A stretch of DNA of 64,000 nucleotides, from the NCBI RefSeq assembly GCF_008087625.1, contig NZ_CP042997.1:6820001-6884000 (forward strand), in the 5' to 3' direction. Position numbers and translations under genes: made by a program. Source of the DNA: Aquisphaera giovannonii. Its GTDB lineage: Bacteria > Planctomycetota > Planctomycetia > Isosphaerales > Isosphaeraceae. The notes under the pieces were generated by a model. It saw nothing but the letters and a program-made list of their open reading frames with translations. It did not search any database and was not told where the DNA came from. Of this stretch, positions 1 to 64,000 are shown in pieces. Position 1 is the first letter of the stretch. Each line of letters begins with the position of its first letter.

Positions 1-942
1 GACGCCGCCGGGGTGGGCGTCGAACCACTCCCGCATCACCTTCGCCAGAAAGGCCGACAGGGGCACCCGGCGCGTCGTCCGCCGCCCCTTGACCCGCTTC
101 TTCTCGCGGATTAGGACGCTCTTGGCCTGGAAGTCGAAGTCGGCGATCCGCGACCGCAGGATCTCCGACCGCCTCGCCCCCGTGTGGGCTGCGAAACAGA
201 ACATCGGATAGATCCAGTCGTGGCGGGCGGTCTCCTGGACGTACCCGAGGAATTCTGCCACCTCGGGCAGTGTGAGGAACAGGCTGTTCCAGAGCTCCCG
301 CTTCTCGTCGTCCTTCAGGCCGCCGCGCTTCAACTGCTCCTCGATCTCGGCCCGCGTCTGGAAGGGCGGCTTCTCGGAGGTCTTCGGGTAGACCAGGCCC
401 TTGTTCGGGAAGGGGCCGGTCACATGGCCCATGCGGACCGCCCAGGACCAGATGCCGGAGAGGCTGGCGATCTCCTTCTTGATCGTGGTCGGGCTGAGCG
501 GCTTTCCGCCCCGGCCTTTCGCCTTCGCCCGCCGGTCGACGTGGCCCTGCAGGTCGGAGGTCGCCAGGTTCTGGACGGCGAAGTCGGCTCCGAGCGACTT
601 CTTCAGGTGGTTCGCATGGATGCGTGCGGTGTAGATCGTGTTGCTCTCCTGTGCTCCCGAGTGCGCTCCCAGGTAGAGGTTGACGAGCCCGCCGAGGGTC
701 ACGACGTCGACCACCTCGGGCTTCGCCGTCAGCTTGCCGCCGGAGAGCAGGAACAGGGGCAGGTTGGCCCCGCGGGGCAGGTCGAGGACGCCCTCCTCGA
801 GCAGCCGAAGATTCCGCTCGACGAGCGCCAGGCTCTCGTCGGCCTCCTTCTGCGTCTCGACGCCGAGGGAATGGCGGAACATTCTGCCGTCGTAGCGGAA
901 GGAAAGCCGGAACTTCTTGCCGCGTTGCTCGACCCAGCCCAT
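1..942 (-). CDS. Tyrosine-type site-specific integrase (C-terminus outside window)
   Basis: Predicted phage/island integrase that would recombine an element into the neighbouring tRNA gene. The reading frame opens with ATG at 942 (MGWVEQRGKKFRLSF), preceded by a GGGAGG-type ribosome binding site, and runs off the left edge after 314 codons. The N-terminal ~60 residues look like an arm-type DNA-binding domain (FRLSFRYDGRMFRHSLGV then KEADE). A SAM-like core-binding region follows (about 90-200), then the start of the catalytic domain with the HTGARRSEI motif near residue 255, whose Arg is the first catalytic residue, and a basic beta-hairpin (IREKKRVKGRR) expected to hold the catalytic Lys. 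The distal HxxR and Tyr motifs lie outside. It sits directly downstream of tRNA-Leu in the same orientation, the usual arrangement for an element integrated in a tRNA 3' end. Confidence 0.88.
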   Translation of the reverse strand, partial: MGWVEQRGKKFRLSFRYDGRMFRHSLGVETQKEADESLALVERNLRLLEEGVLDLPRGANLPLFLLSGGKLTAKPEVVDVVTLGGLVNLYLGAHSGAQESNTIYTARIHANHLKKSLGADFAVQNLATSDLQGHVDRRAKAKGRGGKPLSPTTIKKEIASLSGIWSWAVRMGHVTGPFPNKGLVYPKTSEKPPFQTRAEIEEQLKRGGLKDDEKRELWNSLFLTLPEVAEFLGYVQETARHDWIYPMFCFAAHTGARRSEILRSRIADFDFQAKSVLIREKKRVKGRRTTRRVPLSAFLAKVMREWFDAHPGGV

Positions 943-992
943 TGCGAGACCTCCCGGTCCATCGCAACGAGAATCCAATTCGGGTGCAACCC

Positions 993-1011
993 TGCTCCCA
1001 ATTTGCTCCCA
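993..1011. repeat. Tandem 8-bp direct repeat upstream of the integrase
   Basis: TGCTCCCA occurs at 993-1000 and again at 1004-1011, one helical turn apart (11-bp period), between the integrase start and the tRNA terminator. Spacing of one turn next to an integrase gene suggests protein-binding sites (integrase arm sites or a regulator), but this is inference from position only. Confidence 0.35.
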
Positions 1012-1028
1012 TTTTCGGGGAGCGCATG

Positions 1029-1064
1029 AAAAAAGGACTTACGCCTCATCGACGTAAGTCCTTT
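1029..1064 (-). terminator. Rho-independent terminator of tRNA-Leu
   Basis: A perfect 12-bp inverted repeat (1032-1043 with 1053-1064, 9-nt loop) is followed on the minus strand by a run of six T (plus-strand A run 1029-1034). It lies 8 nt past the 3' end of tRNA-Leu and before the integrase, so it should end tRNA transcription. Confidence 0.8.
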
Positions 1065-1072
1065 CCTCATAG

Positions 1073-1159
1073 TGCCGAAGAGAGGACTTGAACCTCCACG
1101 GGCATGGTTAGCCCACTAGGACCTGAACCTAGCGCGTCTGCCAATTCCGCCACTTCGGC
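1073..1159 (-). tRNA. tRNA-Leu, anticodon CAG
   Basis: The 87-nt minus-strand sequence folds as a class II tRNA with a long variable arm. The acceptor stem GCCGAAG pairs with CTTCGGC and is followed by discriminator A. The anticodon stem CTAGG/CCTAG encloses loop TTCAGGT, giving anticodon CAG. The T arm carries GGTTCAAGTCC. No CCA is encoded. The integrase immediately downstream makes the 3' half of this gene the likely attachment site. Confidence 0.95.
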
Positions 1160-1271
1160 TTGATGCATCTACTATGAGATCAGAGGCATCGGGAGTCAAG
1201 AGGTTCGCGCCTGTTTGCCGGGCAATCCGGATGGATGGGCTCGTCGGGCGGGCGATGGAACCCGGCGAGCA

Positions 1272-3182
1272 TCAACGGGGCAGGACGAGGACATCAAGGT
1301 GCGTCGGGGAGGACTGAGAGTGGAAGAGGCGTTGGGTCGCCTTCCGGAAATCGGACTGCTTCGCGGTGGGGATGTCGACAAAGGTCTGGGGGTTGCGATC
1401 CACGAGCGGGAACCAGGTGCTCTGGACCTGGAGCATCACCCGGTGGCCCGCCCGGAACGTGTGGGCGATGTCGTTCATCCGGAAGCGGACCGGGGTGACC
1501 TGGCCGGGGACGAACGGCTCGGGCTTCGACAGACTGTTGCGGAACCTGCCCCGCATCACGTCGCCCCGGACGAGCTGCTGATAGCCGCCGAGCGGCACGT
1601 CACCCACGCCCCTCGCCGAGAGGTCGTCGGGATAGACGTCGATCAGCTTCACGATCCAGTCGGAATCCGTTCCACTCGTCGAGACGAACAACTTCACGTC
1701 GATCGGGCCGACCAGGGTGAGGTCGGACTCCAGCACGGGCATCTCGTAGACCAGCACGTCCGGGCGGCGTGCGGCGAACCGCTGGTCCTGGATCATGTAG
1801 TCGCCGGGCATCCTCGTAGTCAACGTGTTGAGGTACTCCACCGGATGCGCGGGGTCGCTGACATACTCGTCGAAGCCGTCGGGCGCATCGTCGGCGTCCG
1901 GTCCGACGGGCGGCGTGGGGGACAATCGCCCGCCGGATGCCGGGTAGAGGCTCATCGGCGTCGCCTTCCGGGGCGGCCAGGCATCGAAGGAGCGCCACTG
2001 GTTCGTCCCCGTCTCGAAGACGCGTGCTTCGGCGAAATCCGGGGCGCCCTTGCCCTTCAGGAAGTACTCGAAGAAGGGGAACTCGATCTGCTCGCGGTAA
2101 TGGGTTGCGGTCTTCGAGTGGAAGGGGATCGGCCCGAGCGACGAGGCGTCGCTGCGGGCCCATCCGCCGTGATTCCAGGGGCCCATGACCAGGAGATTCG
2201 TCGCGCCCGGGCTCTGGGCCTCCACGCTCCGATAGACCTCCAAGGCCCCGTACAGGTTCTCCGCGTCGAACCATCCGCCGACGTTCAGGACGGCCGGCTT
2301 GATGTTCCTCAGGTGCGGCCGGAGATTCCGCGCGGCCCAGAAGTCGTCGTAATTTGCGTGCGAGAGCATCTCGTTCCAGAAGGGGACGTCGTCCTTGAAG
2401 TAAGCCTTGTTCGCGTTCGAGAGGGGGCCCACCTTCTCCAGGAAGAAGGCATAGCCGTCGGGCGTGCCGTAGTTGAAGGGTTCCGACGGCCTGTCCCTCG
2501 TGGTCGGGCCCGGGCGAGGATGGCTGAAGCTCGCCATGAAGTTGAACGCATGCGGAAGGATGAACGCCCCGTTGTGATGCCAGTCGTCGCCCGCGAACCA
2601 GTCGGCGATCGGCGCCTGCGGCGACGCCGCCTTGAGGGCGGGGTGGGCGTCGATCATGCCCGCCGCCGTGTAGAAGCCCGGGTAGGAGATCCCCCACTGC
2701 CCGACCTTCCCGCTGTTCCGCGGCACGTTCTTCAGCAGCCAGTCGATCGTATCGTAGGCGTCGGTGCTCTCGTCGACGTCCGCCGGGCCGGACCTGCTCG
2801 GCCTTTGCGGGCGGACGTTGACGAATTCCCCCTCGGACATGTACCGCCCGCGCACGTCCTGATAGGCGAAGATGTAGCCCGACCGGCCGAAGAGGTCCGA
2901 CGGGCCGAGGCTGTCGCGGTACTCGTCGGCGCCGTAGGGCGCCACGCTGTAGGGCGTGCGGCAGAGGAGGATCGGATAGTTCTGCGACCGATCCTTGGGG
3001 ACGTACACCGAAGTGAAGAGTTTCACGCCGTCCCGCGCGGGGATGCGATGCTCGTACTTCGTGTAATGGGCCTTCACGTAATCCAGGCCCTGGGCCGGGG
3101 CGGACGAAGGCGTGGAGGACAGGGCGGCCATCAGGGATAGGCCGGCGGCGGCGGTGCCGATCCGGCTTCGAGGACGTGCCAT
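1272..3182 (-). CDS. Exported CocE/NonD-family (X-Pro dipeptidyl-peptidase S15-like) hydrolase
   Basis: Alpha/beta hydrolase of the CocE/glutaryl-7-ACA acylase type, 636 residues from ATG 3182. I chose this start because the protein then begins with a signal peptide (MARPRSRIGTAAAGLSLMAAL, cut near PAQG) and a GGAG lies upstream; the open frame extends further 5' but without a sensible N-terminus. The nucleophile elbow is GISYPG, the acid is the Asp of GGWFDAEN and the base the His of GPWNHGGW, the order seen in cocaine esterase. The C-terminal part is the jelly-roll domain typical of the family. Substrate cannot be told; family members cleave esters or amides of acyl groups. It lies 74 nt downstream of the BMC operon on the same strand, but its export argues that it is a separate function. 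Confidence 0.85.
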   Translation of the reverse strand: MARPRSRIGTAAAGLSLMAALSSTPSSAPAQGLDYVKAHYTKYEHRIPARDGVKLFTSVYVPKDRSQNYPILLCRTPYSVAPYGADEYRDSLGPSDLFGRSGYIFAYQDVRGRYMSEGEFVNVRPQRPSRSGPADVDESTDAYDTIDWLLKNVPRNSGKVGQWGISYPGFYTAAGMIDAHPALKAASPQAPIADWFAGDDWHHNGAFILPHAFNFMASFSHPRPGPTTRDRPSEPFNYGTPDGYAFFLEKVGPLSNANKAYFKDDVPFWNEMLSHANYDDFWAARNLRPHLRNIKPAVLNVGGWFDAENLYGALEVYRSVEAQSPGATNLLVMGPWNHGGWARSDASSLGPIPFHSKTATHYREQIEFPFFEYFLKGKGAPDFAEARVFETGTNQWRSFDAWPPRKATPMSLYPASGGRLSPTPPVGPDADDAPDGFDEYVSDPAHPVEYLNTLTTRMPGDYMIQDQRFAARRPDVLVYEMPVLESDLTLVGPIDVKLFVSTSGTDSDWIVKLIDVYPDDLSARGVGDVPLGGYQQLVRGDVMRGRFRNSLSKPEPFVPGQVTPVRFRMNDIAHTFRAGHRVMLQVQSTWFPLVDRNPQTFVDIPTAKQSDFRKATQRLFHSQSSPTHLDVLVLPR

Positions 3183-3256
3183 GGGTCGCGATTCTCCGGG
3201 CGCCGGCGTCGAGGGGATCTTGGAGCGATCCAGACTACGCCGACGGCCCGTCGAAG

Positions 3257-4540
3257 TCAGCGCCCCAGCCCAAGCCGCTCCCGGTGGTAGGCCAGCCGGT
3301 CGGTCGGGCTCATCCTCGCGAAGTCGGGACGGCCGTTCGCGACGGCCCTCGACTCGGTCACGAGCGAAGTCGTCCCGTTGCACGAGCAGGCCTCGGCGGA
3401 CGGGCCGCGGCAGGCGCAGGCGTGCCCGTTCGAGTGGGCATGATGCCCGTGCGACTCGACGACCGGCGCCGGGGAGGCGGCCGGGCGGGGCGGGACGACC
3501 ACCGATGCCGAGCCGCCGTAGCTCATCGACTGCTCGGTCACCTTCAGGTCGTCCTCGAGCGGGCGATGGGGCGCGACGCCGAGCTTGCCGAGGACCGCGT
3601 GATACGCCTTCACGGCCTCGACCGGCCCGATGACGCCCTCGACGATCAGGCGCAGGAACTGGACGAACGCGAGCTGGTTCTCAGAGTTGTTGATCTTGCG
3701 GCCGAACAGGGCGACCCTGGCCCCGTACTTCTGCGCATCGTGGAGGAGCTGGAAGGCGTCCCGGGTGGTCCCGGAGGAGCCGCCGAGGATGCCGACGACG
3801 AGGTGCGGGTCGAAGCGGACGAGCTCCTCCATCGCCTTCGGCCCGTGGTAGACGATCTTCAGGAACTGCGGCCTGCCGGCCGGGGCGACGCCCGCGAGCA
3901 TCCTCGTGATCATGTCGTTGAGGTAGTGCGGCAGCACGTCGGGCGCCACGCCCGTGGCGACGTTGGGGTCGAAGACCTCCAGGAAGTAGCGGAACCCCTT
4001 GCGCTCCGCCTCCTCGCGGAAGGCGTGGAACTGCTCCAGGGTCGCGATGTCGCGGTCGAGCTGGTTGTTGAACGTGACGCTGTAGAGCCCGAGGTTCGCG
4101 CCTTGGGTCCGCTCCTCGGGCGTGCAGTCCAGGTGGCCGCACTGCGCGTGGTCGATGTTCGCCGTGCGGAAGGGGCGGGACGCCTCCGTCGCGTAGCCGC
4201 TCCCGCGGGCGAGGTGGATGTCCGTCGTGTCGTTGGCGCGGATGGCCGGCGTGACCGGGGAGTCGTCGAAGAGACGCTCGCGGAACGTCAGGGCGTAGTT
4301 CGAGCTCGTCGACATGAGCATGATGTCGACGAGCCCCTGCCTGGTGATGAGCCGCATCTGCTGGCGGTATTCCTCGAGCGTCTTGAACCGGACCTCGCCG
4401 GCGTGGAGCTCGGGGGACTTGCCCGGGGCGCCGAGGCCGGTGGCCATGTCGGCGTCCTTGGCGTCGGCCAGGATGAACTCGCGGCAGCCCGACGGGTCGG
4501 CGTGGATCGCGGCGAGCTTGCGGTCGAGCGACTTGATCAT
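3257..4540 (-). CDS. BMC-linked DeoC/LacD-like TIM-barrel protein with Cys/His-rich tail
   Basis: A 427-residue protein, last gene of the BMC operon, starting 1 nt after the dehydrogenase stop (translational coupling). I infer a class I aldolase-like (DeoC/LacD) TIM barrel from alternating strand motifs: DIMLMSTS, GLYSVTFNN, RYFLEVFDPN, QFLKIVYHG and RVALFGRKIN. Lys228 in FLKIVYHG sits where the Schiff-base Lys of the family lies. After about residue 345 a low-complexity linker carries many His and Cys (SHGHHAHSNGHACACRG, CSCNG). The protein ends in a short helix-prone segment (DFARMSPTDRLAYHRERLGL) that could target it to the shell. The reaction is not known; it might act on the DHAP or phospho-sugar side of the pathway, or bind metal through its tail. 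Family assignment is moderate; association with the BMC is strong. Confidence 0.6.
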   Translation of the reverse strand: MIKSLDRKLAAIHADPSGCREFILADAKDADMATGLGAPGKSPELHAGEVRFKTLEEYRQQMRLITRQGLVDIMLMSTSSNYALTFRERLFDDSPVTPAIRANDTTDIHLARGSGYATEASRPFRTANIDHAQCGHLDCTPEERTQGANLGLYSVTFNNQLDRDIATLEQFHAFREEAERKGFRYFLEVFDPNVATGVAPDVLPHYLNDMITRMLAGVAPAGRPQFLKIVYHGPKAMEELVRFDPHLVVGILGGSSGTTRDAFQLLHDAQKYGARVALFGRKINNSENQLAFVQFLRLIVEGVIGPVEAVKAYHAVLGKLGVAPHRPLEDDLKVTEQSMSYGGSASVVVPPRPAASPAPVVESHGHHAHSNGHACACRGPSAEACSCNGTTSLVTESRAVANGRPDFARMSPTDRLAYHRERLGLGR

Positions 4541-4541
4541 C

Positions 4542-5663
4542 TCAGCGGCCTCCGGTCACCTTGCCGTTGCCATGGGCGTGCCCGTTCCCGATCCCGGAGA
4601 TCGTCACCCGGGAGCTGCCGAGGCCGCCGTTCCCGCCGCCGCCGGAGCCCATCGTCACGCGGACGGGCTGGCCGGCCGCGGCGGCAGCGACCTTCGCCGC
4701 GGGTGCCGGCGCGGGCTTGCCGGCGGCCTTGGGATTGCCCTTCAGGACGGTGTCGATGGTCTCCCGGAGCACCCGGGAGGAATGCTGGAGGGCGGAGACC
4801 TCCTTGGACCAGAGCTCGATCTCGAACTGGCCGAGGATCCCGGCCCGTCCGACAACGGTCGGCACCGACGTGCAGACGTCCCGCATCCCATAGATCCCGT
4901 TCACGAGGGAGGACACCGGCAGGATCCGTCGCGAGTCCAGGGCGATGGCGTGGACGACCTCGCGGATCGCCATGCCGACGGCGAAGCCGGCGCCGCCCTT
5001 CAACTTGATCACCTCGGCCCCGGAGCCCTTCGTGCGGGTGAAGAGCGCGTCGGCCTGGTTGCTGGTCCAGCCGGGGTACTTCTCGAGCGGCAGCCCGGCG
5101 GCCTGCGCGGCGGACCAGATGGGGACCATGCTGTCGCCGTGCTCGCCCAGGATGAGGGCGGTGACCTGCGTCGGCGGGAGCTTCACGGCGTCCGCGATCA
5201 GGCTGCGGAACCGCGCCGTATCCAGCGCGGTGCCCAGCCCGATGACCTGCGAGGCCGGCAGGCCGAGCTGCCCCAGCGCCAGGTACGTGAGCACGTCCAC
5301 CGGGTTGGAGACGACCAGCACGATGGCGTCCTTCTTGAGCCCGGCCGACTTCACGTTGCCCAGGATGCTCAGGAAGAGCTCGACGTTGCGATTGATCAGG
5401 TCCAGCCGGCTCTCGTCGGGCTTGCGCCGGAGGCCCGCCGTGATCATCACGAGGTCGCTCTCGGGGATGGCCTCGTAGCCGGTGGCCCGGATCCGCTGGT
5501 CCGCCACGAGCGAGGCCCCGTGCAGCAGGTCGAGGGCCTGCCCCTTGCACAGGTCGGCATTCACGTCGATCAGGTCCAGCCCGCTGACGATCCCGCCGCA
5601 CTGGAGCGCGAACGCCGCACACGAGCCGACGAGCCCGCCCCCGCCGATGATGCTCACTTTCAT
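4542..5663 (-). CDS. Lactate/malate dehydrogenase family protein of the microcompartment
   Basis: NAD-dependent 2-hydroxyacid dehydrogenase, 373 residues from ATG 5663 (MKVSIIGGGGLVG), chosen over an upstream in-frame ATG because GGAGAG lies just before it. The Rossmann motif GGGGLVGS, the substrate loop TAGLRRKPDESR, NPVDVLTYLA and the catalytic GEHGDSMVPIWS are all present. Arg occupies the position equivalent to Gln102 of lactate dehydrogenase, which is the malate-type residue, so the physiological substrate is uncertain. In the compartment it would reoxidise or reduce NAD(H) made by the aldehyde dehydrogenase. A Gly/Ala/Pro-rich tail of about 60 residues beyond the normal C-terminus resembles linkers on encapsulated enzymes, but no clear helix follows. 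Confidence 0.88.
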   Translation of the reverse strand: MKVSIIGGGGLVGSCAAFALQCGGIVSGLDLIDVNADLCKGQALDLLHGASLVADQRIRATGYEAIPESDLVMITAGLRRKPDESRLDLINRNVELFLSILGNVKSAGLKKDAIVLVVSNPVDVLTYLALGQLGLPASQVIGLGTALDTARFRSLIADAVKLPPTQVTALILGEHGDSMVPIWSAAQAAGLPLEKYPGWTSNQADALFTRTKGSGAEVIKLKGGAGFAVGMAIREVVHAIALDSRRILPVSSLVNGIYGMRDVCTSVPTVVGRAGILGQFEIELWSKEVSALQHSSRVLRETIDTVLKGNPKAAGKPAPAPAAKVAAAAAGQPVRVTMGSGGGGNGGLGSSRVTISGIGNGHAHGNGKVTGGR

Positions 5664-5733
5664 GACACTCTCCAGTTCCACGGACGCGAGGACGACCACG
5701 GATCGAAGTCTGAGAAAGACAAGACAAATGCAC

Positions 5734-5871
5734 TAACCACGGAAAGCACGGAAAACACGGAAGAAGACAGAACAATCAGTAAGGTTGCCTTCTCCCTGGG
5801 GGGCGGGCCGGCGCCCACAAGTGCCCCGCCTGCTTGCATTCCTTCCGTGTTTTCCGTGCTTTCCGTGGTTA
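5734..5871. repeat. MITE-like element with perfect 30-bp terminal inverted repeats
   Basis: The arms 5734-5763 and 5842-5871 are perfect 30-bp reverse complements around a 78-nt centre. Each arm is built of three 9-bp units of the form CACGGAAAN. Similar 'CACGGAA' tandem repeats are, from general knowledge, dispersed in planctomycete and other bacterial genomes and give rise to spurious HGKHGKHG-type predicted proteins. It sits in the 275-nt gap between the aldolase and dehydrogenase genes, inside the operon, and would fold as a long hairpin in the mRNA. Confidence 0.8.
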
Positions 5872-5938
5872 ATGAATCTTGTGTTGTTGTGACCAGGGAT
5901 CTTTTCAGTGGACCCGCGACGCGGGCTCAGTGGCTCCC

Positions 5939-6895
5939 TCAGCTTGCGGCGCCGCTCAAGGCGCTCATGACCTTGTCGGTGATGGCCTTGACCAGGGCGT
6001 CCACGTCGGTGCCGGCGGAGTGGCCGTTCGTGGACGGGGCGGCGGCCCTGGCAGCCGGGGCAGGGGCGTGTGAGGGAACCTGGCAGGCGACGCCCGTGGA
6101 GGTGGCCTGGCCGTTCTCCAGGAGCTTGGGGTGGATGAAGACCTTCGGCTCCGGGCCGGGCTGGCCGTAGCCCTCGCGGAAGAGGCTGTTGCCGCAGAGG
6201 TCGCAATTCTCGAGGCCGAGGGTCAGGCGCGGGTCGGGGATGCCGAGGCCGGGCTTGAGCTTGATCAGCTCGGCGGCCTTCGCGTCGTCGTAGTAGTTGA
6301 CCCGGCCGAGCTGCTTGGCCAGGAGGAGGATGCGGCAGTAGGCGTCGATGATCTCGGTCTTGAAGTAGGCGTCCTCGAGGTCCGTCCCGTACGTGACGGT
6401 CCCGTGGTTGGCCAGGAGGATCGTCTCGGTGTCCTTGACGTAGGGGAGCACGGTGTCGGCGAACTTCTGGCCGCCCGGCGTCTCGTACGGGGAGATCGCG
6501 ACCTCGCCGAGGAAGACCTCGATCTCGGGGAGGACGCACTTGGGGATCGGCTCGCGGGCGACGGCGAAGGCCGTGGCGTGGGGCGGGTGGCAGTGCACGA
6601 CCGACTTCACGTCGGCGCGGGACTTCATGATCGTCAGGTGGAGGAGCACCTCGCTCGACCGCTTCTTTTTCCCCGAGATCTGCTTGCCGTCCAGGTCCAC
6701 GATGCACAGGTCGTCGGGCTTCATGTAGCCCTTGGACGTCCGGGTGGGGGTGCAGAGGACGCGGTCCTCGCCCAGGCGGTAGCTGATGTTGCCGTCATTG
6801 GCCGCGGCGAACCCCTTCTGGTAGATCCGCCGGCCGATCTCGCACATCAGTTCGCGCATCTTCCATTCGTTCATCACCGAGCCGTTGCCGACCAT
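5939..6895 (-). CDS. Class II aldolase (fuculose/rhamnulose-1-phosphate aldolase-like) with C-terminal encapsulation peptide
   Basis: Zn-dependent class II aldolase/adducin family enzyme, 318 residues, expected to cleave L-fuculose-1-phosphate and L-rhamnulose-1-phosphate to lactaldehyde and DHAP, the entry step of the planctomycetal BMC pathway. Family motifs are NDGNISYR (phosphate site), HCHPPHATAF (two Zn-binding His), the acidic LPEIEVFLGEV segment and ANHGTVTYG (third His). The catalytic domain ends near residue 255. An Ala/Pro-rich linker follows, then the amphipathic helix DVDALVKAITDKVMSALSG, a typical C-terminal encapsulation peptide. CxxC in ENCDLCGN is an extra feature of unknown role. 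It lies 94 nt after a BMC-P gene on the same strand. Confidence 0.9.
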   Translation of the reverse strand: MVGNGSVMNEWKMRELMCEIGRRIYQKGFAAANDGNISYRLGEDRVLCTPTRTSKGYMKPDDLCIVDLDGKQISGKKKRSSEVLLHLTIMKSRADVKSVVHCHPPHATAFAVAREPIPKCVLPEIEVFLGEVAISPYETPGGQKFADTVLPYVKDTETILLANHGTVTYGTDLEDAYFKTEIIDAYCRILLLAKQLGRVNYYDDAKAAELIKLKPGLGIPDPRLTLGLENCDLCGNSLFREGYGQPGPEPKVFIHPKLLENGQATSTGVACQVPSHAPAPAARAAAPSTNGHSAGTDVDALVKAITDKVMSALSGAAS

Positions 6896-6989
6896 GGGTA
6901 TCCTCGCCGTCGTCCAGGGTTTCTGTGTTCCGTTGCGCCGTCGGTTGTCTGGTGGCGTCGCCGGCCCGGCCGGCTCGCCGCGTGGCTTG

Positions 6990-7268
6990 CTAGAAGGAGA
7001 GGCGGTCCAGGAGGCACGCGCAGAACGCGTCCACCGGCGTCTTCGTCTTGCCGAACGGGTTCGCGGCCTCGCGACCCTCGCTCAGCCCCACGAGGGCTCC
7101 CGGGCCGGCGCCGAGGTTGTCATAGGCGACGAGCTCCTCGCCGCGTCCGGGCGAGCCCTCCGTCAGGGCCTCGAGCGTCATGGGCCTGAGCACGACGAGC
7201 CGGCCCCCCCGCAGGGAGTGCACCGATCGGCTGAGCGTGACGCGGCCGACGACCTCGGCGATCCTCAT
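6990..7268 (-). CDS. BMC-P shell vertex protein (EutN/CcmL family)
   Basis: A 92-residue pentameric vertex protein (pfam03319 type) that caps the corners of the shell. MRIAEVVGRVTLS at the N-terminus, then VAYDNLGAGPGALVGLSEGREA and a C-terminal VDAFCACLLDRLSF match the EutN/CcmL pattern (xGxVxGxVxxT ... DxxGAGxGxxVLxxxGxxA ... DAxVVGIVD). The ATG at 7268 overlaps the stop of the preceding RpiB-like gene as ATGA, so the two are translationally coupled. The C-terminal two Cys are unusual for the family. Confidence 0.9.
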   Translation of the reverse strand: MRIAEVVGRVTLSRSVHSLRGGRLVVLRPMTLEALTEGSPGRGEELVAYDNLGAGPGALVGLSEGREAANPFGKTKTPVDAFCACLLDRLSF

Positions 7269-8014
7269 CGGCGGTCCTCCTCGTCGAGCCCTTCCGGGGC
7301 CGTCGGCGCCCCGGAGCGGCGGAATGCGGCGGCGAGCTGCCGGATCAGGGCGATGGACTTGCCCGCCGGCTCCACGACCATCAGGTTCATCCCAAGCCCC
7401 TTCACCGCGCGATGGACATCGGACGGCTCGGCGCCGATGGCGGCGCGGATGCCCGGGAGCCGGCAGGCTCGCCAGACGGTCCGCGCCCCCTCGCCCGTGA
7501 TCCAGAGTGCGCCGCGGCCGGCGGTTTCGAGGAGCCATCCGCCGACGTCGTCGAGGGCCGGGCCCAGCTCGAGCCACTCGCCCGGGTCCTCGAGCAGGCC
7601 GCGGCGGAGCGCCTGGAGCATCCCCGACTCCTCGCCGATCGCGAAGGCCCATTCGCCCCGGGCGAGCCGTCGGGCCTCGCCCAGGCCGCCCAGCCGGATC
7701 TCGATCCCGCGCCGCTTGAGCAGGTCGCGGGCGAGCGGCGTGACCACGGTCCCCGTCGCGATCCGGACCGTCCGCGTGCCGGCCGGCATCAGCTCGACCT
7801 GGCGGACGCCCAGCAGCCTGTCGGTGAAGGGCTGGCTGCCGTCCGCCGGCGGCCGCCTCCGCCCCGCACCGCGAATGTCCGCCAGAACGGACCGGACCGC
7901 GTCGTCCACGAGCCGGATCGGATCGGGCCGATCGGGCGCGATCTCCGTGGCGAGGGCGCGTGCGAACGCCGGCTCGCTCATCCGGAAAACGGTCCTCGAC
8001 GCGACCTGGCTCAT
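7265..8014 (-). CDS. BMC-associated degenerate RpiB/LacA-like protein with possible encapsulation helix
   Basis: A 249-residue protein of unknown function. Start ATG 8014 (MSQVASRT) follows AGGAG by 6 nt. The C-terminal part (about 170-235, ALWITGEG, PGIRAAIGAEP, NLMVVEPAGKSIALI) resembles the RpiB/LacA sugar-phosphate isomerase fold, where the family has CGTGIG, GIRAA and HNDAN; here the catalytic Cys/Ser loop and the His are replaced, so isomerase activity is unlikely. Near residue 30, DPIRLVDDAVRSVLADIRG is an amphipathic helix followed by a Pro/Arg/Gly linker, similar to the N-terminal encapsulation peptides of the PduL and aldehyde dehydrogenase here. VVTPLARDLLKRRGIEIRL is a second conserved-looking block. 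Role could be structural, regulatory or sugar-phosphate binding. Confidence 0.6.
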   Translation of the reverse strand: MSQVASRTVFRMSEPAFARALATEIAPDRPDPIRLVDDAVRSVLADIRGAGRRRPPADGSQPFTDRLLGVRQVELMPAGTRTVRIATGTVVTPLARDLLKRRGIEIRLGGLGEARRLARGEWAFAIGEESGMLQALRRGLLEDPGEWLELGPALDDVGGWLLETAGRGALWITGEGARTVWRACRLPGIRAAIGAEPSDVHRAVKGLGMNLMVVEPAGKSIALIRQLAAAFRRSGAPTAPEGLDEEDRR

Positions 8015-8043
8015 GGATCTCCTTCCGACCTCCCAGTCCGGCC

Positions 8044-8310
8044 TCAACGGCGTCCCACATCGTCAGGCAGGCCCAGGACGCTCCATCGGCCCGGGGTGTC
8101 CCGCCCGAGCAGCGACTGGAGCAGGTCCCCGTCGCTGGTCAGTATCACCCGGTCCCCCCTCCGCGCCCCGAGCCGGTCGAAGGCCAGCACGGGCTCGCCG
8201 TCGGGCCGGCCGTCGCTCGTCTGGAGCTGGACCACGAGGAGCTTCTCCGACTCGAAGGTGGGATGCTTGACCGTGGAAGTCGCCGTCCCCAGGACCGTGC
8301 CGAGCTGCAT
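8044..8310 (-). CDS. BMC-P shell vertex protein (EutN/CcmL family)
   Basis: An 88-residue pentameric vertex protein, the second of three in the operon. It begins MQLGTVLGTATSTVKHP, followed by KLLVVQLQTSDG, AFDRLGARRGDRVILTSDG and a C-terminal WSVLGLPDDV, the order of EutN/CcmL proteins. A GAGAGGAGA ribosome binding site precedes ATG 8310. It lies 24 nt after the aldehyde dehydrogenase and 29 nt before the RpiB-like gene. Confidence 0.92.
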   Translation of the reverse strand: MQLGTVLGTATSTVKHPTFESEKLLVVQLQTSDGRPDGEPVLAFDRLGARRGDRVILTSDGDLLQSLLGRDTPGRWSVLGLPDDVGRR

Positions 8311-8334
8311 GGCAGTCTCCTCTCCCGGCTTCGA

Positions 8335-9762
8335 TCAGAGGAACCGCATGCCGCCGGCGATCGCCGTCCGGCGCTGCCGGGTGAACGTCAGCGGGGTGGT
8401 CACTCCCTCGCCCGTCGGCCCGGCGATCGAGAACGACGGATACCCCTCGCCGCCGGCTCCCAGGCCGGCGATGCTCGGCCCATTGACGACGAAGATGGTG
8501 CAGTTCATGACCTTGCCCATCTTGGACATGACGGTCGTGTCGCGCGAGTGGAGCATCGCGGTGTGGCCGAAGCCGTGCTCGCTCTCGTAGGCCAGGGCGA
8601 TGGCCTTGTCGACGTTCGACACGCGGACGAACGGCACGAACGGCATCATCTGCTCCTCCTGGACGAACGGGTGGTCGAACCCCGTCTCTCCGAAGAGCAG
8701 GTCCACCCCGTCCGGGATCTTGACGCCGGCCGCCTCGGCGAGGACCGCGGGATCCTTGCCGACGAAGTCCTTGTTCACGTGCGGCTTGCCGTCGCTGCCG
8801 ACCGGGATCGCCGCCTTCGTCAGGGCGTCGATCTGGTTCGCCGTGAGGCGGAAGCCGCCGTTGCGGGTCATGGCCTCGGTGAGCGAGTCGAAGACCTCGC
8901 CCACCGCGAAGACCTGCTTCTCGCCGATGCAGAGGAGGTTGTTGTCGAACGAGCCGCCCACCACGATCGACTTCGCCGCGTTGTCCAGGCAGGCCGTCGC
9001 GTCCACCACGACCGGGGGATTGCCCGGGCCCGCGACGATCGCCCGGCGCTTGCTCGCGAGCGCCGCGCGGGCCACGGCCGGGCCGCCCGTGACGACGAGC
9101 AGGCTGACGCCCTTGTGCTCGAAGAGCTGGGCGGCCGTCTTGAGCGTCGGCGGGTCGATGATCGTGAGCAGGTTCTCCAGGCCGATCGCCTCGCGGATGG
9201 CCTTGTTGAACCGCCGGACGCCCTCGGCCGCGACGTTGCCGCCGGAGGGGTGGGCGTTGAAGACGACCGTGTTCCCGGCCGCGAGCATGCTGATCGCGTT
9301 GGCGGCCAGCGTGGGCAGGCTGTGCGTGACCGGCGTGATCGCCCCGATGACGCCGAAGGGGGCGTAGTCGGTGAGGGTCAGCCCGTCGTCGCCGGTCGCG
9401 ACGTCCGTAGGGAGGAACTCGGGGCCGGGGATGAGCGGGATCGTGCCGCGCAGCTTGGCGATCTTGTGGTCGAGGCGGCCGATCTTGGTCTCGTCCAGCT
9501 CCGCCCGGCCGAGCTCCTCGGCCTGCTCGACGCAGATCTTGCGGATGACCTCGACGGCCTTCTTGCGGTCGCCCAGCCCGCGTTTCTGGAACAGCTCGAA
9601 GGCGGCCTCGGCCGCCTCGACGGCCCCGTCGACGGTCGGGAAGACACCGAGGTTCCCGGAGGGGCGGGCCGGCGCCTTGCCGTTGGTGGGCAAGGCCCCG
9701 TTCCCCATCTGGGTCAGGACCTCGTGGATGACGGTTCGGATCAGGTCTTCGGTCATTTGCAT
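8335..9762 (-). CDS. CoA-acylating aldehyde dehydrogenase (PduP/EutE-like) with N-terminal encapsulation peptide
   Basis: Oxidises the toxic aldehyde (lactaldehyde expected) to its acyl-CoA inside the compartment with NAD+ and CoA. About 475 residues. The catalytic Cys lies in SFDNNLLCIGEK; FGVIGAITPVTHSLPT and NTVVFNAHPSG are family motifs of the PduP/EutE class rather than hydrolytic dehydrogenases. The first ~18 residues (TEDLIRTVIHEVLTQMG) form an amphipathic helix followed by a Gly/Pro/Ala linker, a classical encapsulation peptide. The start is uncertain: ATG 9762, ATG 9756 and an in-frame GTG 9771 are all possible and none has a strong ribosome binding site; all keep the helix. Confidence 0.92.
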   Translation of the reverse strand: MQMTEDLIRTVIHEVLTQMGNGALPTNGKAPARPSGNLGVFPTVDGAVEAAEAAFELFQKRGLGDRKKAVEVIRKICVEQAEELGRAELDETKIGRLDHKIAKLRGTIPLIPGPEFLPTDVATGDDGLTLTDYAPFGVIGAITPVTHSLPTLAANAISMLAAGNTVVFNAHPSGGNVAAEGVRRFNKAIREAIGLENLLTIIDPPTLKTAAQLFEHKGVSLLVVTGGPAVARAALASKRRAIVAGPGNPPVVVDATACLDNAAKSIVVGGSFDNNLLCIGEKQVFAVGEVFDSLTEAMTRNGGFRLTANQIDALTKAAIPVGSDGKPHVNKDFVGKDPAVLAEAAGVKIPDGVDLLFGETGFDHPFVQEEQMMPFVPFVRVSNVDKAIALAYESEHGFGHTAMLHSRDTTVMSKMGKVMNCTIFVVNGPSIAGLGAGGEGYPSFSIAGPTGEGVTTPLTFTRQRRTAIAGGMRFL

Positions 9763-9864
9763 GGCTGGCACCGTCGCGAAGGGGGCACGGTTGGGTTCAC
9801 GGGTATAACGGGGCGGCCGCGGGCGACCGGTCGGGGCGGGGGCGAGGGACGGCGGCGCGGAGGA

Positions 9865-10179
9865 TCATCCGCCGCGGGCGGAGAAGACGACCTTGCCGGC
9901 GACGTCCACCGTGTCGACCAGGCCGATCACGACGGCGTCGATGGGCAGTTTCTCTGTCTCCGGCGTGAGCCGGGCGCTGGAGCCCTGGCAGACGAGCACC
10001 ATCTCGTCGACGCCGGCCCCCAGCGAATCGACCACGACGAACGAGCGGCCGGTGGGGACGAGCTTGCCCGAGCCCTTCTCGTCGACCCGGTAGGGCTCGA
10101 CCATCAGGAGCTTGTGCCCCGTCATCGAGGCCACCTTCTGGGTGGCCACCACGCTGCCGGTCACTCGGGCCAGGAACAT
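9865..10179 (-). CDS. BMC-P shell vertex protein (EutN/CcmL family)
   Basis: A 104-residue pentameric vertex protein and the most typical of the three: MFLARVTGSVVATQKV, HKLLMVEPY, FVVVDSLGAGVDEMVLVCQGSSAR and AVVIGLVDTVDV match EutN/CcmL signatures closely. ATG 10179 follows an AAGGA-type site. It lies between the acetate-kinase-like gene (59 nt) and the aldehyde dehydrogenase (about 100 nt). Confidence 0.95.
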   Translation of the reverse strand: MFLARVTGSVVATQKVASMTGHKLLMVEPYRVDEKGSGKLVPTGRSFVVVDSLGAGVDEMVLVCQGSSARLTPETEKLPIDAVVIGLVDTVDVAGKVVFSARGG

Positions 10180-10238
10180 GGGAGGTCGATCCTTTTCTCG
10201 ATTCCGCGTCGCGTCCGGGGCGGCTCGTCCGGTCCGAT

Positions 10239-11444
10239 TCAGTCCATCGACGCCTTGCCCGAGTCGAGCAGCGTCCGGCTCTGGCGGGCGACGACCAGCT
10301 CCTCGTTCGTCGGGACGGTCCAGACCTGGACCCTGGAGCCAGCCGAGGACACCTTGCGCTCGGCCTCGCCGGAGGCGTTGAGCGTCGGGTCGAGCTCGAT
10401 GCCGAACCAGGCCAGGTCGCGGCAGACCTCCTCGCGGATCCGCGACGAGTTCTCGCCGATCCCGCCGGTGAAGGCGATGACGTCCAGGCCGCCGAGGGCG
10501 ACCATGAACGCCCCGAGGTAGTGGCGAATCGAGTCCACGAAGACGTCGATGGCCAGCTTCGCGCAGGGGTCGCCCTTGTCGGCGGCCGCCTCGATGTCCC
10601 GCAGGTCCCGGGCCTCGCAGAGGCCCTGGAGCCCGGACTGGTTGGCCAGGATGTCGAGGATTTCCTCCAGCGTCTTGCCCGTCTCGCGGAGCAGGGGGGG
10701 CAGGGCGAAGACGTCGAACTCGCCGACGCGGTTGTTGTGCGGCAGGCCGGTCTGGGGGCTCATCCCGAGGCTGCAGGCGACCGACCGGCCGGAGTCGATG
10801 GCGGCGAGCGAGGAGCTGCCGCCGAGGTGGCAGGAGATGACCTTCAGGTCCTTCCTGCCCAGGAGCTCCGGCACCCGCCACGAGATGTAGCGGTGGCTGG
10901 CCCCGTGGAAGCCCCACTTCCGGATGCCCAGCTCGGTGGCCCAGGCGTCCGGGATGGCGTAGCGCTGGCGGGCCTCCGGGATGGTCCGGTGGAAGCCGGT
11001 CTCGAAGGCCGCGACTAGGGGGAGCTTCGGGAAGCGGCCCCGGAGCATCCGCATGGCCTTCGTATACGGGGGGTTGTGGGCGGGGGCCACGTCCGCGAAG
11101 GCCTCCATCGCCGCCAGCACCTCGTCGTCCACGAGGTGGACGCCGGTCAGGTTGCGGGCGTGCACGGCCTTGAAGCCGATGGCCGAGACCTCGGAGGGGT
11201 CCGCGAGGACGCCGATCTCCGGGTCGGTCAGCTGCTCCAGGCAGAGCTGGACGGCGTCGCCGTGGTCCTCGACGTGGCGGGCCGATTCCCGCTCGCCCCG
11301 CGTCGTCTTGACGACGACGCGGGCGGTGGGGGAGCCGATCCGCTCGATGCCGCCCCGGGCCAGGACCGGCTCGGACGGGTCGCTCACGTCGAAGAGGCGG
11401 TACTTGAAGCTCGTGGAGCCGAGGTTGGCGACGAGGATCTTCAC
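10239..11444 (-). CDS. ackA: Acetate/propionate-kinase family acyl-phosphate kinase
   Basis: A 401-residue kinase of the acetokinase family. It would convert the acyl phosphate made by PduL (lactyl-phosphate expected) into the acid plus ATP, the energy-yielding end of the pathway. The frame uses GTG 11444 ([18 protein letters not shown]) with GGAG upstream and starts 2 nt after a BMC-H stop. Motifs: [12 protein letters not shown] (first phosphate loop), [53 protein letters not shown] and [13 protein letters not shown]. No encapsulation helix is visible at either end, consistent with a cytosolic position. Real substrate not shown by sequence. Confidence 0.92.
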
Positions 11445-11446
11445 CG

Positions 11447-11725
11447 TCAGGCTCCTGCGAACTGGCGGACGACGACGGAATCCGGCCGGGGGATGACGTG
11501 CGCGGCGCGGAGCTCGCCGATCTTCGACGCGGCCTCGGCGCCGGCCTCGACGGCGGCGCGGACGCTGCTGACGTCGCCCCGGACCATCACGCTGACGACC
11601 CCGCCGTCCAGCTTGATGATGGAGGAGGCGACCTCCACGGTCGCCGCCTTGAGCATGGCATCGATGGCGCTGATCAGGCCCACCAGGCCGAGGGTCTCGA
11701 TCAGGCCCAGGGCGTTCCCGTTCAT
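11447..11725 (-). CDS. BMC-H hexameric shell protein 1
   Basis: A 92-residue single-domain hexamer-forming shell protein (pfam00936). ALGLIETLGLVGLISAIDAMLKAA and the C-terminal AAHVIPRPD are the family signatures; VMVRGDVSSVRAAVEAGAEAAS is the second half. It carries a 43-nt stretch identical to the neighbouring BMC-H 2. Good ribosome binding site (GGGGAG) before ATG 11725. Facets of the shell would be built from this and its two paralogues. Confidence 0.95.
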   Translation of the reverse strand: MNGNALGLIETLGLVGLISAIDAMLKAATVEVASSIIKLDGGVVSVMVRGDVSSVRAAVEAGAEAASKIGELRAAHVIPRPDSVVVRQFAGA

Positions 11726-11778
11726 CGTGTAGGCTCCCCTTCTTGGTCTCGGTCTCGCTGGAATTGGTCGACCGGGGG

Positions 11779-12093
11779 TCAGCCCAGGAACGCGCCCAGG
11801 ACGCTCTCATCCGGCCGCGGGATGACGTGCGCGCTGACCAGCTCGCCGATCCGCGACGCGGCCTCGGCGCCGGCCTCGACGGCGGCGCGGACGCTGCCCA
11901 CGTCGCCGCGGACGAGGGTCGTGACGTAGGCGCCGCCCACCTGGACGCGGCCGGCGAGCTGCACGTTGGCCGCCTTGAGCATCGCGTCGGTGGCCTCGAT
12001 CATGCTGACCAGGCCCTTGGTCTCGATCAGGCCGACGGCCTCGCCGTTGCCGCCGAACTTGGACGGGGACGCGGATCGCTGGAGAGTCGTCAT
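11779..12093 (-). CDS. BMC-H hexameric shell protein 2
   Basis: A 104-residue BMC-H protein with an extra N-terminal segment (about 17 residues, MTTLQRSASPSKFGGNG) before EAVGLIETKGLVSMIEATDAMLKAA. YVTTLVRGDVGSVRAAVEAGAEAAS and SAHVIPRPDESVL complete the fold. The N-terminal extension and the VGGAYV segment differ from BMC-H 1, so pore or surface properties may differ. It lies 4 nt after BMC-H 3. Confidence 0.95.
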   Translation of the reverse strand: MTTLQRSASPSKFGGNGEAVGLIETKGLVSMIEATDAMLKAANVQLAGRVQVGGAYVTTLVRGDVGSVRAAVEAGAEAASRIGELVSAHVIPRPDESVLGAFLG

Positions 12094-12097
12094 CGGA

Positions 12098-12430
12098 TCA
12101 GGCTCCGTTCTGCTTGGCGCCGTCGGTGCTGGAGGCCGCCTTCACCTTCTGGAAGACGAGGACGCCGCCGAGGTCCTCGTGGGGGCGGGGGATGACCTGG
12201 ACGCTGACGACCTCGCCGATCCGGCTGGCCGCCGCCGCGCCCGCGTCCACCGCCGCCTTCACGGCGGCCACGTCGCCGGCCACGAAGGCCGTCACGAGGC
12301 CGCTGCCGATCTTGTCCCAGCCGACCAGCTCGACGTTGGCCGCCTTGAGCATCGCGTCGCTGGCTTCCACGAGCGCGACGAAGCCCTTGGTCTCGATCAT
12401 GCCGAGCGCTTCGAGTGATGATGAGGCCAC
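12098..12430 (-). CDS. BMC-H hexameric shell protein 3
   Basis: A 110-residue BMC-H protein from GTG 12430, chosen because AAGGAGGG lies 7 nt upstream. [29 protein letters not shown], the pore segment [24 protein letters not shown] and [13 protein letters not shown] are family motifs; IGSGLV is close to the canonical KIGSG pore loop. It carries a 15-20 residue C-terminal tail ([16 protein letters not shown]). It is the first shell gene after PduL and the most carboxysome/Pdu-like of the three. Confidence 0.95.
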
Positions 12431-12531
12431 GTCAGGCCCTCCTTCCGCGGTATGGTGTCATCTGCCGTCCACTCCGATCGCTGTCTGCAACTCGGGCCGC
12501 CCCGGGAGCGGGACGGGCTGGCCCGCCGTCG

Positions 12532-13236
12532 TCACGCCTTGGTCAGGATCACGTTCGACGCGTGCGCCAGGTCGCACGCGTTCGCCTCGTCGGTGTCGAT
12601 GTGCACCTCGAGCTTCCAGTCCGGGTGGGTCCGGACGAGCAGGCCCTCCAGCGTGGAGGGGCACGGGCTCTCGACCCTCATGTTCATGCGGTCGAGGTGC
12701 TTGACCCCGTAGTGCTCGGCGTCCCTGGGCCCCATGTGGACGTGCCGCTCGGCGCGGATGACGCCCTTGTCGAGCACGAGCGAACCCTTCGGGCCGATGA
12801 GGATGCACCCGGGCGTCCCCTCGATGTCGCCGGAGAGCCGCACGGGGACGTCGATGCCGAGGCTGATGGAGTCGGTGAAGGCCAGCTCCACCTGGCTGAA
12901 CTTGCGGCAGGGGCCGAGGATCCGCACCCCCGGGATCATCCGCTGCCGCGTGCCGACGACGGCGACCGTCTCGTTGGCGGCGAAGTCCGTGTCCTGGTAG
13001 AGCCGCTTCATGGCCGTGAGCTGGTAGCCCCGGCCGAAGAGCACGTCCACGGCCTCCTGCGTCAGGTGGCAGTGGCGGGCGGAGATGTTCACCAGGAGCT
13101 TCGGCCTGTAGGCCGCCTCGCGGGCGTGGCCGTTGGCCGGGGCGTGGCCGTTGGCCGACGCCTGCCCGTTCATCTGCCTCAGGATGATGGATCGGACCAG
13201 GCTCTCGACCTGGTCGCGGCTCACGGCCGTGCTCAT
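12532..13236 (-). CDS. pduL: PduL-type phosphate acyltransferase with N-terminal encapsulation peptide
   Basis: Transfers the acyl group from CoA to phosphate, recycling CoA within the shell. 234 residues. The two-Zn active site is visible as SARHCHLT and RHVHMGP (HxH pairs) with HIDTDEAN near the C-terminus. Residues 7-23 ([17 protein letters not shown]) form an amphipathic helix followed by a repeated Asn-Gly-His-Ala linker ([13 protein letters not shown]), a typical encapsulation peptide. Its ATG overlaps the stop of the DeoR regulator gene as ATGA, so regulator and enzyme are translationally coupled. About 100 nt separate it from the BMC-H genes. Confidence 0.94.
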
Positions 13237-14066
13237 GCCTCGGTCCTCTCGTTCTTGGTGCGATGCGGGCCGGTCAGCGCCGACCCGTTCGCGGCCGGTT
13301 GGCCGGCCATCGCGGCGACCTCGACCCTCACCCCGGCCCCTTCGACGGCCTCCCGGAACGGCGAGGGGACGGCCCGGTCGGTCACGAGGCGATGGATCTC
13401 GTCGAGCCCGCAGAGCCGCGACAGGGTCATGCGGCCGAACTTGGTATTGTCGGCGACGATCACGACCTCCTGGCCGCAGGCCATCATCTGCCGCTCGGTC
13501 TCTACAAGGAGCAGGTTGGAGTTGTAGACCCCGTCCGCCACGATCCCCCCCGCCCCCATGACCACCTTCCGCACGCGGATGCCGGTCATCGTGGCGATCG
13601 CCAGCGGCCCGAGCGCCACGCCCGTCCGCGGGTAGATGTAGCCGCCGATGAGGATCAGGTCGGTCTGCTGGCTGGACGCCAGGAGCTGCGCGATGGGCAG
13701 GCTATTGGTCACCACCTGGACCCGCCGGCCCAGGAGCGCCCGGGCGACCTCCAGCGTCGTCGTCCCCCCGTCGAGCAGGACGCTCTCCTCGTCCTCGATG
13801 AGGGCGGCCGTCGCCCGGCCGATCGCCTGCTTCTCCGCCACGGCGGTGGAGCTGCGGTCCTCCAGGGCCGGCATCGCGCGGACCTCGCCCGCGTAGACGG
13901 CCCCGCCGTGCGTCCGCTTCACCGACCCGGCCAGGTCCAGAGCCTCCAGGTCCCGCCGGACCGTGCTCTCGGAGACGCGCAGCGTGCGGACCAGCTCCTC
14001 CAGGGTGGCGGAGCCCTGGCGGCTGACCAGGTCCAGCAGGCGGCGACGCCGCGTCTCGACGAGCAT
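13233..14066 (-). CDS. DeoR-family transcriptional regulator of the BMC operon
   Basis: A 277-residue repressor of the DeoR/GlpR type and first gene of the operon. The N-terminal winged helix is clear ([43 protein letters not shown]). The C-terminal DeoRC sensor domain has [42 protein letters not shown] and [12 protein letters not shown]. Family members bind phosphorylated sugars, so a fuculose/rhamnulose phosphate or DHAP-type effector is a fair guess. GGAG precedes ATG 14066. Position at the head of the operon implies autoregulation. The C-terminal ~25 residues are a Gly/Asn/His-containing extension. Confidence 0.92.
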
Positions 14067-14109
14067 GGACGCTCCGGGATGGTGGGCACTCTCGCACGGA
14101 CCGACAACG

Positions 14110-14154
14110 AGTTTTCAGTATCGCTCAGCGCTTGTCAAGAAGCTCCAGATACTG
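14110..14154 (-). promoter_or_regulatory. Predicted promoter and operator of the BMC operon
   Basis: On the minus strand a perfect TTGACA (plus 14133-14138) is followed after 17 nt by AAAACT (plus 14110-14115), a weak -10. A 7-bp inverted repeat, CAGTATC at 14116-14122 and GATACTG at 14148-14154 on the plus strand, flanks the -35 box and is a candidate DeoR operator. The start codon lies 44 nt downstream of the -10. Prediction by eye only. Confidence 0.45.
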
Positions 14155-14262
14155 TGAAGGATTTTGGTGGATTTTGACGGTGGTCCGTGGTGGTTTTCGA
14201 TCCTGGGCCATCCGGCTAGAATGACACCTGGAGCGATTGATGCCGCGACGGAGGTCACGCCG

Positions 14263-15126
14263 ATGCCCGAATTGCCCGAGGTCGAGACCATGGTCAGGGG
14301 GCTGCGGCCGGTCCTGGAAGGCCGCCGGGTCGAGCGCATGGACCTCCACGACCCGTCAATGCTGCGCGGATGCGAGGCGCGGGAGTTCGGCCGCCTCGGG
14401 CGGGGCGTCGACGTCATCGAGGTGCGCCGCCGGGGCAAGTGGGTCGTGATCGGCCTCGCGGATCACCGGGGATTGATCGTCATCCAGCCCAGGATGACTG
14501 GAGGGTTTTGGCTCGTCGAGCCGTCCCGGATGGAGCACGTCCGCCTGTCGATCCGCCTGGCGAGCCCCGGGGGGATCGTCTGGTTCTGCGACGCGAGGCG
14601 GCTGGGGCGGATCGAATGGTTCGCCGACCAGGCCGCGGCCGAGGGGGCGTTCGCCAGGTCCCACGGCCCGGACGCGCTGGCGATCACGGCGGAGGAGCTC
14701 GCGGCACGCTTGAAGACGACCCGCCGCGGGATCAAGCCGGCGCTGATGGACCAGAAGGTGCTGGCCGGGATCGGCAACATCTACGCGGACGAGGTCCTCC
14801 ACGCCTCGGGCATCCACCCCCAGCGCGTGGCGTCCCGCCTGACGCGCGAGGAGTATGCCCGGCTGCACGCGGCGATCGGCCGCGTCCTGGCGGTCGCCAT
14901 CGAGGCGGAAGGCTCGAGCTTCGACGCGGGCTATCGGACCGTGCTCGGCCTGGAGGGAGGATTCCTGGCCATGAACTCCGCGTACGGGCGCGCCGGGGAG
15001 CCCTGCCGCACCTGCGGCGGACCGATCCAGAAGACGAAGATCCCCGGGTTGATCGGCCGTCCCACCTACCTCTGCCCCGCCTGCCAGCCGCGCGGCCGTC
15101 GAAGGCCCGCACGCGGCATCATCTGA
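14263..15126 (+). CDS. mutM: Formamidopyrimidine-DNA glycosylase
   Basis: Base-excision repair glycosylase/AP lyase removing oxidised purines such as 8-oxoguanine. 287 residues from ATG 14263, which places the catalytic Pro1-Glu2 at the N-terminus (MPELPEVETMVRGLRP); the longer frame upstream would destroy this. The catalytic Lys is in RRRGKWV, the helix-two-turn-helix in MDQKVLAGIGNIYADEVLHASGI, and a C-terminal zinc finger of the form CxxC-x16-CxxC (CRTCGG ... YLCPAC). It is transcribed divergently from the BMC operon, 196 nt away. Confidence 0.96.
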   Translation: MPELPEVETMVRGLRPVLEGRRVERMDLHDPSMLRGCEAREFGRLGRGVDVIEVRRRGKWVVIGLADHRGLIVIQPRMTGGFWLVEPSRMEHVRLSIRLASPGGIVWFCDARRLGRIEWFADQAAAEGAFARSHGPDALAITAEELAARLKTTRRGIKPALMDQKVLAGIGNIYADEVLHASGIHPQRVASRLTREEYARLHAAIGRVLAVAIEAEGSSFDAGYRTVLGLEGGFLAMNSAYGRAGEPCRTCGGPIQKTKIPGLIGRPTYLCPACQPRGRRRPARGII

Positions 15127-15425
15127 GGCCGGCCCCCTCGGTCCAACACACGGCCCCTCCGTGCCGAGTCGGCATTGACGCCCCGCGGCCCCTGCGCCGC
15201 GGTCGCGGCCGATGATCGAGCGAGCGGCCGGGCGACGTTCCTTTGCCCAAATCGGAGGGCCGCGTCGGCAACCGAGCCCTCCGGCTCCTCCTTCCGCTCG
15301 TCCTCCGCCCGGGCTTCATCGCGAGGGGGCCCGGCCGGTGTCGATTGGTCTCCACGAGTCCCCTCTGCACTCGTGCCGGGGCGGGGCCCGCCCGGTGCGC
15401 CCGCCTGGCGGGCCGCACGGCTCAA
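15127..15425. other. Non-coding interval after mutM
   Basis: No credible gene is seen in the roughly 300 nt between mutM and the predicted promoter at 15426; the open frames here lack ribosome binding sites and recognisable protein content. No strong hairpin was noticed. Confidence 0.5.
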
Positions 15426-15454
15426 TTGGACAGACCCAGTCGCAAGCTTATAAG
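15426..15454 (+). promoter_or_regulatory. Predicted sigma-70 promoter for the glycine-zipper gene
   Basis: TTGGAC (15426-15431), 17-nt spacer, TATAAG (15449-15454). It would leave a 5' untranslated leader of about 180 nt before the ATG at 15643. Match and spacing are good for this high-GC genome, but it is a prediction. Confidence 0.5.
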
Positions 15455-15642
15455 CATGCGAGCGAACGCAGTGGCATCCAGGGGTGTCCGCTCGCGAGGG
15501 CGATGGGCCCGAGCGTGGGCGGCCGGGGAGGGCGGCCGGCGGCATCGGCTTTGCATTTAACAAACATCAGTTTCGGAATGCGGACGGCCGACCTTACCGC
15601 TCGGCCTCCAATCCCATTGACGCAGAACCAGGGAGATACACC

Positions 15643-16170
15643 ATGAAGTCCGCGAAAGACCCCGAGAAGTCGGTCGACGTCCCCCCGACGGGCAGTCGGA
15701 ACCCCGACCCGATCACCAACGCCCCCGGCTCCCACCCCGTCGAGACCGGCATCGGCGCGGCCGTGGGCGGGGCGGCGTCCGGAGCGGCGATCGGCTCGGT
15801 CGCGGGCCCGGTCGGCACCGCGGTCGGTGCGGCGATCGGCGCCGTGGCGGGCGGGTATGCCGGCAAGGGGATCGGCGAGCTGATCGACCCCACGACCGAG
15901 GACAACTGGCTGCGGGACAACTTCTCCTCGCGTTCCTACGGGAAGAGCGGCCGCAGCTTCGACGACTATCGCCCGGCCTACCATTACGGGGCCGAGGCCG
16001 AATCCAAGTATCCCGACCGCCCTTACCATGAGCTCGAGCGGGACCTGGAGAGCGGCTGGGCGAGCACCAAGGCCCACACCAGCATGGCCTGGCATGACGC
16101 CAAGGACGCCGTGCGCGACGCCTACGACCGCGCCCGTCACGTGCGGTCCAGCCGCGCATCGGGCAAGTAA
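15643..16170 (+). CDS. Glycine-zipper domain protein
   Basis: A 175-residue protein of unknown function. ATG 15643 follows AGGGAGA by 6 nt; the longer frame upstream has no such site. Residues about 32-75 (GIGAAVGGAASGAAIGSVAG then GAAIGAVAGGYAGKGIG) are a glycine zipper with repeated GxxxG spacing, a motif that packs helices in membranes. There is no signal peptide, so it may be a cytoplasmic or membrane-associated stress protein. The C-terminal half is charged and Tyr-rich (RSFDDYRPAYHY, YHELERDLESGW) with a final helix (AWHDAKDAVRDAYDRARH). Similar small proteins with a glycine zipper are common in planctomycetes. It is convergent with the lipoprotein gene. Confidence 0.75.
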   Translation: MKSAKDPEKSVDVPPTGSRNPDPITNAPGSHPVETGIGAAVGGAASGAAIGSVAGPVGTAVGAAIGAVAGGYAGKGIGELIDPTTEDNWLRDNFSSRSYGKSGRSFDDYRPAYHYGAEAESKYPDRPYHELERDLESGWASTKAHTSMAWHDAKDAVRDAYDRARHVRSSRASGK

Positions 16171-16256
16171 ACTGCGGAAAGATTCCCTTCGCGACGTGGG
16201 CGGGGACGGCGGTCTCCCGCCCACGTCCGCGCATCGGGCCCGATCGCGGCCCGCAT

Positions 16257-18935
16257 TCATTTCTTCTTCCCGCCCTTGCCCACTTCGACGGCAGCCGGCT
16301 CCACGACCGCATCCGCGGTCTTCGCGGGACGCGGGTTGGGGGGCTGCGGCTGCGGCGGCGCGGGGGCGGGCTTGTCGCCGCCCGGCGCCTCGCTCGTGTC
16401 CGACCTCTCCGGCGTGGCCTTCTTGCGGCCGGAGCACGGCGGCTGCATGGGCAGTAGGAGGTGGTTCGAGACCCCGTTGGGAGTCGCCACGTTGATGTCG
16501 AGCAGGGCGCGGCCGTCCTCGCTCTGGGTCGGGCAGGCGTCCGGCGAGATGGTCACCTCCAGGACGTTCCGGCTGACGAGGACGGCCTTGGCCGGCTTGC
16601 CTCCGGCGATCACGTGGGTGTCGTGCACGCTGAAGTTCTTGCCCTCGATCAGGATGGAGGACTCGGTGTTCTGCTCCGGCGGTCGGCCGTGCCAGGCCAT
16701 GAGCATCGGTCGGAGCTGGCCTCCCTGGGAGCAGAAGATGCGCGAGTCGTTGTTGTCGCCCGTGTAGGGGACGCTCACGACGAGTCGCTGCGTGGGCATG
16801 AGGCTCTTGAGCTGGTTGAGCCTCTCCATGGCGATCTGGTACTCCTCCTCGCGCAGGTTCCGCTCGTGTTTCACGTTGTGGAGCGCGTTCTCGGCGACGA
16901 CCAGCCGACGGCTCAGCGTGGACGACTTCTCGAGGTCGGACTTCTGGCCGTCGCCGGTCTCGCTCGTCTTGAACCAGTTGGCGACTGTGACGAACTCCAG
17001 CTTGGGCACGAAATTGGGCATCACGATGAGCGCCGTGCATTCGCGCTGGCCCGGCTCGATGCTCTGCTCCTTGCCCGACGGGTCCGGCAGCTCGCCCTTC
17101 GCGAGCAGGGCGATCGAGGTGAACAGCCCGCGGTCCCTGGCCCTGGTCTGGATCCTCGGATAGAAGACCCAGCCGAACGTGCTCTCCCCGGCGCCGAAGC
17201 CGACCATGGTCGGGTTGAGCCGGATGGCCGTCTCGTCCTCGGCGACCTTCCGATCGGTCGCGAGCCCCGCCGCGGCGGCCCCGCTGCTGAGCAGCTTCAG
17301 CGGCGCGATCTGGCCGGCCCCGGTGAGCTCCAGCGTGCTCTGGGAGCGCCGGCTCAGCGCATCGGCGACGTTCTGCTGGGCTATCACCGGCTCGATGGCG
17401 TACACCCGGAGCGGCCACTTGGACTCGACATATTTCTCGAAGAGGCCGATCACCTCGTCCGGGGCCTGGGAATCGAAGAAGCTGGTGTTCTTCAGCAATT
17501 TCACCTGCTTCATGAGCTCCGGGTCCTGGTCCAGCATGTCCTGCTTCAGCCTCTTGTTGACGGCCGCGGCCTGGATGCGGAGCGCGAAGGCGAGGAAATC
17601 CGTGACCGGCTTGCGGAGCGTCGGGGCGTCTTCCATGTTCGCGGTCGGCCCCCCGGACGCGAGGCGGACCAGGCCGTCGTTCATCTCCCTCGCCTGGATC
17701 GCCGCGACCTTCGGGTAGTCCCGGTGCATGAGCAGGTCGCCCAGTTCCTCGAGCGGGTCCACGGCGGCCATCATCTGGCCCGACCGCGCGGGGCCCGCCT
17801 TCTCTTCGAACAGGTTGTAGGACGATTCCAGCTCGCTCCGCAGCCATTCGGCGATGCGGGCGTTGCGGTGATGCGGCTCGTCGGCGAAGTCGCGGGCGAG
17901 GAGGTGCTCCGCCTCCTCGCGGAGCAGGCCGATGTTGCGGCTCCCGTAATAGACCTCGGTGTCGGCATAGGCGAGCAGGGAGAACGACCCCACGCCGGAA
18001 CCGGCCGCGCCCTCCTCCTCGCGCCCGGCCTGGCTCGCGATCGCCTGCGTCAGGTTGTTGACCGTCTCGTTGATGACCGCGTTGCGCAGCGTGTTCCGCA
18101 TCGTCTCCCGCGTCATCAGCGACTTCGCGGAGACCGTGATGATCGCCCCCTTGCCGCGGCGGCTCCTGGGCCCCGGCGAGAGAGTGACCGGGATCCGGAC
18201 GAGATAGAGCCCATAGCCGGGCCGGTCCGTGAGGTCGTCGCCCGCGTTGATCCGACGCAGCTGATTGAGGTGGTTCAGATAATTCGAGTGCTCGTCGAGC
18301 ACGACGGTCGGCTCGAGGGAGACCGGCAACTTGTCGCCGGAGAACGCGGTCATCGGCGGGGCCTCCGCCGAGGCGGTCGCGGCGACGGCCGTCGCCGCGC
18401 TGGATGACGGGGTCGAACCGGCCTTCTGCCCGGCCTCCGTCGCCACCGCCACCCCGCCGAGCGTGAGCTTCCTGGCCTCGGACTCGCCGCGTCGCACCAG
18501 GGCGTTGACGTCCCCCTTGAAGCTCGCCTTGACCCAATCCGACATCTGGGACTCGTACTCGAAGCGGAACTTCGAAAGGCGGTCCTGCCCCCAGACGTCG
18601 GGCGACTTCACGCCGATCGTCCCGTTGGCGGTCATCATGCGGTCGAGCTCGTCGATCATCTGCTCGACGTCGGGCAGGGCGACGCGTGACGCACGCCCCG
18701 GGCCCGTGGAGGGCTTCTTGGACGAGGTCGCCAGGAGCTGCGGCGACGCGGTCGGCGTCTCGTCGAGCCGTTCGTCGTTCCAGCGGAGCGTGGCGTCCCG
18801 GGTCCCCGCGCATCCTGAGAGCATGAGTGCTACCGGGATGACGAGATGAAACCGGGCCCGGCCGCCTCCGGGCCTCCGTGTATCGACAGGCATCTTGAAA
18901 GGCCTCGCGTCCGACTCGGCCGACGATGGGGACAT
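16257..18935 (-). CDS. Large predicted lipoprotein of unknown function
   Basis: An 892-residue protein. ATG 18935 is preferred because AGGAGG lies 4 nt upstream; a second ATG at 18893 is possible. A hydrophobic stretch (FHLVIPVALMLSGC) ends in the lipobox LSGC, so the mature protein would be lipid-anchored at about Cys42. It has helical stretches (LNHLNQLRRINAGDD, ENALHNVKHERNLREEE coiled coil near 680-720) and a late Ig/IPT-like beta region (ILIEGKNFSVHDTHVIAGG, VLEVTISPDACP). It ends in a Pro-rich, Lys-terminated tail (PAPAPPQPQPPNPRPAK, GKGGKKK). No enzymatic motif was recognised. The adjacent gene on the other strand also encodes a secreted protein. Confidence 0.75.
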   Translation of the reverse strand: MSPSSAESDARPFKMPVDTRRPGGGRARFHLVIPVALMLSGCAGTRDATLRWNDERLDETPTASPQLLATSSKKPSTGPGRASRVALPDVEQMIDELDRMMTANGTIGVKSPDVWGQDRLSKFRFEYESQMSDWVKASFKGDVNALVRRGESEARKLTLGGVAVATEAGQKAGSTPSSSAATAVAATASAEAPPMTAFSGDKLPVSLEPTVVLDEHSNYLNHLNQLRRINAGDDLTDRPGYGLYLVRIPVTLSPGPRSRRGKGAIITVSAKSLMTRETMRNTLRNAVINETVNNLTQAIASQAGREEEGAAGSGVGSFSLLAYADTEVYYGSRNIGLLREEAEHLLARDFADEPHHRNARIAEWLRSELESSYNLFEEKAGPARSGQMMAAVDPLEELGDLLMHRDYPKVAAIQAREMNDGLVRLASGGPTANMEDAPTLRKPVTDFLAFALRIQAAAVNKRLKQDMLDQDPELMKQVKLLKNTSFFDSQAPDEVIGLFEKYVESKWPLRVYAIEPVIAQQNVADALSRRSQSTLELTGAGQIAPLKLLSSGAAAAGLATDRKVAEDETAIRLNPTMVGFGAGESTFGWVFYPRIQTRARDRGLFTSIALLAKGELPDPSGKEQSIEPGQRECTALIVMPNFVPKLEFVTVANWFKTSETGDGQKSDLEKSSTLSRRLVVAENALHNVKHERNLREEEYQIAMERLNQLKSLMPTQRLVVSVPYTGDNNDSRIFCSQGGQLRPMLMAWHGRPPEQNTESSILIEGKNFSVHDTHVIAGGKPAKAVLVSRNVLEVTISPDACPTQSEDGRALLDINVATPNGVSNHLLLPMQPPCSGRKKATPERSDTSEAPGGDKPAPAPPQPQPPNPRPAKTADAVVEPAAVEVGKGGKKK

Positions 18936-19130
18936 GCTGCCTCCTATACGGACCCGTCATAGCAGATCCTCCCGAAAAACCGAGCCGAATGGACGATTTT
19001 GTAACTTTTTCCTGGAGCGGGCGGGGGTCGGGGCCTCGGAACTTTCGGCCCGGCGAGTCTGCACGACGCCCTGGCGCGTCCTAGGTTGCTCGCAGAGCGA
19101 CACCACTCATGAACGCCCCGAGGTCTCGCC

Positions 19131-22100
19131 ATGCCGATCCGCCGCCCCGCCACGATGCCCGAACGCAAGCCCCGCCGCCGCCTCAGCCCACGCCTGGACG
19201 CCCTGGAGCCTCGCCTCTGCCTCTCGGCCTCTCGGGTCCACCCGAGCCTGGCGGGCGGGAAGCCCGGCCCGGCGGGCATCGACGCCCTGGCCATCGGGGA
19301 CGTGAACGGCGACCAGGTGGCGGACTTCGCCGTCGCCTGCCATTCCGGCAAGTCGTCCTCCGTGACCATCTACAGCGGCTGGGGCCAGCAGGCCGCCACG
19401 TCGACGGGCTTCGCCCCCCTCGCCCTGGCCACCATCGAGGACCCGCTCGGGAAGTCGGGCGGCGGGAGGGGTGGCCTCCGCGTCGCCCTGGCCGACCTGA
19501 ACGGCGACGGCGTCTCGGAGCTCGTCGTCGGCTCCGCCAGCACGGGGAAGGTCGCCGCCTACTCCTTCAAGGTGCAGGGGCCGTCGCCGGTCAATGCGCC
19601 GGTGACGGCGAGCCTCATCGCCGGGCCGACGTCCCTCCCGGGCCTCCGCGGAGCGTCCAGGCTCGGCCTCGCCGCCGGCGACCTGGACGGGGACGGCCGC
19701 GACGAGGTCGTCGCCACGGCCCAGGGCCGCCGCGCGGTGACCGCCTATGCGCTCCAGGGGACGAGCTGGGTCAAGGAGCGGTCGTTCGCCCCCCCGCCCG
19801 TCCCGCGGGGCGAGGGCCTGGACGTGGCCGTCGGCGACGTGACCGGCGACGGACGCGACGACGTCGCGGTCGCGTCCCTGGCGGACGGCAAGGTCTCGGT
19901 CTACGATCCTTCGCTGGGCCAGTGGGTGGCGACGCCCCAGCCGTTGAGGGCACGCGCCGGGACGGCGAGGGTGACGATCGTCGAGTCGAAGAACGCCCCG
20001 GGGGCGCTCGTGGAGACCGGGCGCGTCGGCCGCGGGCCGTCCCGGGCGGCGCTCGGGATGTGGGGCGATCCGCAGGTGTCCGTCGCCACGCCCGTCGTCT
20101 CGCCGGGCGGCGGGGACCTCATCCCCCTGGGGGCGGGCTTCGTCTATCAGAGGAGCACGCTCCAGGGGCTAGACTCCTCCTTCCCGTACAGCAACGGGCC
20201 GGTGACGCCGTCGGTCTTCTTCGCCTCCACGGGTTCCGCGGGCCAGGTCATCCTCCAGGGGTTCGGGCAGGGCATGACGCCCAGCAAGGCCGATACCTAC
20301 GTGGAGTCGGTGGGCACCTCATCGGGCGTGTTCTCGCCGATCCAGGCCCGCACCGACGCCGCCTCCGGCGACAGCGCCGCCCTCGGCATCAACCTGGTCG
20401 CCTACCCGTCGATGAACTATACATCGCCCTACCGGATCGACCTCTCCTCGGCGTCATCGGGCTTCGACGCCGGGCTGTGGAACCGGACCGTCACCGACCC
20501 GTCTGCCAGCGGCTGGGGGCCCGACAAGAGCCCCAACAACCCGCCGACGGTCCCCTCCGGAGCGTCCAATGACTGGCTCCGCCAGCGCGTCATCGCCGCG
20601 TACATGAGCCAGATCGGCGTCGATTACCAGCACCACCACGACCCGACCTGGTCCCCCGTGCAGGGATCGAGCTGGAACGCCACCTCGACCGTCGCCTACC
20701 AGAGCCAGGGCGTGGATTGCACCAACTTCACGGCCTGGGCCTACGCCGATGCGCTGGGCGTCACGATCAACAGCGACACCACGCAGCAGGCCCTCATCAG
20801 CGCGTCCAACCCGAACGGGACCGTCATTCCCGCGTCGCTCGCCGACCGCGTGGCGATCCAGACCATCGACCACTGGAGCAGCTACCAGGACCTCGTCTCC
20901 CAGCTCGAGCCGGGCGACATCCTGATCATCAACGGCGACGATTCCGATCCGACGAAGGCGACCCACGGGATCACCTGGCTGGGCCAGTACGGGAAGGACT
21001 CCAACGGCCTCGATCAGAACCTGATCATCGACTCGACGGGGATCACCCCCAATCACATCGACTCGAACGGGCATGTGGTCCCCGAGGGGGTGCAGATCCG
21101 GCCCTTCGGCGCGCCCGGGACGCCGAACGACTGGTATTACACGCACGTCGGGCACGTCCTCCGGCTGATCAAGGCCGACGCGACGGCGACGGAGCCGATC
21201 GCCGGGAGCGCCCTGCCGACCGTCGGCGCGGACGACCACCTGACGCGACTCCGCGACGACGACACGGCCGACGCCCTGCTGGTGATCCGCCCCCGGCCGG
21301 GTTCGGCGAGCCTCCCGTCGCTGGAATCCCTGGCATACCAGTCATTGGCCGACCGCACCTACCTCACTCGCGAGCAATTCGCCGCCGAGTACGGCGCCGA
21401 CCCCTCCGACGTGCAGGCGGTGGAGAATTGGGCCTTCGGGCAGGGCCTGAAGGTGGAGTCGGTGGACCCGGCCACGCGGATGATCCGGGTCTCCGGCAAG
21501 GTCTCCAGCCTGGAGAACGCCTTCGGCACGACCCTCTACGACGGTCAGGACAACGTCAACGGCCCGTGGGTCTACAAGGGGGAGATCGGCGTCCCGGTCG
21601 CCCTGCACGACGTGATCCAGGGGGTCTTCAGCGTGGCCCCGACCGGATCGGCCTCGCAGGCCAGCCCGTCCCCCTCGTCCGACGGCCAGTCCGGGAGCGA
21701 TGGCTACACCCCGGCCGAGCTGGCCGATCGGTTCCAGTTCCCGGACGCCACCGGGGCGGGCCAGACGATCGGGATCATCGAGACGGCGGGCGTGGTCGAT
21801 GACGCGGCGCGACGGGACTTCAACACGTACTTCAGTTCCCAGGGGCTGGCCACGCCCACCATCCTGACGGTCGGCCAGGGGACGCCCGCGAGCGACGACG
21901 AGCTGTACCTGGACGTCGAGGTGGCCGGGGCGCTCGCGCCCGACGCCACGCTCGTGGTCTACGCGGCCGGCGGCGGGGCGGGGAACTTCTTCGAGTCCAT
22001 CCAGGACGCGGTCCACGACGCCTCGCACAAGCTCGACGTCCTCTCGATCAGCGACTCGATCCCCGAGCCCTATCTCTCGTCGATGTACCTGGACGTCGCC

Positions 22101-22826
22101 TCGCGGGCGTTCCTGGAGGCGGCCGCGATGGGGGTCTCGGTCTTCACCTCGGCCGGCGATTACGGCTCGTCACGGGACATCCCGGACGGACTGGCGCACG
22201 TCGAGTTCCCGTCGTCCAGCCCGTGGGTCACGTCGGTGGGCGGCACGTCCATCAAGCGGGGCGAGGACATCGACAACGAGGTTGTGTGGAACAACTACAC
22301 GATCCAGGACCACGACCTCTCGGCCGGCAAGGGGGCCACGGGGGGCGGGGTGAGTGCCCATTTCGCGATGCCCGATTACCAGAAGCACGTGGACCGGGGC
22401 GAAGACCCCCGGTCGGTGAACCCCGGCAACGCCAAGGGGCGGGGCGGGCCGGACGTCGCGTCGATCGCCGACCCGCAGACGGGCATCCTGATCTACGCCC
22501 GCGGCCAGTTCCTCCACGACGGCGGCACGAGCGCGGGGGCCCCGACCTGGGCCGGCCTCGCGGCCCGGATCAACCAGGGACTGGGCAAGAACGTGGGCTT
22601 CTACAACACGCTGCTCTACGGCGACCTCAGCGAGGCCGGGGTGACGCACGACGTCACCTCGGGGGACAACACGTCAAGCCACGTCGACATCGGGGACAAG
22701 CAAATCCCGACCTACCTCGGCTACGACGCGCATGCCGGCTGGGACATGACGACCGGATGGGGCAGCCCCATCGGGACCTCGCTCCTCGATCAGTTGAAGA
22801 TCCTCCTCAAGAAGAAGGAGGACTGA
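19131..22826 (+). CDS. Secreted FG-GAP / papain-like amidase / S53 (sedolisin) peptidase fusion
   Basis: A 1231-residue multidomain extracellular protein. The N-terminus has the planctomycetal LEPR motif (RRRLSPRLDALEPRLCLS). Residues about 48-255 hold four FG-GAP/VCBS-type Ca-binding repeats (GDVNGDQVADFAVA, ADLNGDGVSELVVG, GDLDGDGRDEVVAT, GDVTGDGRDDVAVA). Residues about 485-700 resemble a putative amidase/NlpC-P60-like domain with Cys530 (GVDCTNFTAWAYAD) and His612 (THGITWLG). From about 725 a pro-kumamolisin activation domain precedes an S53 serine-carboxyl peptidase whose catalytic residues are visible: Glu924 and Asp928 (DDELYLD), Asp1010 (SAGDYG), Ser1134 (GGTSAGAP), and the C-terminal Ca site (WDMTTGWGSP). 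It would degrade peptides outside the cytoplasm. The three-domain fusion is unusual. Confidence 0.88.
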   Translation: MPIRRPATMPERKPRRRLSPRLDALEPRLCLSASRVHPSLAGGKPGPAGIDALAIGDVNGDQVADFAVACHSGKSSSVTIYSGWGQQAATSTGFAPLALATIEDPLGKSGGGRGGLRVALADLNGDGVSELVVGSASTGKVAAYSFKVQGPSPVNAPVTASLIAGPTSLPGLRGASRLGLAAGDLDGDGRDEVVATAQGRRAVTAYALQGTSWVKERSFAPPPVPRGEGLDVAVGDVTGDGRDDVAVASLADGKVSVYDPSLGQWVATPQPLRARAGTARVTIVESKNAPGALVETGRVGRGPSRAALGMWGDPQVSVATPVVSPGGGDLIPLGAGFVYQRSTLQGLDSSFPYSNGPVTPSVFFASTGSAGQVILQGFGQGMTPSKADTYVESVGTSSGVFSPIQARTDAASGDSAALGINLVAYPSMNYTSPYRIDLSSASSGFDAGLWNRTVTDPSASGWGPDKSPNNPPTVPSGASNDWLRQRVIAAYMSQIGVDYQHHHDPTWSPVQGSSWNATSTVAYQSQGVDCTNFTAWAYADALGVTINSDTTQQALISASNPNGTVIPASLADRVAIQTIDHWSSYQDLVSQLEPGDILIINGDDSDPTKATHGITWLGQYGKDSNGLDQNLIIDSTGITPNHIDSNGHVVPEGVQIRPFGAPGTPNDWYYTHVGHVLRLIKADATATEPIAGSALPTVGADDHLTRLRDDDTADALLVIRPRPGSASLPSLESLAYQSLADRTYLTREQFAAEYGADPSDVQAVENWAFGQGLKVESVDPATRMIRVSGKVSSLENAFGTTLYDGQDNVNGPWVYKGEIGVPVALHDVIQGVFSVAPTGSASQASPSPSSDGQSGSDGYTPAELADRFQFPDATGAGQTIGIIETAGVVDDAARRDFNTYFSSQGLATPTILTVGQGTPASDDELYLDVEVAGALAPDATLVVYAAGGGAGNFFESIQDAVHDASHKLDVLSISDSIPEPYLSSMYLDVASRAFLEAAAMGVSVFTSAGDYGSSRDIPDGLAHVEFPSSSPWVTSVGGTSIKRGEDIDNEVVWNNYTIQDHDLSAGKGATGGGVSAHFAMPDYQKHVDRGEDPRSVNPGNAKGRGGPDVASIADPQTGILIYARGQFLHDGGTSAGAPTWAGLAARINQGLGKNVGFYNTLLYGDLSEAGVTHDVTSGDNTSSHVDIGDKQIPTYLGYDAHAGWDMTTGWGSPIGTSLLDQLKILLKKKED

Positions 22827-22847
22827 GCGACCGGTCCCCGCGCCCGA

Positions 22848-22875
22848 GGCCCGCCGTCCTCAACGGCGGCGGGCC
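22848..22875. terminator. Hairpin between convergent peptidase and TetR genes
   Basis: Perfect 9-bp GC-rich stem, GGCCCGCCG (22848-22856) with CGGCGGGCC (22867-22875), 10-nt loop. It lies 21 nt after the peptidase stop and overlaps the last codons of the TetR gene, so it could act in both directions. No T tract. Confidence 0.5.
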
Positions 22876-23459
22876 CTCGCAGCCGTCGGCCTCGCGGGGC
22901 CGACGTGGGCTTCGATGAGGGCGTCCGCCGCCTCGACGGCCGCCCTCGCCTCGGCGTCGTCGGCGATGCCCGAGGCGTAGATGCCATTGATGAGGATGAG
23001 CAACTGGGCCGCGAGCGACTCCGGGTCGCGGGCATTCAGGTCGCGACAGAGCCCGGCGAGCCGCCGCCGGACCTCGGAGCGGTGCGCCTCGATCACCGCC
23101 CTCGCCGGGTGCGTCGCGTCCGGGAACTCCGCCCGCGCGTTCAGGAAGGGGCACCCGCGGAAGCCCGGCTCGCGGACCCTCGTCACGATCCTCGCGACCA
23201 GCCCCGAGAGGCGGGCGCGAGGCTCGGCGCCTTCCGGCCCGACGGCACCATCCCAGCGCTCGAAGAACTGCCGATTTCGCTCCTCCAGGTAGGCGACGAT
23301 CAGGGCGTCCTTCGAGGGGAAATTGCGATACAGGCTCATCTTCGCCACGCCCGAGCGGGCGATGATGGTGTCGATGCCGACGGCCCTGACGCCCTCCCGG
23401 TAGAAGAGCTCCTCAGCCACCTCCAGGACGCGGGCCTTCGCCGATTTCGTGCCGTCCAC
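22860..23459 (-). CDS. TetR-family transcriptional regulator
   Basis: A 199-residue repressor read from GTG 23459 (MDGTKSAKARVLEVAEEL) with GAGGA upstream. The N-terminal helix-turn-helix is typical (FYREGVRAVGIDTIIARSGV, AKMSLYRNFPSKDALIVAYL), and the C-terminal half is the helical ligand-binding domain with RGCPFLNARAEFPD and a late LLILINGIYASG segment, as in the YxaF/LmrA-like group. It is divergent from an MFS transporter gene with 102 nt between start codons, the standard arrangement for a regulator that represses its neighbouring exporter. The effector is unknown. Confidence 0.9.
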   Translation of the reverse strand: MDGTKSAKARVLEVAEELFYREGVRAVGIDTIIARSGVAKMSLYRNFPSKDALIVAYLEERNRQFFERWDGAVGPEGAEPRARLSGLVARIVTRVREPGFRGCPFLNARAEFPDATHPARAVIEAHRSEVRRRLAGLCRDLNARDPESLAAQLLILINGIYASGIADDAEARAAVEAADALIEAHVGPARPTAARARRR

Positions 23460-23483
23460 CGAAGGTCCTCGCTCGCTCGATTG

Positions 23484-23512
23484 TTGACATGAGACAGAAC
23501 CGTCCGTACCAT
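23484..23512 (+). promoter_or_regulatory. Predicted sigma-70 promoter of the MFS/redoxin operon
   Basis: TTGACA (23484-23489), 17-nt spacer, TACCAT (23507-23512), in the divergent region between the TetR and MFS genes and 50 nt before the MFS start codon. The -35 is a perfect consensus. TetR would be expected to bind in or near this region; no clear palindrome was identified. Confidence 0.6.
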
Positions 23513-23561
23513 CCTCCACGAGACGGCACTCGGGGGCAAGTGGTTCAGGGGGATTCGCGGC

Positions 23562-24869
23562 ATGGATACTCGGGGTGAATCGTCCGGGGCCTTCCATTAC
23601 GCCTGGGTGATCGCCGGGCTCACCTTCCTGGTCTTGCTCGCGACGGCGGGCGTCCGATCGGCGCCGGGCGTCCTGATCGTGCCCCTGGAGAGGGAGTTCG
23701 GATGGGACCGCGCGACGATCTCCCTGGCGGTGTCCGTGAACCTGGTCCTCTACGGGCTGATCGGGCCGTTCGCGGCGGCCTTCATGGGCCGCCTCGGGAT
23801 CCGCCGGACGGTGCTCGCCTCGCTGCTGTTCGTGGCGACCGGCGTGGCGCTGACGCCCCTGATGACGGCCCCGTGGCACCTGATGCTCCTCTGGGGGGTC
23901 GTGGTCGGCGGCGGGACGGGGATGACGGCCCTGGTGCTGGGGGCGACCGTCGTGAACCGCTGGTTCGCGGAGCGGCGAGGCCTGGTGCTCGGCGTGCTGA
24001 CGGCCAGCACGGCGACGGGCCAGCTCGTGTTCCTCCCGATGCTGGCCTCCGTCGTCGCCCGCGTGGGATGGCGGCCCGCCGCGCTCGTGGTCGCCGGAGT
24101 GGCCGCGGCGGTGGCCATCCCCGTCGCGCTGCTCTTCCGCGAGCGTCCCTCCGACCTGGGCCTCATGCCCTACGGGGCGAGTCCGGCGACCGAGAGCCTC
24201 GCCGTCGCGGTCGGCAATCCCTTCGTGGCCGCGATCGACGCGTTGCGTGACGGGCTCCGGTCGCGGGACTTCTGGCTCCTGGCGGGGAGCTTCTTCGTCT
24301 GCGGGGCGAGCACGAACGGCCTCATCGGCACGCACCTCATCCCGGCCTGCCTGGACTACGGCATCCCCGAAGTGCAGGGGGCCTCGCTGCTGGCGGCGAT
24401 GGGGCTGTTCGACCTGGCGGGGACCACGGCCTCCGGCTGGCTCTCGGACCGGTGGGACAACCGGGTCCTGCTGTGCTGGTACTATGGCCTCCGGGGCGTC
24501 GCGCTCGTCTTCCTGCCCTCGTTCCTGGGCTCGGCGGCCTGGGGGCTGCCCATCTTCGCCCTCATCTACGGACTCGACTGGATCGCCACCGTCCCGCCGA
24601 CGGTCAAGCTGACGAGCGACGCCTTCGGCAAGGCCCGGGCGCCGGTCATGTTCGGCTGGATCGTCGCCGCCCACCAGCTCGGGGCCGCCGCGGCCGCCCT
24701 GGGGGCCGGGGCGGTCCGGACCTGGATGGGAGATTACGAACGCGCGTTCCTGACCTCCGGCGCCCTCTGTTTGATCACCGCCGGTTTCGTCCTCCGGATC
24801 GGGCGCGACTCCCCTCCCGAGAGCGAGCCCGTCCCGGGCGATGTCCAGCTCGAGCCGAGCCTGGGGTGA
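23562..24869 (+). CDS. MFS transporter (12 TM)
   Basis: A 435-residue major facilitator superfamily permease with about 12 hydrophobic segments, starting YAWVIAGLTFLVLLATAGV. The loop 2-3 region reads FMGRLGIRRTV, in the position of the MFS A-motif, and its second-half counterpart is GWLSDRWDNRVLL. VVNRWFAERRGLVLGVLTAS is typical of the monocarboxylate/oxalate-formate antiporter-like branch. AGGGGGA precedes ATG 23562. The gene is controlled by the divergent TetR regulator and its stop overlaps or nearly joins the redoxin gene. Substrate and direction are not evident; TetR pairing suggests efflux. Confidence 0.9.
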   Translation: MDTRGESSGAFHYAWVIAGLTFLVLLATAGVRSAPGVLIVPLEREFGWDRATISLAVSVNLVLYGLIGPFAAAFMGRLGIRRTVLASLLFVATGVALTPLMTAPWHLMLLWGVVVGGGTGMTALVLGATVVNRWFAERRGLVLGVLTASTATGQLVFLPMLASVVARVGWRPAALVVAGVAAAVAIPVALLFRERPSDLGLMPYGASPATESLAVAVGNPFVAAIDALRDGLRSRDFWLLAGSFFVCGASTNGLIGTHLIPACLDYGIPEVQGASLLAAMGLFDLAGTTASGWLSDRWDNRVLLCWYYGLRGVALVFLPSFLGSAAWGLPIFALIYGLDWIATVPPTVKLTSDAFGKARAPVMFGWIVAAHQLGAAAAALGAGAVRTWMGDYERAFLTSGALCLITAGFVLRIGRDSPPESEPVPGDVQLEPSLG

Positions 24870-24889
24870 TGACGAGCGTGGAGGCGGCC

Positions 24890-25507
24890 ATGCCCCGGTT
24901 GAGGAGCGTGTGGATTTCGGCTTCGCTGGCCCTCGCCGGAGTGGGTGTGCTCGCGTACGCCGCACTCAAGCCCCCGTCGGCCTATCACCCGGTCACGGCT
25001 GCCATGAACGAGGCGGCTGGGACGATGTCCGGACGACCCGCGACGGAGCTGTCCGCACTGGCCACGGACGGGAAGCGGCACTCGCCCGCGTTCGATGCGC
25101 GGGATAAGCCGGCCGTGCTCGTCTTCATCCGCGATGGATGTCCGTGCAGCGAGGCGGCCGACCCCTACTTCCGCCGCCTTTACGCCGCCTATGGCTCGGA
25201 TGCGGCCTTCCTGGGAATCATGGACGGCGACCTCGACACGGCCCGCGACTGGGCCGGGCGACACGGCACCCCTTATCCCATCCTGTCCGACCCGGACCGC
25301 CGCGTCATCCGTGCCTGCCAGGCCGAGCGTTCGGCCTACGTCATGCTGGTGGCGTCCGGCGGCAGGATCGAGGCGTTCTGGCCGGGGTATTCCGCCGCGA
25401 TGCTGAGGGAATTGGGCACCCGACTCGCCCGGATGGCGGGGCATTCCGAAGTCCCTCTGGATGTCGAAGGTGCGCCGGGGGAGCTCGGGTCCGGGTGCCG
25501 ATTCTGA
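24890..25507 (+). CDS. Membrane-anchored thioredoxin-fold (redoxin) protein with CxC motif
   Basis: A 205-residue protein from ATG 24890 (GGAGG 6 nt upstream); an in-frame ATG at 24869 overlapping the MFS stop would add seven residues. The N-terminus is a signal anchor (SVWISASLALAGVGVLAYAAL). Then comes an AhpC/TSA-type fold: PAVLVFIRDGCPCSEAADPYF with the redox site as CxC (DGCPCS) instead of CxxC, DAAFLGIMDGD, and YPILSDPDRRVIRACQAERSAYVMLVASGG. The CxC site and extracytoplasmic anchoring suggest a peroxiredoxin-like or SCO-like role in redox or metal handling. Translationally linked to the upstream MFS gene. Confidence 0.75.
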   Translation: MPRLRSVWISASLALAGVGVLAYAALKPPSAYHPVTAAMNEAAGTMSGRPATELSALATDGKRHSPAFDARDKPAVLVFIRDGCPCSEAADPYFRRLYAAYGSDAAFLGIMDGDLDTARDWAGRHGTPYPILSDPDRRVIRACQAERSAYVMLVASGGRIEAFWPGYSAAMLRELGTRLARMAGHSEVPLDVEGAPGELGSGCRF

Positions 25508-25748
25508 GCGGATCTCTACCGCAGGATCGCCCCCGACCATGTCATCGGAAGGGCGCACGGACGCCGGATCCCGCGTGCCCGCGGCGGCGTGGCGTGACCC
25601 GTGGCCAGCAAGACTCCCGGATAGCGCGTGGCCGGGTCTCGACGACCCGCGGAATCGGCCTTTTCGCGAAGTCCGGCCCTTTTCGACCCAGGGAACGTGG
25701 ACCCCACGCGCCGCGCGGGTCGAAAGGTGAGAGAGGACCGAGCGGGGA

Positions 25749-25771
25749 CGAGGTGAGCGGAGCTCGCCTCG
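25749..25771 (+). other. Hairpin in the leader of the TolC-type gene
   Basis: CGAGGTGAGC (25749-25758) can pair with GCTCGCCTCG (25762-25771) through ten base pairs including one G-U, with a 3-nt loop, about 12 nt before the ribosome binding site (GGGAGGAG) of the next gene. The rest of the 292-nt gap after the redoxin gene holds no visible gene. Whether the hairpin is regulatory is unknown. Confidence 0.3.
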
Positions 25772-25799
25772 GGGCCGATGACCGGGAGGAGTCGATCCC

Positions 25800-27236
25800 A
25801 TGCGCAAATGCTGGCTCGGCGTGACGCTGTCCGCGGGCCTGTCGCTGGCGGCCGGCCCCGGATCGCGGGGCGAGGACCTGAACGACGCATGGGCCATCGC
25901 CCTACGCGTGAACCAGGGGTTGCAGTCCCAGCAGGCCACCTCACTCTCGCGGGGCTTCGAGTCCGCCGCGGCCCGATCGGCCCGCTACCCGACGGTCCGC
26001 ACCTTCACCTTCAATGCCTCGCTGACGGCCACGCCGATGATCTCGACCGCCGGCATCGTGCCCTCTTCGGCCGGGGCCGGGGCCGCGGGAGGGGCGGCCG
26101 GGGCGGGGGCGGGGGCCGGCCCGGCCGCGGCGGCCGGCGGCGCCGCGCCGTACGTCCCCGTGCTCGGCAACGGCCAGCGGGACCTGCCCGTCTCGCTCGT
26201 CACCGCGAGCATCCCGCTGTACACCGGCGGGAAGATCCTCCGCAACATCGACGCGGCCGACGCCAGGGCCAACGCGCAGCGCTCGGAGGAGTACCGCACG
26301 GCGCTCGACCTCAAGCTCATCGTCGCCTCGGCATACGTCGGCGTCTTGCGTGCCGGGAAGAACCTGGACGTCGCCCGCAGCAACGTCGAGCAGCTCACCT
26401 CCTTCGCGCGGGACGTCCGCAACCGCACCGAGCAGGGGATGGCCATCCGCAGCGACCAGCTCGCCGCCGACGTCTCGCTCAACAACGCCCGCGTGCTGCT
26501 GATCCAGTCGCGGGCCAACCTCGCCTCGGCCTGGGCGACGTACAACCGCTACCTCTGCCGCCCCGTCACGGCCACGGCCCCGCTCATGGACCTGAATGCG
26601 GTGCCGCCCGGGGGCGATCCCGACCGGCTCACGGCCGAGGCTGAGCGGCTGACCTCGGTGCAGCCCGACGAGTCCGAGTCGGACGCGCTCATGCAGAGGG
26701 CGGTGGAGATCCGGCCGGAGCTGGCGGGCCTGCGGGAGCAGGCACGCGCCTACCGCGCCCAGGCGGAGGCGACGCGGGCGAACCTGCGTCCGCAGGTCTC
26801 CTTCAACATGGCGAACGTCTACCTCGGCTCCAACCGGACGACGCCCCAGGACATCGGCGCCGCGACTTTCCTCATCGACTGGACCTTCACCGACAGCTTC
26901 CAGACGAGGCGGCAGGCGGCGGCCCAGCGGCAGCAGGAGATCGCCACCGCGAAGCGGCGGAACGACGCCGCGGCCGACGTGGCCCTCGAGGTCCGCACCC
27001 GCTGGCTCGACCAGTTCCAGGCCCGCCAGCGGGTCCCCGTGGCCCGCCTCGCCATCGCGCAGGCGCAGGAGAACGTCAGGGTCATCACCGATCGCTATCG
27101 CGAGCAGCGCGCCACCTACACGGAAGTGCTGGACGCCGAGACCCGCCGCGTGCAGTCGCTGACCAACTTCTACAACGCCGTGTACGACGACATCCTCGCC
27201 GGCTTCCGGCTCCATCGAGCCGTCGGAGACCTCTGA
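25800..27236 (+). CDS. TolC-family outer membrane efflux protein
   Basis: A 478-residue outer membrane channel of the TolC/OEP family, with a signal peptide (CWLGVTLSAGLSLAAGPGSRG) after ATG 25800 and GGGAGGAG upstream. Two OEP repeats are visible as long helices with internal similarity: ALDLKLIVASAYVGVLRAGKNLDVARSNV in the first half and DVALEVRTRWLDQFQARQRVPVARLAI in the second, followed by YREQRATYTEVLDAETRRVQSLTNFYNAVYDDILAGFRLHRAVG, a typical C-terminus. An unusual Gly/Ala-rich insertion (AGAGAAGGAAGAGAGAGPAA) lies near residue 90. It is the outer membrane arm of the pump encoded by the next two genes. Confidence 0.92.
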   Translation: MRKCWLGVTLSAGLSLAAGPGSRGEDLNDAWAIALRVNQGLQSQQATSLSRGFESAAARSARYPTVRTFTFNASLTATPMISTAGIVPSSAGAGAAGGAAGAGAGAGPAAAAGGAAPYVPVLGNGQRDLPVSLVTASIPLYTGGKILRNIDAADARANAQRSEEYRTALDLKLIVASAYVGVLRAGKNLDVARSNVEQLTSFARDVRNRTEQGMAIRSDQLAADVSLNNARVLLIQSRANLASAWATYNRYLCRPVTATAPLMDLNAVPPGGDPDRLTAEAERLTSVQPDESESDALMQRAVEIRPELAGLREQARAYRAQAEATRANLRPQVSFNMANVYLGSNRTTPQDIGAATFLIDWTFTDSFQTRRQAAAQRQQEIATAKRRNDAAADVALEVRTRWLDQFQARQRVPVARLAIAQAQENVRVITDRYREQRATYTEVLDAETRRVQSLTNFYNAVYDDILAGFRLHRAVGDL

Positions 27237-27250
27237 ACGTACCCCGTCTC

Positions 27251-27274
27251 GTGCCGGATACTGGACTCCGGCAC
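27251..27274 (+). terminator. Hairpin between the TolC-type and EmrA-type genes
   Basis: Perfect 8-bp stem GTGCCGGA (27251-27258) with TCCGGCAC (27267-27274), 8-nt loop, 15 nt after the tolC-like stop. There is no U tract, so it is more likely a partial terminator or mRNA stabiliser that sets relative expression within the operon. Confidence 0.4.
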
Positions 27275-27391
27275 ATGAGTTGCTGTCGCCAGGTGTTCAA
27301 GTCCGTCGCCGTAATGCAGTGCCGTCGGGCTGGTTTCCCTCGCCCGATTCCGCTTGGCACCTCGCAGGCAGGCGGCCAGGCAAGAGCACGC

Positions 27392-29044
27392 ATGGCGACA
27401 ACGAATGGATCGGCCTCGGGAGTCGACGAGGGGCACGAGATCGTCGCCCGGAATGGTCACGCGACCGAGGACTGGGGAGGGGCTCGGTTCCCGGTCGATT
27501 CCCAGTTCGTCGTGGATACGAAGGGGACCCGGACGGTCGGCGAGGAGCACTCGGCCGACGCCGATCCGGACGCGGCGGCGCGGGCGCAGGAGAAGAAGGA
27601 CAGGCGGCGACGCCGCGTCCGGACGCTCATCATCCTCCTGGTGCTCGGCCTGGTGGTCGGCGCCGGGCTCTATTTCGGCGTGCCGATGGTGCGCGAGGCG
27701 CTCCGCACGGTCTCGACGGACGACGCCTTCGTGGCGGGGCACATCACCAACGTCAGCCCTCGGGTCGAGGACCTCGTGACGGAGGTTCTCGTCGAGGAGA
27801 ATGACCGCGTCGAGCCCGGCATGATCCTCGTCCGGCTCGACCGCGAGCCGTTCGAGATCCGGGTGCAGCAGGCCGAGTCCAACCTGGAGCAGGCCCGGGC
27901 CAACCTCGTGAATGCGACGGCCCAGGTGAGGGCACAACTTGCCAGGGCGAGGGCCGCGTATTACCAGCGGCAGAACGCCCAGGAGCGGCTCCGCCAGCAG
28001 GTCGCCACGCTCCACGCGAGGTTCGCGACCCTGCGTGCCCGCGAGTCCAGCTTCCGGCTCGCGGAGCTCGACCAGAGGCGGATCGAGGCCCTCGTGAGGC
28101 GAGGCTCGGCCACGCAGTCGGAGCTCGACACGCAGAACAACCGGCTGGACGTCAATCGCGAGGAGATGCGGGAGGCCCGCGAGCAGGTCCAGGAGGCCCG
28201 CGCGTTGCTCGGCCTCCGGCCGAATTACGAGCATCCGCTGGACTTGCCCCCGGACCTGGAGGTGAACCAGTCCGCCGTCCAGTCGGCGGTGTCCGACATC
28301 GCGACCTCGCTGGCGGAGATCGGCATCTCGATCGACCCGAACGACGCGGCCCAGGCCCGGGCGTTCCAGGACTTCATCAGGCCGAAGGGGGACAAGGCGG
28401 CGGGCGAGGGGGTGGAGTCGCTCCTCGATCAGGCCCCCGGGGTGCGGGTGGCGAGGGCCGCGGTCGGCGTGGCGGAGAAGGGCCTCGCCGACGCACGGCT
28501 GCGGCTGAGCTATACCGAGATCCGCGCGGAGGTTGCCGGCCACGTCCAGGACCGCACCGTGAACCCGGGCAATCGCGTGCAGCCCGGGCAGACGCTGCTG
28601 TCGATCCGGCCGGATTACGTCTGGATCGAGGCGAACTACAAGGAAACCCAGCTCCGCTACATCCGAATCGGGATGCCGGTCGACGTCGAGGTCGACGCCT
28701 ACCCCGGCAGGGTCTTCAGGGCCCGGGTCGCGGGCTTCAGTCCCGGCACCGGCCTGGCCGGCTCGCTCCTCCCGCCGGAGAACGCGACCGGCAATTACAT
28801 CAAGGTGACCCAGCGACTGCCGGTCCGGATCGAGCTCGCCGAGCCGAACCCCGCGGACACGCCGCTATTCGTCGGGCTTTCGGTGGTCCCCAAGGTGCGT
28901 TTCGAGGAGAGCCCGAGCGGCCCCGGGGCCGGGCAGCGGCTGCACGAGGCCGACGTCCGATCCCGGCCGAGTCGAGGCGAAGGACCGGCCGGGCGATACA
29001 ACGGCGACGGGGAAGGGCCGTCCCCCGAGGGCGGACCGTCGTGA
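27392..29044 (+). CDS. HlyD/EmrA-type membrane fusion protein
   Basis: A 550-residue periplasmic adaptor. ATG 27392 (MATTNGSASG) is chosen as the first methionine giving a sensible cytoplasmic N-terminus; no strong ribosome binding site supports it, and the frame opens earlier. A single TM helix (RTLIILLVLGLVVGAGLYFGV) near residue 80 is followed by the biotinyl-lipoyl half-motif (ISTDDAFVAGHI-like STDDAFVAGHITNVSPRV ... GMILVRLD), a long alpha-helical hairpin rich in Gln/Ala/Arg, and the second half (YTEIRAEVAGHVQDR, NPGNRVQPGQTLLSI). The C-terminus has a Gly/Pro/Arg-rich tail. Its stop overlaps the GTG start of the EmrB-type gene. With TolC and EmrB-type neighbours it forms a tripartite pump. 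Confidence 0.9.
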   Translation: MATTNGSASGVDEGHEIVARNGHATEDWGGARFPVDSQFVVDTKGTRTVGEEHSADADPDAAARAQEKKDRRRRRVRTLIILLVLGLVVGAGLYFGVPMVREALRTVSTDDAFVAGHITNVSPRVEDLVTEVLVEENDRVEPGMILVRLDREPFEIRVQQAESNLEQARANLVNATAQVRAQLARARAAYYQRQNAQERLRQQVATLHARFATLRARESSFRLAELDQRRIEALVRRGSATQSELDTQNNRLDVNREEMREAREQVQEARALLGLRPNYEHPLDLPPDLEVNQSAVQSAVSDIATSLAEIGISIDPNDAAQARAFQDFIRPKGDKAAGEGVESLLDQAPGVRVARAAVGVAEKGLADARLRLSYTEIRAEVAGHVQDRTVNPGNRVQPGQTLLSIRPDYVWIEANYKETQLRYIRIGMPVDVEVDAYPGRVFRARVAGFSPGTGLAGSLLPPENATGNYIKVTQRLPVRIELAEPNPADTPLFVGLSVVPKVRFEESPSGPGAGQRLHEADVRSRPSRGEGPAGRYNGDGEGPSPEGGPS

Positions 29045-30681
29045 GCACGGCCACGAAGGCTGTCGCGAACACCAGCCCCGGCCGGGGCGTGGGATTCGGT
29101 CGGACGACTCGCGCGCCGATCAACCCGTGGTTCGTCGCCCTGACCGTCACCCTGGCGACGTTCATGGAGGTCCTGGATACCTCCATCGCCAACGTCGCCC
29201 TGCCGCACATCGCCGGCGGCCTGTCGGCCGGGAGGAGCCAGGCGACCTGGGTGCTGACCAGCTACCTCGTCGCCAACGCGATCGTGCTTCCTCTGTCGGG
29301 CTTCCTGATCGGCCTCATGGGGCGCAAACGCTTCTACATGACCTGCGTCCTCCTGTTCACGATCAGCTCCGCCCTCTGCGGCGCGGCGCCGAGCCTGGAG
29401 CTGCTCATCTTCTTCAGGCTGCTCCAGGGCATCGGCGGCGGCGGCCTCCAGCCGTCGGAGCAGGGCATCCTGGTGGACACGTTCCCGGCCGCGCAGCGCG
29501 GGATGGCGATGGCAATCTACGGCGTCGCCGTGGTCGTCGCCCCGATCCTCGGCCCGCTCTTGGGGGGGTACATCACGGATAATTATTCGTGGCGCTGGAT
29601 CTTCTACATCAACATCCCGATCGGCATCCTCTCCCTGGTGCTCACCCATTTCATCGTCCAGGACCCGCCGGGCATGGCGAAGGAGACCCGGGCGAACCTC
29701 GCCCGCGGCCTGAACATCGACTTCATCGGGCTGGGGCTCGTGTCCGTGGGACTGGGCTCGCTGGAGGTGATCTATGCGAAGGGGCAGGAGTGGGACTTCT
29801 ACAACGACCCCTTCTGGCGGGCGCAGGCCTTCATGATCGCGGCCGCGGCCGGGCTGACCCTGTTCGTGATGTGGGAGCTGAGGCATCCCAACCCGATCAT
29901 CAACCTGCGGCTCCTCGGCGACCGCAACTTCCTGGCCTCGGGCCTGATCATCTTCATCTCGTTCGCGGTCCTGTACGGGTCGAACGTCAACACGCCCCAG
30001 ATGCTCCAGGAGCTGTTCGGCTACGACGCCTTCCGCGCGGGGCTCGTGCTCTCGCCCTCGGCCTTCTTCACGATGGCGATGATGCCGATCGTCGGCTTCC
30101 TCCTGGGGAAGAAGCTCGACGCCCGGGTGCTCCTGCCGATCGGACTGCTGCTGCTGGCCGGCTCGTGCTACTGGCAGGCGCACCTGAACCTGTACGTCTC
30201 CCCCTGGGCCGTCATCGCGCCCCGCTGCCTCCAGATGGCGGGACTGGGGCTGCTGTTCGTGCCGCTGAACAACGCGGCCTACCTGTACATCTCGAAGGAC
30301 CAGACGAACAACGCGACGGGCGTCTTCAACATGCTCCGCAACGAGGGCGGGAGTCTCGGGATCGCCATCGTGACGATCCTCCTGGACCGCCGGAGCCAGT
30401 TCCACCACGCACGCCTGGCCGAGCACATCCGGCCGGGCCGCGAGGCGGTCGATCGCGTGGTCGGCAGCCTCGCGCAGGTGCGGATGGTCCGCGGCGGCGC
30501 CACCGCGGTCGATGCCCACGCCCAGGGATGGGCCCTGATGTCCGGCAACGTGGCGGAGCAGGCCCGGATCCTGGCGTACCTGGACGCCTTCTGGGTGTTC
30601 TTCCTGCTGGCCCTGGCGGCGATGCCGCTGATCCTGATCATGAAGAAGTCCGTGGCCCGCGGGGACCTCGCGGCCCATTGA
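29041..30681 (+). CDS. DHA2-family (EmrB/QacA) MFS drug exporter, 14 TM
   Basis: A 546-residue proton-driven exporter from GTG 29041, which overlaps the preceding stop (GTGA). The first TM carries the DHA2 signature TFMEVLDTSIANVALPHIAGG, followed by WVLTSYLVANAIVLPLSGFL, LMGRKRFYMTCVLLFTISSA (A-motif region) and RLLQGIGGGGLQPSEQGIL (motif C region). About 14 hydrophobic segments are present, and the second half includes FNMLRNEGGSLGIAIVTI, as in EmrB. It is the inner membrane component of the tripartite pump with the two upstream genes. Likely substrates are amphiphilic toxins; sequence does not specify. Confidence 0.94.
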   Translation: MSTATKAVANTSPGRGVGFGRTTRAPINPWFVALTVTLATFMEVLDTSIANVALPHIAGGLSAGRSQATWVLTSYLVANAIVLPLSGFLIGLMGRKRFYMTCVLLFTISSALCGAAPSLELLIFFRLLQGIGGGGLQPSEQGILVDTFPAAQRGMAMAIYGVAVVVAPILGPLLGGYITDNYSWRWIFYINIPIGILSLVLTHFIVQDPPGMAKETRANLARGLNIDFIGLGLVSVGLGSLEVIYAKGQEWDFYNDPFWRAQAFMIAAAAGLTLFVMWELRHPNPIINLRLLGDRNFLASGLIIFISFAVLYGSNVNTPQMLQELFGYDAFRAGLVLSPSAFFTMAMMPIVGFLLGKKLDARVLLPIGLLLLAGSCYWQAHLNLYVSPWAVIAPRCLQMAGLGLLFVPLNNAAYLYISKDQTNNATGVFNMLRNEGGSLGIAIVTILLDRRSQFHHARLAEHIRPGREAVDRVVGSLAQVRMVRGGATAVDAHAQGWALMSGNVAEQARILAYLDAFWVFFLLALAAMPLILIMKKSVARGDLAAH

Positions 30682-30928
30682 TTGCAAACCGCATCACCGG
30701 AACCCCCGCGATCCCCGGGCCGCCGATCTCCCCTGGCGAGCCCGGCGGCCGGGCCGGTTGATGCTCGCTCGCTCTGGTGGGATTCGGCGGCATCGAGTAG
30801 GGTAGTCCATGCCCTCACGGCGATCGTGGCACCGGGCGGCGGAAGGCAAGGGACTGCTGCTCGCCCTCGTGGCGCCCCCGCCAGGGCGGACGCGGTGAGC
30901 CTGGACGACGGGTGAGAGGACCTGCTTC

Positions 30929-32839
<1,911 letters not shown>

Positions 32840-32996
32840 ACGCCCGGCTTGCGGGGCCTGCCGGGTACCGACGCCGATTCCGAGACGACGACCAGACGCA
32901 GCAGGAGCCGCAGCCACGGAAGCTTGACAGTCCCCGGACCTCCCGGCCGGCAGCCGTCTCCCCGCCTCGCCGGCGGAATTACACCCGGTTCTCCGC

Positions 32997-34853
32997 ATGA
33001 GCCACCCGAAGATGAAGCGCCCACGATCGCCGCGTGATCGCCGCCGTCTGCTCGCCCTCTGGCTCGCCGCCTCCGCCGTCATCGGCGGCCTGGCGTTGGG
33101 GGTCGCCTTCCGATCCCGCACGGCGCCACGTTCCCTCTCCTACGGCCAGTTCCGGAAGCGGCTCGAACGCGGCGAGATTTCCTCCGCCCGCGTCGGCCCG
33201 AGCCTCATCGAGGGGACGCTGGCCGCCCGCGAACCCGCCGGTACGCCGGTGCCCTACCGCGTCTCGAGGGTCGGCATGGAGCACGACGAGGACCTGATCC
33301 GCCTCCTCGACGCCCACGTGCCGGACGGCCACTACGAGGCCGAGGAGCCCCCCTCGCCCGTGCAGGCGATGGTCTTCCCCGGGGCGATGTTCCTGATGAT
33401 GATCGCGGCGCTCTCGCTGGTGATCACGCGGTCCGGAGGCCTGGGGTCCGCCCTGGCGTCCGTGAAGACCCGCCCCAAGCGGTATGCCGAGGGGCAGGCG
33501 CCCGTCACCTTCCGGGACGTGGCCGGGCACGAGGAGGTCGTGACCGAGCTGAGGGAGATCGCGGACTTCCTCCGCACGCCGGGCAAGTTCGGGAGCCTCG
33601 GGGGCCGGCCCCCCAAGGGCGTGCTGCTGGTCGGCTCGCCGGGCACCGGCAAGACCCTGCTCGCCCGGGCGGTGGCCGGCGAGGCGGGCGTGCCCTTCTT
33701 CTCGCTCTGCGGCTCCGACTTCGTCGAGCTGTACGTCGGCGTCGGCGCCTCGCGTGTCCGGAAGCTATTCGCGAAGGCCCAAGCCATGGCGCCCAGCCTG
33801 ATCTTCATCGACGAGCTGGACGCCATCGGCAAGGCCCGCGGCTCCGGCGGCCCGGGCGGGCACGACGAGCGAGACCAGACCCTCAATCAGCTCCTCGTCG
33901 AGATGGACGGGTTCGACGCGGACCGGGGCATCATCCTCCTGGCGGCCACGAACCGTCCGGAGACGCTCGACCCGGCCCTCGTGCGGCCCGGCCGCTTCGA
34001 TCGCCAGGTCGTCGTGGACCGCCCCGACCTCATCAGCCGCGAGCAGATCCTGAAGGTCCACGCCAGGTCGGTGCCGCTCGACGAGTCGATCAACCTCAAG
34101 CAGGTGGCCGCGATGACCCCGGGCTTCGTGGGGGCGGACCTGGCCAACCTCGTGAACGAGGCGGCGCTCCTGGCGGCCCGCCGCGGCAAGTGCTCCGTCG
34201 GCCTGCCCGAGTTCGAGGAGGGCATCGAACGCCTGATCGCCGGCCCCGAGAAGCGCCAGCGGCTCATCCGCCTGGCGGAGAAGCGTCGCATCGCCGTCCA
34301 CGAGGCGGGCCACGCGCTGGTCGCCCGCTGCCTGCCGGACACCGACCCCGTCCACAAGGTCACGATCATCGGCCGCGGCAACGGCGCGCTCGGCTATACG
34401 CTCTACCGGCCCGAGGAAGACCGGCTGCTGCACACCAGGACCTCGCTCCGCAACTCCATCAGCAGCCTCCTGGGCGGGACGCTCGCCGAGGAGATCACGC
34501 TCGGCGAGGCGTCCGACGGCTGCACCAGCGACCTCCAGCGTGCCACGCAGATCGCCCGCAGGATGGTGTCGCAGTTCGGCATGAGCCCCCTGCTGGGCCG
34601 CCTCAACTACGGCGGCGACTCCGACGGCCCCGGCTCCTCAGTGGATTCCCGCTGGAGCGAGCAGACGGCCCGCGAGATCGACCTTGAGGTCCGCCGGATC
34701 GTCGACGAGTGCCAGGCCGCCGCCCGCCACATCCTGGAGACGCGGCGGAGGGCACTCGGCCGCATCACCGACGCCCTCATCGAACGGGAGACGATCGACG
34801 GCCCCGCCCTCGACGAGATCCTCGCTCTCGGCGGCCGGGTCGGGGACGAGTAG
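32997..34853 (+). CDS. ftsH: ATP-dependent zinc metalloprotease FtsH
   Basis: Membrane-bound AAA+ protease for quality control of membrane and short-lived proteins. 618 residues from ATG 32997. Two TM segments ([21 protein letters not shown] and [20 protein letters not shown]) flank a short periplasmic part. The AAA module has Walker A GSPGTGKT, Walker [12 protein letters not shown], the pore [14 protein letters not shown] and second-region-of-homology [20 protein letters not shown]. The peptidase site is [11 protein letters not shown] with the distal Asp in [16 protein letters not shown]. It follows the histidine kinase by 157 nt on the same strand and precedes the Fur-type regulator. Planctomycetes commonly hold several ftsH paralogues; which one this is cannot be told. 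Confidence 0.95.
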
Positions 34854-34877
34854 GCGATCGACGTCTCCTCGGCTCCC

Positions 34878-34906
34878 TGGATGAACGGTCGAATAGGTTG
34901 TAGAAT
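34878..34906 (+). promoter_or_regulatory. Predicted promoter of the Fur-type gene
   Basis: TGGATG (34878-34883), 17-nt spacer and TAGAAT (34901-34906), the latter a 5/6 match to TATAAT, about 75 nt before the GTG start of the Fur-family gene. The -35 is poor. Confidence 0.35.
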
Positions 34907-34979
34907 AGCCCGTGTACCGGGAAGGCCTCCGCCCGAGGCCCGATGCGTTGCCGACAGCGTCGGCTCGAGGAACGACGAC

Positions 34980-35480
34980 GTGCCCCAGACCCGCTCCGAC
35001 GATCTCGCCCCCCTGAGTGTCTCCGGCACGCCCGAGGAGAAGTTCCGGGAATTCCTGGAGATCCGCGGCGAGAAGCTGACCGAGCCTCGTCGCGTCCTGG
35101 TACGCCACATCTTCAGCAGCCACAAACACTTCGACGCCGATGAACTGGTCCGCGACCTGCACGAGGCCGGGCACGCCATCAGCCGCGCGACCGTCTATCG
35201 CACCCTCCGCCTGCTGGTCGAAGCCGGCCTCCTGCGGGAGCTCCGCCTGACCAACCGGAGCGCCTACGAGCACGACTACGGTTACCCCGCCCATGATCAC
35301 ATGCATTGCACGGTGTGCAATCGCGTGATCGAATTCCGGAACGAGGACATCCGGCAGACCCGCGACGCGATCAGCCGGGCGCACGGCTTCCGGCCCTCCG
35401 GCCACCGCTTCGTGATCGAAGGGGTCTGCTCCGAATGCAGCCGAGCCCACACCCCTCGACGGCGGCTCGACCTCATCTGA
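34980..35480 (+). CDS. Fur-family metal-dependent transcriptional regulator
   Basis: A 166-residue regulator read from GTG 34980 (MPQTRSDDLAPLSV) with GAGGA eight nt upstream; the open frame begins earlier without a better start. The winged helix is seen in KLTEPRRVLVRHIFSSHKHFDADELV and SRATVYRTLRLLVEAGL. The metal/dimerisation domain has YGYPAHDHMHCTVCNRVIEFRNED with a CxxC, and a second CxxC near the end (GVCSECSR), giving the structural Zn site. Whether it responds to iron, peroxide (PerR) or zinc cannot be decided. The sensing-site His residues HDHMH are present. Confidence 0.92.
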   Translation: MPQTRSDDLAPLSVSGTPEEKFREFLEIRGEKLTEPRRVLVRHIFSSHKHFDADELVRDLHEAGHAISRATVYRTLRLLVEAGLLRELRLTNRSAYEHDYGYPAHDHMHCTVCNRVIEFRNEDIRQTRDAISRAHGFRPSGHRFVIEGVCSECSRAHTPRRRLDLI

Positions 35481-35505
35481 AGTCGCGAGTCGGATTGCCC
35501 CGCCC

Positions 35506-36177
35506 TCAGGCCGCGAACTCCCGGTCCCGGATCCTCCCCCGGCGGTCCGCCTGCCAGAGCCGGCCGGAATGGACCTCCATCGCGGTGAGCCACCCATCGC
35601 CGAAGCATCGTGTATCGATGCATTTGATATGTCCGAGGTCCAGGATCTCGCCGGACTTCTGCGAGGTATGGCCCACGATCGCGGTCTTGCCCGAGAAGTG
35701 GGGCGCGGGGACCTCGTCGTAAAGCTTCTCCCAGCGGAGGGCGAGGGCCGGCTGCTCGGCCATCGGCAAGGTGGGGACGTAGCTGGCGTGCAGGAAGAGG
35801 TGCGTCTCGGTCTCGTGATAGGGCCGGCACGCCTCCAGGAACCTGAGATGGGCGGGCGGCACCTTGTTGAAATCCGGCGGGGAGCCCGCCCCGTACGATT
35901 CCATCGTCTCCGCCCCGCCCATGAGCAGGAAGGCAGACCGGTGCTTGCCCTCGCAGGCGTGGAGGAAGAGCTCGTCGTGGTTGCCGAGGAGCGGGACCAG
36001 GCTGCATTCGCGGCCCAGGGCGATGAGCCGGTCGATCACGCCGCGGCTATCCGGCCCCCGATCGACGTAGTCCCCGAGGGATACGATGCAGTCCTCGCGC
36101 TCGGGACGGATCACACGCAGCAGGGCTTCGAGGGCCTCGGCGCAGCCGTGGATGTCGCCGATGGCGATGGTCCGCAT
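35506..36177 (-). CDS. PPP-family serine/threonine phosphatase or ApaH-like metallophosphoesterase
   Basis: A 223-residue cytosolic metallophosphoesterase. ATG 36177 gives the canonical start MRTIAIGDIHGC. The metal-site motifs are all present: GDIHG, GDYVDRGPDSRG, GNHDE and the C-terminal GHTSQKSG; the His of LFLHASYV is also expected. Length and order fit bacterial PrpA/PrpB- or Shewanella-type PPP phosphatases. It lies 7 nt after the phosphodiesterase-type gene and is convergent with the Fur-type gene, 25 nt apart. Substrate could be phosphoprotein or dinucleoside polyphosphate. Confidence 0.88.
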   Translation of the reverse strand: MRTIAIGDIHGCAEALEALLRVIRPEREDCIVSLGDYVDRGPDSRGVIDRLIALGRECSLVPLLGNHDELFLHACEGKHRSAFLLMGGAETMESYGAGSPPDFNKVPPAHLRFLEACRPYHETETHLFLHASYVPTLPMAEQPALALRWEKLYDEVPAPHFSGKTAIVGHTSQKSGEILDLGHIKCIDTRCFGDGWLTAMEVHSGRLWQADRRGRIRDREFAA

Positions 36178-36184
36178 GTTGTTC

Positions 36185-37852
36185 TCATTCCAGGTAGCCG
36201 AGATCGGCGAGGCGCTGCTCCAGGATCGACTGCTCCTCGTCAGTGTACTCGAAGCCGCCTCGATGCGGTCCATCAATCAGGGATTCCGCCGGGTGCTCCC
36301 GGACTTCGGGCGAAGGCGAGGGGATGGTCGCCGGGGCGATGTCGGAGACGATGGATCGTCCCTCGACGTGGTCCGGGGCCGGCATCCCGAGGAGGTCCAG
36401 TATGGTGGGCGTGGCGTCGATCAGGTTGGCGTTCAGGGTCCGGCCGGGACTGAGGCCGACGCCGGCGAGAGCGACGATCCCCTCGGGGCGATGCGTGCCG
36501 GGGAGGTTGGGGTCGGCGGTCACCCGGGCGGCGGCCCCGGTGAACCGGGTCCGCACCCAGTAAGGCTCGTCGGGCATGGCGATGAGGTCGGGATAGCCTT
36601 CCCGGGCCGGGTCGAGGTCGTAGGCCTCGGCCATGCGGATGATCCTCGGGAAGAGGCGACGGCCCGTCTCCGGGTGGACGGCCGCGGCGAGGGCCTCCTC
36701 GGCGGCCCCGCAGGCATCGTCGATCTGTCGGGGGGTGAACAGCGGCGCGGTGTCGCGGCTCGTCCCCCGGCGCGAGGGCGAGTTGACGTAGATCATCGCC
36801 GCCGTGTCCTGGTGGGGGGCGAAGGCCAGCGTCCGCTTCCAGTCGAAGGGGAACTGCGACGAGATCGACTGGTCGAAGGACGCGGACCGGGCGGACGGGT
36901 CGTGACGCTTGGCGATCCAGACCCGCAGGTGGTCCCTCGCCTGCTTCATCCTCCTGCGGAGGCTCCCGACCGCGCCGGGGAGCCGGGCGACGCCGGCATC
37001 GACGAGGATGCCATTCACGTCGATCCGCCCCAGGCACGGGCCGAATCCGTGGTCGCTCACGACCATGACCGCGGCGCCGCGGCGATCGGCGAGCTCGCAG
37101 AGAGTCCCGATCGCGCGGTCAAGACCCCGGATCACCTCGCCCGCGGCGTCGTTCCATGCGGGATCGTCGATGCCCGTCTCGTCGACGTTGAGGTAGCGCC
37201 AGACCCGGTGCTGGAACGGGTCCAGGTTCTGGAACTGGACCATCAGGACCGACCAGTCCGGGACGTGGCCGTCGGCCAGCAGCCCGCCCTGGGCGCGGCC
37301 CAGGAAGGTCTCCACGGTCGCGCGGCCGTTCTCGCGTAGCTCCTCGAGGGTCTTCGGGGCGTGCTTCCAGGGGTAGCGGAGCGTGTAGTTCGGCGCCTCG
37401 GCCTTCAGCTTCGCGCCGAACTCCGGGCAGCTCTGGAGGGCACCGTTGAGGTGCGGGGCGTCCATGCCGGAGACGACCACGCCGCGGAGCTTCGGCGGCG
37501 GGTAGAGGCCCGGCACGTTCAGGGAGACGACCGACCTGCCCGCGTCGGACAGGAGCTTCCAGACGGTCGGCACGCGGACGCGTCCCGAGTGATTGACCTT
37601 CATCCGGCCCGCCGCGGCGTCGTAATAACGGTGGTCGAAGACGCCATGGCGCGGCGGGTTGCAGCCCGTCATCATGGTCGTCCAGGCCGCCGTCGTCACC
37701 GGCGGGATGATCGAGCGGAGCGTGCCGTGCGCGGCGTCCTTGAGCAGGGCGTCGAGGTTCGGCATCAGGCCGCGGCGACGCATCGGATCCAGGACCGTCC
37801 AGGTGGCTCCGTCGAGCCCCAGGACGAGGAGACGTTCGATTGGCTTCCGCAT
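36185..37852 (-). CDS. Alkaline phosphatase superfamily protein (type I phosphodiesterase/nucleotide pyrophosphatase-like)
   Basis: A 555-residue enzyme. Metal-binding motifs are LVLGLDGATWTVLDPM (first Asp), the nucleophile region PPVTTAAWTTMMTG, RHGVFDHRYYD and MVVSDHGFGPC (Asp-His), the order seen in AP-superfamily phosphodiesterases. A late VALAGVGLSPGRTLNANLIDATPTILDLLG closes the fold as in this group. There is no signal peptide, so a cytosolic nucleotide- or phospho-compound hydrolase is likely. ATG 37852 opens the protein as MRKPIERLLVLG. The gene is upstream of and 7 nt from the PPP phosphatase, so the two are probably co-transcribed. The specific substrate is not known. Confidence 0.86.
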   Translation of the reverse strand: MRKPIERLLVLGLDGATWTVLDPMRRRGLMPNLDALLKDAAHGTLRSIIPPVTTAAWTTMMTGCNPPRHGVFDHRYYDAAAGRMKVNHSGRVRVPTVWKLLSDAGRSVVSLNVPGLYPPPKLRGVVVSGMDAPHLNGALQSCPEFGAKLKAEAPNYTLRYPWKHAPKTLEELRENGRATVETFLGRAQGGLLADGHVPDWSVLMVQFQNLDPFQHRVWRYLNVDETGIDDPAWNDAAGEVIRGLDRAIGTLCELADRRGAAVMVVSDHGFGPCLGRIDVNGILVDAGVARLPGAVGSLRRRMKQARDHLRVWIAKRHDPSARSASFDQSISSQFPFDWKRTLAFAPHQDTAAMIYVNSPSRRGTSRDTAPLFTPRQIDDACGAAEEALAAAVHPETGRRLFPRIIRMAEAYDLDPAREGYPDLIAMPDEPYWVRTRFTGAAARVTADPNLPGTHRPEGIVALAGVGLSPGRTLNANLIDATPTILDLLGMPAPDHVEGRSIVSDIAPATIPSPSPEVREHPAESLIDGPHRGGFEYTDEEQSILEQRLADLGYLE

Positions 37853-37934
37853 GGATCGATCCCTCAGCAGCCCCTGCTGATCCTACGAGGGGGACGAGGC
37901 CCCCATCTCGATGCCCTCGATTCGACCCGGACGC

Positions 37935-38648
37935 TCAGCCGGCCTGGGCCAGGGGCCTCTCGCCCTCGCCGAGGTCGATCGCGAAGTCCGCCTTGTAGTA
38001 GCCGGAGACCTGGTTCCGCTCTCCCCGGGAGCGGTAGACCTGCGACACGGCCCGTCGGACCTTCACCCTGAAGGGTAGGGCGGACTCGGCCTCGCGGAGC
38101 CAGGACCGATAGGCCGAGACGAGCCGATCCAGGCGCCCCGCGGCGTCGGCCGGGGCGGGCGGCTTGATGCCGACGGCCATCACCGAGTGCGGGAAGGAGG
38201 CATGCCCCTGATAGCCCGAGACCCTCGCCGCATACGGGGCCATCATCCGCCGGAGGCAGCTCGGGGTCATCCGCCAGTAGTCGTCGGGATAGCCGTGGAT
38301 CCGGAAATTGAGCGGGGTCGTGATCACGAAGACCCCGCCCGGCTTGAGGATGCGCCAGACCTCGTCGAAGGCGCGGTGGACCTTGAACACGTGCTCGAAC
38401 GTCTCGATGCACAGCACCGTCCCGGCCGAGCCGTCCGGCAGGCTGATCGCCGTGACGTCCTCGACGCGGTCGACGCCCGGCCCGGGCCGCATGTCGCACC
38501 CGACGTAGTCCTTCCCGGGGAAGAAGGCACGCAAGTTCGCGTACCCTTCCTGCCCCTCGACCTGGTACGACCCGAACTCGAAGACGGGCCCCGGGCAGTC
38601 GATGGTCTCGGCCGCCAGGCGGCAGAACGCCTTGTTGTGATCCCGCAT
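37935..38648 (-). CDS. Class I SAM-dependent methyltransferase
   Basis: A 237-residue methyltransferase (Methyltransf_11 type). ATG 38648 is chosen because GGGAGGAG lies upstream and the N-terminus (MRDHNKAFCRLAAET) then leads directly into the SAM-binding fold; the open frame extends further but without content. Motif I is VFEFGSYQVEGQ, followed by DYVGCDMRPGPGVD, ISLPDGSAGTVLCIETFEHV and WRILKPGGVFVITTPLNF. After the Rossmann domain, HGYPDDYWRMTPSCLRRMM is typical of enzymes in polysaccharide/O-antigen loci. It is upstream of the phosphodiesterase gene on the same strand, 82 nt away. Substrate unknown. Confidence 0.88.
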   Translation of the reverse strand: MRDHNKAFCRLAAETIDCPGPVFEFGSYQVEGQEGYANLRAFFPGKDYVGCDMRPGPGVDRVEDVTAISLPDGSAGTVLCIETFEHVFKVHRAFDEVWRILKPGGVFVITTPLNFRIHGYPDDYWRMTPSCLRRMMAPYAARVSGYQGHASFPHSVMAVGIKPPAPADAAGRLDRLVSAYRSWLREAESALPFRVKVRRAVSQVYRSRGERNQVSGYYKADFAIDLGEGERPLAQAG

Positions 38649-39340
38649 CCCGGACGCTCCTCCCTGAGCCTCGCCGACAAGGACGGCCGTGGACGTGCGC
38701 CGACCTCCTGCCGGCCATCCACCCGCCGCGCGGATCTTATGGCCAACACCCCGAACGGTCAAGCACAACACCGAGAGCCTCCCGGCGCGATGCCCGACCC
38801 GCCACCCCGGGGGAGCGACGGCGCCCGGAACGCCCTTGCATGGGCCACCGACGGTGGCTCCACTCGTCGCGACCACTTGCTCGAAATTGCAAGCGAAATT
38901 GGATCGCAAGATGTTACCTCCAGGTGGCTTGCGGCCGATGGGACGTTTGGGTTCGTGGGTCGCGATTTGTTCTGCAATCCGCTTCCGAGGTCGCGGGCAC
39001 GCGGGCAGGAACTCTTCCCGTTGCGTCGCGACGCGAATGCCGGGAGGCTGCCCGGTGATCCCGATTTGATACGGACCGCGTCATGGAAATCCTCCCTCCG
39101 CGCATATCTCGGCGCTATACCCTGGACGGTCCGCACCGGGATCTGCCCGGTTCCATGAGAATTGAGCCAATTCCGACATGGACGCGACGCGGCGAGAGTT
39201 GACCCGTCTCGCGTGTCGACGGGGTCGATCGGGTCATGCGGACGATGCGAACCGGTTTGAGCATTTCGGCACCGCCCGCGGGTCGGCCCGGCGTGTAGAC
39301 TTGCCGCGATCCGAGCACCAGTCGACCGAGGGGAGTCTCC
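38649..39340. other. 692-nt non-coding divergent region
   Basis: No protein gene is supported in this interval between the methyltransferase (minus) and the CAP-domain gene (plus). It is locally less GC-rich around 38880-39000 (for example GCTCGAAATTGCAAGCGAAATTGG), as expected of a promoter-bearing region, but I could not assign a clear -35/-10 pair. Confidence 0.5.
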
Positions 39341-40237
39341 ATGATTCAGAAGGCCCCGGGCCCCGGCGTATCGCCTCGCGGCTTGCACCCTGCCCGTCAT
39401 GCCGCGATCCTCGGGGGCCTCTCGCTGGCTCTCATCGCGATGATGGCCACGCCGAGTCCGGCCGGGACGGCCGCGAAGGACCCGCGTCCGTCGAAGGCCC
39501 GCAACGAGGACCAATCGGCCGCCAGGGCCGAGAAAAGGGCCGCGAAGAAGGAGGCGGCGGCCAGGGCCCACGCCGAGGCGAAGGCCGAGGCCAGGGCGAA
39601 GGCGGCGGCCCGTGCGCAGGCTGGCAAGGCGAGGCCCGCGGCAAGGCCGGGGGCCAGGAACGCCAAGGCGCCGGCGAAGGTCGCCATTCCGGTCGGTAGT
39701 CAACCGGCCGCCCCGCGGACCATACCCCCGTCCCCGACGCCCCCTCGGGCCTCCGTACCATCGCCGCCCTCGGCCCCGGCGGGCCCATCCGCCCCGAGCC
39801 CCCCGGCGGGCACGGTGCCGGCGGCCGATCCCATCGACGGCCCGATCACCCCGGACGAGCAGGCGGTCCTGATCCTCACCAACCAGTATCGGATCGCGAA
39901 CGGGCTCCCGACCCTCGCGTGGAATCCCGCCCTGAGTCGCGCCGCGAGGTCCCAGTGCCGGGCGATGGCCGCCGCCGGGATGGTCTCGCACACCATCAGC
40001 GGCGTCGGCCCGGCCGATCGCATCGCCGCCCAGGGCTTCGATGCGACGGCCTGGGGCGAGAACCTCTACGCCGGTTTCCTGAACTACGGGACGCCGACGG
40101 CCGCGGTGGACGGCTGGGTCGCCTCCGAGACGCACCGCGAGAACTTGCTGAACGCGACGTTCCAGAACGTCGGCATCGGGGTCGCGACCGTCGACGGCGT
40201 CTCGTACTTCACCCAGGACTTCGGGACGAGCCGTTGA
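39341..40237 (+). CDS. Secreted CAP-domain (SCP/YkwD-like) protein
   Basis: A 298-residue exported protein. ATG 39341 follows GAGGGGAG. A signal peptide (AAILGGLSLALIAMMATPSPAG) lies at residues 25-47. Next comes an Ala/Lys/Arg/Glu-rich segment (AEKRAAKKEAAARAHAEAKA) predicted to be helical or coiled, then a Pro-rich linker (PPSPTPPRASVPSPPSAPAG). The C-terminal CAP domain of about 120 residues has LTNQYRIANGLPTLAWNPAL, AARSQCRAMAAAGMVSH, GENLYAGF, and HRENLLNATFQNVGIGVA. CAP proteins are extracellular lipid- or peptidoglycan-associated domains; enzymatic activity is not expected with confidence. Confidence 0.9.
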   Translation: MIQKAPGPGVSPRGLHPARHAAILGGLSLALIAMMATPSPAGTAAKDPRPSKARNEDQSAARAEKRAAKKEAAARAHAEAKAEARAKAAARAQAGKARPAARPGARNAKAPAKVAIPVGSQPAAPRTIPPSPTPPRASVPSPPSAPAGPSAPSPPAGTVPAADPIDGPITPDEQAVLILTNQYRIANGLPTLAWNPALSRAARSQCRAMAAAGMVSHTISGVGPADRIAAQGFDATAWGENLYAGFLNYGTPTAAVDGWVASETHRENLLNATFQNVGIGVATVDGVSYFTQDFGTSR

Positions 40238-40673
40238 CTAACGGCCGTCCAGGGGGCTCCGTGTTCAGCGAAGACATCCACCCGACTCCTCTCGACGCGT
40301 CCCGGAAATGGTTGGAATCGCCTCCGGCCACTCGACGGCCTGGTCCTGTAAGACGCGGCGACCGACTCCATGCGGCTGCACGTCCTGGAGTCGGTCGAGC
40401 CCATGGCGGGCAAGCCCGCGATCGACCTGCCGGTGGAGGAGGGGCCGGCGGGCCTGGTGTGGCAGACTCAGCGAGCGTTGATCCTGTCGACATCCCCCGC
40501 GCGGCTGGCGTTCCGCCCCCGCCGGTCACGCCTCTCGTCTCGCGACGCCTCCATTCCGAGAGAGCCTGGAAGGCGAAGTGTCTCATTCGGTATTCCGGCA
40601 GGCTGCCTGGCCCGGGCCCTGGACCGGCCGGCGCGGGAGCGACTTCGGCGCTCAGACCCCCGCACGACGGGCC
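40238..40673. other. Interval without a convincing gene
   Basis: About 440 nt following the CAP-domain gene. Open frames are present in several directions but with no ribosome binding site or recognisable motif, and they look like GC-rich noise. The neighbouring pseudogene suggests decayed DNA here. Confidence 0.45.
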
Positions 40674-41612
40674 TCATGCCGGGGCGCCCGAGACGTCACG
40701 GATCAAGGTCGACGATCGGACGCCGGGCAGGCTCGGCGATGGCCGGCTGTCCGTCAGAGCTCTTCCGCCCTGAGCCCGCGCCTCACGGCGCAGCACGCCC
40801 CGCGCGTTCTCGAGCACCATGATCGGGCCGCCGCGGGAGACGACAAACACCACGGTGCCCTCCTCGCATTCCACGAATGAGCGCGCCCTCTGGTGCCACG
40901 TCCCCTTGTTCATGACGAAGCTCGCCGGGCTGATCGGAGAGCTTGGGCGATCATGGCGCCGAGGCCGTGCACGGTGAGGATTGTCACCAGCACGATGGCA
41001 CCGTCGGTCCCGGCGAGCTGGGCCGTCGCGGCGATATAGTCGCCCAGCGAGGGCACCCTCGGCGAGGGTGGGTCTTCGCGCGGTCGGCTCGGCGCGAGGG
41101 GCAGACTTCCGGGCGCGGCATCGACGGCATCGCGCCACCGCCTCACCATCGCGCTAGGGATCCGCCTCGGCGGGAGGGGATGGCGATAAGACAGGGAAGG
41201 GCTCTCCGGCCGATCCGTCACGATGAGTATCCCGCCATGTCCGAGCTCGGCGATTCGCCAGACCAGCTCCGCGAAGACCAGGCGGAGCCGGCTGGGCGCC
41301 GGCACCTGGGCCTTGTCCCCGTCCGGAGCAGCTCGCCGATCGCCGGGCCTTTCCGTCGCAGTTCACCCGGCGCAAGGTCCCGAATGCCCGAGGGCGAGCC
41401 CTCGCCATCGGCGATCCCCCTCGCCGCGAATCCGCCGGCCAGGCGGCCGATCAGCCGCTCCTCCGCGGTCGCGGCGAGCCGATCGAGGGCCTTGCTGGAA
41501 AGGATGGAAGAATGGGCCTCGACCTTGCCGCCCCGGTAGTTGAATGCCCCAAGTCGCAGAGCACGTCGATGCGCCCCGGGCCCCGGACGGTGACTTTGAA
41601 GGAAGGGATCTA
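40674..41612 (-). pseudogene. Frameshifted remnant of a DisA_N-like (diadenylate-cyclase-superfamily) sensor protein
   Basis: On the minus strand, consecutive pieces of one protein appear in different frames. Near 41600: IPSFKVTVRGPGRIDVLCDL. Then, after a frame change near 41540, FNYRGGKVEAHSSILSSKAL to about 41290. Then in another frame LRLVFAELVWRIAELGHGGI plus LIVTDRPES, and later LAGTDGAIVLVTILTVHGLG. Then in a third frame NKGTWHQRARSFVECEEGTV followed by VFVVSRGGPIMVLENARGVL. The last block matches the GTRHxxA...FVVSxxG pattern of DisA_N and related sensor domains. At least three frame changes mean it cannot be expressed as one protein. Sequencing error is an alternative. Family call is moderate. 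Confidence 0.6.
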
Positions 41613-41852
41613 GATGACGCCTGAACGGGACACGCTGGTCCGAGGTCTCCGCAGACCGCGGAACGGCAGCAGGCGAGCGCCGACGGGGAGCTTCGGTGTG
41701 ATGCCTGGCGCCCGCTTGGCATCGTGCCCCGCGATCGATTCTCGGGGGACATCCATCGGTGCGGTCCGCTCGACGCACGCCGGTCGTCCGCGTAGAATAT
41801 CCCTCGAGGAGGGGGCGATGACTCGACGGCCGCCCCCGCCAGGGAGTTTCCC

Positions 41853-42293
41853 TTGATCGTGGATACCGGCTCACAGATCCTGCACGACCCGGACATCGAC
41901 AGGCCCCGGGCCGTCACGGGGGCCATCCCCGCGGGGCATGCCCGAAGGTATCAGCGACTGCTCGTCAGCCCGCTGCCCATGGTCCTGGGCTGCCTGCTGG
42001 CCGCGGTGCTGGTCCGCCATGCGCTCGGCACCCGGGACCTGTGGCTCTTCCTCGCGTCGGTCGGCCTGTTCGCGGCCTCGCTCCCGTTGTTCCAGTTCCA
42101 TTGCCTGGACTGCGGGCGCATCGGCTGGTATCTCCGGGCGACGCGGCATGCCTGCGAGGCCGTGACGGGGCGGTATCGCCGGGGCGAGCCCGAGCGGACC
42201 CGCATGTCCGCCCAAACGCAGTGCCTTCTCTGGATTTATGTCATGGTGGGGGGGCTCCTGGTGGCGTCCGTCTTCGCGCTGGGTAGGCTGTGA
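41853..42293 (+). CDS. Small membrane protein of unknown function
   Basis: A 146-residue protein from TTG 41853 (AGGGAG 6 nt upstream); GTG 41859 is an alternative. Two neighbouring hydrophobic stretches (LLVSPLPMVLGCLLAAVLVRH and LWLFLASVGLFAASLPLFQF) are followed by a Cys-containing loop (FHCLDCGRIGWYL, HACEA). A third TM (LLWIYVMVGGLLVASVFALG) ends the protein. The CxxC with a later Cys could bind metal. No family was recognised. It ends 323 nt before the pyruvate dehydrogenase genes. Confidence 0.65.
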   Translation: MIVDTGSQILHDPDIDRPRAVTGAIPAGHARRYQRLLVSPLPMVLGCLLAAVLVRHALGTRDLWLFLASVGLFAASLPLFQFHCLDCGRIGWYLRATRHACEAVTGRYRRGEPERTRMSAQTQCLLWIYVMVGGLLVASVFALGRL

Positions 42294-42616
42294 GCGGCCC
42301 GGATGGGGGGGACGCCGACGAGGCGAGGCGATTCCGGCTGAAAAGCATCCTGGTCGCGGTCCTGGACTTTGGTATAAAATACCCCATCGCAAAGATAATC
42401 GGTCCACGGTACGCCCGCGGCGGGTGGCTTTCGGGAACCCCGGCCCCTCCCCGGGCTGAGGATGGCATGAGTCGGCCCGCCTCCACGGCCGCACATCGTG
42501 TCGAGGGAGTCGATCCCCGTCCTCCCTCGACCGGCACACCGCAAGATCTTGTGACGGCCCGGTCCGGCGACGAGGACCGTCGCTCGAGTTCCAACTCCAC
42601 CTGGAGACGAGTTCTC
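42294..42616 (+). promoter_or_regulatory. Leader region of the pyruvate dehydrogenase operon with TATAAAAT box
   Basis: The 323-nt gap contains the AT-rich palindrome GGTATAAAATACC around 42371-42383, which holds a good -10-like TATAAA (42373-42378). A matching -35 is not clear (CTGGTC region). An in-frame extension of the E1 alpha reading frame covers the gap but lacks its own ribosome binding site and looks non-coding. Confidence 0.4.
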
Positions 42617-43630
42617 ATGGCGCAGACGCAGACGGAAGCGAAACCGATCGTCAACCGCACGCAGGCCCAGGTCTGGCTCCGGCAGATGCTGCTGATCCGC
42701 CGGTTCGAGGAACGGGCGGAGATGCTCTATCAGAAGGGCAACAAGATCGGCGGGTTCTTCCACCAGTATAGCGGCCAGGAGCCCGTCGCCGTGGGCTCGA
42801 TCGGCGTCCTCCGCGAGGACGACTACGTGATCACCGCCTATCGCGACCACGGCCACGCGCTGGCCCGCGGGATGTCGGCCCGGGCGGGGATGGCCGAGCT
42901 GCTGGGCAAGGTGACGGGCTGCTCCCGCGGCAAGGGGGGCTCGATGCACTTCTTCGACGCGGAGAAGGGCTTCCTCGGCGGCCACGCGATCGTGGGCAGC
43001 CACATCGCGCTGGCGGCCGGCGTGGCCTTCGCCATGAAGTACCGCGGCGAGGATCGCGTCTGCATCTGCTACTTCGGCGACGGGGCCATCAACCAGGGCT
43101 CGGTCCACGAGGCCATGAACATGGCCGCGCTCTGGAAGCTCCCGGTCATCTACGTGGTCGAGAACAACATGTACGCGATGGGGACCTCGCTGGAGCGGTC
43201 CAGCGCCGTCGTCGACCTGCGGCTCCGCGGGGCGACGGCCTACGGCATCCCCGGGTTCACGATCAACGGCAACGACATCGAGCTGATGGCCAAGACCACC
43301 CGCGAGGCCGCCGCCCGCGCCCGCGCCGGGGAGGGCCCGACGTTCATCGAGGCCCAGACCTACCGGTACAAGGGCCACTCGATCAGCGACCCCGGCAAGT
43401 ACCGGCACCGCGACGAGCTGGACAATGCCGTGAAGAACGACCCGATCGTCGTGTACGAGAACATCCTCAAGCAGCGCGGCTGGATCGACGACGCCGCCAT
43501 CGAGAAGATGCGCCAGGACGTGAAGGCGGAGGTGGAGGAGGCGATCGAGTTCGCCGAGCAGAGCGAGCAGCCGCCGCTCTCGGACCTCTACGAGGACATC
43601 ACCGTGGCGCCGTTCATCCCGCAGGAGTGA
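42617..43630 (+). CDS. pdhA: Pyruvate dehydrogenase E1 component, alpha subunit
   Basis: Thiamine-diphosphate-dependent decarboxylase subunit, 337 residues, of the two-subunit (alpha2beta2) type. ATG 42617 gives MAQTQTEAKPIVNRTQAQVWLRQM; GGAGACGAG lies upstream. Motifs: LIRRFEERAEMLYQKGNKIGGF, YRDHGHALARG, GCSRGKGGSMHFFD, and the ThDP motif GDGAINQGSVHEAMNMAALW...ENN. RYKGHSISDP is the phosphorylation-loop region. It catalyses oxidative decarboxylation of pyruvate with the E1 beta subunit encoded 2 nt downstream. A branched-chain 2-oxoacid or acetoin E1 is a less likely alternative. Confidence 0.93.
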   Translation: MAQTQTEAKPIVNRTQAQVWLRQMLLIRRFEERAEMLYQKGNKIGGFFHQYSGQEPVAVGSIGVLREDDYVITAYRDHGHALARGMSARAGMAELLGKVTGCSRGKGGSMHFFDAEKGFLGGHAIVGSHIALAAGVAFAMKYRGEDRVCICYFGDGAINQGSVHEAMNMAALWKLPVIYVVENNMYAMGTSLERSSAVVDLRLRGATAYGIPGFTINGNDIELMAKTTREAAARARAGEGPTFIEAQTYRYKGHSISDPGKYRHRDELDNAVKNDPIVVYENILKQRGWIDDAAIEKMRQDVKAEVEEAIEFAEQSEQPPLSDLYEDITVAPFIPQE

Positions 43631-43632
43631 TC

Positions 43633-44616
43633 ATGGCCGTTCTTTCGTTCCGGGAAGCCCTCAACCAGGCGATGACCGAGGAGATGGAGCGCGACGACCG
43701 CGTCTTCCTCATGGGCGAGGAGGTCGCGCAGTACGACGGCGCGTACAAGGTCAGCCAGGGCATGCTGAAGCACTTCGGGGCCCGCCGGGTGATCGACACG
43801 CCGATCTCCGAGGAGGGGTTCGCCGGCATCGGCATCGGCGCCGCGATGGTCGGCCTGCGGCCGATCATCGAGTTCATGACCTTCAGCTTCAGCCTCGTGG
43901 CGATCGACCAGATCGTCAACAACGCGGCCAACATGCGGTACATGAGCGGCGGCCAGTTCTCGGTGCCGATCGTCTTCCGCGGCAGCTCCGGCATGGCCGG
44001 CAGCCTGGCCGCCACGCACTCCCACCGGCTGGAGGCCTGGTACGCCCAGATCCCCGGCCTGATGGTCCTGATGCCGGCCACGCCCGCCGACGCCAAGGGC
44101 CTGCTCAAGGCGGCGATCCGCTGCGACGACCCGGTCGTCTTCATCGAGCACGAGGTCCTCTATCCCGACCGCGGCGAGGTCCCCGAGGGGGAGCACCTGG
44201 TCCCCATCGGCAAGGCCGAGATCAAGCGGCCCGGCAACGACGTGACCCTCATCACGTACTCGCGGTCGCTCAAGGTCACGATGGCGGCCGCCGAGAAGCT
44301 CGCCGAGGAGGGCGTGGACGCCGAGGTCATCGACCTCCGCTCCATCCGCCCGCTCGACATGGACACGCTGATCAACTCGATCGTCAAGACGCACCGCGCG
44401 GTCATCGTCGAGGAGGACTGGCCGTACTGCGGCCTCGGGGCCGGGATCTCCGACCGGATCACCCGGACCATCTTCGACGAGCTCGACGCGCCGATCCTCC
44501 GGGTCGCGTCCAAGGACGCCCCGATCCCGTACAACAAGGCGATGGAGCAGTCGATGCTCCCCTCGGTCCAGAGGGTCGTCGAGGCGGTCAACGGGGTCGT
44601 CTATCGCGAGGTCTGA
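43633..44616 (+). CDS. pdhB: Pyruvate dehydrogenase E1 component, beta subunit
   Basis: A 327-residue transketolase-like subunit that completes the ThDP active site. ATG 43633 lies 2 nt after the E1 alpha stop, with AGGAG inside the end of that gene, so they are coupled. Motifs: FLMGEEVAQYDGAYKVSQGM, DTPISEEGFAGIGIGAAMVG, IEFMTFSF, PIVFRGSSGMAGSLAATHSH, and the C-terminal transketolase domain with EDWPYCGLGAGISDRI and RVASKDAPIPYNKAMEQSMLP. It belongs to the four-gene complex operon 42617-47663. Confidence 0.95.
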   Translation: MAVLSFREALNQAMTEEMERDDRVFLMGEEVAQYDGAYKVSQGMLKHFGARRVIDTPISEEGFAGIGIGAAMVGLRPIIEFMTFSFSLVAIDQIVNNAANMRYMSGGQFSVPIVFRGSSGMAGSLAATHSHRLEAWYAQIPGLMVLMPATPADAKGLLKAAIRCDDPVVFIEHEVLYPDRGEVPEGEHLVPIGKAEIKRPGNDVTLITYSRSLKVTMAAAEKLAEEGVDAEVIDLRSIRPLDMDTLINSIVKTHRAVIVEEDWPYCGLGAGISDRITRTIFDELDAPILRVASKDAPIPYNKAMEQSMLPSVQRVVEAVNGVVYREV

Positions 44617-44725
44617 CCGAGGATCCCGACCCGAGCCAGCGGGCCTGCGTTCCCCTCCCATCCCAGGTCGACGGGCCGCCCGGCCATCCCGGCGCGGCCC
44701 GCCCAGCGCCCCACGGAGAAGTGAC

Positions 44726-46072
44726 GTGCCGATCGAAGTGACGATGCCGAAGCTCAGCCCGACGATGGAGACCGGCGTCATCGCCCAGTGGCTGGTGAAG
44801 GTCGGGGACCAGATCAAGGAGGGGGACGTCCTCGCCGACATCGAGACCGACAAGGCCACGATGCAGATGAAGTCCTACGAGGACGGGACGATCGTCCGCA
44901 TCGACCGGCCGGCCGGCGACGAGGTGGCGCTGGGCGACCGCGTCATGGTCCTGGCGAAGCCGGGCGAGGATCCGAAGGAGGTCGAGTCCAAGCTGGCCGG
45001 CGGCGGCGAGAAGAAGGCCGCGAAGCCGGCCGGCGCCGGGCCGGTCCACTCGGGCAACGGCCAGCCGACGGTCGAGGACGAGGCGGAGGACGGGGTCGCC
45101 GAGGACTCGGAGTCCGACTCCGCCGCCAACGGCGAGGCGGGCCGCGTGAAGGCCAGCCCCCTGGCCCGCAAGATGGCCGCCGCGTCGCGGGTGGACCTGA
45201 CGAAGGTCCGCGGCAGCGGGCCCTCCGGCCGGATCGTCCGCCGGGACATCGATGACTTCCTCGCCGGCAAGCCGGCCGCCCCGGCCGCGGCCAAGGCGGC
45301 GTCTGGCGGTGCCAAGGCCGCCCCCGCGGCGGCCGCGAAGGCCCCCGCCGCCCCGGCCCCCGTCGCGGCCCGGGCCGCCTCGCCCGCCGACGAGCGGATC
45401 CCGCACACCCGGATGCGCAAGACCATCGCCCAGCGGATGGTGCAGTCCAAGCAGTCCGTCCCGGAGATCCACGTCACGGTCGATATCCGCGTGGACAAGC
45501 TCGTCGCCATCCGCGAGGAGCTCAACCGCGCCCTCGCCGCCGAGAAGCTGAAGCTCTCGCTCGGCGACTTCGTCACCAAGGCGGTGGCGATGGCGCTGCG
45601 GAAGCATCCGGGGTTGAATGCGACGTTCGAGGAGGACGCCATCGTCCGCAAGGGCTCCGTGAACATCGGCTTCGCCGTCGCCCTCGACGCCGGGCTGATC
45701 GTCCCGGTCGTCCAGAATGCCGACTCCCTGGGCCTGGCGGACATCCGCCGCCAGAGCGAGGCCCTCGTCGCCGCCGCCCGCGGGAACAACCTCTCGACGG
45801 ATCAGCTCACCGGCGCGACGTTCACCATCAGCAACCTGGGCATGTACGGCGTCCGCCAGTTCGACGCGATCATCAACCTCCCCGAGGTCGCGATCCTCGC
45901 GGTCGCCGCCGCCGAGAAGCGGCCGGTCGTCGAAGGGGACAAGCTCGTCCCCGGCACCGTCCTCACCGTCACCCTCAGCGCCGATCACCGCGCCGTCGAC
46001 GGCGCGATGGCGGCCGACTTCCTCCGCACCCTGAAGCGGCTGCTTGAAGAACCCGCTATGATGCTGCTGTAA
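44726..46072 (+). CDS. pdhC: Pyruvate dehydrogenase E2, dihydrolipoamide acetyltransferase
   Basis: A 448-residue core acetyltransferase from GTG 44726 (GGAG upstream). Domains: one N-terminal lipoyl domain (1-80; lipoylated Lys in ETDKATMQ), an acidic linker, a peripheral-subunit-binding domain (about 150-185; SPLARKMAAASRVDLTKVRG), an Ala/Pro-rich flexible linker, and the catalytic acetyltransferase domain (about 220-448) with the active-site SADHRAVDGAMAADFL. It transfers the acetyl group to CoA and anchors E1 and E3. A single lipoyl domain suits Gram-negative-type alpha2beta2 complexes. Confidence 0.95.
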   Translation: MPIEVTMPKLSPTMETGVIAQWLVKVGDQIKEGDVLADIETDKATMQMKSYEDGTIVRIDRPAGDEVALGDRVMVLAKPGEDPKEVESKLAGGGEKKAAKPAGAGPVHSGNGQPTVEDEAEDGVAEDSESDSAANGEAGRVKASPLARKMAAASRVDLTKVRGSGPSGRIVRRDIDDFLAGKPAAPAAAKAASGGAKAAPAAAAKAPAAPAPVAARAASPADERIPHTRMRKTIAQRMVQSKQSVPEIHVTVDIRVDKLVAIREELNRALAAEKLKLSLGDFVTKAVAMALRKHPGLNATFEEDAIVRKGSVNIGFAVALDAGLIVPVVQNADSLGLADIRRQSEALVAAARGNNLSTDQLTGATFTISNLGMYGVRQFDAIINLPEVAILAVAAAEKRPVVEGDKLVPGTVLTVTLSADHRAVDGAMAADFLRTLKRLLEEPAMMLL

Positions 46073-46084
46073 GGCGAGTGCTTC

Positions 46085-46188
46085 GTCACGACCCGGAATT
46101 CGGGTCGCATCCTCGGGAGGGCGAGGCTCCCGACGAGCCGCGAGGGGCCTCGGCCGGAGCCTCGCCCTCCCGAGATTCGGATCGTGAC
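46085..46188. repeat. 104-bp inverted-repeat element between E2 and E3 genes
   Basis: A perfect 19-bp inverted repeat (46112-46130 with 46156-46174) is embedded in imperfect outer arms sharing TCACGA-type ends (46085-46090 GTCACG, 46183-46188 CGTGAC). The inner arm reads CTCGGGAGGGCGAGGCTCC. The centre can pair further. Such GC-rich 'GGGAGGGCGAGGCTCC' palindromes look like a REP/MITE-type repeat; I believe similar sequences are dispersed in Isosphaeraceae and Gemmataceae genomes, but no second copy exists in this window to prove it. Confidence 0.65.
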
Positions 46189-46277
46189 AGGGCCCTTGCG
46201 GGTTGAACCGTCGCGCCGGGGCGGCGGCCCCGCCTCCCCGGTGGAGCGGCCGCCGCGTCGACATCGAGTAGGACAAA

Positions 46278-47663
<1,386 letters not shown>

Positions 47664-47678
47664 TCGCAGCGGCCGGGC

Positions 47679-47700
47679 AAGGCGGTCACCGGACCGCCTT
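47679..47700. terminator. Bidirectional terminator between lpdA and the glycan-locus membrane protein
   Basis: Perfect 9-bp stem AAGGCGGTC (47679-47687) with GACCGCCTT (47692-47700), loop ACCG, followed by TCTC on the plus strand. It lies 16 nt after the lpdA stop and overlaps the last codons of the convergent gene. Confidence 0.65.
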
Positions 47701-49629
47701 TCTCGCCGTGCCCGCGGCGAATCTCGCCACGCCGCCGTCCGGCTTCATTGGGGAATGGACCAGGCGAACCCGGAAGGACTTCTTGAAATTCCATCCCGAG
47801 ATGTCGCGGAAGGTGACGGCTGAACACTCGTCGCCCTTGCCGGTCTCGAACAGGGTGCGGACGCTTGCCTGCCCCCGCGGCACGTTACCGATCAGGAATC
47901 CCTCGCCGGCATTCCGCCAGACCGTGCGGTGAATGGACCTCGATCCGTCCTTGAACTCCAGCTTCACCCGTGGCGGCTCGACCCGATACAGGAAGGCCAT
48001 CAGACGCCCCCAGAGGGTCAGCTCGAAGTCGGCTTCCAGGAACGTCAATCCACCCGGAGCCTCGGGGATTTCGAGTCGTTCCTTCATGGCCTGCGTCGCG
48101 GAGAGGAGCAGCCTCTCGCCGGTCCAGCGGGGCGAGGGGCGGCGTCGGAGGAGCAGGAAGTCGCCGGCCTCGTCGACGCAGTCATACCAGCGGTACATCT
48201 CGGCCCAGGTCCGCGAGTCCACCAGGCTGGGGAGCTCCTGGTCGATGGCGGCATAGGTGTAGAGGATGTACCTGGGCGCCCGGGCGGGATCGCGATAAAG
48301 CTCCGCACCGAGCTCGTCCAGGATCGGGGTGTACGAGGCGTAAGCCTGGAAGACGGGCCTCGGGCGCCAGTTCAGCCGATTGGCCCAGGCGACCATGACT
48401 TCCCAGGGATAGACGTCGACCGGCTCCTGGCCGATCTGGGACCTGAGCCGTTCCGGGAGCCACAGCTCCGCCCTGACCTTCTCCTGCCCGGCTCGGAAGG
48501 CTGTCTTGGTCTCACGGAATCGGATCAAGCTGCCCCAGTTGGCCGGGATGGCGGCCAGCCCCTCCCTGGAGACGGTGGGGTACCGGAGCGTCCAGGCCAG
48601 CAGCAAAGCGACGCCGAGCGTCGTAACGAGGCGCAGGCGGGGGCGTTGGCTGGCGACCGGCATCAGCAGAGCGAAGAGGCTGAACATGGTCGGCCAATGC
48701 AGCTGGAAATGGCCCATGTCCAGGCGGACGATCGCCCCTTTGTAGAGGGCGAACATCGGCAGGAGCATGATCGCGAAGACCGGCGCGAGGGCAGAGCGTC
48801 GCCGGGCGGACACCGCGAGGCCGAGGACCGTCAACGCGACGAGTGCGGCCGGGACGAGCGGACTGTAGGCGACGTCCGACGAGACCATCTGGGTCGAATA
48901 ACCCGACGCCAGCTCGCGAGAGAGCCGAAGGTAAGCCGGGAGGGCGGACAGAGGACCGCCGTAGGCGACGAACAGCACGGCCATGGTGCCGACGTACGCC
49001 AGCGAGAGCAGGGCGAGCGACCTCGCGGTCTGTCGCGTGGGCTCACGCCAGATGCGGATGAGGCTCCAGATACCCAGGGCGCTGGCGCACCCGACGCCCG
49101 TGCTGAACTTCGTGAGGATGGCCGCCCCGGCGAGCATGGCGGCCGGGATGGCCCATCCGGGGCGACGCTCGAGCTCGGCCAGGATCAGGAAGTTCAGGAC
49201 GGCAAGCGTCAGCATGCCGATCAGCGTCGTTGAGGGGCCTCCGGGGATCGGCAACCCGTTCAGCGACGCGGCGAGGAGGAACACGAGCGGGGCGAACCGA
49301 CCCCTCACGCGGAAGAACAGCAGGCCCGTCGATCCGCACCAGAGGCCGAAGATGGCCAGCCGGATCGGCAACGCGTGGTCGCTCGAGCCCGCGTGCGCCG
49401 TGGGCACCAGCGCGAAGCCGAGCGGGCCGAACGTGAAGGCGATGTCCCGCCCGTGGACCAGCCCGCGTGCCTCGGCCAGGCTCAACCCGACGATCCAGGA
49501 ACCGTCGATCCCGCGGCTGATGCCCTGGATCCAGCTCGGCATCGTGACCGCGACGAACATGGCGAAGAGGAACATCTTCGCGACCAACCCGGCCCGGCTC
49601 GGCGTCTTGCATTCCTCCGGATCTTGCAT
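47686..49629 (-). CDS. Polytopic membrane protein, possible glycosyltransferase of the GT-C type
   Basis: A 647-residue integral membrane protein with about ten hydrophobic segments in its first ~400 residues (e.g. MFLFAMFVAVTMPSW, LVFLLAASLNGL, AFVGTMAVLFVAYGG-like AYVGTMAVLFVAYGG, APVFAIMLLPMFALY) and a large soluble C-terminal part rich in aromatic residues. GIDGSWIVGLSLAEARGL near residue 40, with early acidic and aromatic residues, resembles GT-C fold glycosyltransferases, but I see no decisive motif. GGAGG precedes ATG 49629. It lies downstream of a methyltransferase, an NDP-sugar epimerase and an NDP-sugar dehydrogenase on the same strand, which supports a role in surface glycan assembly. 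Confidence 0.6.
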   Translation of the reverse strand: MQDPEECKTPSRAGLVAKMFLFAMFVAVTMPSWIQGISRGIDGSWIVGLSLAEARGLVHGRDIAFTFGPLGFALVPTAHAGSSDHALPIRLAIFGLWCGSTGLLFFRVRGRFAPLVFLLAASLNGLPIPGGPSTTLIGMLTLAVLNFLILAELERRPGWAIPAAMLAGAAILTKFSTGVGCASALGIWSLIRIWREPTRQTARSLALLSLAYVGTMAVLFVAYGGPLSALPAYLRLSRELASGYSTQMVSSDVAYSPLVPAALVALTVLGLAVSARRRSALAPVFAIMLLPMFALYKGAIVRLDMGHFQLHWPTMFSLFALLMPVASQRPRLRLVTTLGVALLLAWTLRYPTVSREGLAAIPANWGSLIRFRETKTAFRAGQEKVRAELWLPERLRSQIGQEPVDVYPWEVMVAWANRLNWRPRPVFQAYASYTPILDELGAELYRDPARAPRYILYTYAAIDQELPSLVDSRTWAEMYRWYDCVDEAGDFLLLRRRPSPRWTGERLLLSATQAMKERLEIPEAPGGLTFLEADFELTLWGRLMAFLYRVEPPRVKLEFKDGSRSIHRTVWRNAGEGFLIGNVPRGQASVRTLFETGKGDECSAVTFRDISGWNFKKSFRVRLVHSPMKPDGGVARFAAGTARKAVR

Positions 49630-49755
49630 GCGGACCTCCGGTCCTATCGCGATCGCGGGGAGATCCCTCCCGCGAGTGGTCGGATCATGCGTGAGCCTCG
49701 ACCCCGGGGACGCTCGATGGAAGGACTGCGTCCCGGGATCGCCGGCGACGGCCGA

Positions 49756-50457
49756 TCATCGCGGACGTCGGGCGACGAGGAAGAACTGCGCGCCGAAGAA
49801 GCGCCAGGCCCAGGGGAATTTGAGGTACAGGCGGACAAGCCAGGGGGCGCTGGGGAGCTTGCTGCGGAACGAGAACGGCAGCGTCCGAGGCCGCTGGACC
49901 TCGACCTCGAAGCCGGAGAGCTCCAGCGCCTCGGCCACGGCGCGGTCCGTCAGGGCCAGGTGATGGTCGAAGTAGTCGTAGTACTCCGCGGCGCAGGCGG
50001 CGTAATTCGGCCCGAGGATCAGGACCCGGCCGCCGGGCCTCAGCGCGTGCCCAACCGCGGAGAGGACGGACAGCACCTGCTCGCGGGTCCGGCAATGCTC
50101 CAGGAAGTTGCTCATGAACGCCGAGTCGAAGTGGGCCGCCGGCACCACCTCCTCGAGCCGCTCGGCCGCGATCTGGTGGACGGTCACCCCCGGCGCGGCG
50201 TGCAGCCCGGTCGCCGGGTTCAGGTCCACGGCGACCTTCTCGCCGGCCCGGACGTTGTTGATGAACTCGCAGTAGCCCGCGGCGACCTCGAGCACGCGGC
50301 CGTCGCGCGGGATGTAGGCCTCGAACCAGTCCCGGCAGAGGACCCGCCAGACCGCCGCCCTGCGGGCCAGGTCCTGCTTGCCGAAACGGTTGCGGTAGAT
50401 GCTCTCGACGAGGTCTTCCAGCGGAGACTCCGCCGCGATCTTCAGGGCCGTCGTCAT
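49756..50457 (-). CDS. Class I SAM-dependent methyltransferase (glycan locus)
   Basis: A 233-residue methyltransferase. Motif I is GRVLEVAAGYCEFINNV, followed by KVAVDLNPATGLHAAPGV (acidic loop), HFDSAFMSNFLEHC (motif IV) and LRPGGRVLILGPNY (motif post-IV); FDHHLALTDRAVAEALELSGFEVEVQ closes the fold. The C-terminal WLVRLYLKFPWAWRFFGAQFFLVARR suggests a membrane-associated helix, as in enzymes acting on lipid-linked or surface glycans. It sits between the membrane protein gene (126 nt) and the epimerase gene (207 nt) on the same strand. Confidence 0.87.
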   Translation of the reverse strand: MTTALKIAAESPLEDLVESIYRNRFGKQDLARRAAVWRVLCRDWFEAYIPRDGRVLEVAAGYCEFINNVRAGEKVAVDLNPATGLHAAPGVTVHQIAAERLEEVVPAAHFDSAFMSNFLEHCRTREQVLSVLSAVGHALRPGGRVLILGPNYAACAAEYYDYFDHHLALTDRAVAEALELSGFEVEVQRPRTLPFSFRSKLPSAPWLVRLYLKFPWAWRFFGAQFFLVARRPR

Positions 50458-50664
50458 GGAACTCCTCGCTTCGCCGGGCTGGGCGATAGGGCAAAGGGGG
50501 CGAGCACGCCTACTCCGTCAGCCATTTCCTGAGCGGGCACCGGGATGTGCCCGCCGTCCGCTCGCGACACGTCGTCGGGGTCGCGGAGGGTCGAAGTCCT
50601 CGACGGCCGCCGCCGGGGATCGCCGGCCGAGGGGCCGCCCCGCCTCCGCGGGCGGGAATGCCGG

Positions 50665-51687
50665 TCAGAGGACTCCCACCTCGAGCTGCTTCCCGACCCA
50701 GGGGATGACCTCGTCCAGGATCTCATCCAGCGGCGTGTCCGCCGTGAACCCGATCATGTCGCGTGCCTTCTCCACGGTCGGGATGCGGCACTGGACGTCG
50801 TACTGGAACGGCTCGTCGCTGACGACCCGGAACGGCTTCCATTCGCCGTGGATCTTCTTCCAGATGAGCTCCGCCAGCTCCATCACCGTGGTGGAGACGG
50901 GGGTCGAGAGGTTGAAGTCCTCATTCTCGGCGGCGGGGTGCTCGATGCAGAGGCGGATGCCGCGGGCGAGATCGCCCCCGTACGTGTAGTGCCGGACCTG
51001 CTCGCCGGAGCCGAGGATGTGCAGCGGATCCTGGCCCTTGAGGACCTTCTGGACCAGGTCGGGGACGACGTGGCTCATCGCCAGCTTGACGTTGCCGGAC
51101 AGGATCTCGACGTCGCACTTGGCCCGGCGCTCGCCGATGCCCACGCAGTTGAACGGCCGCGCGATGGTGTAGGGGAGGCCATATTGCTCCCGGGCCCCCT
51201 GGGCGAAGTACTCGACGGCGAGCTTCTGGAAGCCGTACGTGGACGCGGGAGGCGGGCATGCCCTGCGGTCGCCCTCCCGGCTGGGGAATCTCGTGGCGTT
51301 CTCGAAGACCATGGAGGACGAGATCACGGTGATCTTCTTCAGCTTCCTGTGCGCGTGCGCCCAGATCGCCGCGTCGAACGTGGAGGCCGTGATCCGCTCG
51401 TTCTCGGCCAGCAGGTCGTACGCGAACGTGTGGAAGTAGCTGATGCCGCCGATCATGGCGGCGCCGGCGACGAGGTGGTCGCAGTCCGACAGCAGCTCCT
51501 TCATGAGGCCCACGTCCTTGGCGTCGCCGCGGACCAGCGTGTAGTTCGGATTCTCCAGGCTGGCCTGCTCGACGTCGCCGTACTTCGAGAAGTTGTCCAC
51601 CCCCACGACGCTATGGCCGTGCGAGAGCAGCTCTTCCACGAGGTAGCCGCCGATGAATCCGGCGGATCCGGTCACCAGTACCTTCAT
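50665..51687 (-). CDS. NAD-dependent NDP-sugar epimerase/dehydratase (extended SDR)
   Basis: A 340-residue short-chain dehydrogenase/reductase of the extended type. The NAD motif is MKVLVTGSAGFIGGYLVEEL. The catalytic Ser region is ITVISSSMVFENA and the Tyr-Lys pair is in STYGFQKLAVEYFA; ARPFNCVGIGERR and GSGEQVRHYTYGGDLARGI are sugar-nucleotide binding motifs. It is expected to act on a UDP- or GDP-sugar for surface polysaccharide synthesis; exact substrate is not determinable. It follows the NDP-sugar dehydrogenase gene by 72 nt, suggesting shared transcription. Confidence 0.9.
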   Translation of the reverse strand: MKVLVTGSAGFIGGYLVEELLSHGHSVVGVDNFSKYGDVEQASLENPNYTLVRGDAKDVGLMKELLSDCDHLVAGAAMIGGISYFHTFAYDLLAENERITASTFDAAIWAHAHRKLKKITVISSSMVFENATRFPSREGDRRACPPPASTYGFQKLAVEYFAQGAREQYGLPYTIARPFNCVGIGERRAKCDVEILSGNVKLAMSHVVPDLVQKVLKGQDPLHILGSGEQVRHYTYGGDLARGIRLCIEHPAAENEDFNLSTPVSTTVMELAELIWKKIHGEWKPFRVVSDEPFQYDVQCRIPTVEKARDMIGFTADTPLDEILDEVIPWVGKQLEVGVL

Positions 51688-51759
51688 CAGGAATCCCCCC
51701 GAGTCCGAGGCCGGCGCGGGCCGGCCTCGAGATGGATATTCGCGTCACAGGAATCGGCG

Positions 51760-52965
51760 TCAGGCCGCGGCCAGCCCCTCGGAATCCCCCGTCTCCTTCC
51801 GGAGGAAGTGGAAGACGTCCACCGTGGGCTTGCGGATCACCAGGTCGCGGTACTCCTCGTGGCAGGCCCCCAGGAAGACGACGTCGGCCTCCTCCAGGGC
51901 GGTCTCGAGCGGGACGAACGACGGGTCCTGGATGTACGGGTCGGTGCACAGCACCCGGCGGCATTCGAAGGTCAGGACCTTGCGGAGCTTGTAGGCCAGG
52001 GAGTCGCGGGGGTCGTCGTTGTTGCCCTTGAAGGCCATGCCGAGGATGGCCGCCGTGGCCGTCGAGAGGTCGTATCGGCTCTTGAGCGGCTCGACGAGGG
52101 CGCGGGGCAGCCCCTCGTTGATCATCATCGCGGCCTGGCCCAGGACGAAGTCATTGTGGTTGAAGGCCGCGAGCTGCATCGTGTCCTTGAGCAGGCACGG
52201 CCCCCCGGCGAAGCCGGCGCCGGGGAAGCCGGACATCCGCGGGTAGTCGGCCATCATCGCCCCGCGAATCCGCTCGAAGTCGGCGCCGAATCGCTCCGCG
52301 ATCACGTAGAACTGGTTGGATATCGCGAAGTTGATGTATCGATAGCTGTTGCAGAAGAGCTTGCAGAGCTCCGCCTCGACCGGCGGGAGCTCGATCCGCC
52401 TGACTCCCAGCAGGCCGAAGAGCGACGAGGCGCGGCCGGAGGCGGTCGGCGTCACGCCCCCGATGATCTGGGGCAGCCCGCCCATCTCCTCGAGCGCGAA
52501 CCCCTGGGCGATCCGCTCCGGGCAGTGCGCCACGTCGATCCGGAGCCCGCGCTCCCGCGCCCGGCGGGCCAGCCGCTCGGTGACGCCGGGGAAGACCGTG
52601 CTCCGCAGGATCAGGAGCTGGCCGTCGCGCATGCGGTCGAGGATCGGCTCCATGGCCCGGTCGAACGCGCGGATCGCCGGGCTGAGGAACTCGTCCACCG
52701 GCGTCCCGATCGTCACGATGACCGTGCCGACCCGCCCGACGGCGTCCGGATCGGTGGTCGCCTCCAGACGCCCGCCCTCCAGGGCGACGGCGAGCTCCTC
52801 ATCGGCCCCGCGCTCGAAGAACGGCATCCGCCCCGCCGCGACGCTCTCGACCCGATCGGCCGAGGTGTCGAGCAGCGTCACCCGCGCCCCGGCATTGGCC
52901 AGGACCAGCCCGAGCGGCAGGCCGATGTGGCCGCACCCCCCGACGATGCATACCGATCTGTCCAT
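51760..52965 (-). CDS. Nucleotide-sugar dehydrogenase (UDP-glucose/UDP-ManNAc dehydrogenase family)
   Basis: A 401-residue NAD-dependent four-electron dehydrogenase producing a uronic acid nucleotide sugar. ATG 52965 gives MDRSVCIVGGCGHIGLPLGLVL with the Rossmann motif; the frame extends upstream without a sensible start. Other motifs are VIVTIGTPVDEFLSP, LRSTVFPGVTERL, AELCKLFCNSYRYINFAISN (catalytic Lys/Asn region), the catalytic Cys in GAGFAGGPCLLKDT, and AILGMAFKGNNDDPRDS. The absence of the usual 'GPSxG' spacing points away from the classical Ugd and toward the WecC/WbpA group, but the product is not certain. Confidence 0.88.
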   Translation of the reverse strand: MDRSVCIVGGCGHIGLPLGLVLANAGARVTLLDTSADRVESVAAGRMPFFERGADEELAVALEGGRLEATTDPDAVGRVGTVIVTIGTPVDEFLSPAIRAFDRAMEPILDRMRDGQLLILRSTVFPGVTERLARRARERGLRIDVAHCPERIAQGFALEEMGGLPQIIGGVTPTASGRASSLFGLLGVRRIELPPVEAELCKLFCNSYRYINFAISNQFYVIAERFGADFERIRGAMMADYPRMSGFPGAGFAGGPCLLKDTMQLAAFNHNDFVLGQAAMMINEGLPRALVEPLKSRYDLSTATAAILGMAFKGNNDDPRDSLAYKLRKVLTFECRRVLCTDPYIQDPSFVPLETALEEADVVFLGACHEEYRDLVIRKPTVDVFHFLRKETGDSEGLAAA

Positions 52966-53122
52966 CTCGGATTGCTCCCGAATTGGGCTCCGAGGCGCCC
53001 CCGGACCGTCCCAAGGGTGGGTTCCCCGACGCCGACTCAGCCACGTTCGCGTGCTCAGCTTCCTTCTCACATCCCGTCAGGACCATGACCGACGGCGTGG
53101 CGCCGCCGGCTCGGCGGGCGAC

Positions 53123-54577
53123 TCATCGGAGCTGCGTCGGCCCCGATGCCCCCGATTCCACCGCCGTGCGTGCGATCGCCGCATCGCCCGTCCCCATGCG
53201 CCCGAAGCCGGCGAAGTTCGCCGACCTGAGCATCGCGACCATATGGGTCACGCCCCCTCGGTCCTGCCAGAGCCCCGACGCGATCAGGTCGATGACGCGC
53301 GACTCCGGCTGGCCGGCCCGCAATGCCCTCTCGACCCTCATGGCGCAGGCATATCGATCCCGCCCCTGGGCCTTCGCGCGGGCCGTCGAGCCGGGGATCG
53401 CGAGGGCGAGGATCAGCATGAGACAGACGGAGAGACGCCTCTGCGTGTTGGCCGGGGCATACGTCAGCCCGGTCAGGTACACGAGGACGACGAGCGGCGT
53501 CGCCATGCAGACGTAGCGCCCGGCCAGCCCCGAGGAGGGCGTGAGGCCGGACCGGGAGACCCCGATCGTTGCCGTGACGCAGGCCGTGGACAGCAGGATC
53601 GCCGCCAGGCCCAGGGCCCGCGGCCGTTCCGAGGGCCTCGTCGCCGCGACGTGGGCGAGGCGGGCCAGGGCAACCGAGGCCAGGGCGACCGCAATGACGC
53701 CCGGGGCCGCCCACGACCGCGTCCCGCCGGGCCACAGGCCGAGACTCAGGAACTGCAACGCCGTCCGCAGGATTGCGATCGTCGATGGCGGCGCCGGGTG
53801 CACGACCGGGCGAACATATCCGATCAGGTAGAGGGCGGCGATCATCGCGCTCGCCGAGGCGCACACGATGGCGAAGGCCCGGGCGGGCCAGCCGGGCCGG
53901 CTCCCGGATCCGAGGCCGCAAAGCGCGTAGCCCACGAGCCAGAGGAGCAGCGGCGGGACCATCGCGAGCCCGCTCCCCCCGCAGAGCGGGAGCAGGACCA
54001 CCGTGACGCTCGTCACGACCACGGCCCTGCCGCTGTTCCGCCCTTCGATCTTCCCGAGGGCGGCGATCAGGACGTAGGAGAAGAAGGCCGACAGGAGGAG
54101 GGCCATGGTCAGGCCGAGCACCAGGACATCGCCTTGCCCCGGGTTGATGATGGCCAGCGGCAGCAGCGCGTCCGCGAGGCTGATCCGGCCTCGAATGCGG
54201 CCTGCCAGCCCGATCATCATCGCCGACGCGACGGAAAGCAGGGCGGCATTGAAGTAGAGCGGGGCCCGGAAATCGGCGGCGATCCACCGCAGCAGGCCGA
54301 CGAGGATGAGCTTGGGGAGCACGATCCGATGCTCGTTGTGCTGGGCCCAGAGCCAATCGGGCGTGACCGCCTGGTGGCCCGTGACGACGGGCACCATGAC
54401 CCAGTCGTCGACGTAGGGCATGTTCCTCATGTAGGTCCATACGAACAGGGCCAGCGAGAGGCTCGCGAGGAGCCAGGTGCCCCACACGACGGCGGCCCGG
54501 AACGTCCGCCCCCGGTTCCACGGGGCCGCCGCGGCCACGATCGGGCGCGTCGATACTTCCAGGCGTAGGCCGTCCAT
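53123..54577 (-). CDS. Polytopic membrane protein of unknown function (glycan locus)
   Basis: A 484-residue membrane protein from ATG 54577 (GGGAG 6 nt upstream). It has about eleven hydrophobic segments, for example AVVWGTWLLASLSLALFVWT, ALLSVASAMMIGLAG and VIAVALASVALARLAHVAA. The first loop YVDDWVMVPVV followed by WLWAQHNEHRIVLPKLIL has acidic and His/Arg residues similar to planctomycetal membrane proteins near polysaccharide genes, and to GT-C glycosyltransferases in layout. No catalytic motif is certain. It is the most upstream gene of the minus-strand group 47686-54577. Confidence 0.6.
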   Translation of the reverse strand: MDGLRLEVSTRPIVAAAAPWNRGRTFRAAVVWGTWLLASLSLALFVWTYMRNMPYVDDWVMVPVVTGHQAVTPDWLWAQHNEHRIVLPKLILVGLLRWIAADFRAPLYFNAALLSVASAMMIGLAGRIRGRISLADALLPLAIINPGQGDVLVLGLTMALLLSAFFSYVLIAALGKIEGRNSGRAVVVTSVTVVLLPLCGGSGLAMVPPLLLWLVGYALCGLGSGSRPGWPARAFAIVCASASAMIAALYLIGYVRPVVHPAPPSTIAILRTALQFLSLGLWPGGTRSWAAPGVIAVALASVALARLAHVAATRPSERPRALGLAAILLSTACVTATIGVSRSGLTPSSGLAGRYVCMATPLVVLVYLTGLTYAPANTQRRLSVCLMLILALAIPGSTARAKAQGRDRYACAMRVERALRAGQPESRVIDLIASGLWQDRGGVTHMVAMLRSANFAGFGRMGTGDAAIARTAVESGASGPTQLR

Positions 54578-54957
54578 GGCTACTCCCGCGGGAGACTGTC
54601 GACGGAACTGGAGGGACAGGGGTGCTCGGAGGAAGGGCCGCGGCCATGCGAGCCGACATCCGACCCGACGCGGGCCCCTTCCGCGCGACGACGAGCGATG
54701 CATCCCGGCGGAGAGACAGGCCCCGAATGGGTCGCCGCGTCCCCGAGCCGAAGATCGCTTTGGTTGGTTATCGACTTTTTCTATCAGAAACTTGACAACG
54801 AGCCTACGTGAGATATACGCCGGCCGGCGGGACGATCCAAGGGGCCGAGAAAGTACGCGGCATCGCGGCCTTCGGGCCCGCGGCCGACCGCGGCCGCGGG
54901 CCGGCCCGGATCGGCGGATGGCCCGGCGAGACTCCGAGTCGGGGGGCGGGCCTCCGG
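54578..54957. other. Intergenic region with promoter-like AT-rich patch
   Basis: A 380-nt gap between the membrane protein gene and yacG. An AT-rich stretch lies around 54765-54830 (GGTTATCGACTTTTTCTATC, then AACTTGACA and GATATAC). On the minus strand TTGTCA (plus 54794-54799) with downstream GATAAC could drive the membrane protein gene. No gene is seen. Confidence 0.35.
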
Positions 54958-55170
54958 TCAGAGGTCGTCCGGGTCATCCTCCTCCACCGGGGGGGCCTGG
55001 CCGGCGGACGGGCCGCGTGCCGGCGCCCCGGGGATGGCGTGGACGCCGTCGATCCAGCGGCCGAGGTCGATGAGCCTGCAGCGGCTCGAGCAGAAGGGGA
55101 AGCTCGGGAGGGCGTCGAGGCTGTCCGCCTCGAAGGTCTTCGAACAGGTCGGGCAACGTCCCTTGATCAT
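54958..55170 (-). CDS. yacG: DNA gyrase inhibitor YacG (zinc-binding)
   Basis: A 70-residue protein with the YacG zinc-finger: CPTC near the start, followed by SLPSFPFCSSRCRLIDLGRW-type sequence (here ALPSFPFCSSRC) giving CxxC-x15-CxxxC and the conserved RLIDLGRWIDG. YacG binds GyrB and inhibits gyrase in E. coli. The C-terminus is Pro/Ala-rich and ends acidic (EEDDPDDL). It starts 1 nt after the stop of the FmdB-type gene, so translation is coupled. Confidence 0.88.
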   Translation of the reverse strand: MIKGRCPTCSKTFEADSLDALPSFPFCSSRCRLIDLGRWIDGVHAIPGAPARGPSAGQAPPVEEDDPDDL

Positions 55171-55171
55171 C

Positions 55172-55522
55172 TCAAGGCTTCCCGTTGGAGGACCCCGACG
55201 CGGAGGAGGAGGACGGAGAGGACGCGGCCGGGGCGGCGGGCGACGACGAGGAGCCGGACGAGCCGCCGTCGGACTTGGTCGAGCTGCTCGAGGACTCCGA
55301 GGCCGGCTTGTCGGACTTGGCCGCCTGCTTGTAGGACTCGCTGCGGTAGTCGGTCTGGTAGAAGCCCGAGCCCTTGAACAGGATCGCGGCCCCGGGGCCG
55401 ATCTTGCGGCGCAGCTTCGGCTCGTGGCAGGTGGGGCAGACGGTCTGGGGGTCGGCCTTGATGGACTCGAAGGCCTCGAATTCGTGGTTGCACGCGTCGC
55501 AGACGTAATCATAAGTCGGCAT
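55172..55522 (-). CDS. FmdB-family zinc ribbon protein
   Basis: A 116-residue protein. The N-terminal zinc ribbon MPTYDYVCDACNHEFEAFES with CPTCHEP 30 residues later gives two CxxC pairs, the FmdB regulatory-protein pattern, and GSGFYQTDYR is the conserved block that follows. The C-terminal half is a Ser/Ala/Gly-rich low-complexity tail (SSSSSTKSDGGSSGSSSSP). Function of the family is poorly known; it is often found next to chaperone genes in planctomycetes, as here. Confidence 0.9.
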   Translation of the reverse strand: MPTYDYVCDACNHEFEAFESIKADPQTVCPTCHEPKLRRKIGPGAAILFKGSGFYQTDYRSESYKQAAKSDKPASESSSSSTKSDGGSSGSSSSPAAPAASSPSSSSASGSSNGKP

Positions 55523-55619
55523 GGTTCGCTCTCGTTCTCTCCGGCGATCGGGACGGCCGCCGCCGGGGCTGCCCTCCCGGCCGGCGGGCCAACGGTGATC
55601 CGGGGCCGCGATGGCCGCG

Positions 55620-56147
55620 TCAGGGGCTCACGGAGACGGCCACCTTGCTCGGGCGGAGGACCCTGTCGTGGATCCGGTACCCCTTGCCCAGCTCCATCAC
55701 GACGGTCCCCTCCGGGACGTCGGCGGCCGGCTTCCGCATGAGGGCCTCGTGGAGGTTCGGGTCGAAGTGCTGGCCCAGGGCCTCGATCGGCTCGATCTTG
55801 TACTTCGCCAGCGTGGCCAGGATCTGCTTCCGGACCATCTCCAGGCCCGAGGAGACGCCCTCCTGGCCCGAGGCGCGGAGGGCCTCCTCCGCGCGCTCGA
55901 GGTTGTCCATGGCGTCGAGGAGGTCGCGGGCGAGGTTGCCGACGGCGTACTCGCGGTCGGCCTCGGCCTGCTGCCTGGCACGCTTCTGGTAGTTGGCGAA
56001 CTCGGCGCGGCTGCGGAGGAGCTGGTCCTTGAGCTCGTCCCGCTCCTTCAGCACGGCGGCCGGATCCTGCGCGCCGGTCGCGGCCCCGGCCGGGCCGGCG
56101 TCGCCGTCGGGGTACTGGGGGTCTCGTTCGGTCTCGGGCGTCGTCAT
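55620..56147 (-). CDS. grpE: Nucleotide exchange factor GrpE
   Basis: DnaK co-chaperone, 175 residues. A long N-terminal coiled coil (VLKERDELKDQLLRSRAEFA) contains the family signature FANYQKRARQQ. The C-terminal beta domain has LEMVRKQILATLAKYKIEPI and GQHFDPNLHEALM followed by GTVVMELGKGYRIHDRVLRPSKVAVS. It follows dnaJ by 39 nt and precedes fmdB by 97 nt on the same strand. The DnaK gene itself is not in the window. Confidence 0.95.
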   Translation of the reverse strand: MTTPETERDPQYPDGDAGPAGAATGAQDPAAVLKERDELKDQLLRSRAEFANYQKRARQQAEADREYAVGNLARDLLDAMDNLERAEEALRASGQEGVSSGLEMVRKQILATLAKYKIEPIEALGQHFDPNLHEALMRKPAADVPEGTVVMELGKGYRIHDRVLRPSKVAVSVSP

Positions 56148-56186
56148 GGTGCACCTATTCCGATGGGCCGATCCGTCGGCGCCGGC

Positions 56187-57341
56187 TCAGGAGTCGTCGG
56201 ACTCCGAGGCCTCGGCCTCCTCGGTGAAATAGTCGCGGATCTTTTCCAGGAAGCTCTTGCGTCGCGGGCTGACCTGGTGGTGCTCGATCTCCGCGAATTC
56301 GCGGAGCAGCTCCTCCTGGCGGGAGGTCAGGTGCCGCGGCGTCTCCACGACGACCTCGACCAGCTCGTCGCCGCGGGAGCGGCCGTTGATGTCGGGCATG
56401 CCGCGGCCCTTGATGCGGAGGACCTCGCCGCTCTGGGTCCCTCGCGGGACCATGATGCGATCCGGCCCGTCGAGCGTGGGGACCTCGACCTCGGCCCCGA
56501 GCGCCGCCTGGGCGAAGCTGATCGGCACCTGGCAGAACAGGTCGTTGCGCCGCCGCTCGAAGAACGGGTGCCGCCGCACGATCACCTGGATCTGGAGGTT
56601 GCCGCGCGGGGCGCCGACGTCCCCGAGCTCCCCCTGGTTGCGGTACTGGAGGCGCATCCCGCTCTCGACGCCCGGGGGGACGTCCACCTGCATCTTGACC
56701 GTCGAGGGGACGCGGCCGCCCCCGCGGCAGGTGGGGCAGGGGTCGGTGATCCGCACGCCGTCGCCGCCGCAGGCGGGGCAGGTCGTGGCCACCTGGAAGA
56801 AGCCCCGCGTCTGGACGACCTGCCCGCGGCCGCCGCAGTAGTTGCAGGTGGAGGCCACCGTGCCCGGCTTGGCGCCGGAGCCCCGGCACTCGCCGCAGAA
56901 GTCCTGGCGGCTCACCTCGATGGACCGGGAGACGCCCCGGGCGGCGTCCACCAGCTCGATCTCCAGCTTCATGAGCAGGTCGGGGCCGGGGCGCGGCCCG
57001 CGCCGGCGGTCGCCGAAGATGTCGCCGAAGAGCCCGCCGCCGAAGATGTCGCTGAAGGCCGACATGATGTCGTCGGTGGACCGGAAGTCGTGCACGGCCG
57101 CGCCCTCGAGCCCGGCGTGGCCGTAGCGGTCGTATCGCTGGCGCTTGCCGGCGTCCGAGAGGACCTCGTAGGCCTCCGCCGACTCGCGGAACTTCTTCTC
57201 GGCCTCCTTGTCGCCGGGGTTGCGGTCGGGATGGTACTTCAGCGCCATCTGCCGATACGCCTTCTTGATGTCGTCGGGCGCGGCGTCGCGGGCGACGCCC
57301 AGCACCTCGTATAAGTCGCGCTTGGTCGTGGCCATCGGCAT
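56187..57341 (-). CDS. dnaJ: Chaperone protein DnaJ
   Basis: Type I J-protein, 384 residues. The J domain (5-70) has the HPD motif in [12 protein letters not shown]; a Gly/Phe-like region ([12 protein letters not shown]) follows. Four zinc-finger repeats of CxxCxGxG type are visible as [24 protein letters not shown] and CPTCRGGG. The C-terminal substrate domain has [24 protein letters not shown]. The start may be ATG 57341 or ATG 57335 ([14 protein letters not shown]); the latter fits the family better. It heads the dnaJ-grpE-fmdB-yacG group. Confidence 0.95.
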
Positions 57342-57528
57342 GGCGTCTCAGCAGTCCCGGAGGACAGTCCTTCATCCCGCGTGGCCGCCCATCGGCCGAC
57401 CGCAAGGGCTTTAATATTCCCAGGATATCATACGACGCAGCATCCGGACAGACGACCCGCGCGGGGGGCGGGGGGACTGCTGTCGCACGAGCGGGCCGCG
57501 CGGCGGCGGCCCGTGCAGGGGCGGGAAC

Positions 57529-57568
57529 CGCCGGGGGCGGGCCCCCTGGGGGAGGCCCGCCCCCGGCG
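57529..57568 (-). terminator. GC-rich hairpin downstream of groEL
   Basis: Perfect 15-bp stem CGCCGGGGGCGGGCC (57529-57543) with its complement (57554-57568), 10-nt loop, 23 nt past the groEL stop on the minus strand. Very stable but without a U tract, so an intrinsic-like or mRNA-stabilising terminator. It separates the groEL group from dnaJ. Confidence 0.55.
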
Positions 57569-57591
57569 CGGGACGGCGGGGCGGGCGACGG

Positions 57592-59217
57592 TCAGCGGAC
57601 GGAGCCCTCGACGCGGGCCTCGCCTTCCTTCTCGTCGTCCTTGATGTTGGTGATCATCGCCTCGGTCGTCAGCATGAGCGCCGCGATCGAGGAGGCGTTC
57701 TGGAGGGCCGTGCGGGTGACCTTGGTCGGGTCGATGATGCCGGCCTCGAACATGTCCACGTAGTCATTGGTCACGGCGTTGAAGCCGACGGAACCCTCGC
57801 GGTTCTTGATCTCGTCGGCGATCACGGCGCCGTCGAAGCCCGAGTTCTCGGCGATGTGGCGGGCCGGCTCCTCGAGGGCCCGCAGGACGATGGCGGCGCC
57901 GAGCTTCTCGTCGCCGGACAGCTCCTGGTGGGCCTTCGCGACCGCCGGGATGACGCGGATCAGGGCGGTGCCGCCGCCGGGGACGATGCCCTCTTCCGCC
58001 GCCGCGCGGGTGGCGTGGAGGGCGTCCTCGATGCGGGCCTTGGTCTGCTTCATGTCGGCCTCGGTGGGCGCGCCGACCTTGATCAGGGCCACGCCGCCGG
58101 AGAGCTTGGCGAGCCGCTCCTGGAACTTCTCCTTGTCGTACTCGCTGTCGGTCTCCTCGATCTGGCGGCGGAGCTGGTCGATCCTCCGGGTGATGTCGGC
58201 CTTCTTGCCGGCCCCCTGGATGATCGTCGTGCTGTCCTTGTCCACCTTGACCTGCTTGGCCTCGCCGAGCTGGCTGAGCTGGAGGTTCTCCAGCTTCAGG
58301 CCGAGGTCCTCGCTGATCACGGTGCCGCCGGTCAGGACGGCCATGTCGCCGAGCATCGCCTTGCGGCGGTCGCCGAAGCCGGGCGCCTTCACGGCCGCGA
58401 TGTTCAGGACGCCGCGGAGCTTGTTGACGACCAGCGTGGCCAGGGCCTCGCCGTCGACGTCCTCGGCGACGATCAGCAGCGGCTTGCCGGACTGCGCGAC
58501 CTTCTCCAGCAGCGGGATCATCTCGCGGAGGCTGCTGATCTTCTTCTCGTGCAGGAGGATCAGCGCGTCCTCGAAGACGACCTCCATCGTGGTCGGCGAG
58601 GTCACGAAGTAGGGGCTGAGGTAGCCCTTGTCGAACTGCATGCCCTCGACGAAGTCCAGCTCGGTGCTGGCCGTCTTGCCTTCCTCGACGGTGATGACGC
58701 CGTCCTTGCCGACCTTCTCCACCGCGTCGGCCAGCATCTGGCCGATGGCGGGGTCGTTGTTGGCGGAGATGGCGCCGACCTGGGCGATCTCCTCCTTCTT
58801 GGAGACCGGCCGGGAGAGCTTCTCGTGCAGCTCATTCACGGCGGCCTCGACGGCCTTCTCGATCCCGCGGCGGACGGCCGTGGGATTGGCGCCGCCGGTG
58901 ACGACCTTCAGGCCCTCGCGGTAGATCGCGCGGGCGAGGATCGTCGCGGTGGTCGTGCCGTCGCCGGCCACGTCGGACGTCTTGGACGCGACGACGTTGA
59001 CGAGCTTGGCGCCCATGTTCTCGAACGCGTCGGGCAGCTCGATCTCCTTGGAGACCGTGACCCCGTCCTTGGTCACGAGCGGGCCGCCGAACGACTTGCT
59101 CAGGATGACGTTGCGGCCGGTCGGGCCGAGCGTCGAGCCCACGGCGTGGGCCAGGGTGTCGACGCCGCCGAGCATCTTTCGGCGGGCGGCGTCGGAGAAG
59201 AGCAGTTGCTTAGCCAC
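57592..59217 (-). CDS. groEL: Chaperonin GroEL (paralogue without GGM tail)
   Basis: A 541-residue chaperonin subunit from GTG 59217 (GAGGAG upstream). Family motifs: [50 protein letters not shown] (ATP site), and [20 protein letters not shown]. The C-terminus is [15 protein letters not shown] instead of the Gly-Gly-Met repeat tail of typical GroEL. It follows groES by 51 nt. Having a second, tailless paralogue in the same operon as groES and a GGM-tailed groEL is noteworthy; it may serve other clients or form mixed rings. Confidence 0.95.
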
Positions 59218-59268
59218 GGACGAATGCTCCTCGAACGGTTGAAGTTCCGGACCGACGGCGGCGCCGCC

Positions 59269-59568
59269 TCACTTGACGATCTTGGCCAGGATGTCGGACT
59301 CGCGGAGGATCTTGATCTCCTCGCCGTCGACCTTGATCTCGCTGCCGGAATATTTGCCGAAGAGGACCTCGTCCCCCTCCACCACGCCGATCGGGGCCCG
59401 CTCGCCGCTGTCCAGCAGCTTGCCCGGGCCGACGGCCAGGACGAGCCCCCGCTGGGGCTTCTCCTTGGCCGTGTCCGGCAGCACGATGCCGCCGGCCGTC
59501 TTCTCCTCCGCCTCGATCTGCTGAATGACAACCCGATCGTCCAGGGGCTTGATCGCAAGCTTCGCCAT
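59269..59568 (-). CDS. groES: Co-chaperonin GroES
   Basis: A 99-residue lid subunit. [38 protein letters not shown] is canonical at the start, including the mobile loop ([12 protein letters not shown]), and [20 protein letters not shown] is the C-terminal family motif. It lies between the two groEL genes, 75 nt after the first and 51 nt before the second, and could serve both rings. Confidence 0.97.
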
Positions 59569-59643
59569 CTCTCGAAATCCTCGTGTGTCGATGCCTTGTG
59601 GAGAGTTGAATCGTCGTATGTCGCGAAGGGCCGGGGCCCGGGA

Positions 59644-61326
<1,683 letters not shown>

Positions 61327-61387
61327 GTTGTGTCTCCTTCGTCGTTGTCGAACGTGTCGGCCGAGGACGCGTCGCCCGGCACGAAAC

Positions 61388-61413
61388 GGGAGGGGCCTGG
61401 CTCGACCCCTCCC
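61388..61413 (-). other. Hairpin in the groEL leader
   Basis: Perfect 8-bp stem GGGAGGGG (61388-61395) with CCCCTCCC (61406-61413), 10-nt loop, about 60 nt upstream of the groEL start on the minus strand. It could be a leader structure of heat-shock mRNA; no CIRCE (TTAGCACTC-N9-GAGTGCTAA) is present. The rest of the 342-nt gap holds no visible gene. Confidence 0.35.
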
Positions 61414-61668
61414 TCAACGAATCGTTCGCCGCGAGGGAATGCAATTGGCGTACCGGCGTTTTGTCTGGTCACAAGTTGTTGACGTGGTGAGGCTTGAGAT
61501 TTCGATGCCGGTTCGAGGCGTCCCGGGATTCTGCCTTTTTGGCAGGGGCAAGGGAAAGTCTGTCATCGCCATCGAGGGCGATCGCGAACCGGCGGCGAGG
61601 CGGGTCGAAGCCGGCCCGCGAGGACAGGGCCGGCAGGATGGCGACGCACGCGGGTCGCCCGCCGGGCA

Positions 61669-62625
61669 TCAGGGCAGGAGGGCGGCCAGGCCGTATTCCA
61701 GTCGGGAGGCGGCCGTGCCGTCCGGATCGGGCCGGCCGAGGCTCTCCATGAGCGACGCGGGGATGGCGATGTCGATGCCGGGCGGCAGGCCCCGGATGGC
61801 GAAGGACCAGGCGACCGGGATGTTGCCGGGGAGCTTCGTGGCGTGGACATCCATGGGGCAGGAGAACACCGGGGCGTCCATGAGCCGCGCCGGGATCGTC
61901 GCCGATCCCGGGCGAGCCGAGCCGGCGTCGTCGGGGACCTGCCAGACGAGCGTGCGCAGGGCTCCGGTGCGGGGATCGACGAGGATGGCGTGGTACGAGT
62001 CGAGCTTGCGGTGGGAGCCGCCGACGAGCGAGTTCACGGGCGTCTTCACCAGCGCGAAGGTCGGCGTGGCGGCCACGAGTGTCGCCTTCGACGTCTCGTA
62101 GGCCATCGCGGTCAGGATCAGGCGCTCCTTGGTCGTCCACCCGCCGCGCGTGCCCTCGACCTTCGACGCCGTGACGACGACGTCCTCGCCTTCCGCGGCC
62201 GCCGGTGCGCAGAGGCCCATGCCGACCCGCACCAGCCGCCACCGCGATCCGGGCTCGCCGTCGGCACTCTCCAGCTCGGCCGCGATGACGGGCCGGACCC
62301 TCGAGGCGATGACGTGTGCCTGCTGGGAGACCGTGTCCAGGTCGCCGGTCTCCAGCTTCGGGATCGACTTGCTGACCAGGTGCGTCCAGCCCCGGGGCGG
62401 CCGGTCCGCCGGGATCGGCAGCCCGGCCTCCAGGGGCTCCAGGGTCGCCGGCGAGGTCGCGGGAGAACCCTGAGTGGGCCCGGCCGAACTCACGAGGGTG
62501 GCCGGCCCCCGGCGGTTGTCCCGCATCCCGTAGGCAACCGCCATGACGACAAGGGCCGCCAGGGCGGAAAGTCCCTGGCGGCCGGCTATGAGTCGCACGA
62601 TGCGCCGGGGCGCTAGAAAGCTCAA
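61669..62625 (-). CDS. Membrane-anchored protein of unknown function
   Basis: A 318-residue protein read from TTG 62625 (CCGGAG upstream). A single hydrophobic stretch ([17 protein letters not shown]) at about residues 18-34 acts as a signal anchor; the rest appears periplasmic or exported. It is rich in beta-prone segments ([58 protein letters not shown]) and ends [17 protein letters not shown] do not recognise the family; it looks planctomycete-specific. It lies 93 nt upstream of the oxidoreductase stop, same strand, and 342 nt downstream of the groEL start region. Confidence 0.65.
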
Positions 62626-62718
62626 GAAAGGACTCCGGGAGAGGTTGGCCGCACGGCGATGGGACCTGCGGCCGTCGGACCATCTTACAACCTTCCCGGG
62701 CCCTCGGCCACCCGCGGT

Positions 62719-64000
62719 TCAGACGGCCGGGAGCTGCCACGGGCCGCGGCGCTCGCGGTCGAGCCAGCGATTGGCCTCGGGATCCCCGATGAACTCCCAC
62801 TTCTGGGGATCCCACCGCAGGGTCCGGTGGTTCCAGTAGGCGAGGTTGCCCAGGATCGTGAGGGCCACGGAGCGGGCGCCGATCTCGACGTCGGCGAGGG
62901 GCCGCTTCCGCGATCGGATGCAGTCCAGCCAGTTGCGGTGATGGCCGGGCGACTTCTCGAGGTGCACCTCGTCGGGCTTGAGCGGCTCCTTGACGATCTT
63001 CTCGGGATCGCTGGACAGCTCGCCGCGATCGATGTGGAGGGTGCCCTTGGTCCCCGTGAAGGTGCAGCCGCTCGGGCCGCCGTGGACGATCATGACGCCG
63101 TTGGCGTAGCGGAAGGCGACGCCGTGCCCGGCGCGGGGATCGACGGGGGGGATGATCTCGACCGGGTCGGACTGGTCCATCCCCAGGCACCACTGGGCGA
63201 TGTCGTAGTGATGGGCGCCCATGTCCGCGTGGGCGCCGCCCGCGTACTCGCGGTACCTCCGCCACTCGGGGAAGTGGTCGTGCACGCCGCGAGGGCTGAG
63301 CGTGGAGTTGTACGGACGCATCGGCGCGGGGCCCAGCCACAGGTCCCAGTCGAGGCCGGGCTCCATGGACTCCTCCGGGAGGTCGCACGGGCGGCTCGGG
63401 CCGCCCACGCCCACGGTCACCGCCACGACCTGCCCGAGCCGGCCGCTGCGGATGATCTCCGCCGCCTGGCGGAAGTCGCCGAAGACGTTCGACCGCTGCT
63501 GGCTGCCGGTCTGGAAGACCCGGTCGTACTTCCTCGCGACGTCGATGCAGCGCCGGCCCTCGGCCAGGGTCAGCGTCAGCGGCTTCTCGCAATACACGTC
63601 CTTGCCGGCTTTCATGGCCTCGATCGCCGGGATGGCGTGCCAGTGCTCCGGCGTGGCGATGCAGACCGCGTCGATGTCCTTCCGGCCGATGATCTCGCGG
63701 AAGTCGTTGTACGCGGCGCAGCCCTTGTATTCGGACTTCCCGCTGTAGGCCTTCTCGACCCGCTTCTTCGCGTGGTCCCGACGCCTGGCGTCGACCTCGC
63801 AGACCGCCAAGGCCTGGACGTCTCCCATCTTCAGCAGCTCGGGGAGGTGGTAATCATTGGCCATTTTGCCGCAGCCGATGAACGCGACGGTGATCCGATC
63901 GCTGGGCGCGGCCTTGCCGCCCCGGCCGAAGACGCTGGACGGGACGATCGTCGGCACGGCGATCGCCGAAGCGGCCCCTCTCATGAAGCGCCTGCGCGTG
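62719..64000 (-). CDS. Gfo/Idh/MocA-family oxidoreductase with Tat signal (5' end outside window)
   Basis: NAD(P)-dependent sugar-type oxidoreductase of at least 427 residues; the start lies beyond the right edge. At the edge the frame reads TRRRFMRGAASAIAVPTIVP, a twin-arginine signal, so it would be exported folded with its cofactor. The Rossmann motif is ITVAFIGCGKMANDYHLPEL, then EHWHAIPAIEAMKAGKDVYCEKPL (the conserved EKP of the family). GGAHADMGAHHYDIAQWCLGM carries the family's catalytic His region, and RNWLDCIRSRKRPLADVEIG the C-terminal motif. Planctomycetes have large families of such Tat-exported enzymes, usually acting on sugars or glycosides; the substrate here is unknown. Confidence 0.92.
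   Translation of the reverse strand, partial: TRRRFMRGAASAIAVPTIVPSSVFGRGGKAAPSDRITVAFIGCGKMANDYHLPELLKMGDVQALAVCEVDARRRDHAKKRVEKAYSGKSEYKGCAAYNDFREIIGRKDIDAVCIATPEHWHAIPAIEAMKAGKDVYCEKPLTLTLAEGRRCIDVARKYDRVFQTGSQQRSNVFGDFRQAAEIIRSGRLGQVVAVTVGVGGPSRPCDLPEESMEPGLDWDLWLGPAPMRPYNSTLSPRGVHDHFPEWRRYREYAGGAHADMGAHHYDIAQWCLGMDQSDPVEIIPPVDPRAGHGVAFRYANGVMIVHGGPSGCTFTGTKGTLHIDRGELSSDPEKIVKEPLKPDEVHLEKSPGHHRNWLDCIRSRKRPLADVEIGARSVALTILGNLAYWNHRTLRWDPQKWEFIGDPEANRWLDRERRGPWQLPAV

Follow-up and report, generated by a model that had tools for sequence, protein, structure and literature searches.

Why should a microcompartment operon that already encodes an aldolase end in a gene for a second, aldolase-like protein? 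The question is raised by an open frame of 427 amino acids, with an ATG start and its own stop, on the minus strand of Aquisphaera giovannonii DNA (3257-4540 of the window, by which we mean the whole stretch of 64,000 nucleotides analysed).

The operon and the distribution of its last gene

The frame starts 1 nt past the stop of a lactate/malate dehydrogenase (LDH)-like gene and closes an operon that runs from a DeoR regulator and PduL through two BMC-H (PF00936) and three EutN/CcmL (PF03319) shell proteins, acetate kinase (AckA), an aldehyde dehydrogenase (AldDH) and an uncharacterised 260-aa protein to a class II aldolase and the LDH-like gene (Table 1). The gene set of a PVM locus (BMC-H, EutN/CcmL, class II aldolase, AldDH, PduL, AckA and LDH) is complete in the window. 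The initial annotation was right to call the gene the last of its operon, here a complete PVM-type microcompartment operon, and to state that a class II aldolase is already encoded there. An X-Pro peptidase-like gene (PF02129) lies downstream and is not counted in the operon.

Table 1. Coordinates of the gene under study, its parts and the other genes of the operon in the window
Feature	Position	Strand	Basis
TIM-barrel core, residues 1-341, predicted; unnamed class I aldolase-like family	3518..4540	-	AlphaFold2 model and solved-fold matches
Lys228 codon, predicted Schiff-base lysine	3857..3859	-	Invariance and alignment to PF01791/LsrF-type Lys
Disordered linker (predicted), residues 342-405	3326..3517	-	pLDDT ~37 over most of 342-400; length and sequence vary in relatives
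Double CxC motif (C375/C377, C385/C387) in linker	3380..3418	-	Sequence
Conserved C-terminal motif and helix, residues 405-427, candidate targeting peptide	3260..3328	-	Motif in relatives; helix 412-422 predicted
Lactate/malate dehydrogenase-like gene, directly upstream	4542..5699	-	PF00056/PF02866
Class II aldolase, known signature enzyme of PVM loci	5939..6895	-	PF00596, E 9.7e-47
EutN/CcmL shell protein	6990..7265	-	PF03319
EutN/CcmL shell protein	8044..8310	-	PF03319
Microcompartment-type aldehyde dehydrogenase	8335..9771	-	PF00171; NF011927 above cut-off
EutN/CcmL shell protein	9865..10179	-	PF03319
Acetate/propionate kinase, inside ORF 10239-11810	10239..11450	-	PF00871
BMC-H shell protein	11447..11725	-	PF00936
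BMC-H shell protein	11779..12093	-	PF00936
PduL-type phosphotransacylase	12532..13236	-	PF06130
DeoR-type regulator	13233..14066	-	PF00455/PF08220

Two other proteins of the operon carry features of their own. The 260-aa protein (7265-8047, minus strand), encoded between two shell genes, has no Pfam match and a weak eut_hyp match; counterparts at 25-43% identity are found in loci L037, L038, L061 and L104, and the one in genome G283 (L127 5843-6706) has an N-terminal helix resembling an encapsulation peptide. The LDH-like protein and its near kin have a long Gly/Ser-rich C-terminal tail (4542-4745, minus strand, in the window) that contains RVT(I/V)SG and no Cys.

Among 148 genomes of the window's class, the gene (a match at E <= 1e-50) occurs in 93, and PF03319, taken as the mark of a shell-gene genome, in 119; all 93 carriers are among the 119. 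The other 26 of these 119 shell-gene genomes have no match at E <= 1e-50, and the gene is therefore not essential to the compartment. Nor is it present in every PVM genome, as a core component of the PVM would be: PVM loci lacking it occur in G283 (L127), G121 (L128) and G366 (L137), the last with no match in 19 kb around the PVM locus and with LDH as the last recognised PVM gene. A sample of 294 genomes from the phylum, in which strong matches are those with E below 1e-100, yielded 26 genomes with a match, 20 of them strong; the other six, with best E values of 4e-8 to 5e-4, contain DeoC/LacD-family proteins (L021, the second G132 stretch, was left out of this check). PF03319 is present in 19 of the 20 strong-match genomes versus 94 of 294 overall (p 1.5e-9, uncorrected for kinship), and the single exception, G129, carries a copy without a tail. 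A strong match is lacking in 75 of the 94 PF03319 genomes of this sample. A possible role as the rhamnulose-specific aldolase was weighed by co-occurrence. Within the shell-gene genomes of the class, RhaA scores over its cut-off in 31 of 93 carriers versus 3 of 26 non-carriers (p 0.03), leaving 62 carriers without RhaA, and the fucose-isomerase C-domain occurs in 43 of 93 versus 2 of 26 (p 0.0002); kinship confounds both comparisons.

A scan of genome contigs found at least 522 stretches that encode a relative, among at least 595 stretches with the pattern, and the best 80 were kept. A PVM gene lies within 3 kb in 56 of these best 80 of at least 522 relatives, with LDH as the closest such gene in 43, class II aldolase in 10 and a shell gene in 3; the remaining 24 have no PVM gene within 3 kb, some of them only because of contig ends. 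PF03319 was found in all nine genomes checked, seven of which have the gene away from PVM genes; they are MAGs labelled Acidobacteria, KSB1, Sumerlaeota-type, Omnitrophota and Planctomycetota. At three related loci of Phycisphaerae/Phycisphaerales MAGs (L069 10001, L100 10001 and L101 267), a shell gene immediately precedes the gene, and neither class II aldolase nor LDH is matched in the locus. A class II aldolase is found elsewhere in the genome of L100 and none in the MAG of L069, which is possibly incomplete; L101 was covered at the locus only.

Fold, family and predicted catalytic residues

The initial annotation had suggested a TIM barrel related to DeoC and LacD, with fold prediction and fold search set beforehand as a possible refutation. 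AlphaFold2, run with 16 and later with 47 sequences, predicts a TIM barrel both times, and the predicted barrel is that of a class I aldolase, in line with the suggestion. Most core blocks of the second model score pLDDT 90-98, residues 31-50 are at 48-49 and residues 101-120 at 77-82, while a disordered region spanning residues 342-400 (pLDDT ~37 over most of it) is followed by a helix at 412-422. Compared with solved folds by VIA-align, where rows within 1 Z are taken as tied, the second model best matches ADH synthase (2qji; Z 22.6, rmsd 3.1, 254 residues), LsrF (4p2v; Z 21.7, rmsd 3.1, 251 residues), archaeal FBA (1ojx; Z 21.3, rmsd 2.9, 238 residues) and sulfohexulose-1-phosphate aldolase (8tnf; Z 20.9, rmsd 3.6, 257 residues). 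LacD and YihT entries reach Z 20-21, placing LacD within ~2 Z units of the best fold. Foldseek, queried with the predicted model, finds LsrF at E 8.9e-10 with a probability of 1.00 in the DhnA/LsrF group. A true DeoC was considered and rejected: deoxyribose-phosphate aldolase is absent among the fold matches listed, in which LsrF and ADH synthase are highest, and kinship with it is still possible.

Family models touch the protein faintly. Pfam returns zero families at E up to 1 for the 427-aa protein (queried without its first Met), and the only NCBIfam models touched at E up to 1 are those of ADH synthase and LsrF-thiolase, with 15-19 bits against cut-offs of 241-299 over residues 226-314. 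Scores stay below the curated cut-offs of ADH_synth, PRK07226, PRK08227 and PF01791 (best 19 bits versus 241), and LacD and YihT models are absent from the Pfam and NCBIfam matches of the window protein. With phmmer, a weak match to LsrF (E 0.88) pairs Lys228 with the LsrF lysine; against solved chains, family profile A1 recovers only AI-designed barrels, and profile A3 the same barrels plus LsrF at E 0.011. The profile comparison with DeoC/LacD-type proteins was positive: hhalign pairs 20 family sequences with five PF01791/LsrF-type proteins at a probability of 96.8 and a pairwise E of 2.4e-10, with the GG and GR motifs in register. These five are weak matches of the phylum-sample search, and all pass PF01791 while four pass the LsrF-type model PRK08227; comparison proteins L022-L027 pass the PF01791 cut-off, unlike the window protein.

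With ADH synthase (M. jannaschii MJ0400) and E. coli LsrF, DhnA-type class I aldolases, and with the DeoC/LacD family PF01791, the protein family described here shares the predicted barrel, an aligned lysine column, glycine phosphate loops and a weak but consistent match over approximately residues 226-314. It differs from them in its ~15% identity, a longer core (~340 residues), its own invariant stretches, other gene neighbours and scores below every named-model cut-off. LacD tagatose-1,6-bisphosphate aldolase, YihT and sulfohexulose-1-phosphate aldolase are also class I barrels acting on ketose phosphates, at Z 20-21 and 12-16% identity. Fold models and alignments support assigning the product of 3257-4540 to an unnamed family of class I aldolase-like proteins, with the DhnA/LsrF group as the nearest.

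Residue 228 is a lysine on a short predicted strand (227-229). Together with D26, K28, G253, G254, G280 and R281, it is identical in all 110 aligned rows, which comprise 98 unique proteins from 100 loci (window included) and 12 plasmid proteins, with tail-less members included. Hhalign places K228 on the invariant lysine column of the five PF01791/LsrF-type proteins, and by our own count of residue correspondence it matches Lys203 of LsrF. According to the accessible text of PMC2728841, Lys203 is the Schiff-base position in LsrF, and Gly226, 227 and 253 bind phosphate; in the window protein, the predicted phosphate-loop glycines, close to where strands 7 and 8 end, are G253, G254 and G280. Alignment and invariance support Lys228 as the predicted Schiff-base lysine, as the initial annotation had proposed, with its position in the pocket taken from the alignment.

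The C-terminal linker and helix

The tail had been described as a His/Cys-rich segment with a helix-prone end, arranged like a linker plus targeting peptide. Both elements exist: the string SHGHHAHSNGHACACRG is present, then a second CxC (C375-A-C377, C385-S-C387), and the end of the protein is the predicted helix. The suggested layout of a linker followed by a helix stood in the predicted model. Across a tail set of 98 unique proteins from 100 loci (weak matches L021-L027 excluded), a C-terminal motif is found in 91, by a pattern written after the tails were inspected; of the seven without it, two are tail-less, three are divergent and two are cut by a contig end. Most organelle-linked copies combine a disordered linker with a conserved C-terminal helix, whose sequence is M(T/S)xxERLAYHRxRL. 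A degenerate codon pattern for RLAYHR has a single match in the genome, at this gene, and its reversed control has two.

Encapsulation peptides usually consist of a terminal helix after a disordered linker, and their definition includes amphipathicity (PMC12339742, in its available part). The predicted model of the window protein has such a short terminal helix behind such a linker. The amphipathic part of the definition was not found, because the hydrophobic moment of the terminal helix is no higher than that of its own shuffles (mean z 0.16 over 91 helices); the moment of the window helix is exceeded by 82% of its shuffles, in a weak test that gives 5.5% for the class II aldolase helix and 17% for the AldDH helix. 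This lack of clear amphipathicity makes a classical encapsulation peptide less likely.

Cysteines in the linker follow a pattern of their own. Tail Cys counts in the 98 proteins are 0 in 72, 1 in 2, 2 in 1, 3 in 2, 4 in 18, 5 in 2 and 6 in 1. All 23 tails with at least three Cys hold at least two CxC, six of them overlapping as CxCxC, versus a mean of 0.15 and a maximum of 3 of 23 in shuffled tails; the Cys-rich linker is recurrent and not due to chance. No equally long His run was seen in the other Cys-bearing tails printed, in which the double CxC recurs. On a 110-row tree, the tailed rows require at least six changes in CxC state. The C-termini of LDH have Cys in none of the 50 placed, many of them being just a few residues long. 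The C-terminal stretches of class II aldolase have CxC in 5 of 52 placed (L074, L082, L095, L099 and L103), each with a Cys-free linker in its class I partner; the idea that CxC in one aldolase linker excludes it in the other was rejected, being not significant (Fisher p 0.145).

Seven planctomycete copies have no tail (L018, L020 and L131-L135), and no PVM gene lies near any of them in the 4-14 kb read. Shell genes are nonetheless present in at least six genomes with tail-less copies (L018 and L131-L135), in G415 ~25 kb away on the same contig, and a strict pairing of tail and compartment was rejected on this ground. PVM neighbourhood, at 0 of 7 tail-less planctomycete copies versus 56 of the 80 best-scoring loci, all with a tail of at least 34 residues, differs between the two groups (Fisher p 4.5e-4, uncorrected for kinship). 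A quick tree of 116 rows requires at least three changes of tail state, as one gain and two losses would give; an earlier 110-row tree required two. One tailed copy, in G383 (L136 5667-6869), has a galactokinase-family gene 88 bp upstream. A predicted cargo status for the protein is supported by its co-occurrence with shell genes, its place in the operon and its tail.

Gene neighbours, proposed function and setting

Forty-seven plasmid records contain relatives at 40-53% identity, and 40 of these records belong to Rhizobiaceae genera (Rhizobium, Shinella, Agrobacterium, Sinorhizobium and Pararhizobium). The match ends at query residues 335-343 in 46 of the 47, the remaining one being a partial match; this one excepted, the annotated plasmid relatives are named hypothetical protein. 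Thirteen of the 47 records, picked for diversity, were opened, and 12 loci are counted, one record being unannotated. A PfkB, FGGY, DhaK or ADP-dependent sugar kinase lies in the stretch in all 12 annotated loci and a sugar ABC transporter in 10. Four loci have a glycerol-3-phosphate-dehydrogenase-type (GlpD) gene and a fifth has an FAD oxidoreductase in the matching place (L114, L115, L117, L118 and L121), and at the Vibrio plasmid locus an aldehyde dehydrogenase lies directly downstream of the tail-less relative. Among planctomycetes, the tail-less copy of G129 overlaps a ketohexokinase-family gene (PF25270, E 1.8e-42), that of G352 has an aldehyde dehydrogenase gene behind it, and that of G331 has a divergent PfkB gene at a distance of ~600 bp. 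The other tail-less planctomycete copies looked at show no kinase/dehydrogenase pattern, with L133 near a GH97 gene and L135 near an AP_endonuc_2 gene. As a separate observation, the recurrent set of FGGY kinase, GlpD-like/FAD oxidoreductase, sugar ABC transporter and 'hypothetical' aldolase in L114, L117, L118 and L121, on Rhizobiaceae and Martelella plasmids, looks like an uncharacterised polyol pathway.

The common theme of these contexts is a kinase, a ketose-phosphate aldolase and aldehyde oxidation, and a DHAP-forming ketose-phosphate aldolase is proposed because of it. LacD and YihT work with PfkB kinases. On balance, we lean towards a class I aldolase of an unnamed family that would cleave a ketose-phosphate, most likely a ketose-1-phosphate, through a Schiff base to DHAP and an aldehyde, and that would serve as an optional second aldolase among the PVM cargo; substrate and encapsulation are what we infer. 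For the PVM, lactaldehyde would be this aldehyde. The enzyme may be brought into or onto the compartment by its disordered linker and conserved C-terminal helix, and could there widen the sugars or stereoisomers usable beyond those of the class II aldolase. Because the aldolase-like gene ends the fucose/rhamnose PVM operon in many planctomycetes, the organelle probably carries a second sugar-phosphate-cleaving enzyme beside its known class II aldolase. The initial annotation had left three candidate functions side by side: the second aldolase is now favoured, an isomerase found no support, and metal binding is possible for the linker only.

The barrel may instead belong to the DhnA/LsrF group and carry out another reaction, as an FBP aldolase condensing compartment DHAP with glyceraldehyde-3-phosphate, an LsrF-like thiolase or an ADH-synthase-like transaldolase. 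The nearest solved folds and the sole NCBIfam models touched at E up to 1 are of this group, tail-less kin touch the same models, and in the KSB1 locus L089 the gene immediately upstream is of the class II FBA type. Yet in the class sample the gene is confined to shell-gene genomes, and tail-less kin, with kinases or aldehyde dehydrogenases as neighbours, look more like enzymes of ketose-phosphate catabolism than of central glycolysis; we consider another reaction unlikely, though worth keeping in mind. An isomerase or epimerase acting on sugar phosphates would also suit a TIM barrel near sugar genes, with the xylose-isomerase-like AP_endonuc_2 neighbour in L135 as a further hint, but the top solved folds are Schiff-base aldolases and the Lys, GG and GR motifs are conserved, which makes this reading highly improbable.

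Other alternatives concern the tail rather than the barrel. The protein might be a cytosolic helper whose tail, instead of being a cargo signal, docks it to a partner, for instance the class II aldolase or the outside of the shell. A helix that is conserved yet non-amphipathic by hydrophobic moment, in the weak shuffling test above, would fit such docking; the usual encapsulation-peptide layout of a helix after a disordered linker (PMC12339742, in its available part) and the location of 56 of the 80 best-scoring loci within 3 kb of PVM genes speak against it, and we regard it as rather doubtful. It is also conceivable that function resides in the double-CxC linker, which would cross-link cargo as a metal, Fe-S or disulfide node, with the barrel secondary. 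The bimodal Cys counts (0 in 72 and 4 in 18 of 98) and the CxC pairs of every Cys-rich tail agree with this, but 72 of 98 tails are Cys-free, the predicted catalytic residues do not vary across the 110 rows, whether tailed or tail-less, and the seeming exchange of CxC motifs with the linker of the class II aldolase does not reach significance; such a node appears improbable as the main function. Bolder than the favoured aldolase reading, and to our minds speculative, is an undescribed class I aldolase family recruited to the organelle through a sequence-specific C-terminal docking motif, in which the four-Cys (CxC)2 site of the linker, perhaps sometimes replaced by a CxC in the linker of the partner aldolase, would bind metal or reversibly cross-link lumen cargo.

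One known system for comparison is the PVM locus of Planctomyces limnophilus, reportedly described by Erbilgin in 2014. As far as the available text of PMC4207490 goes, this locus has the same shell gene types, class II aldolase, AldDH, PduL, AckA, LDH-like and DeoR regulator genes, with class II aldolase as the signature enzyme of PVM loci, and the window operon differs in adding the class I aldolase-like gene at its end. In the accessible portions of the literature consulted (including PMC4207490, PMC8217296, PMC8857213, PMC4784909 and PMC11346464), the passages on PVM name a class II aldolase and no class I aldolase. No description of the 3257-4540 protein was recognised in the accessible literature, whose supplements may mention it.

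A class I aldolase is likewise present in the DeoC-containing candidate microcompartment loci, which we take to be those later named SPU. The candidate loci of Atribacteria, Gemmatimonadetes and Marinimicrobia hold DeoC, 52-57% identical to known DeoC, with no other aldolase named in the available part of PMC4207490; the window differs from these in having an unnamed family beside a class II aldolase.

If the favoured aldolase reading is true, the accepted pathway of the organelle would be incomplete for most carriers, since 93 of the 119 shell-gene genomes of the class would have a further aldolase of unrelated mechanism. A single assay would be informative for planctomycetes and rhizobia alike, because tail-less members of the family are found in rhizobial sugar operons. 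The tailed and tail-less relatives would together form a natural experiment on how enzymes become organelle cargo.
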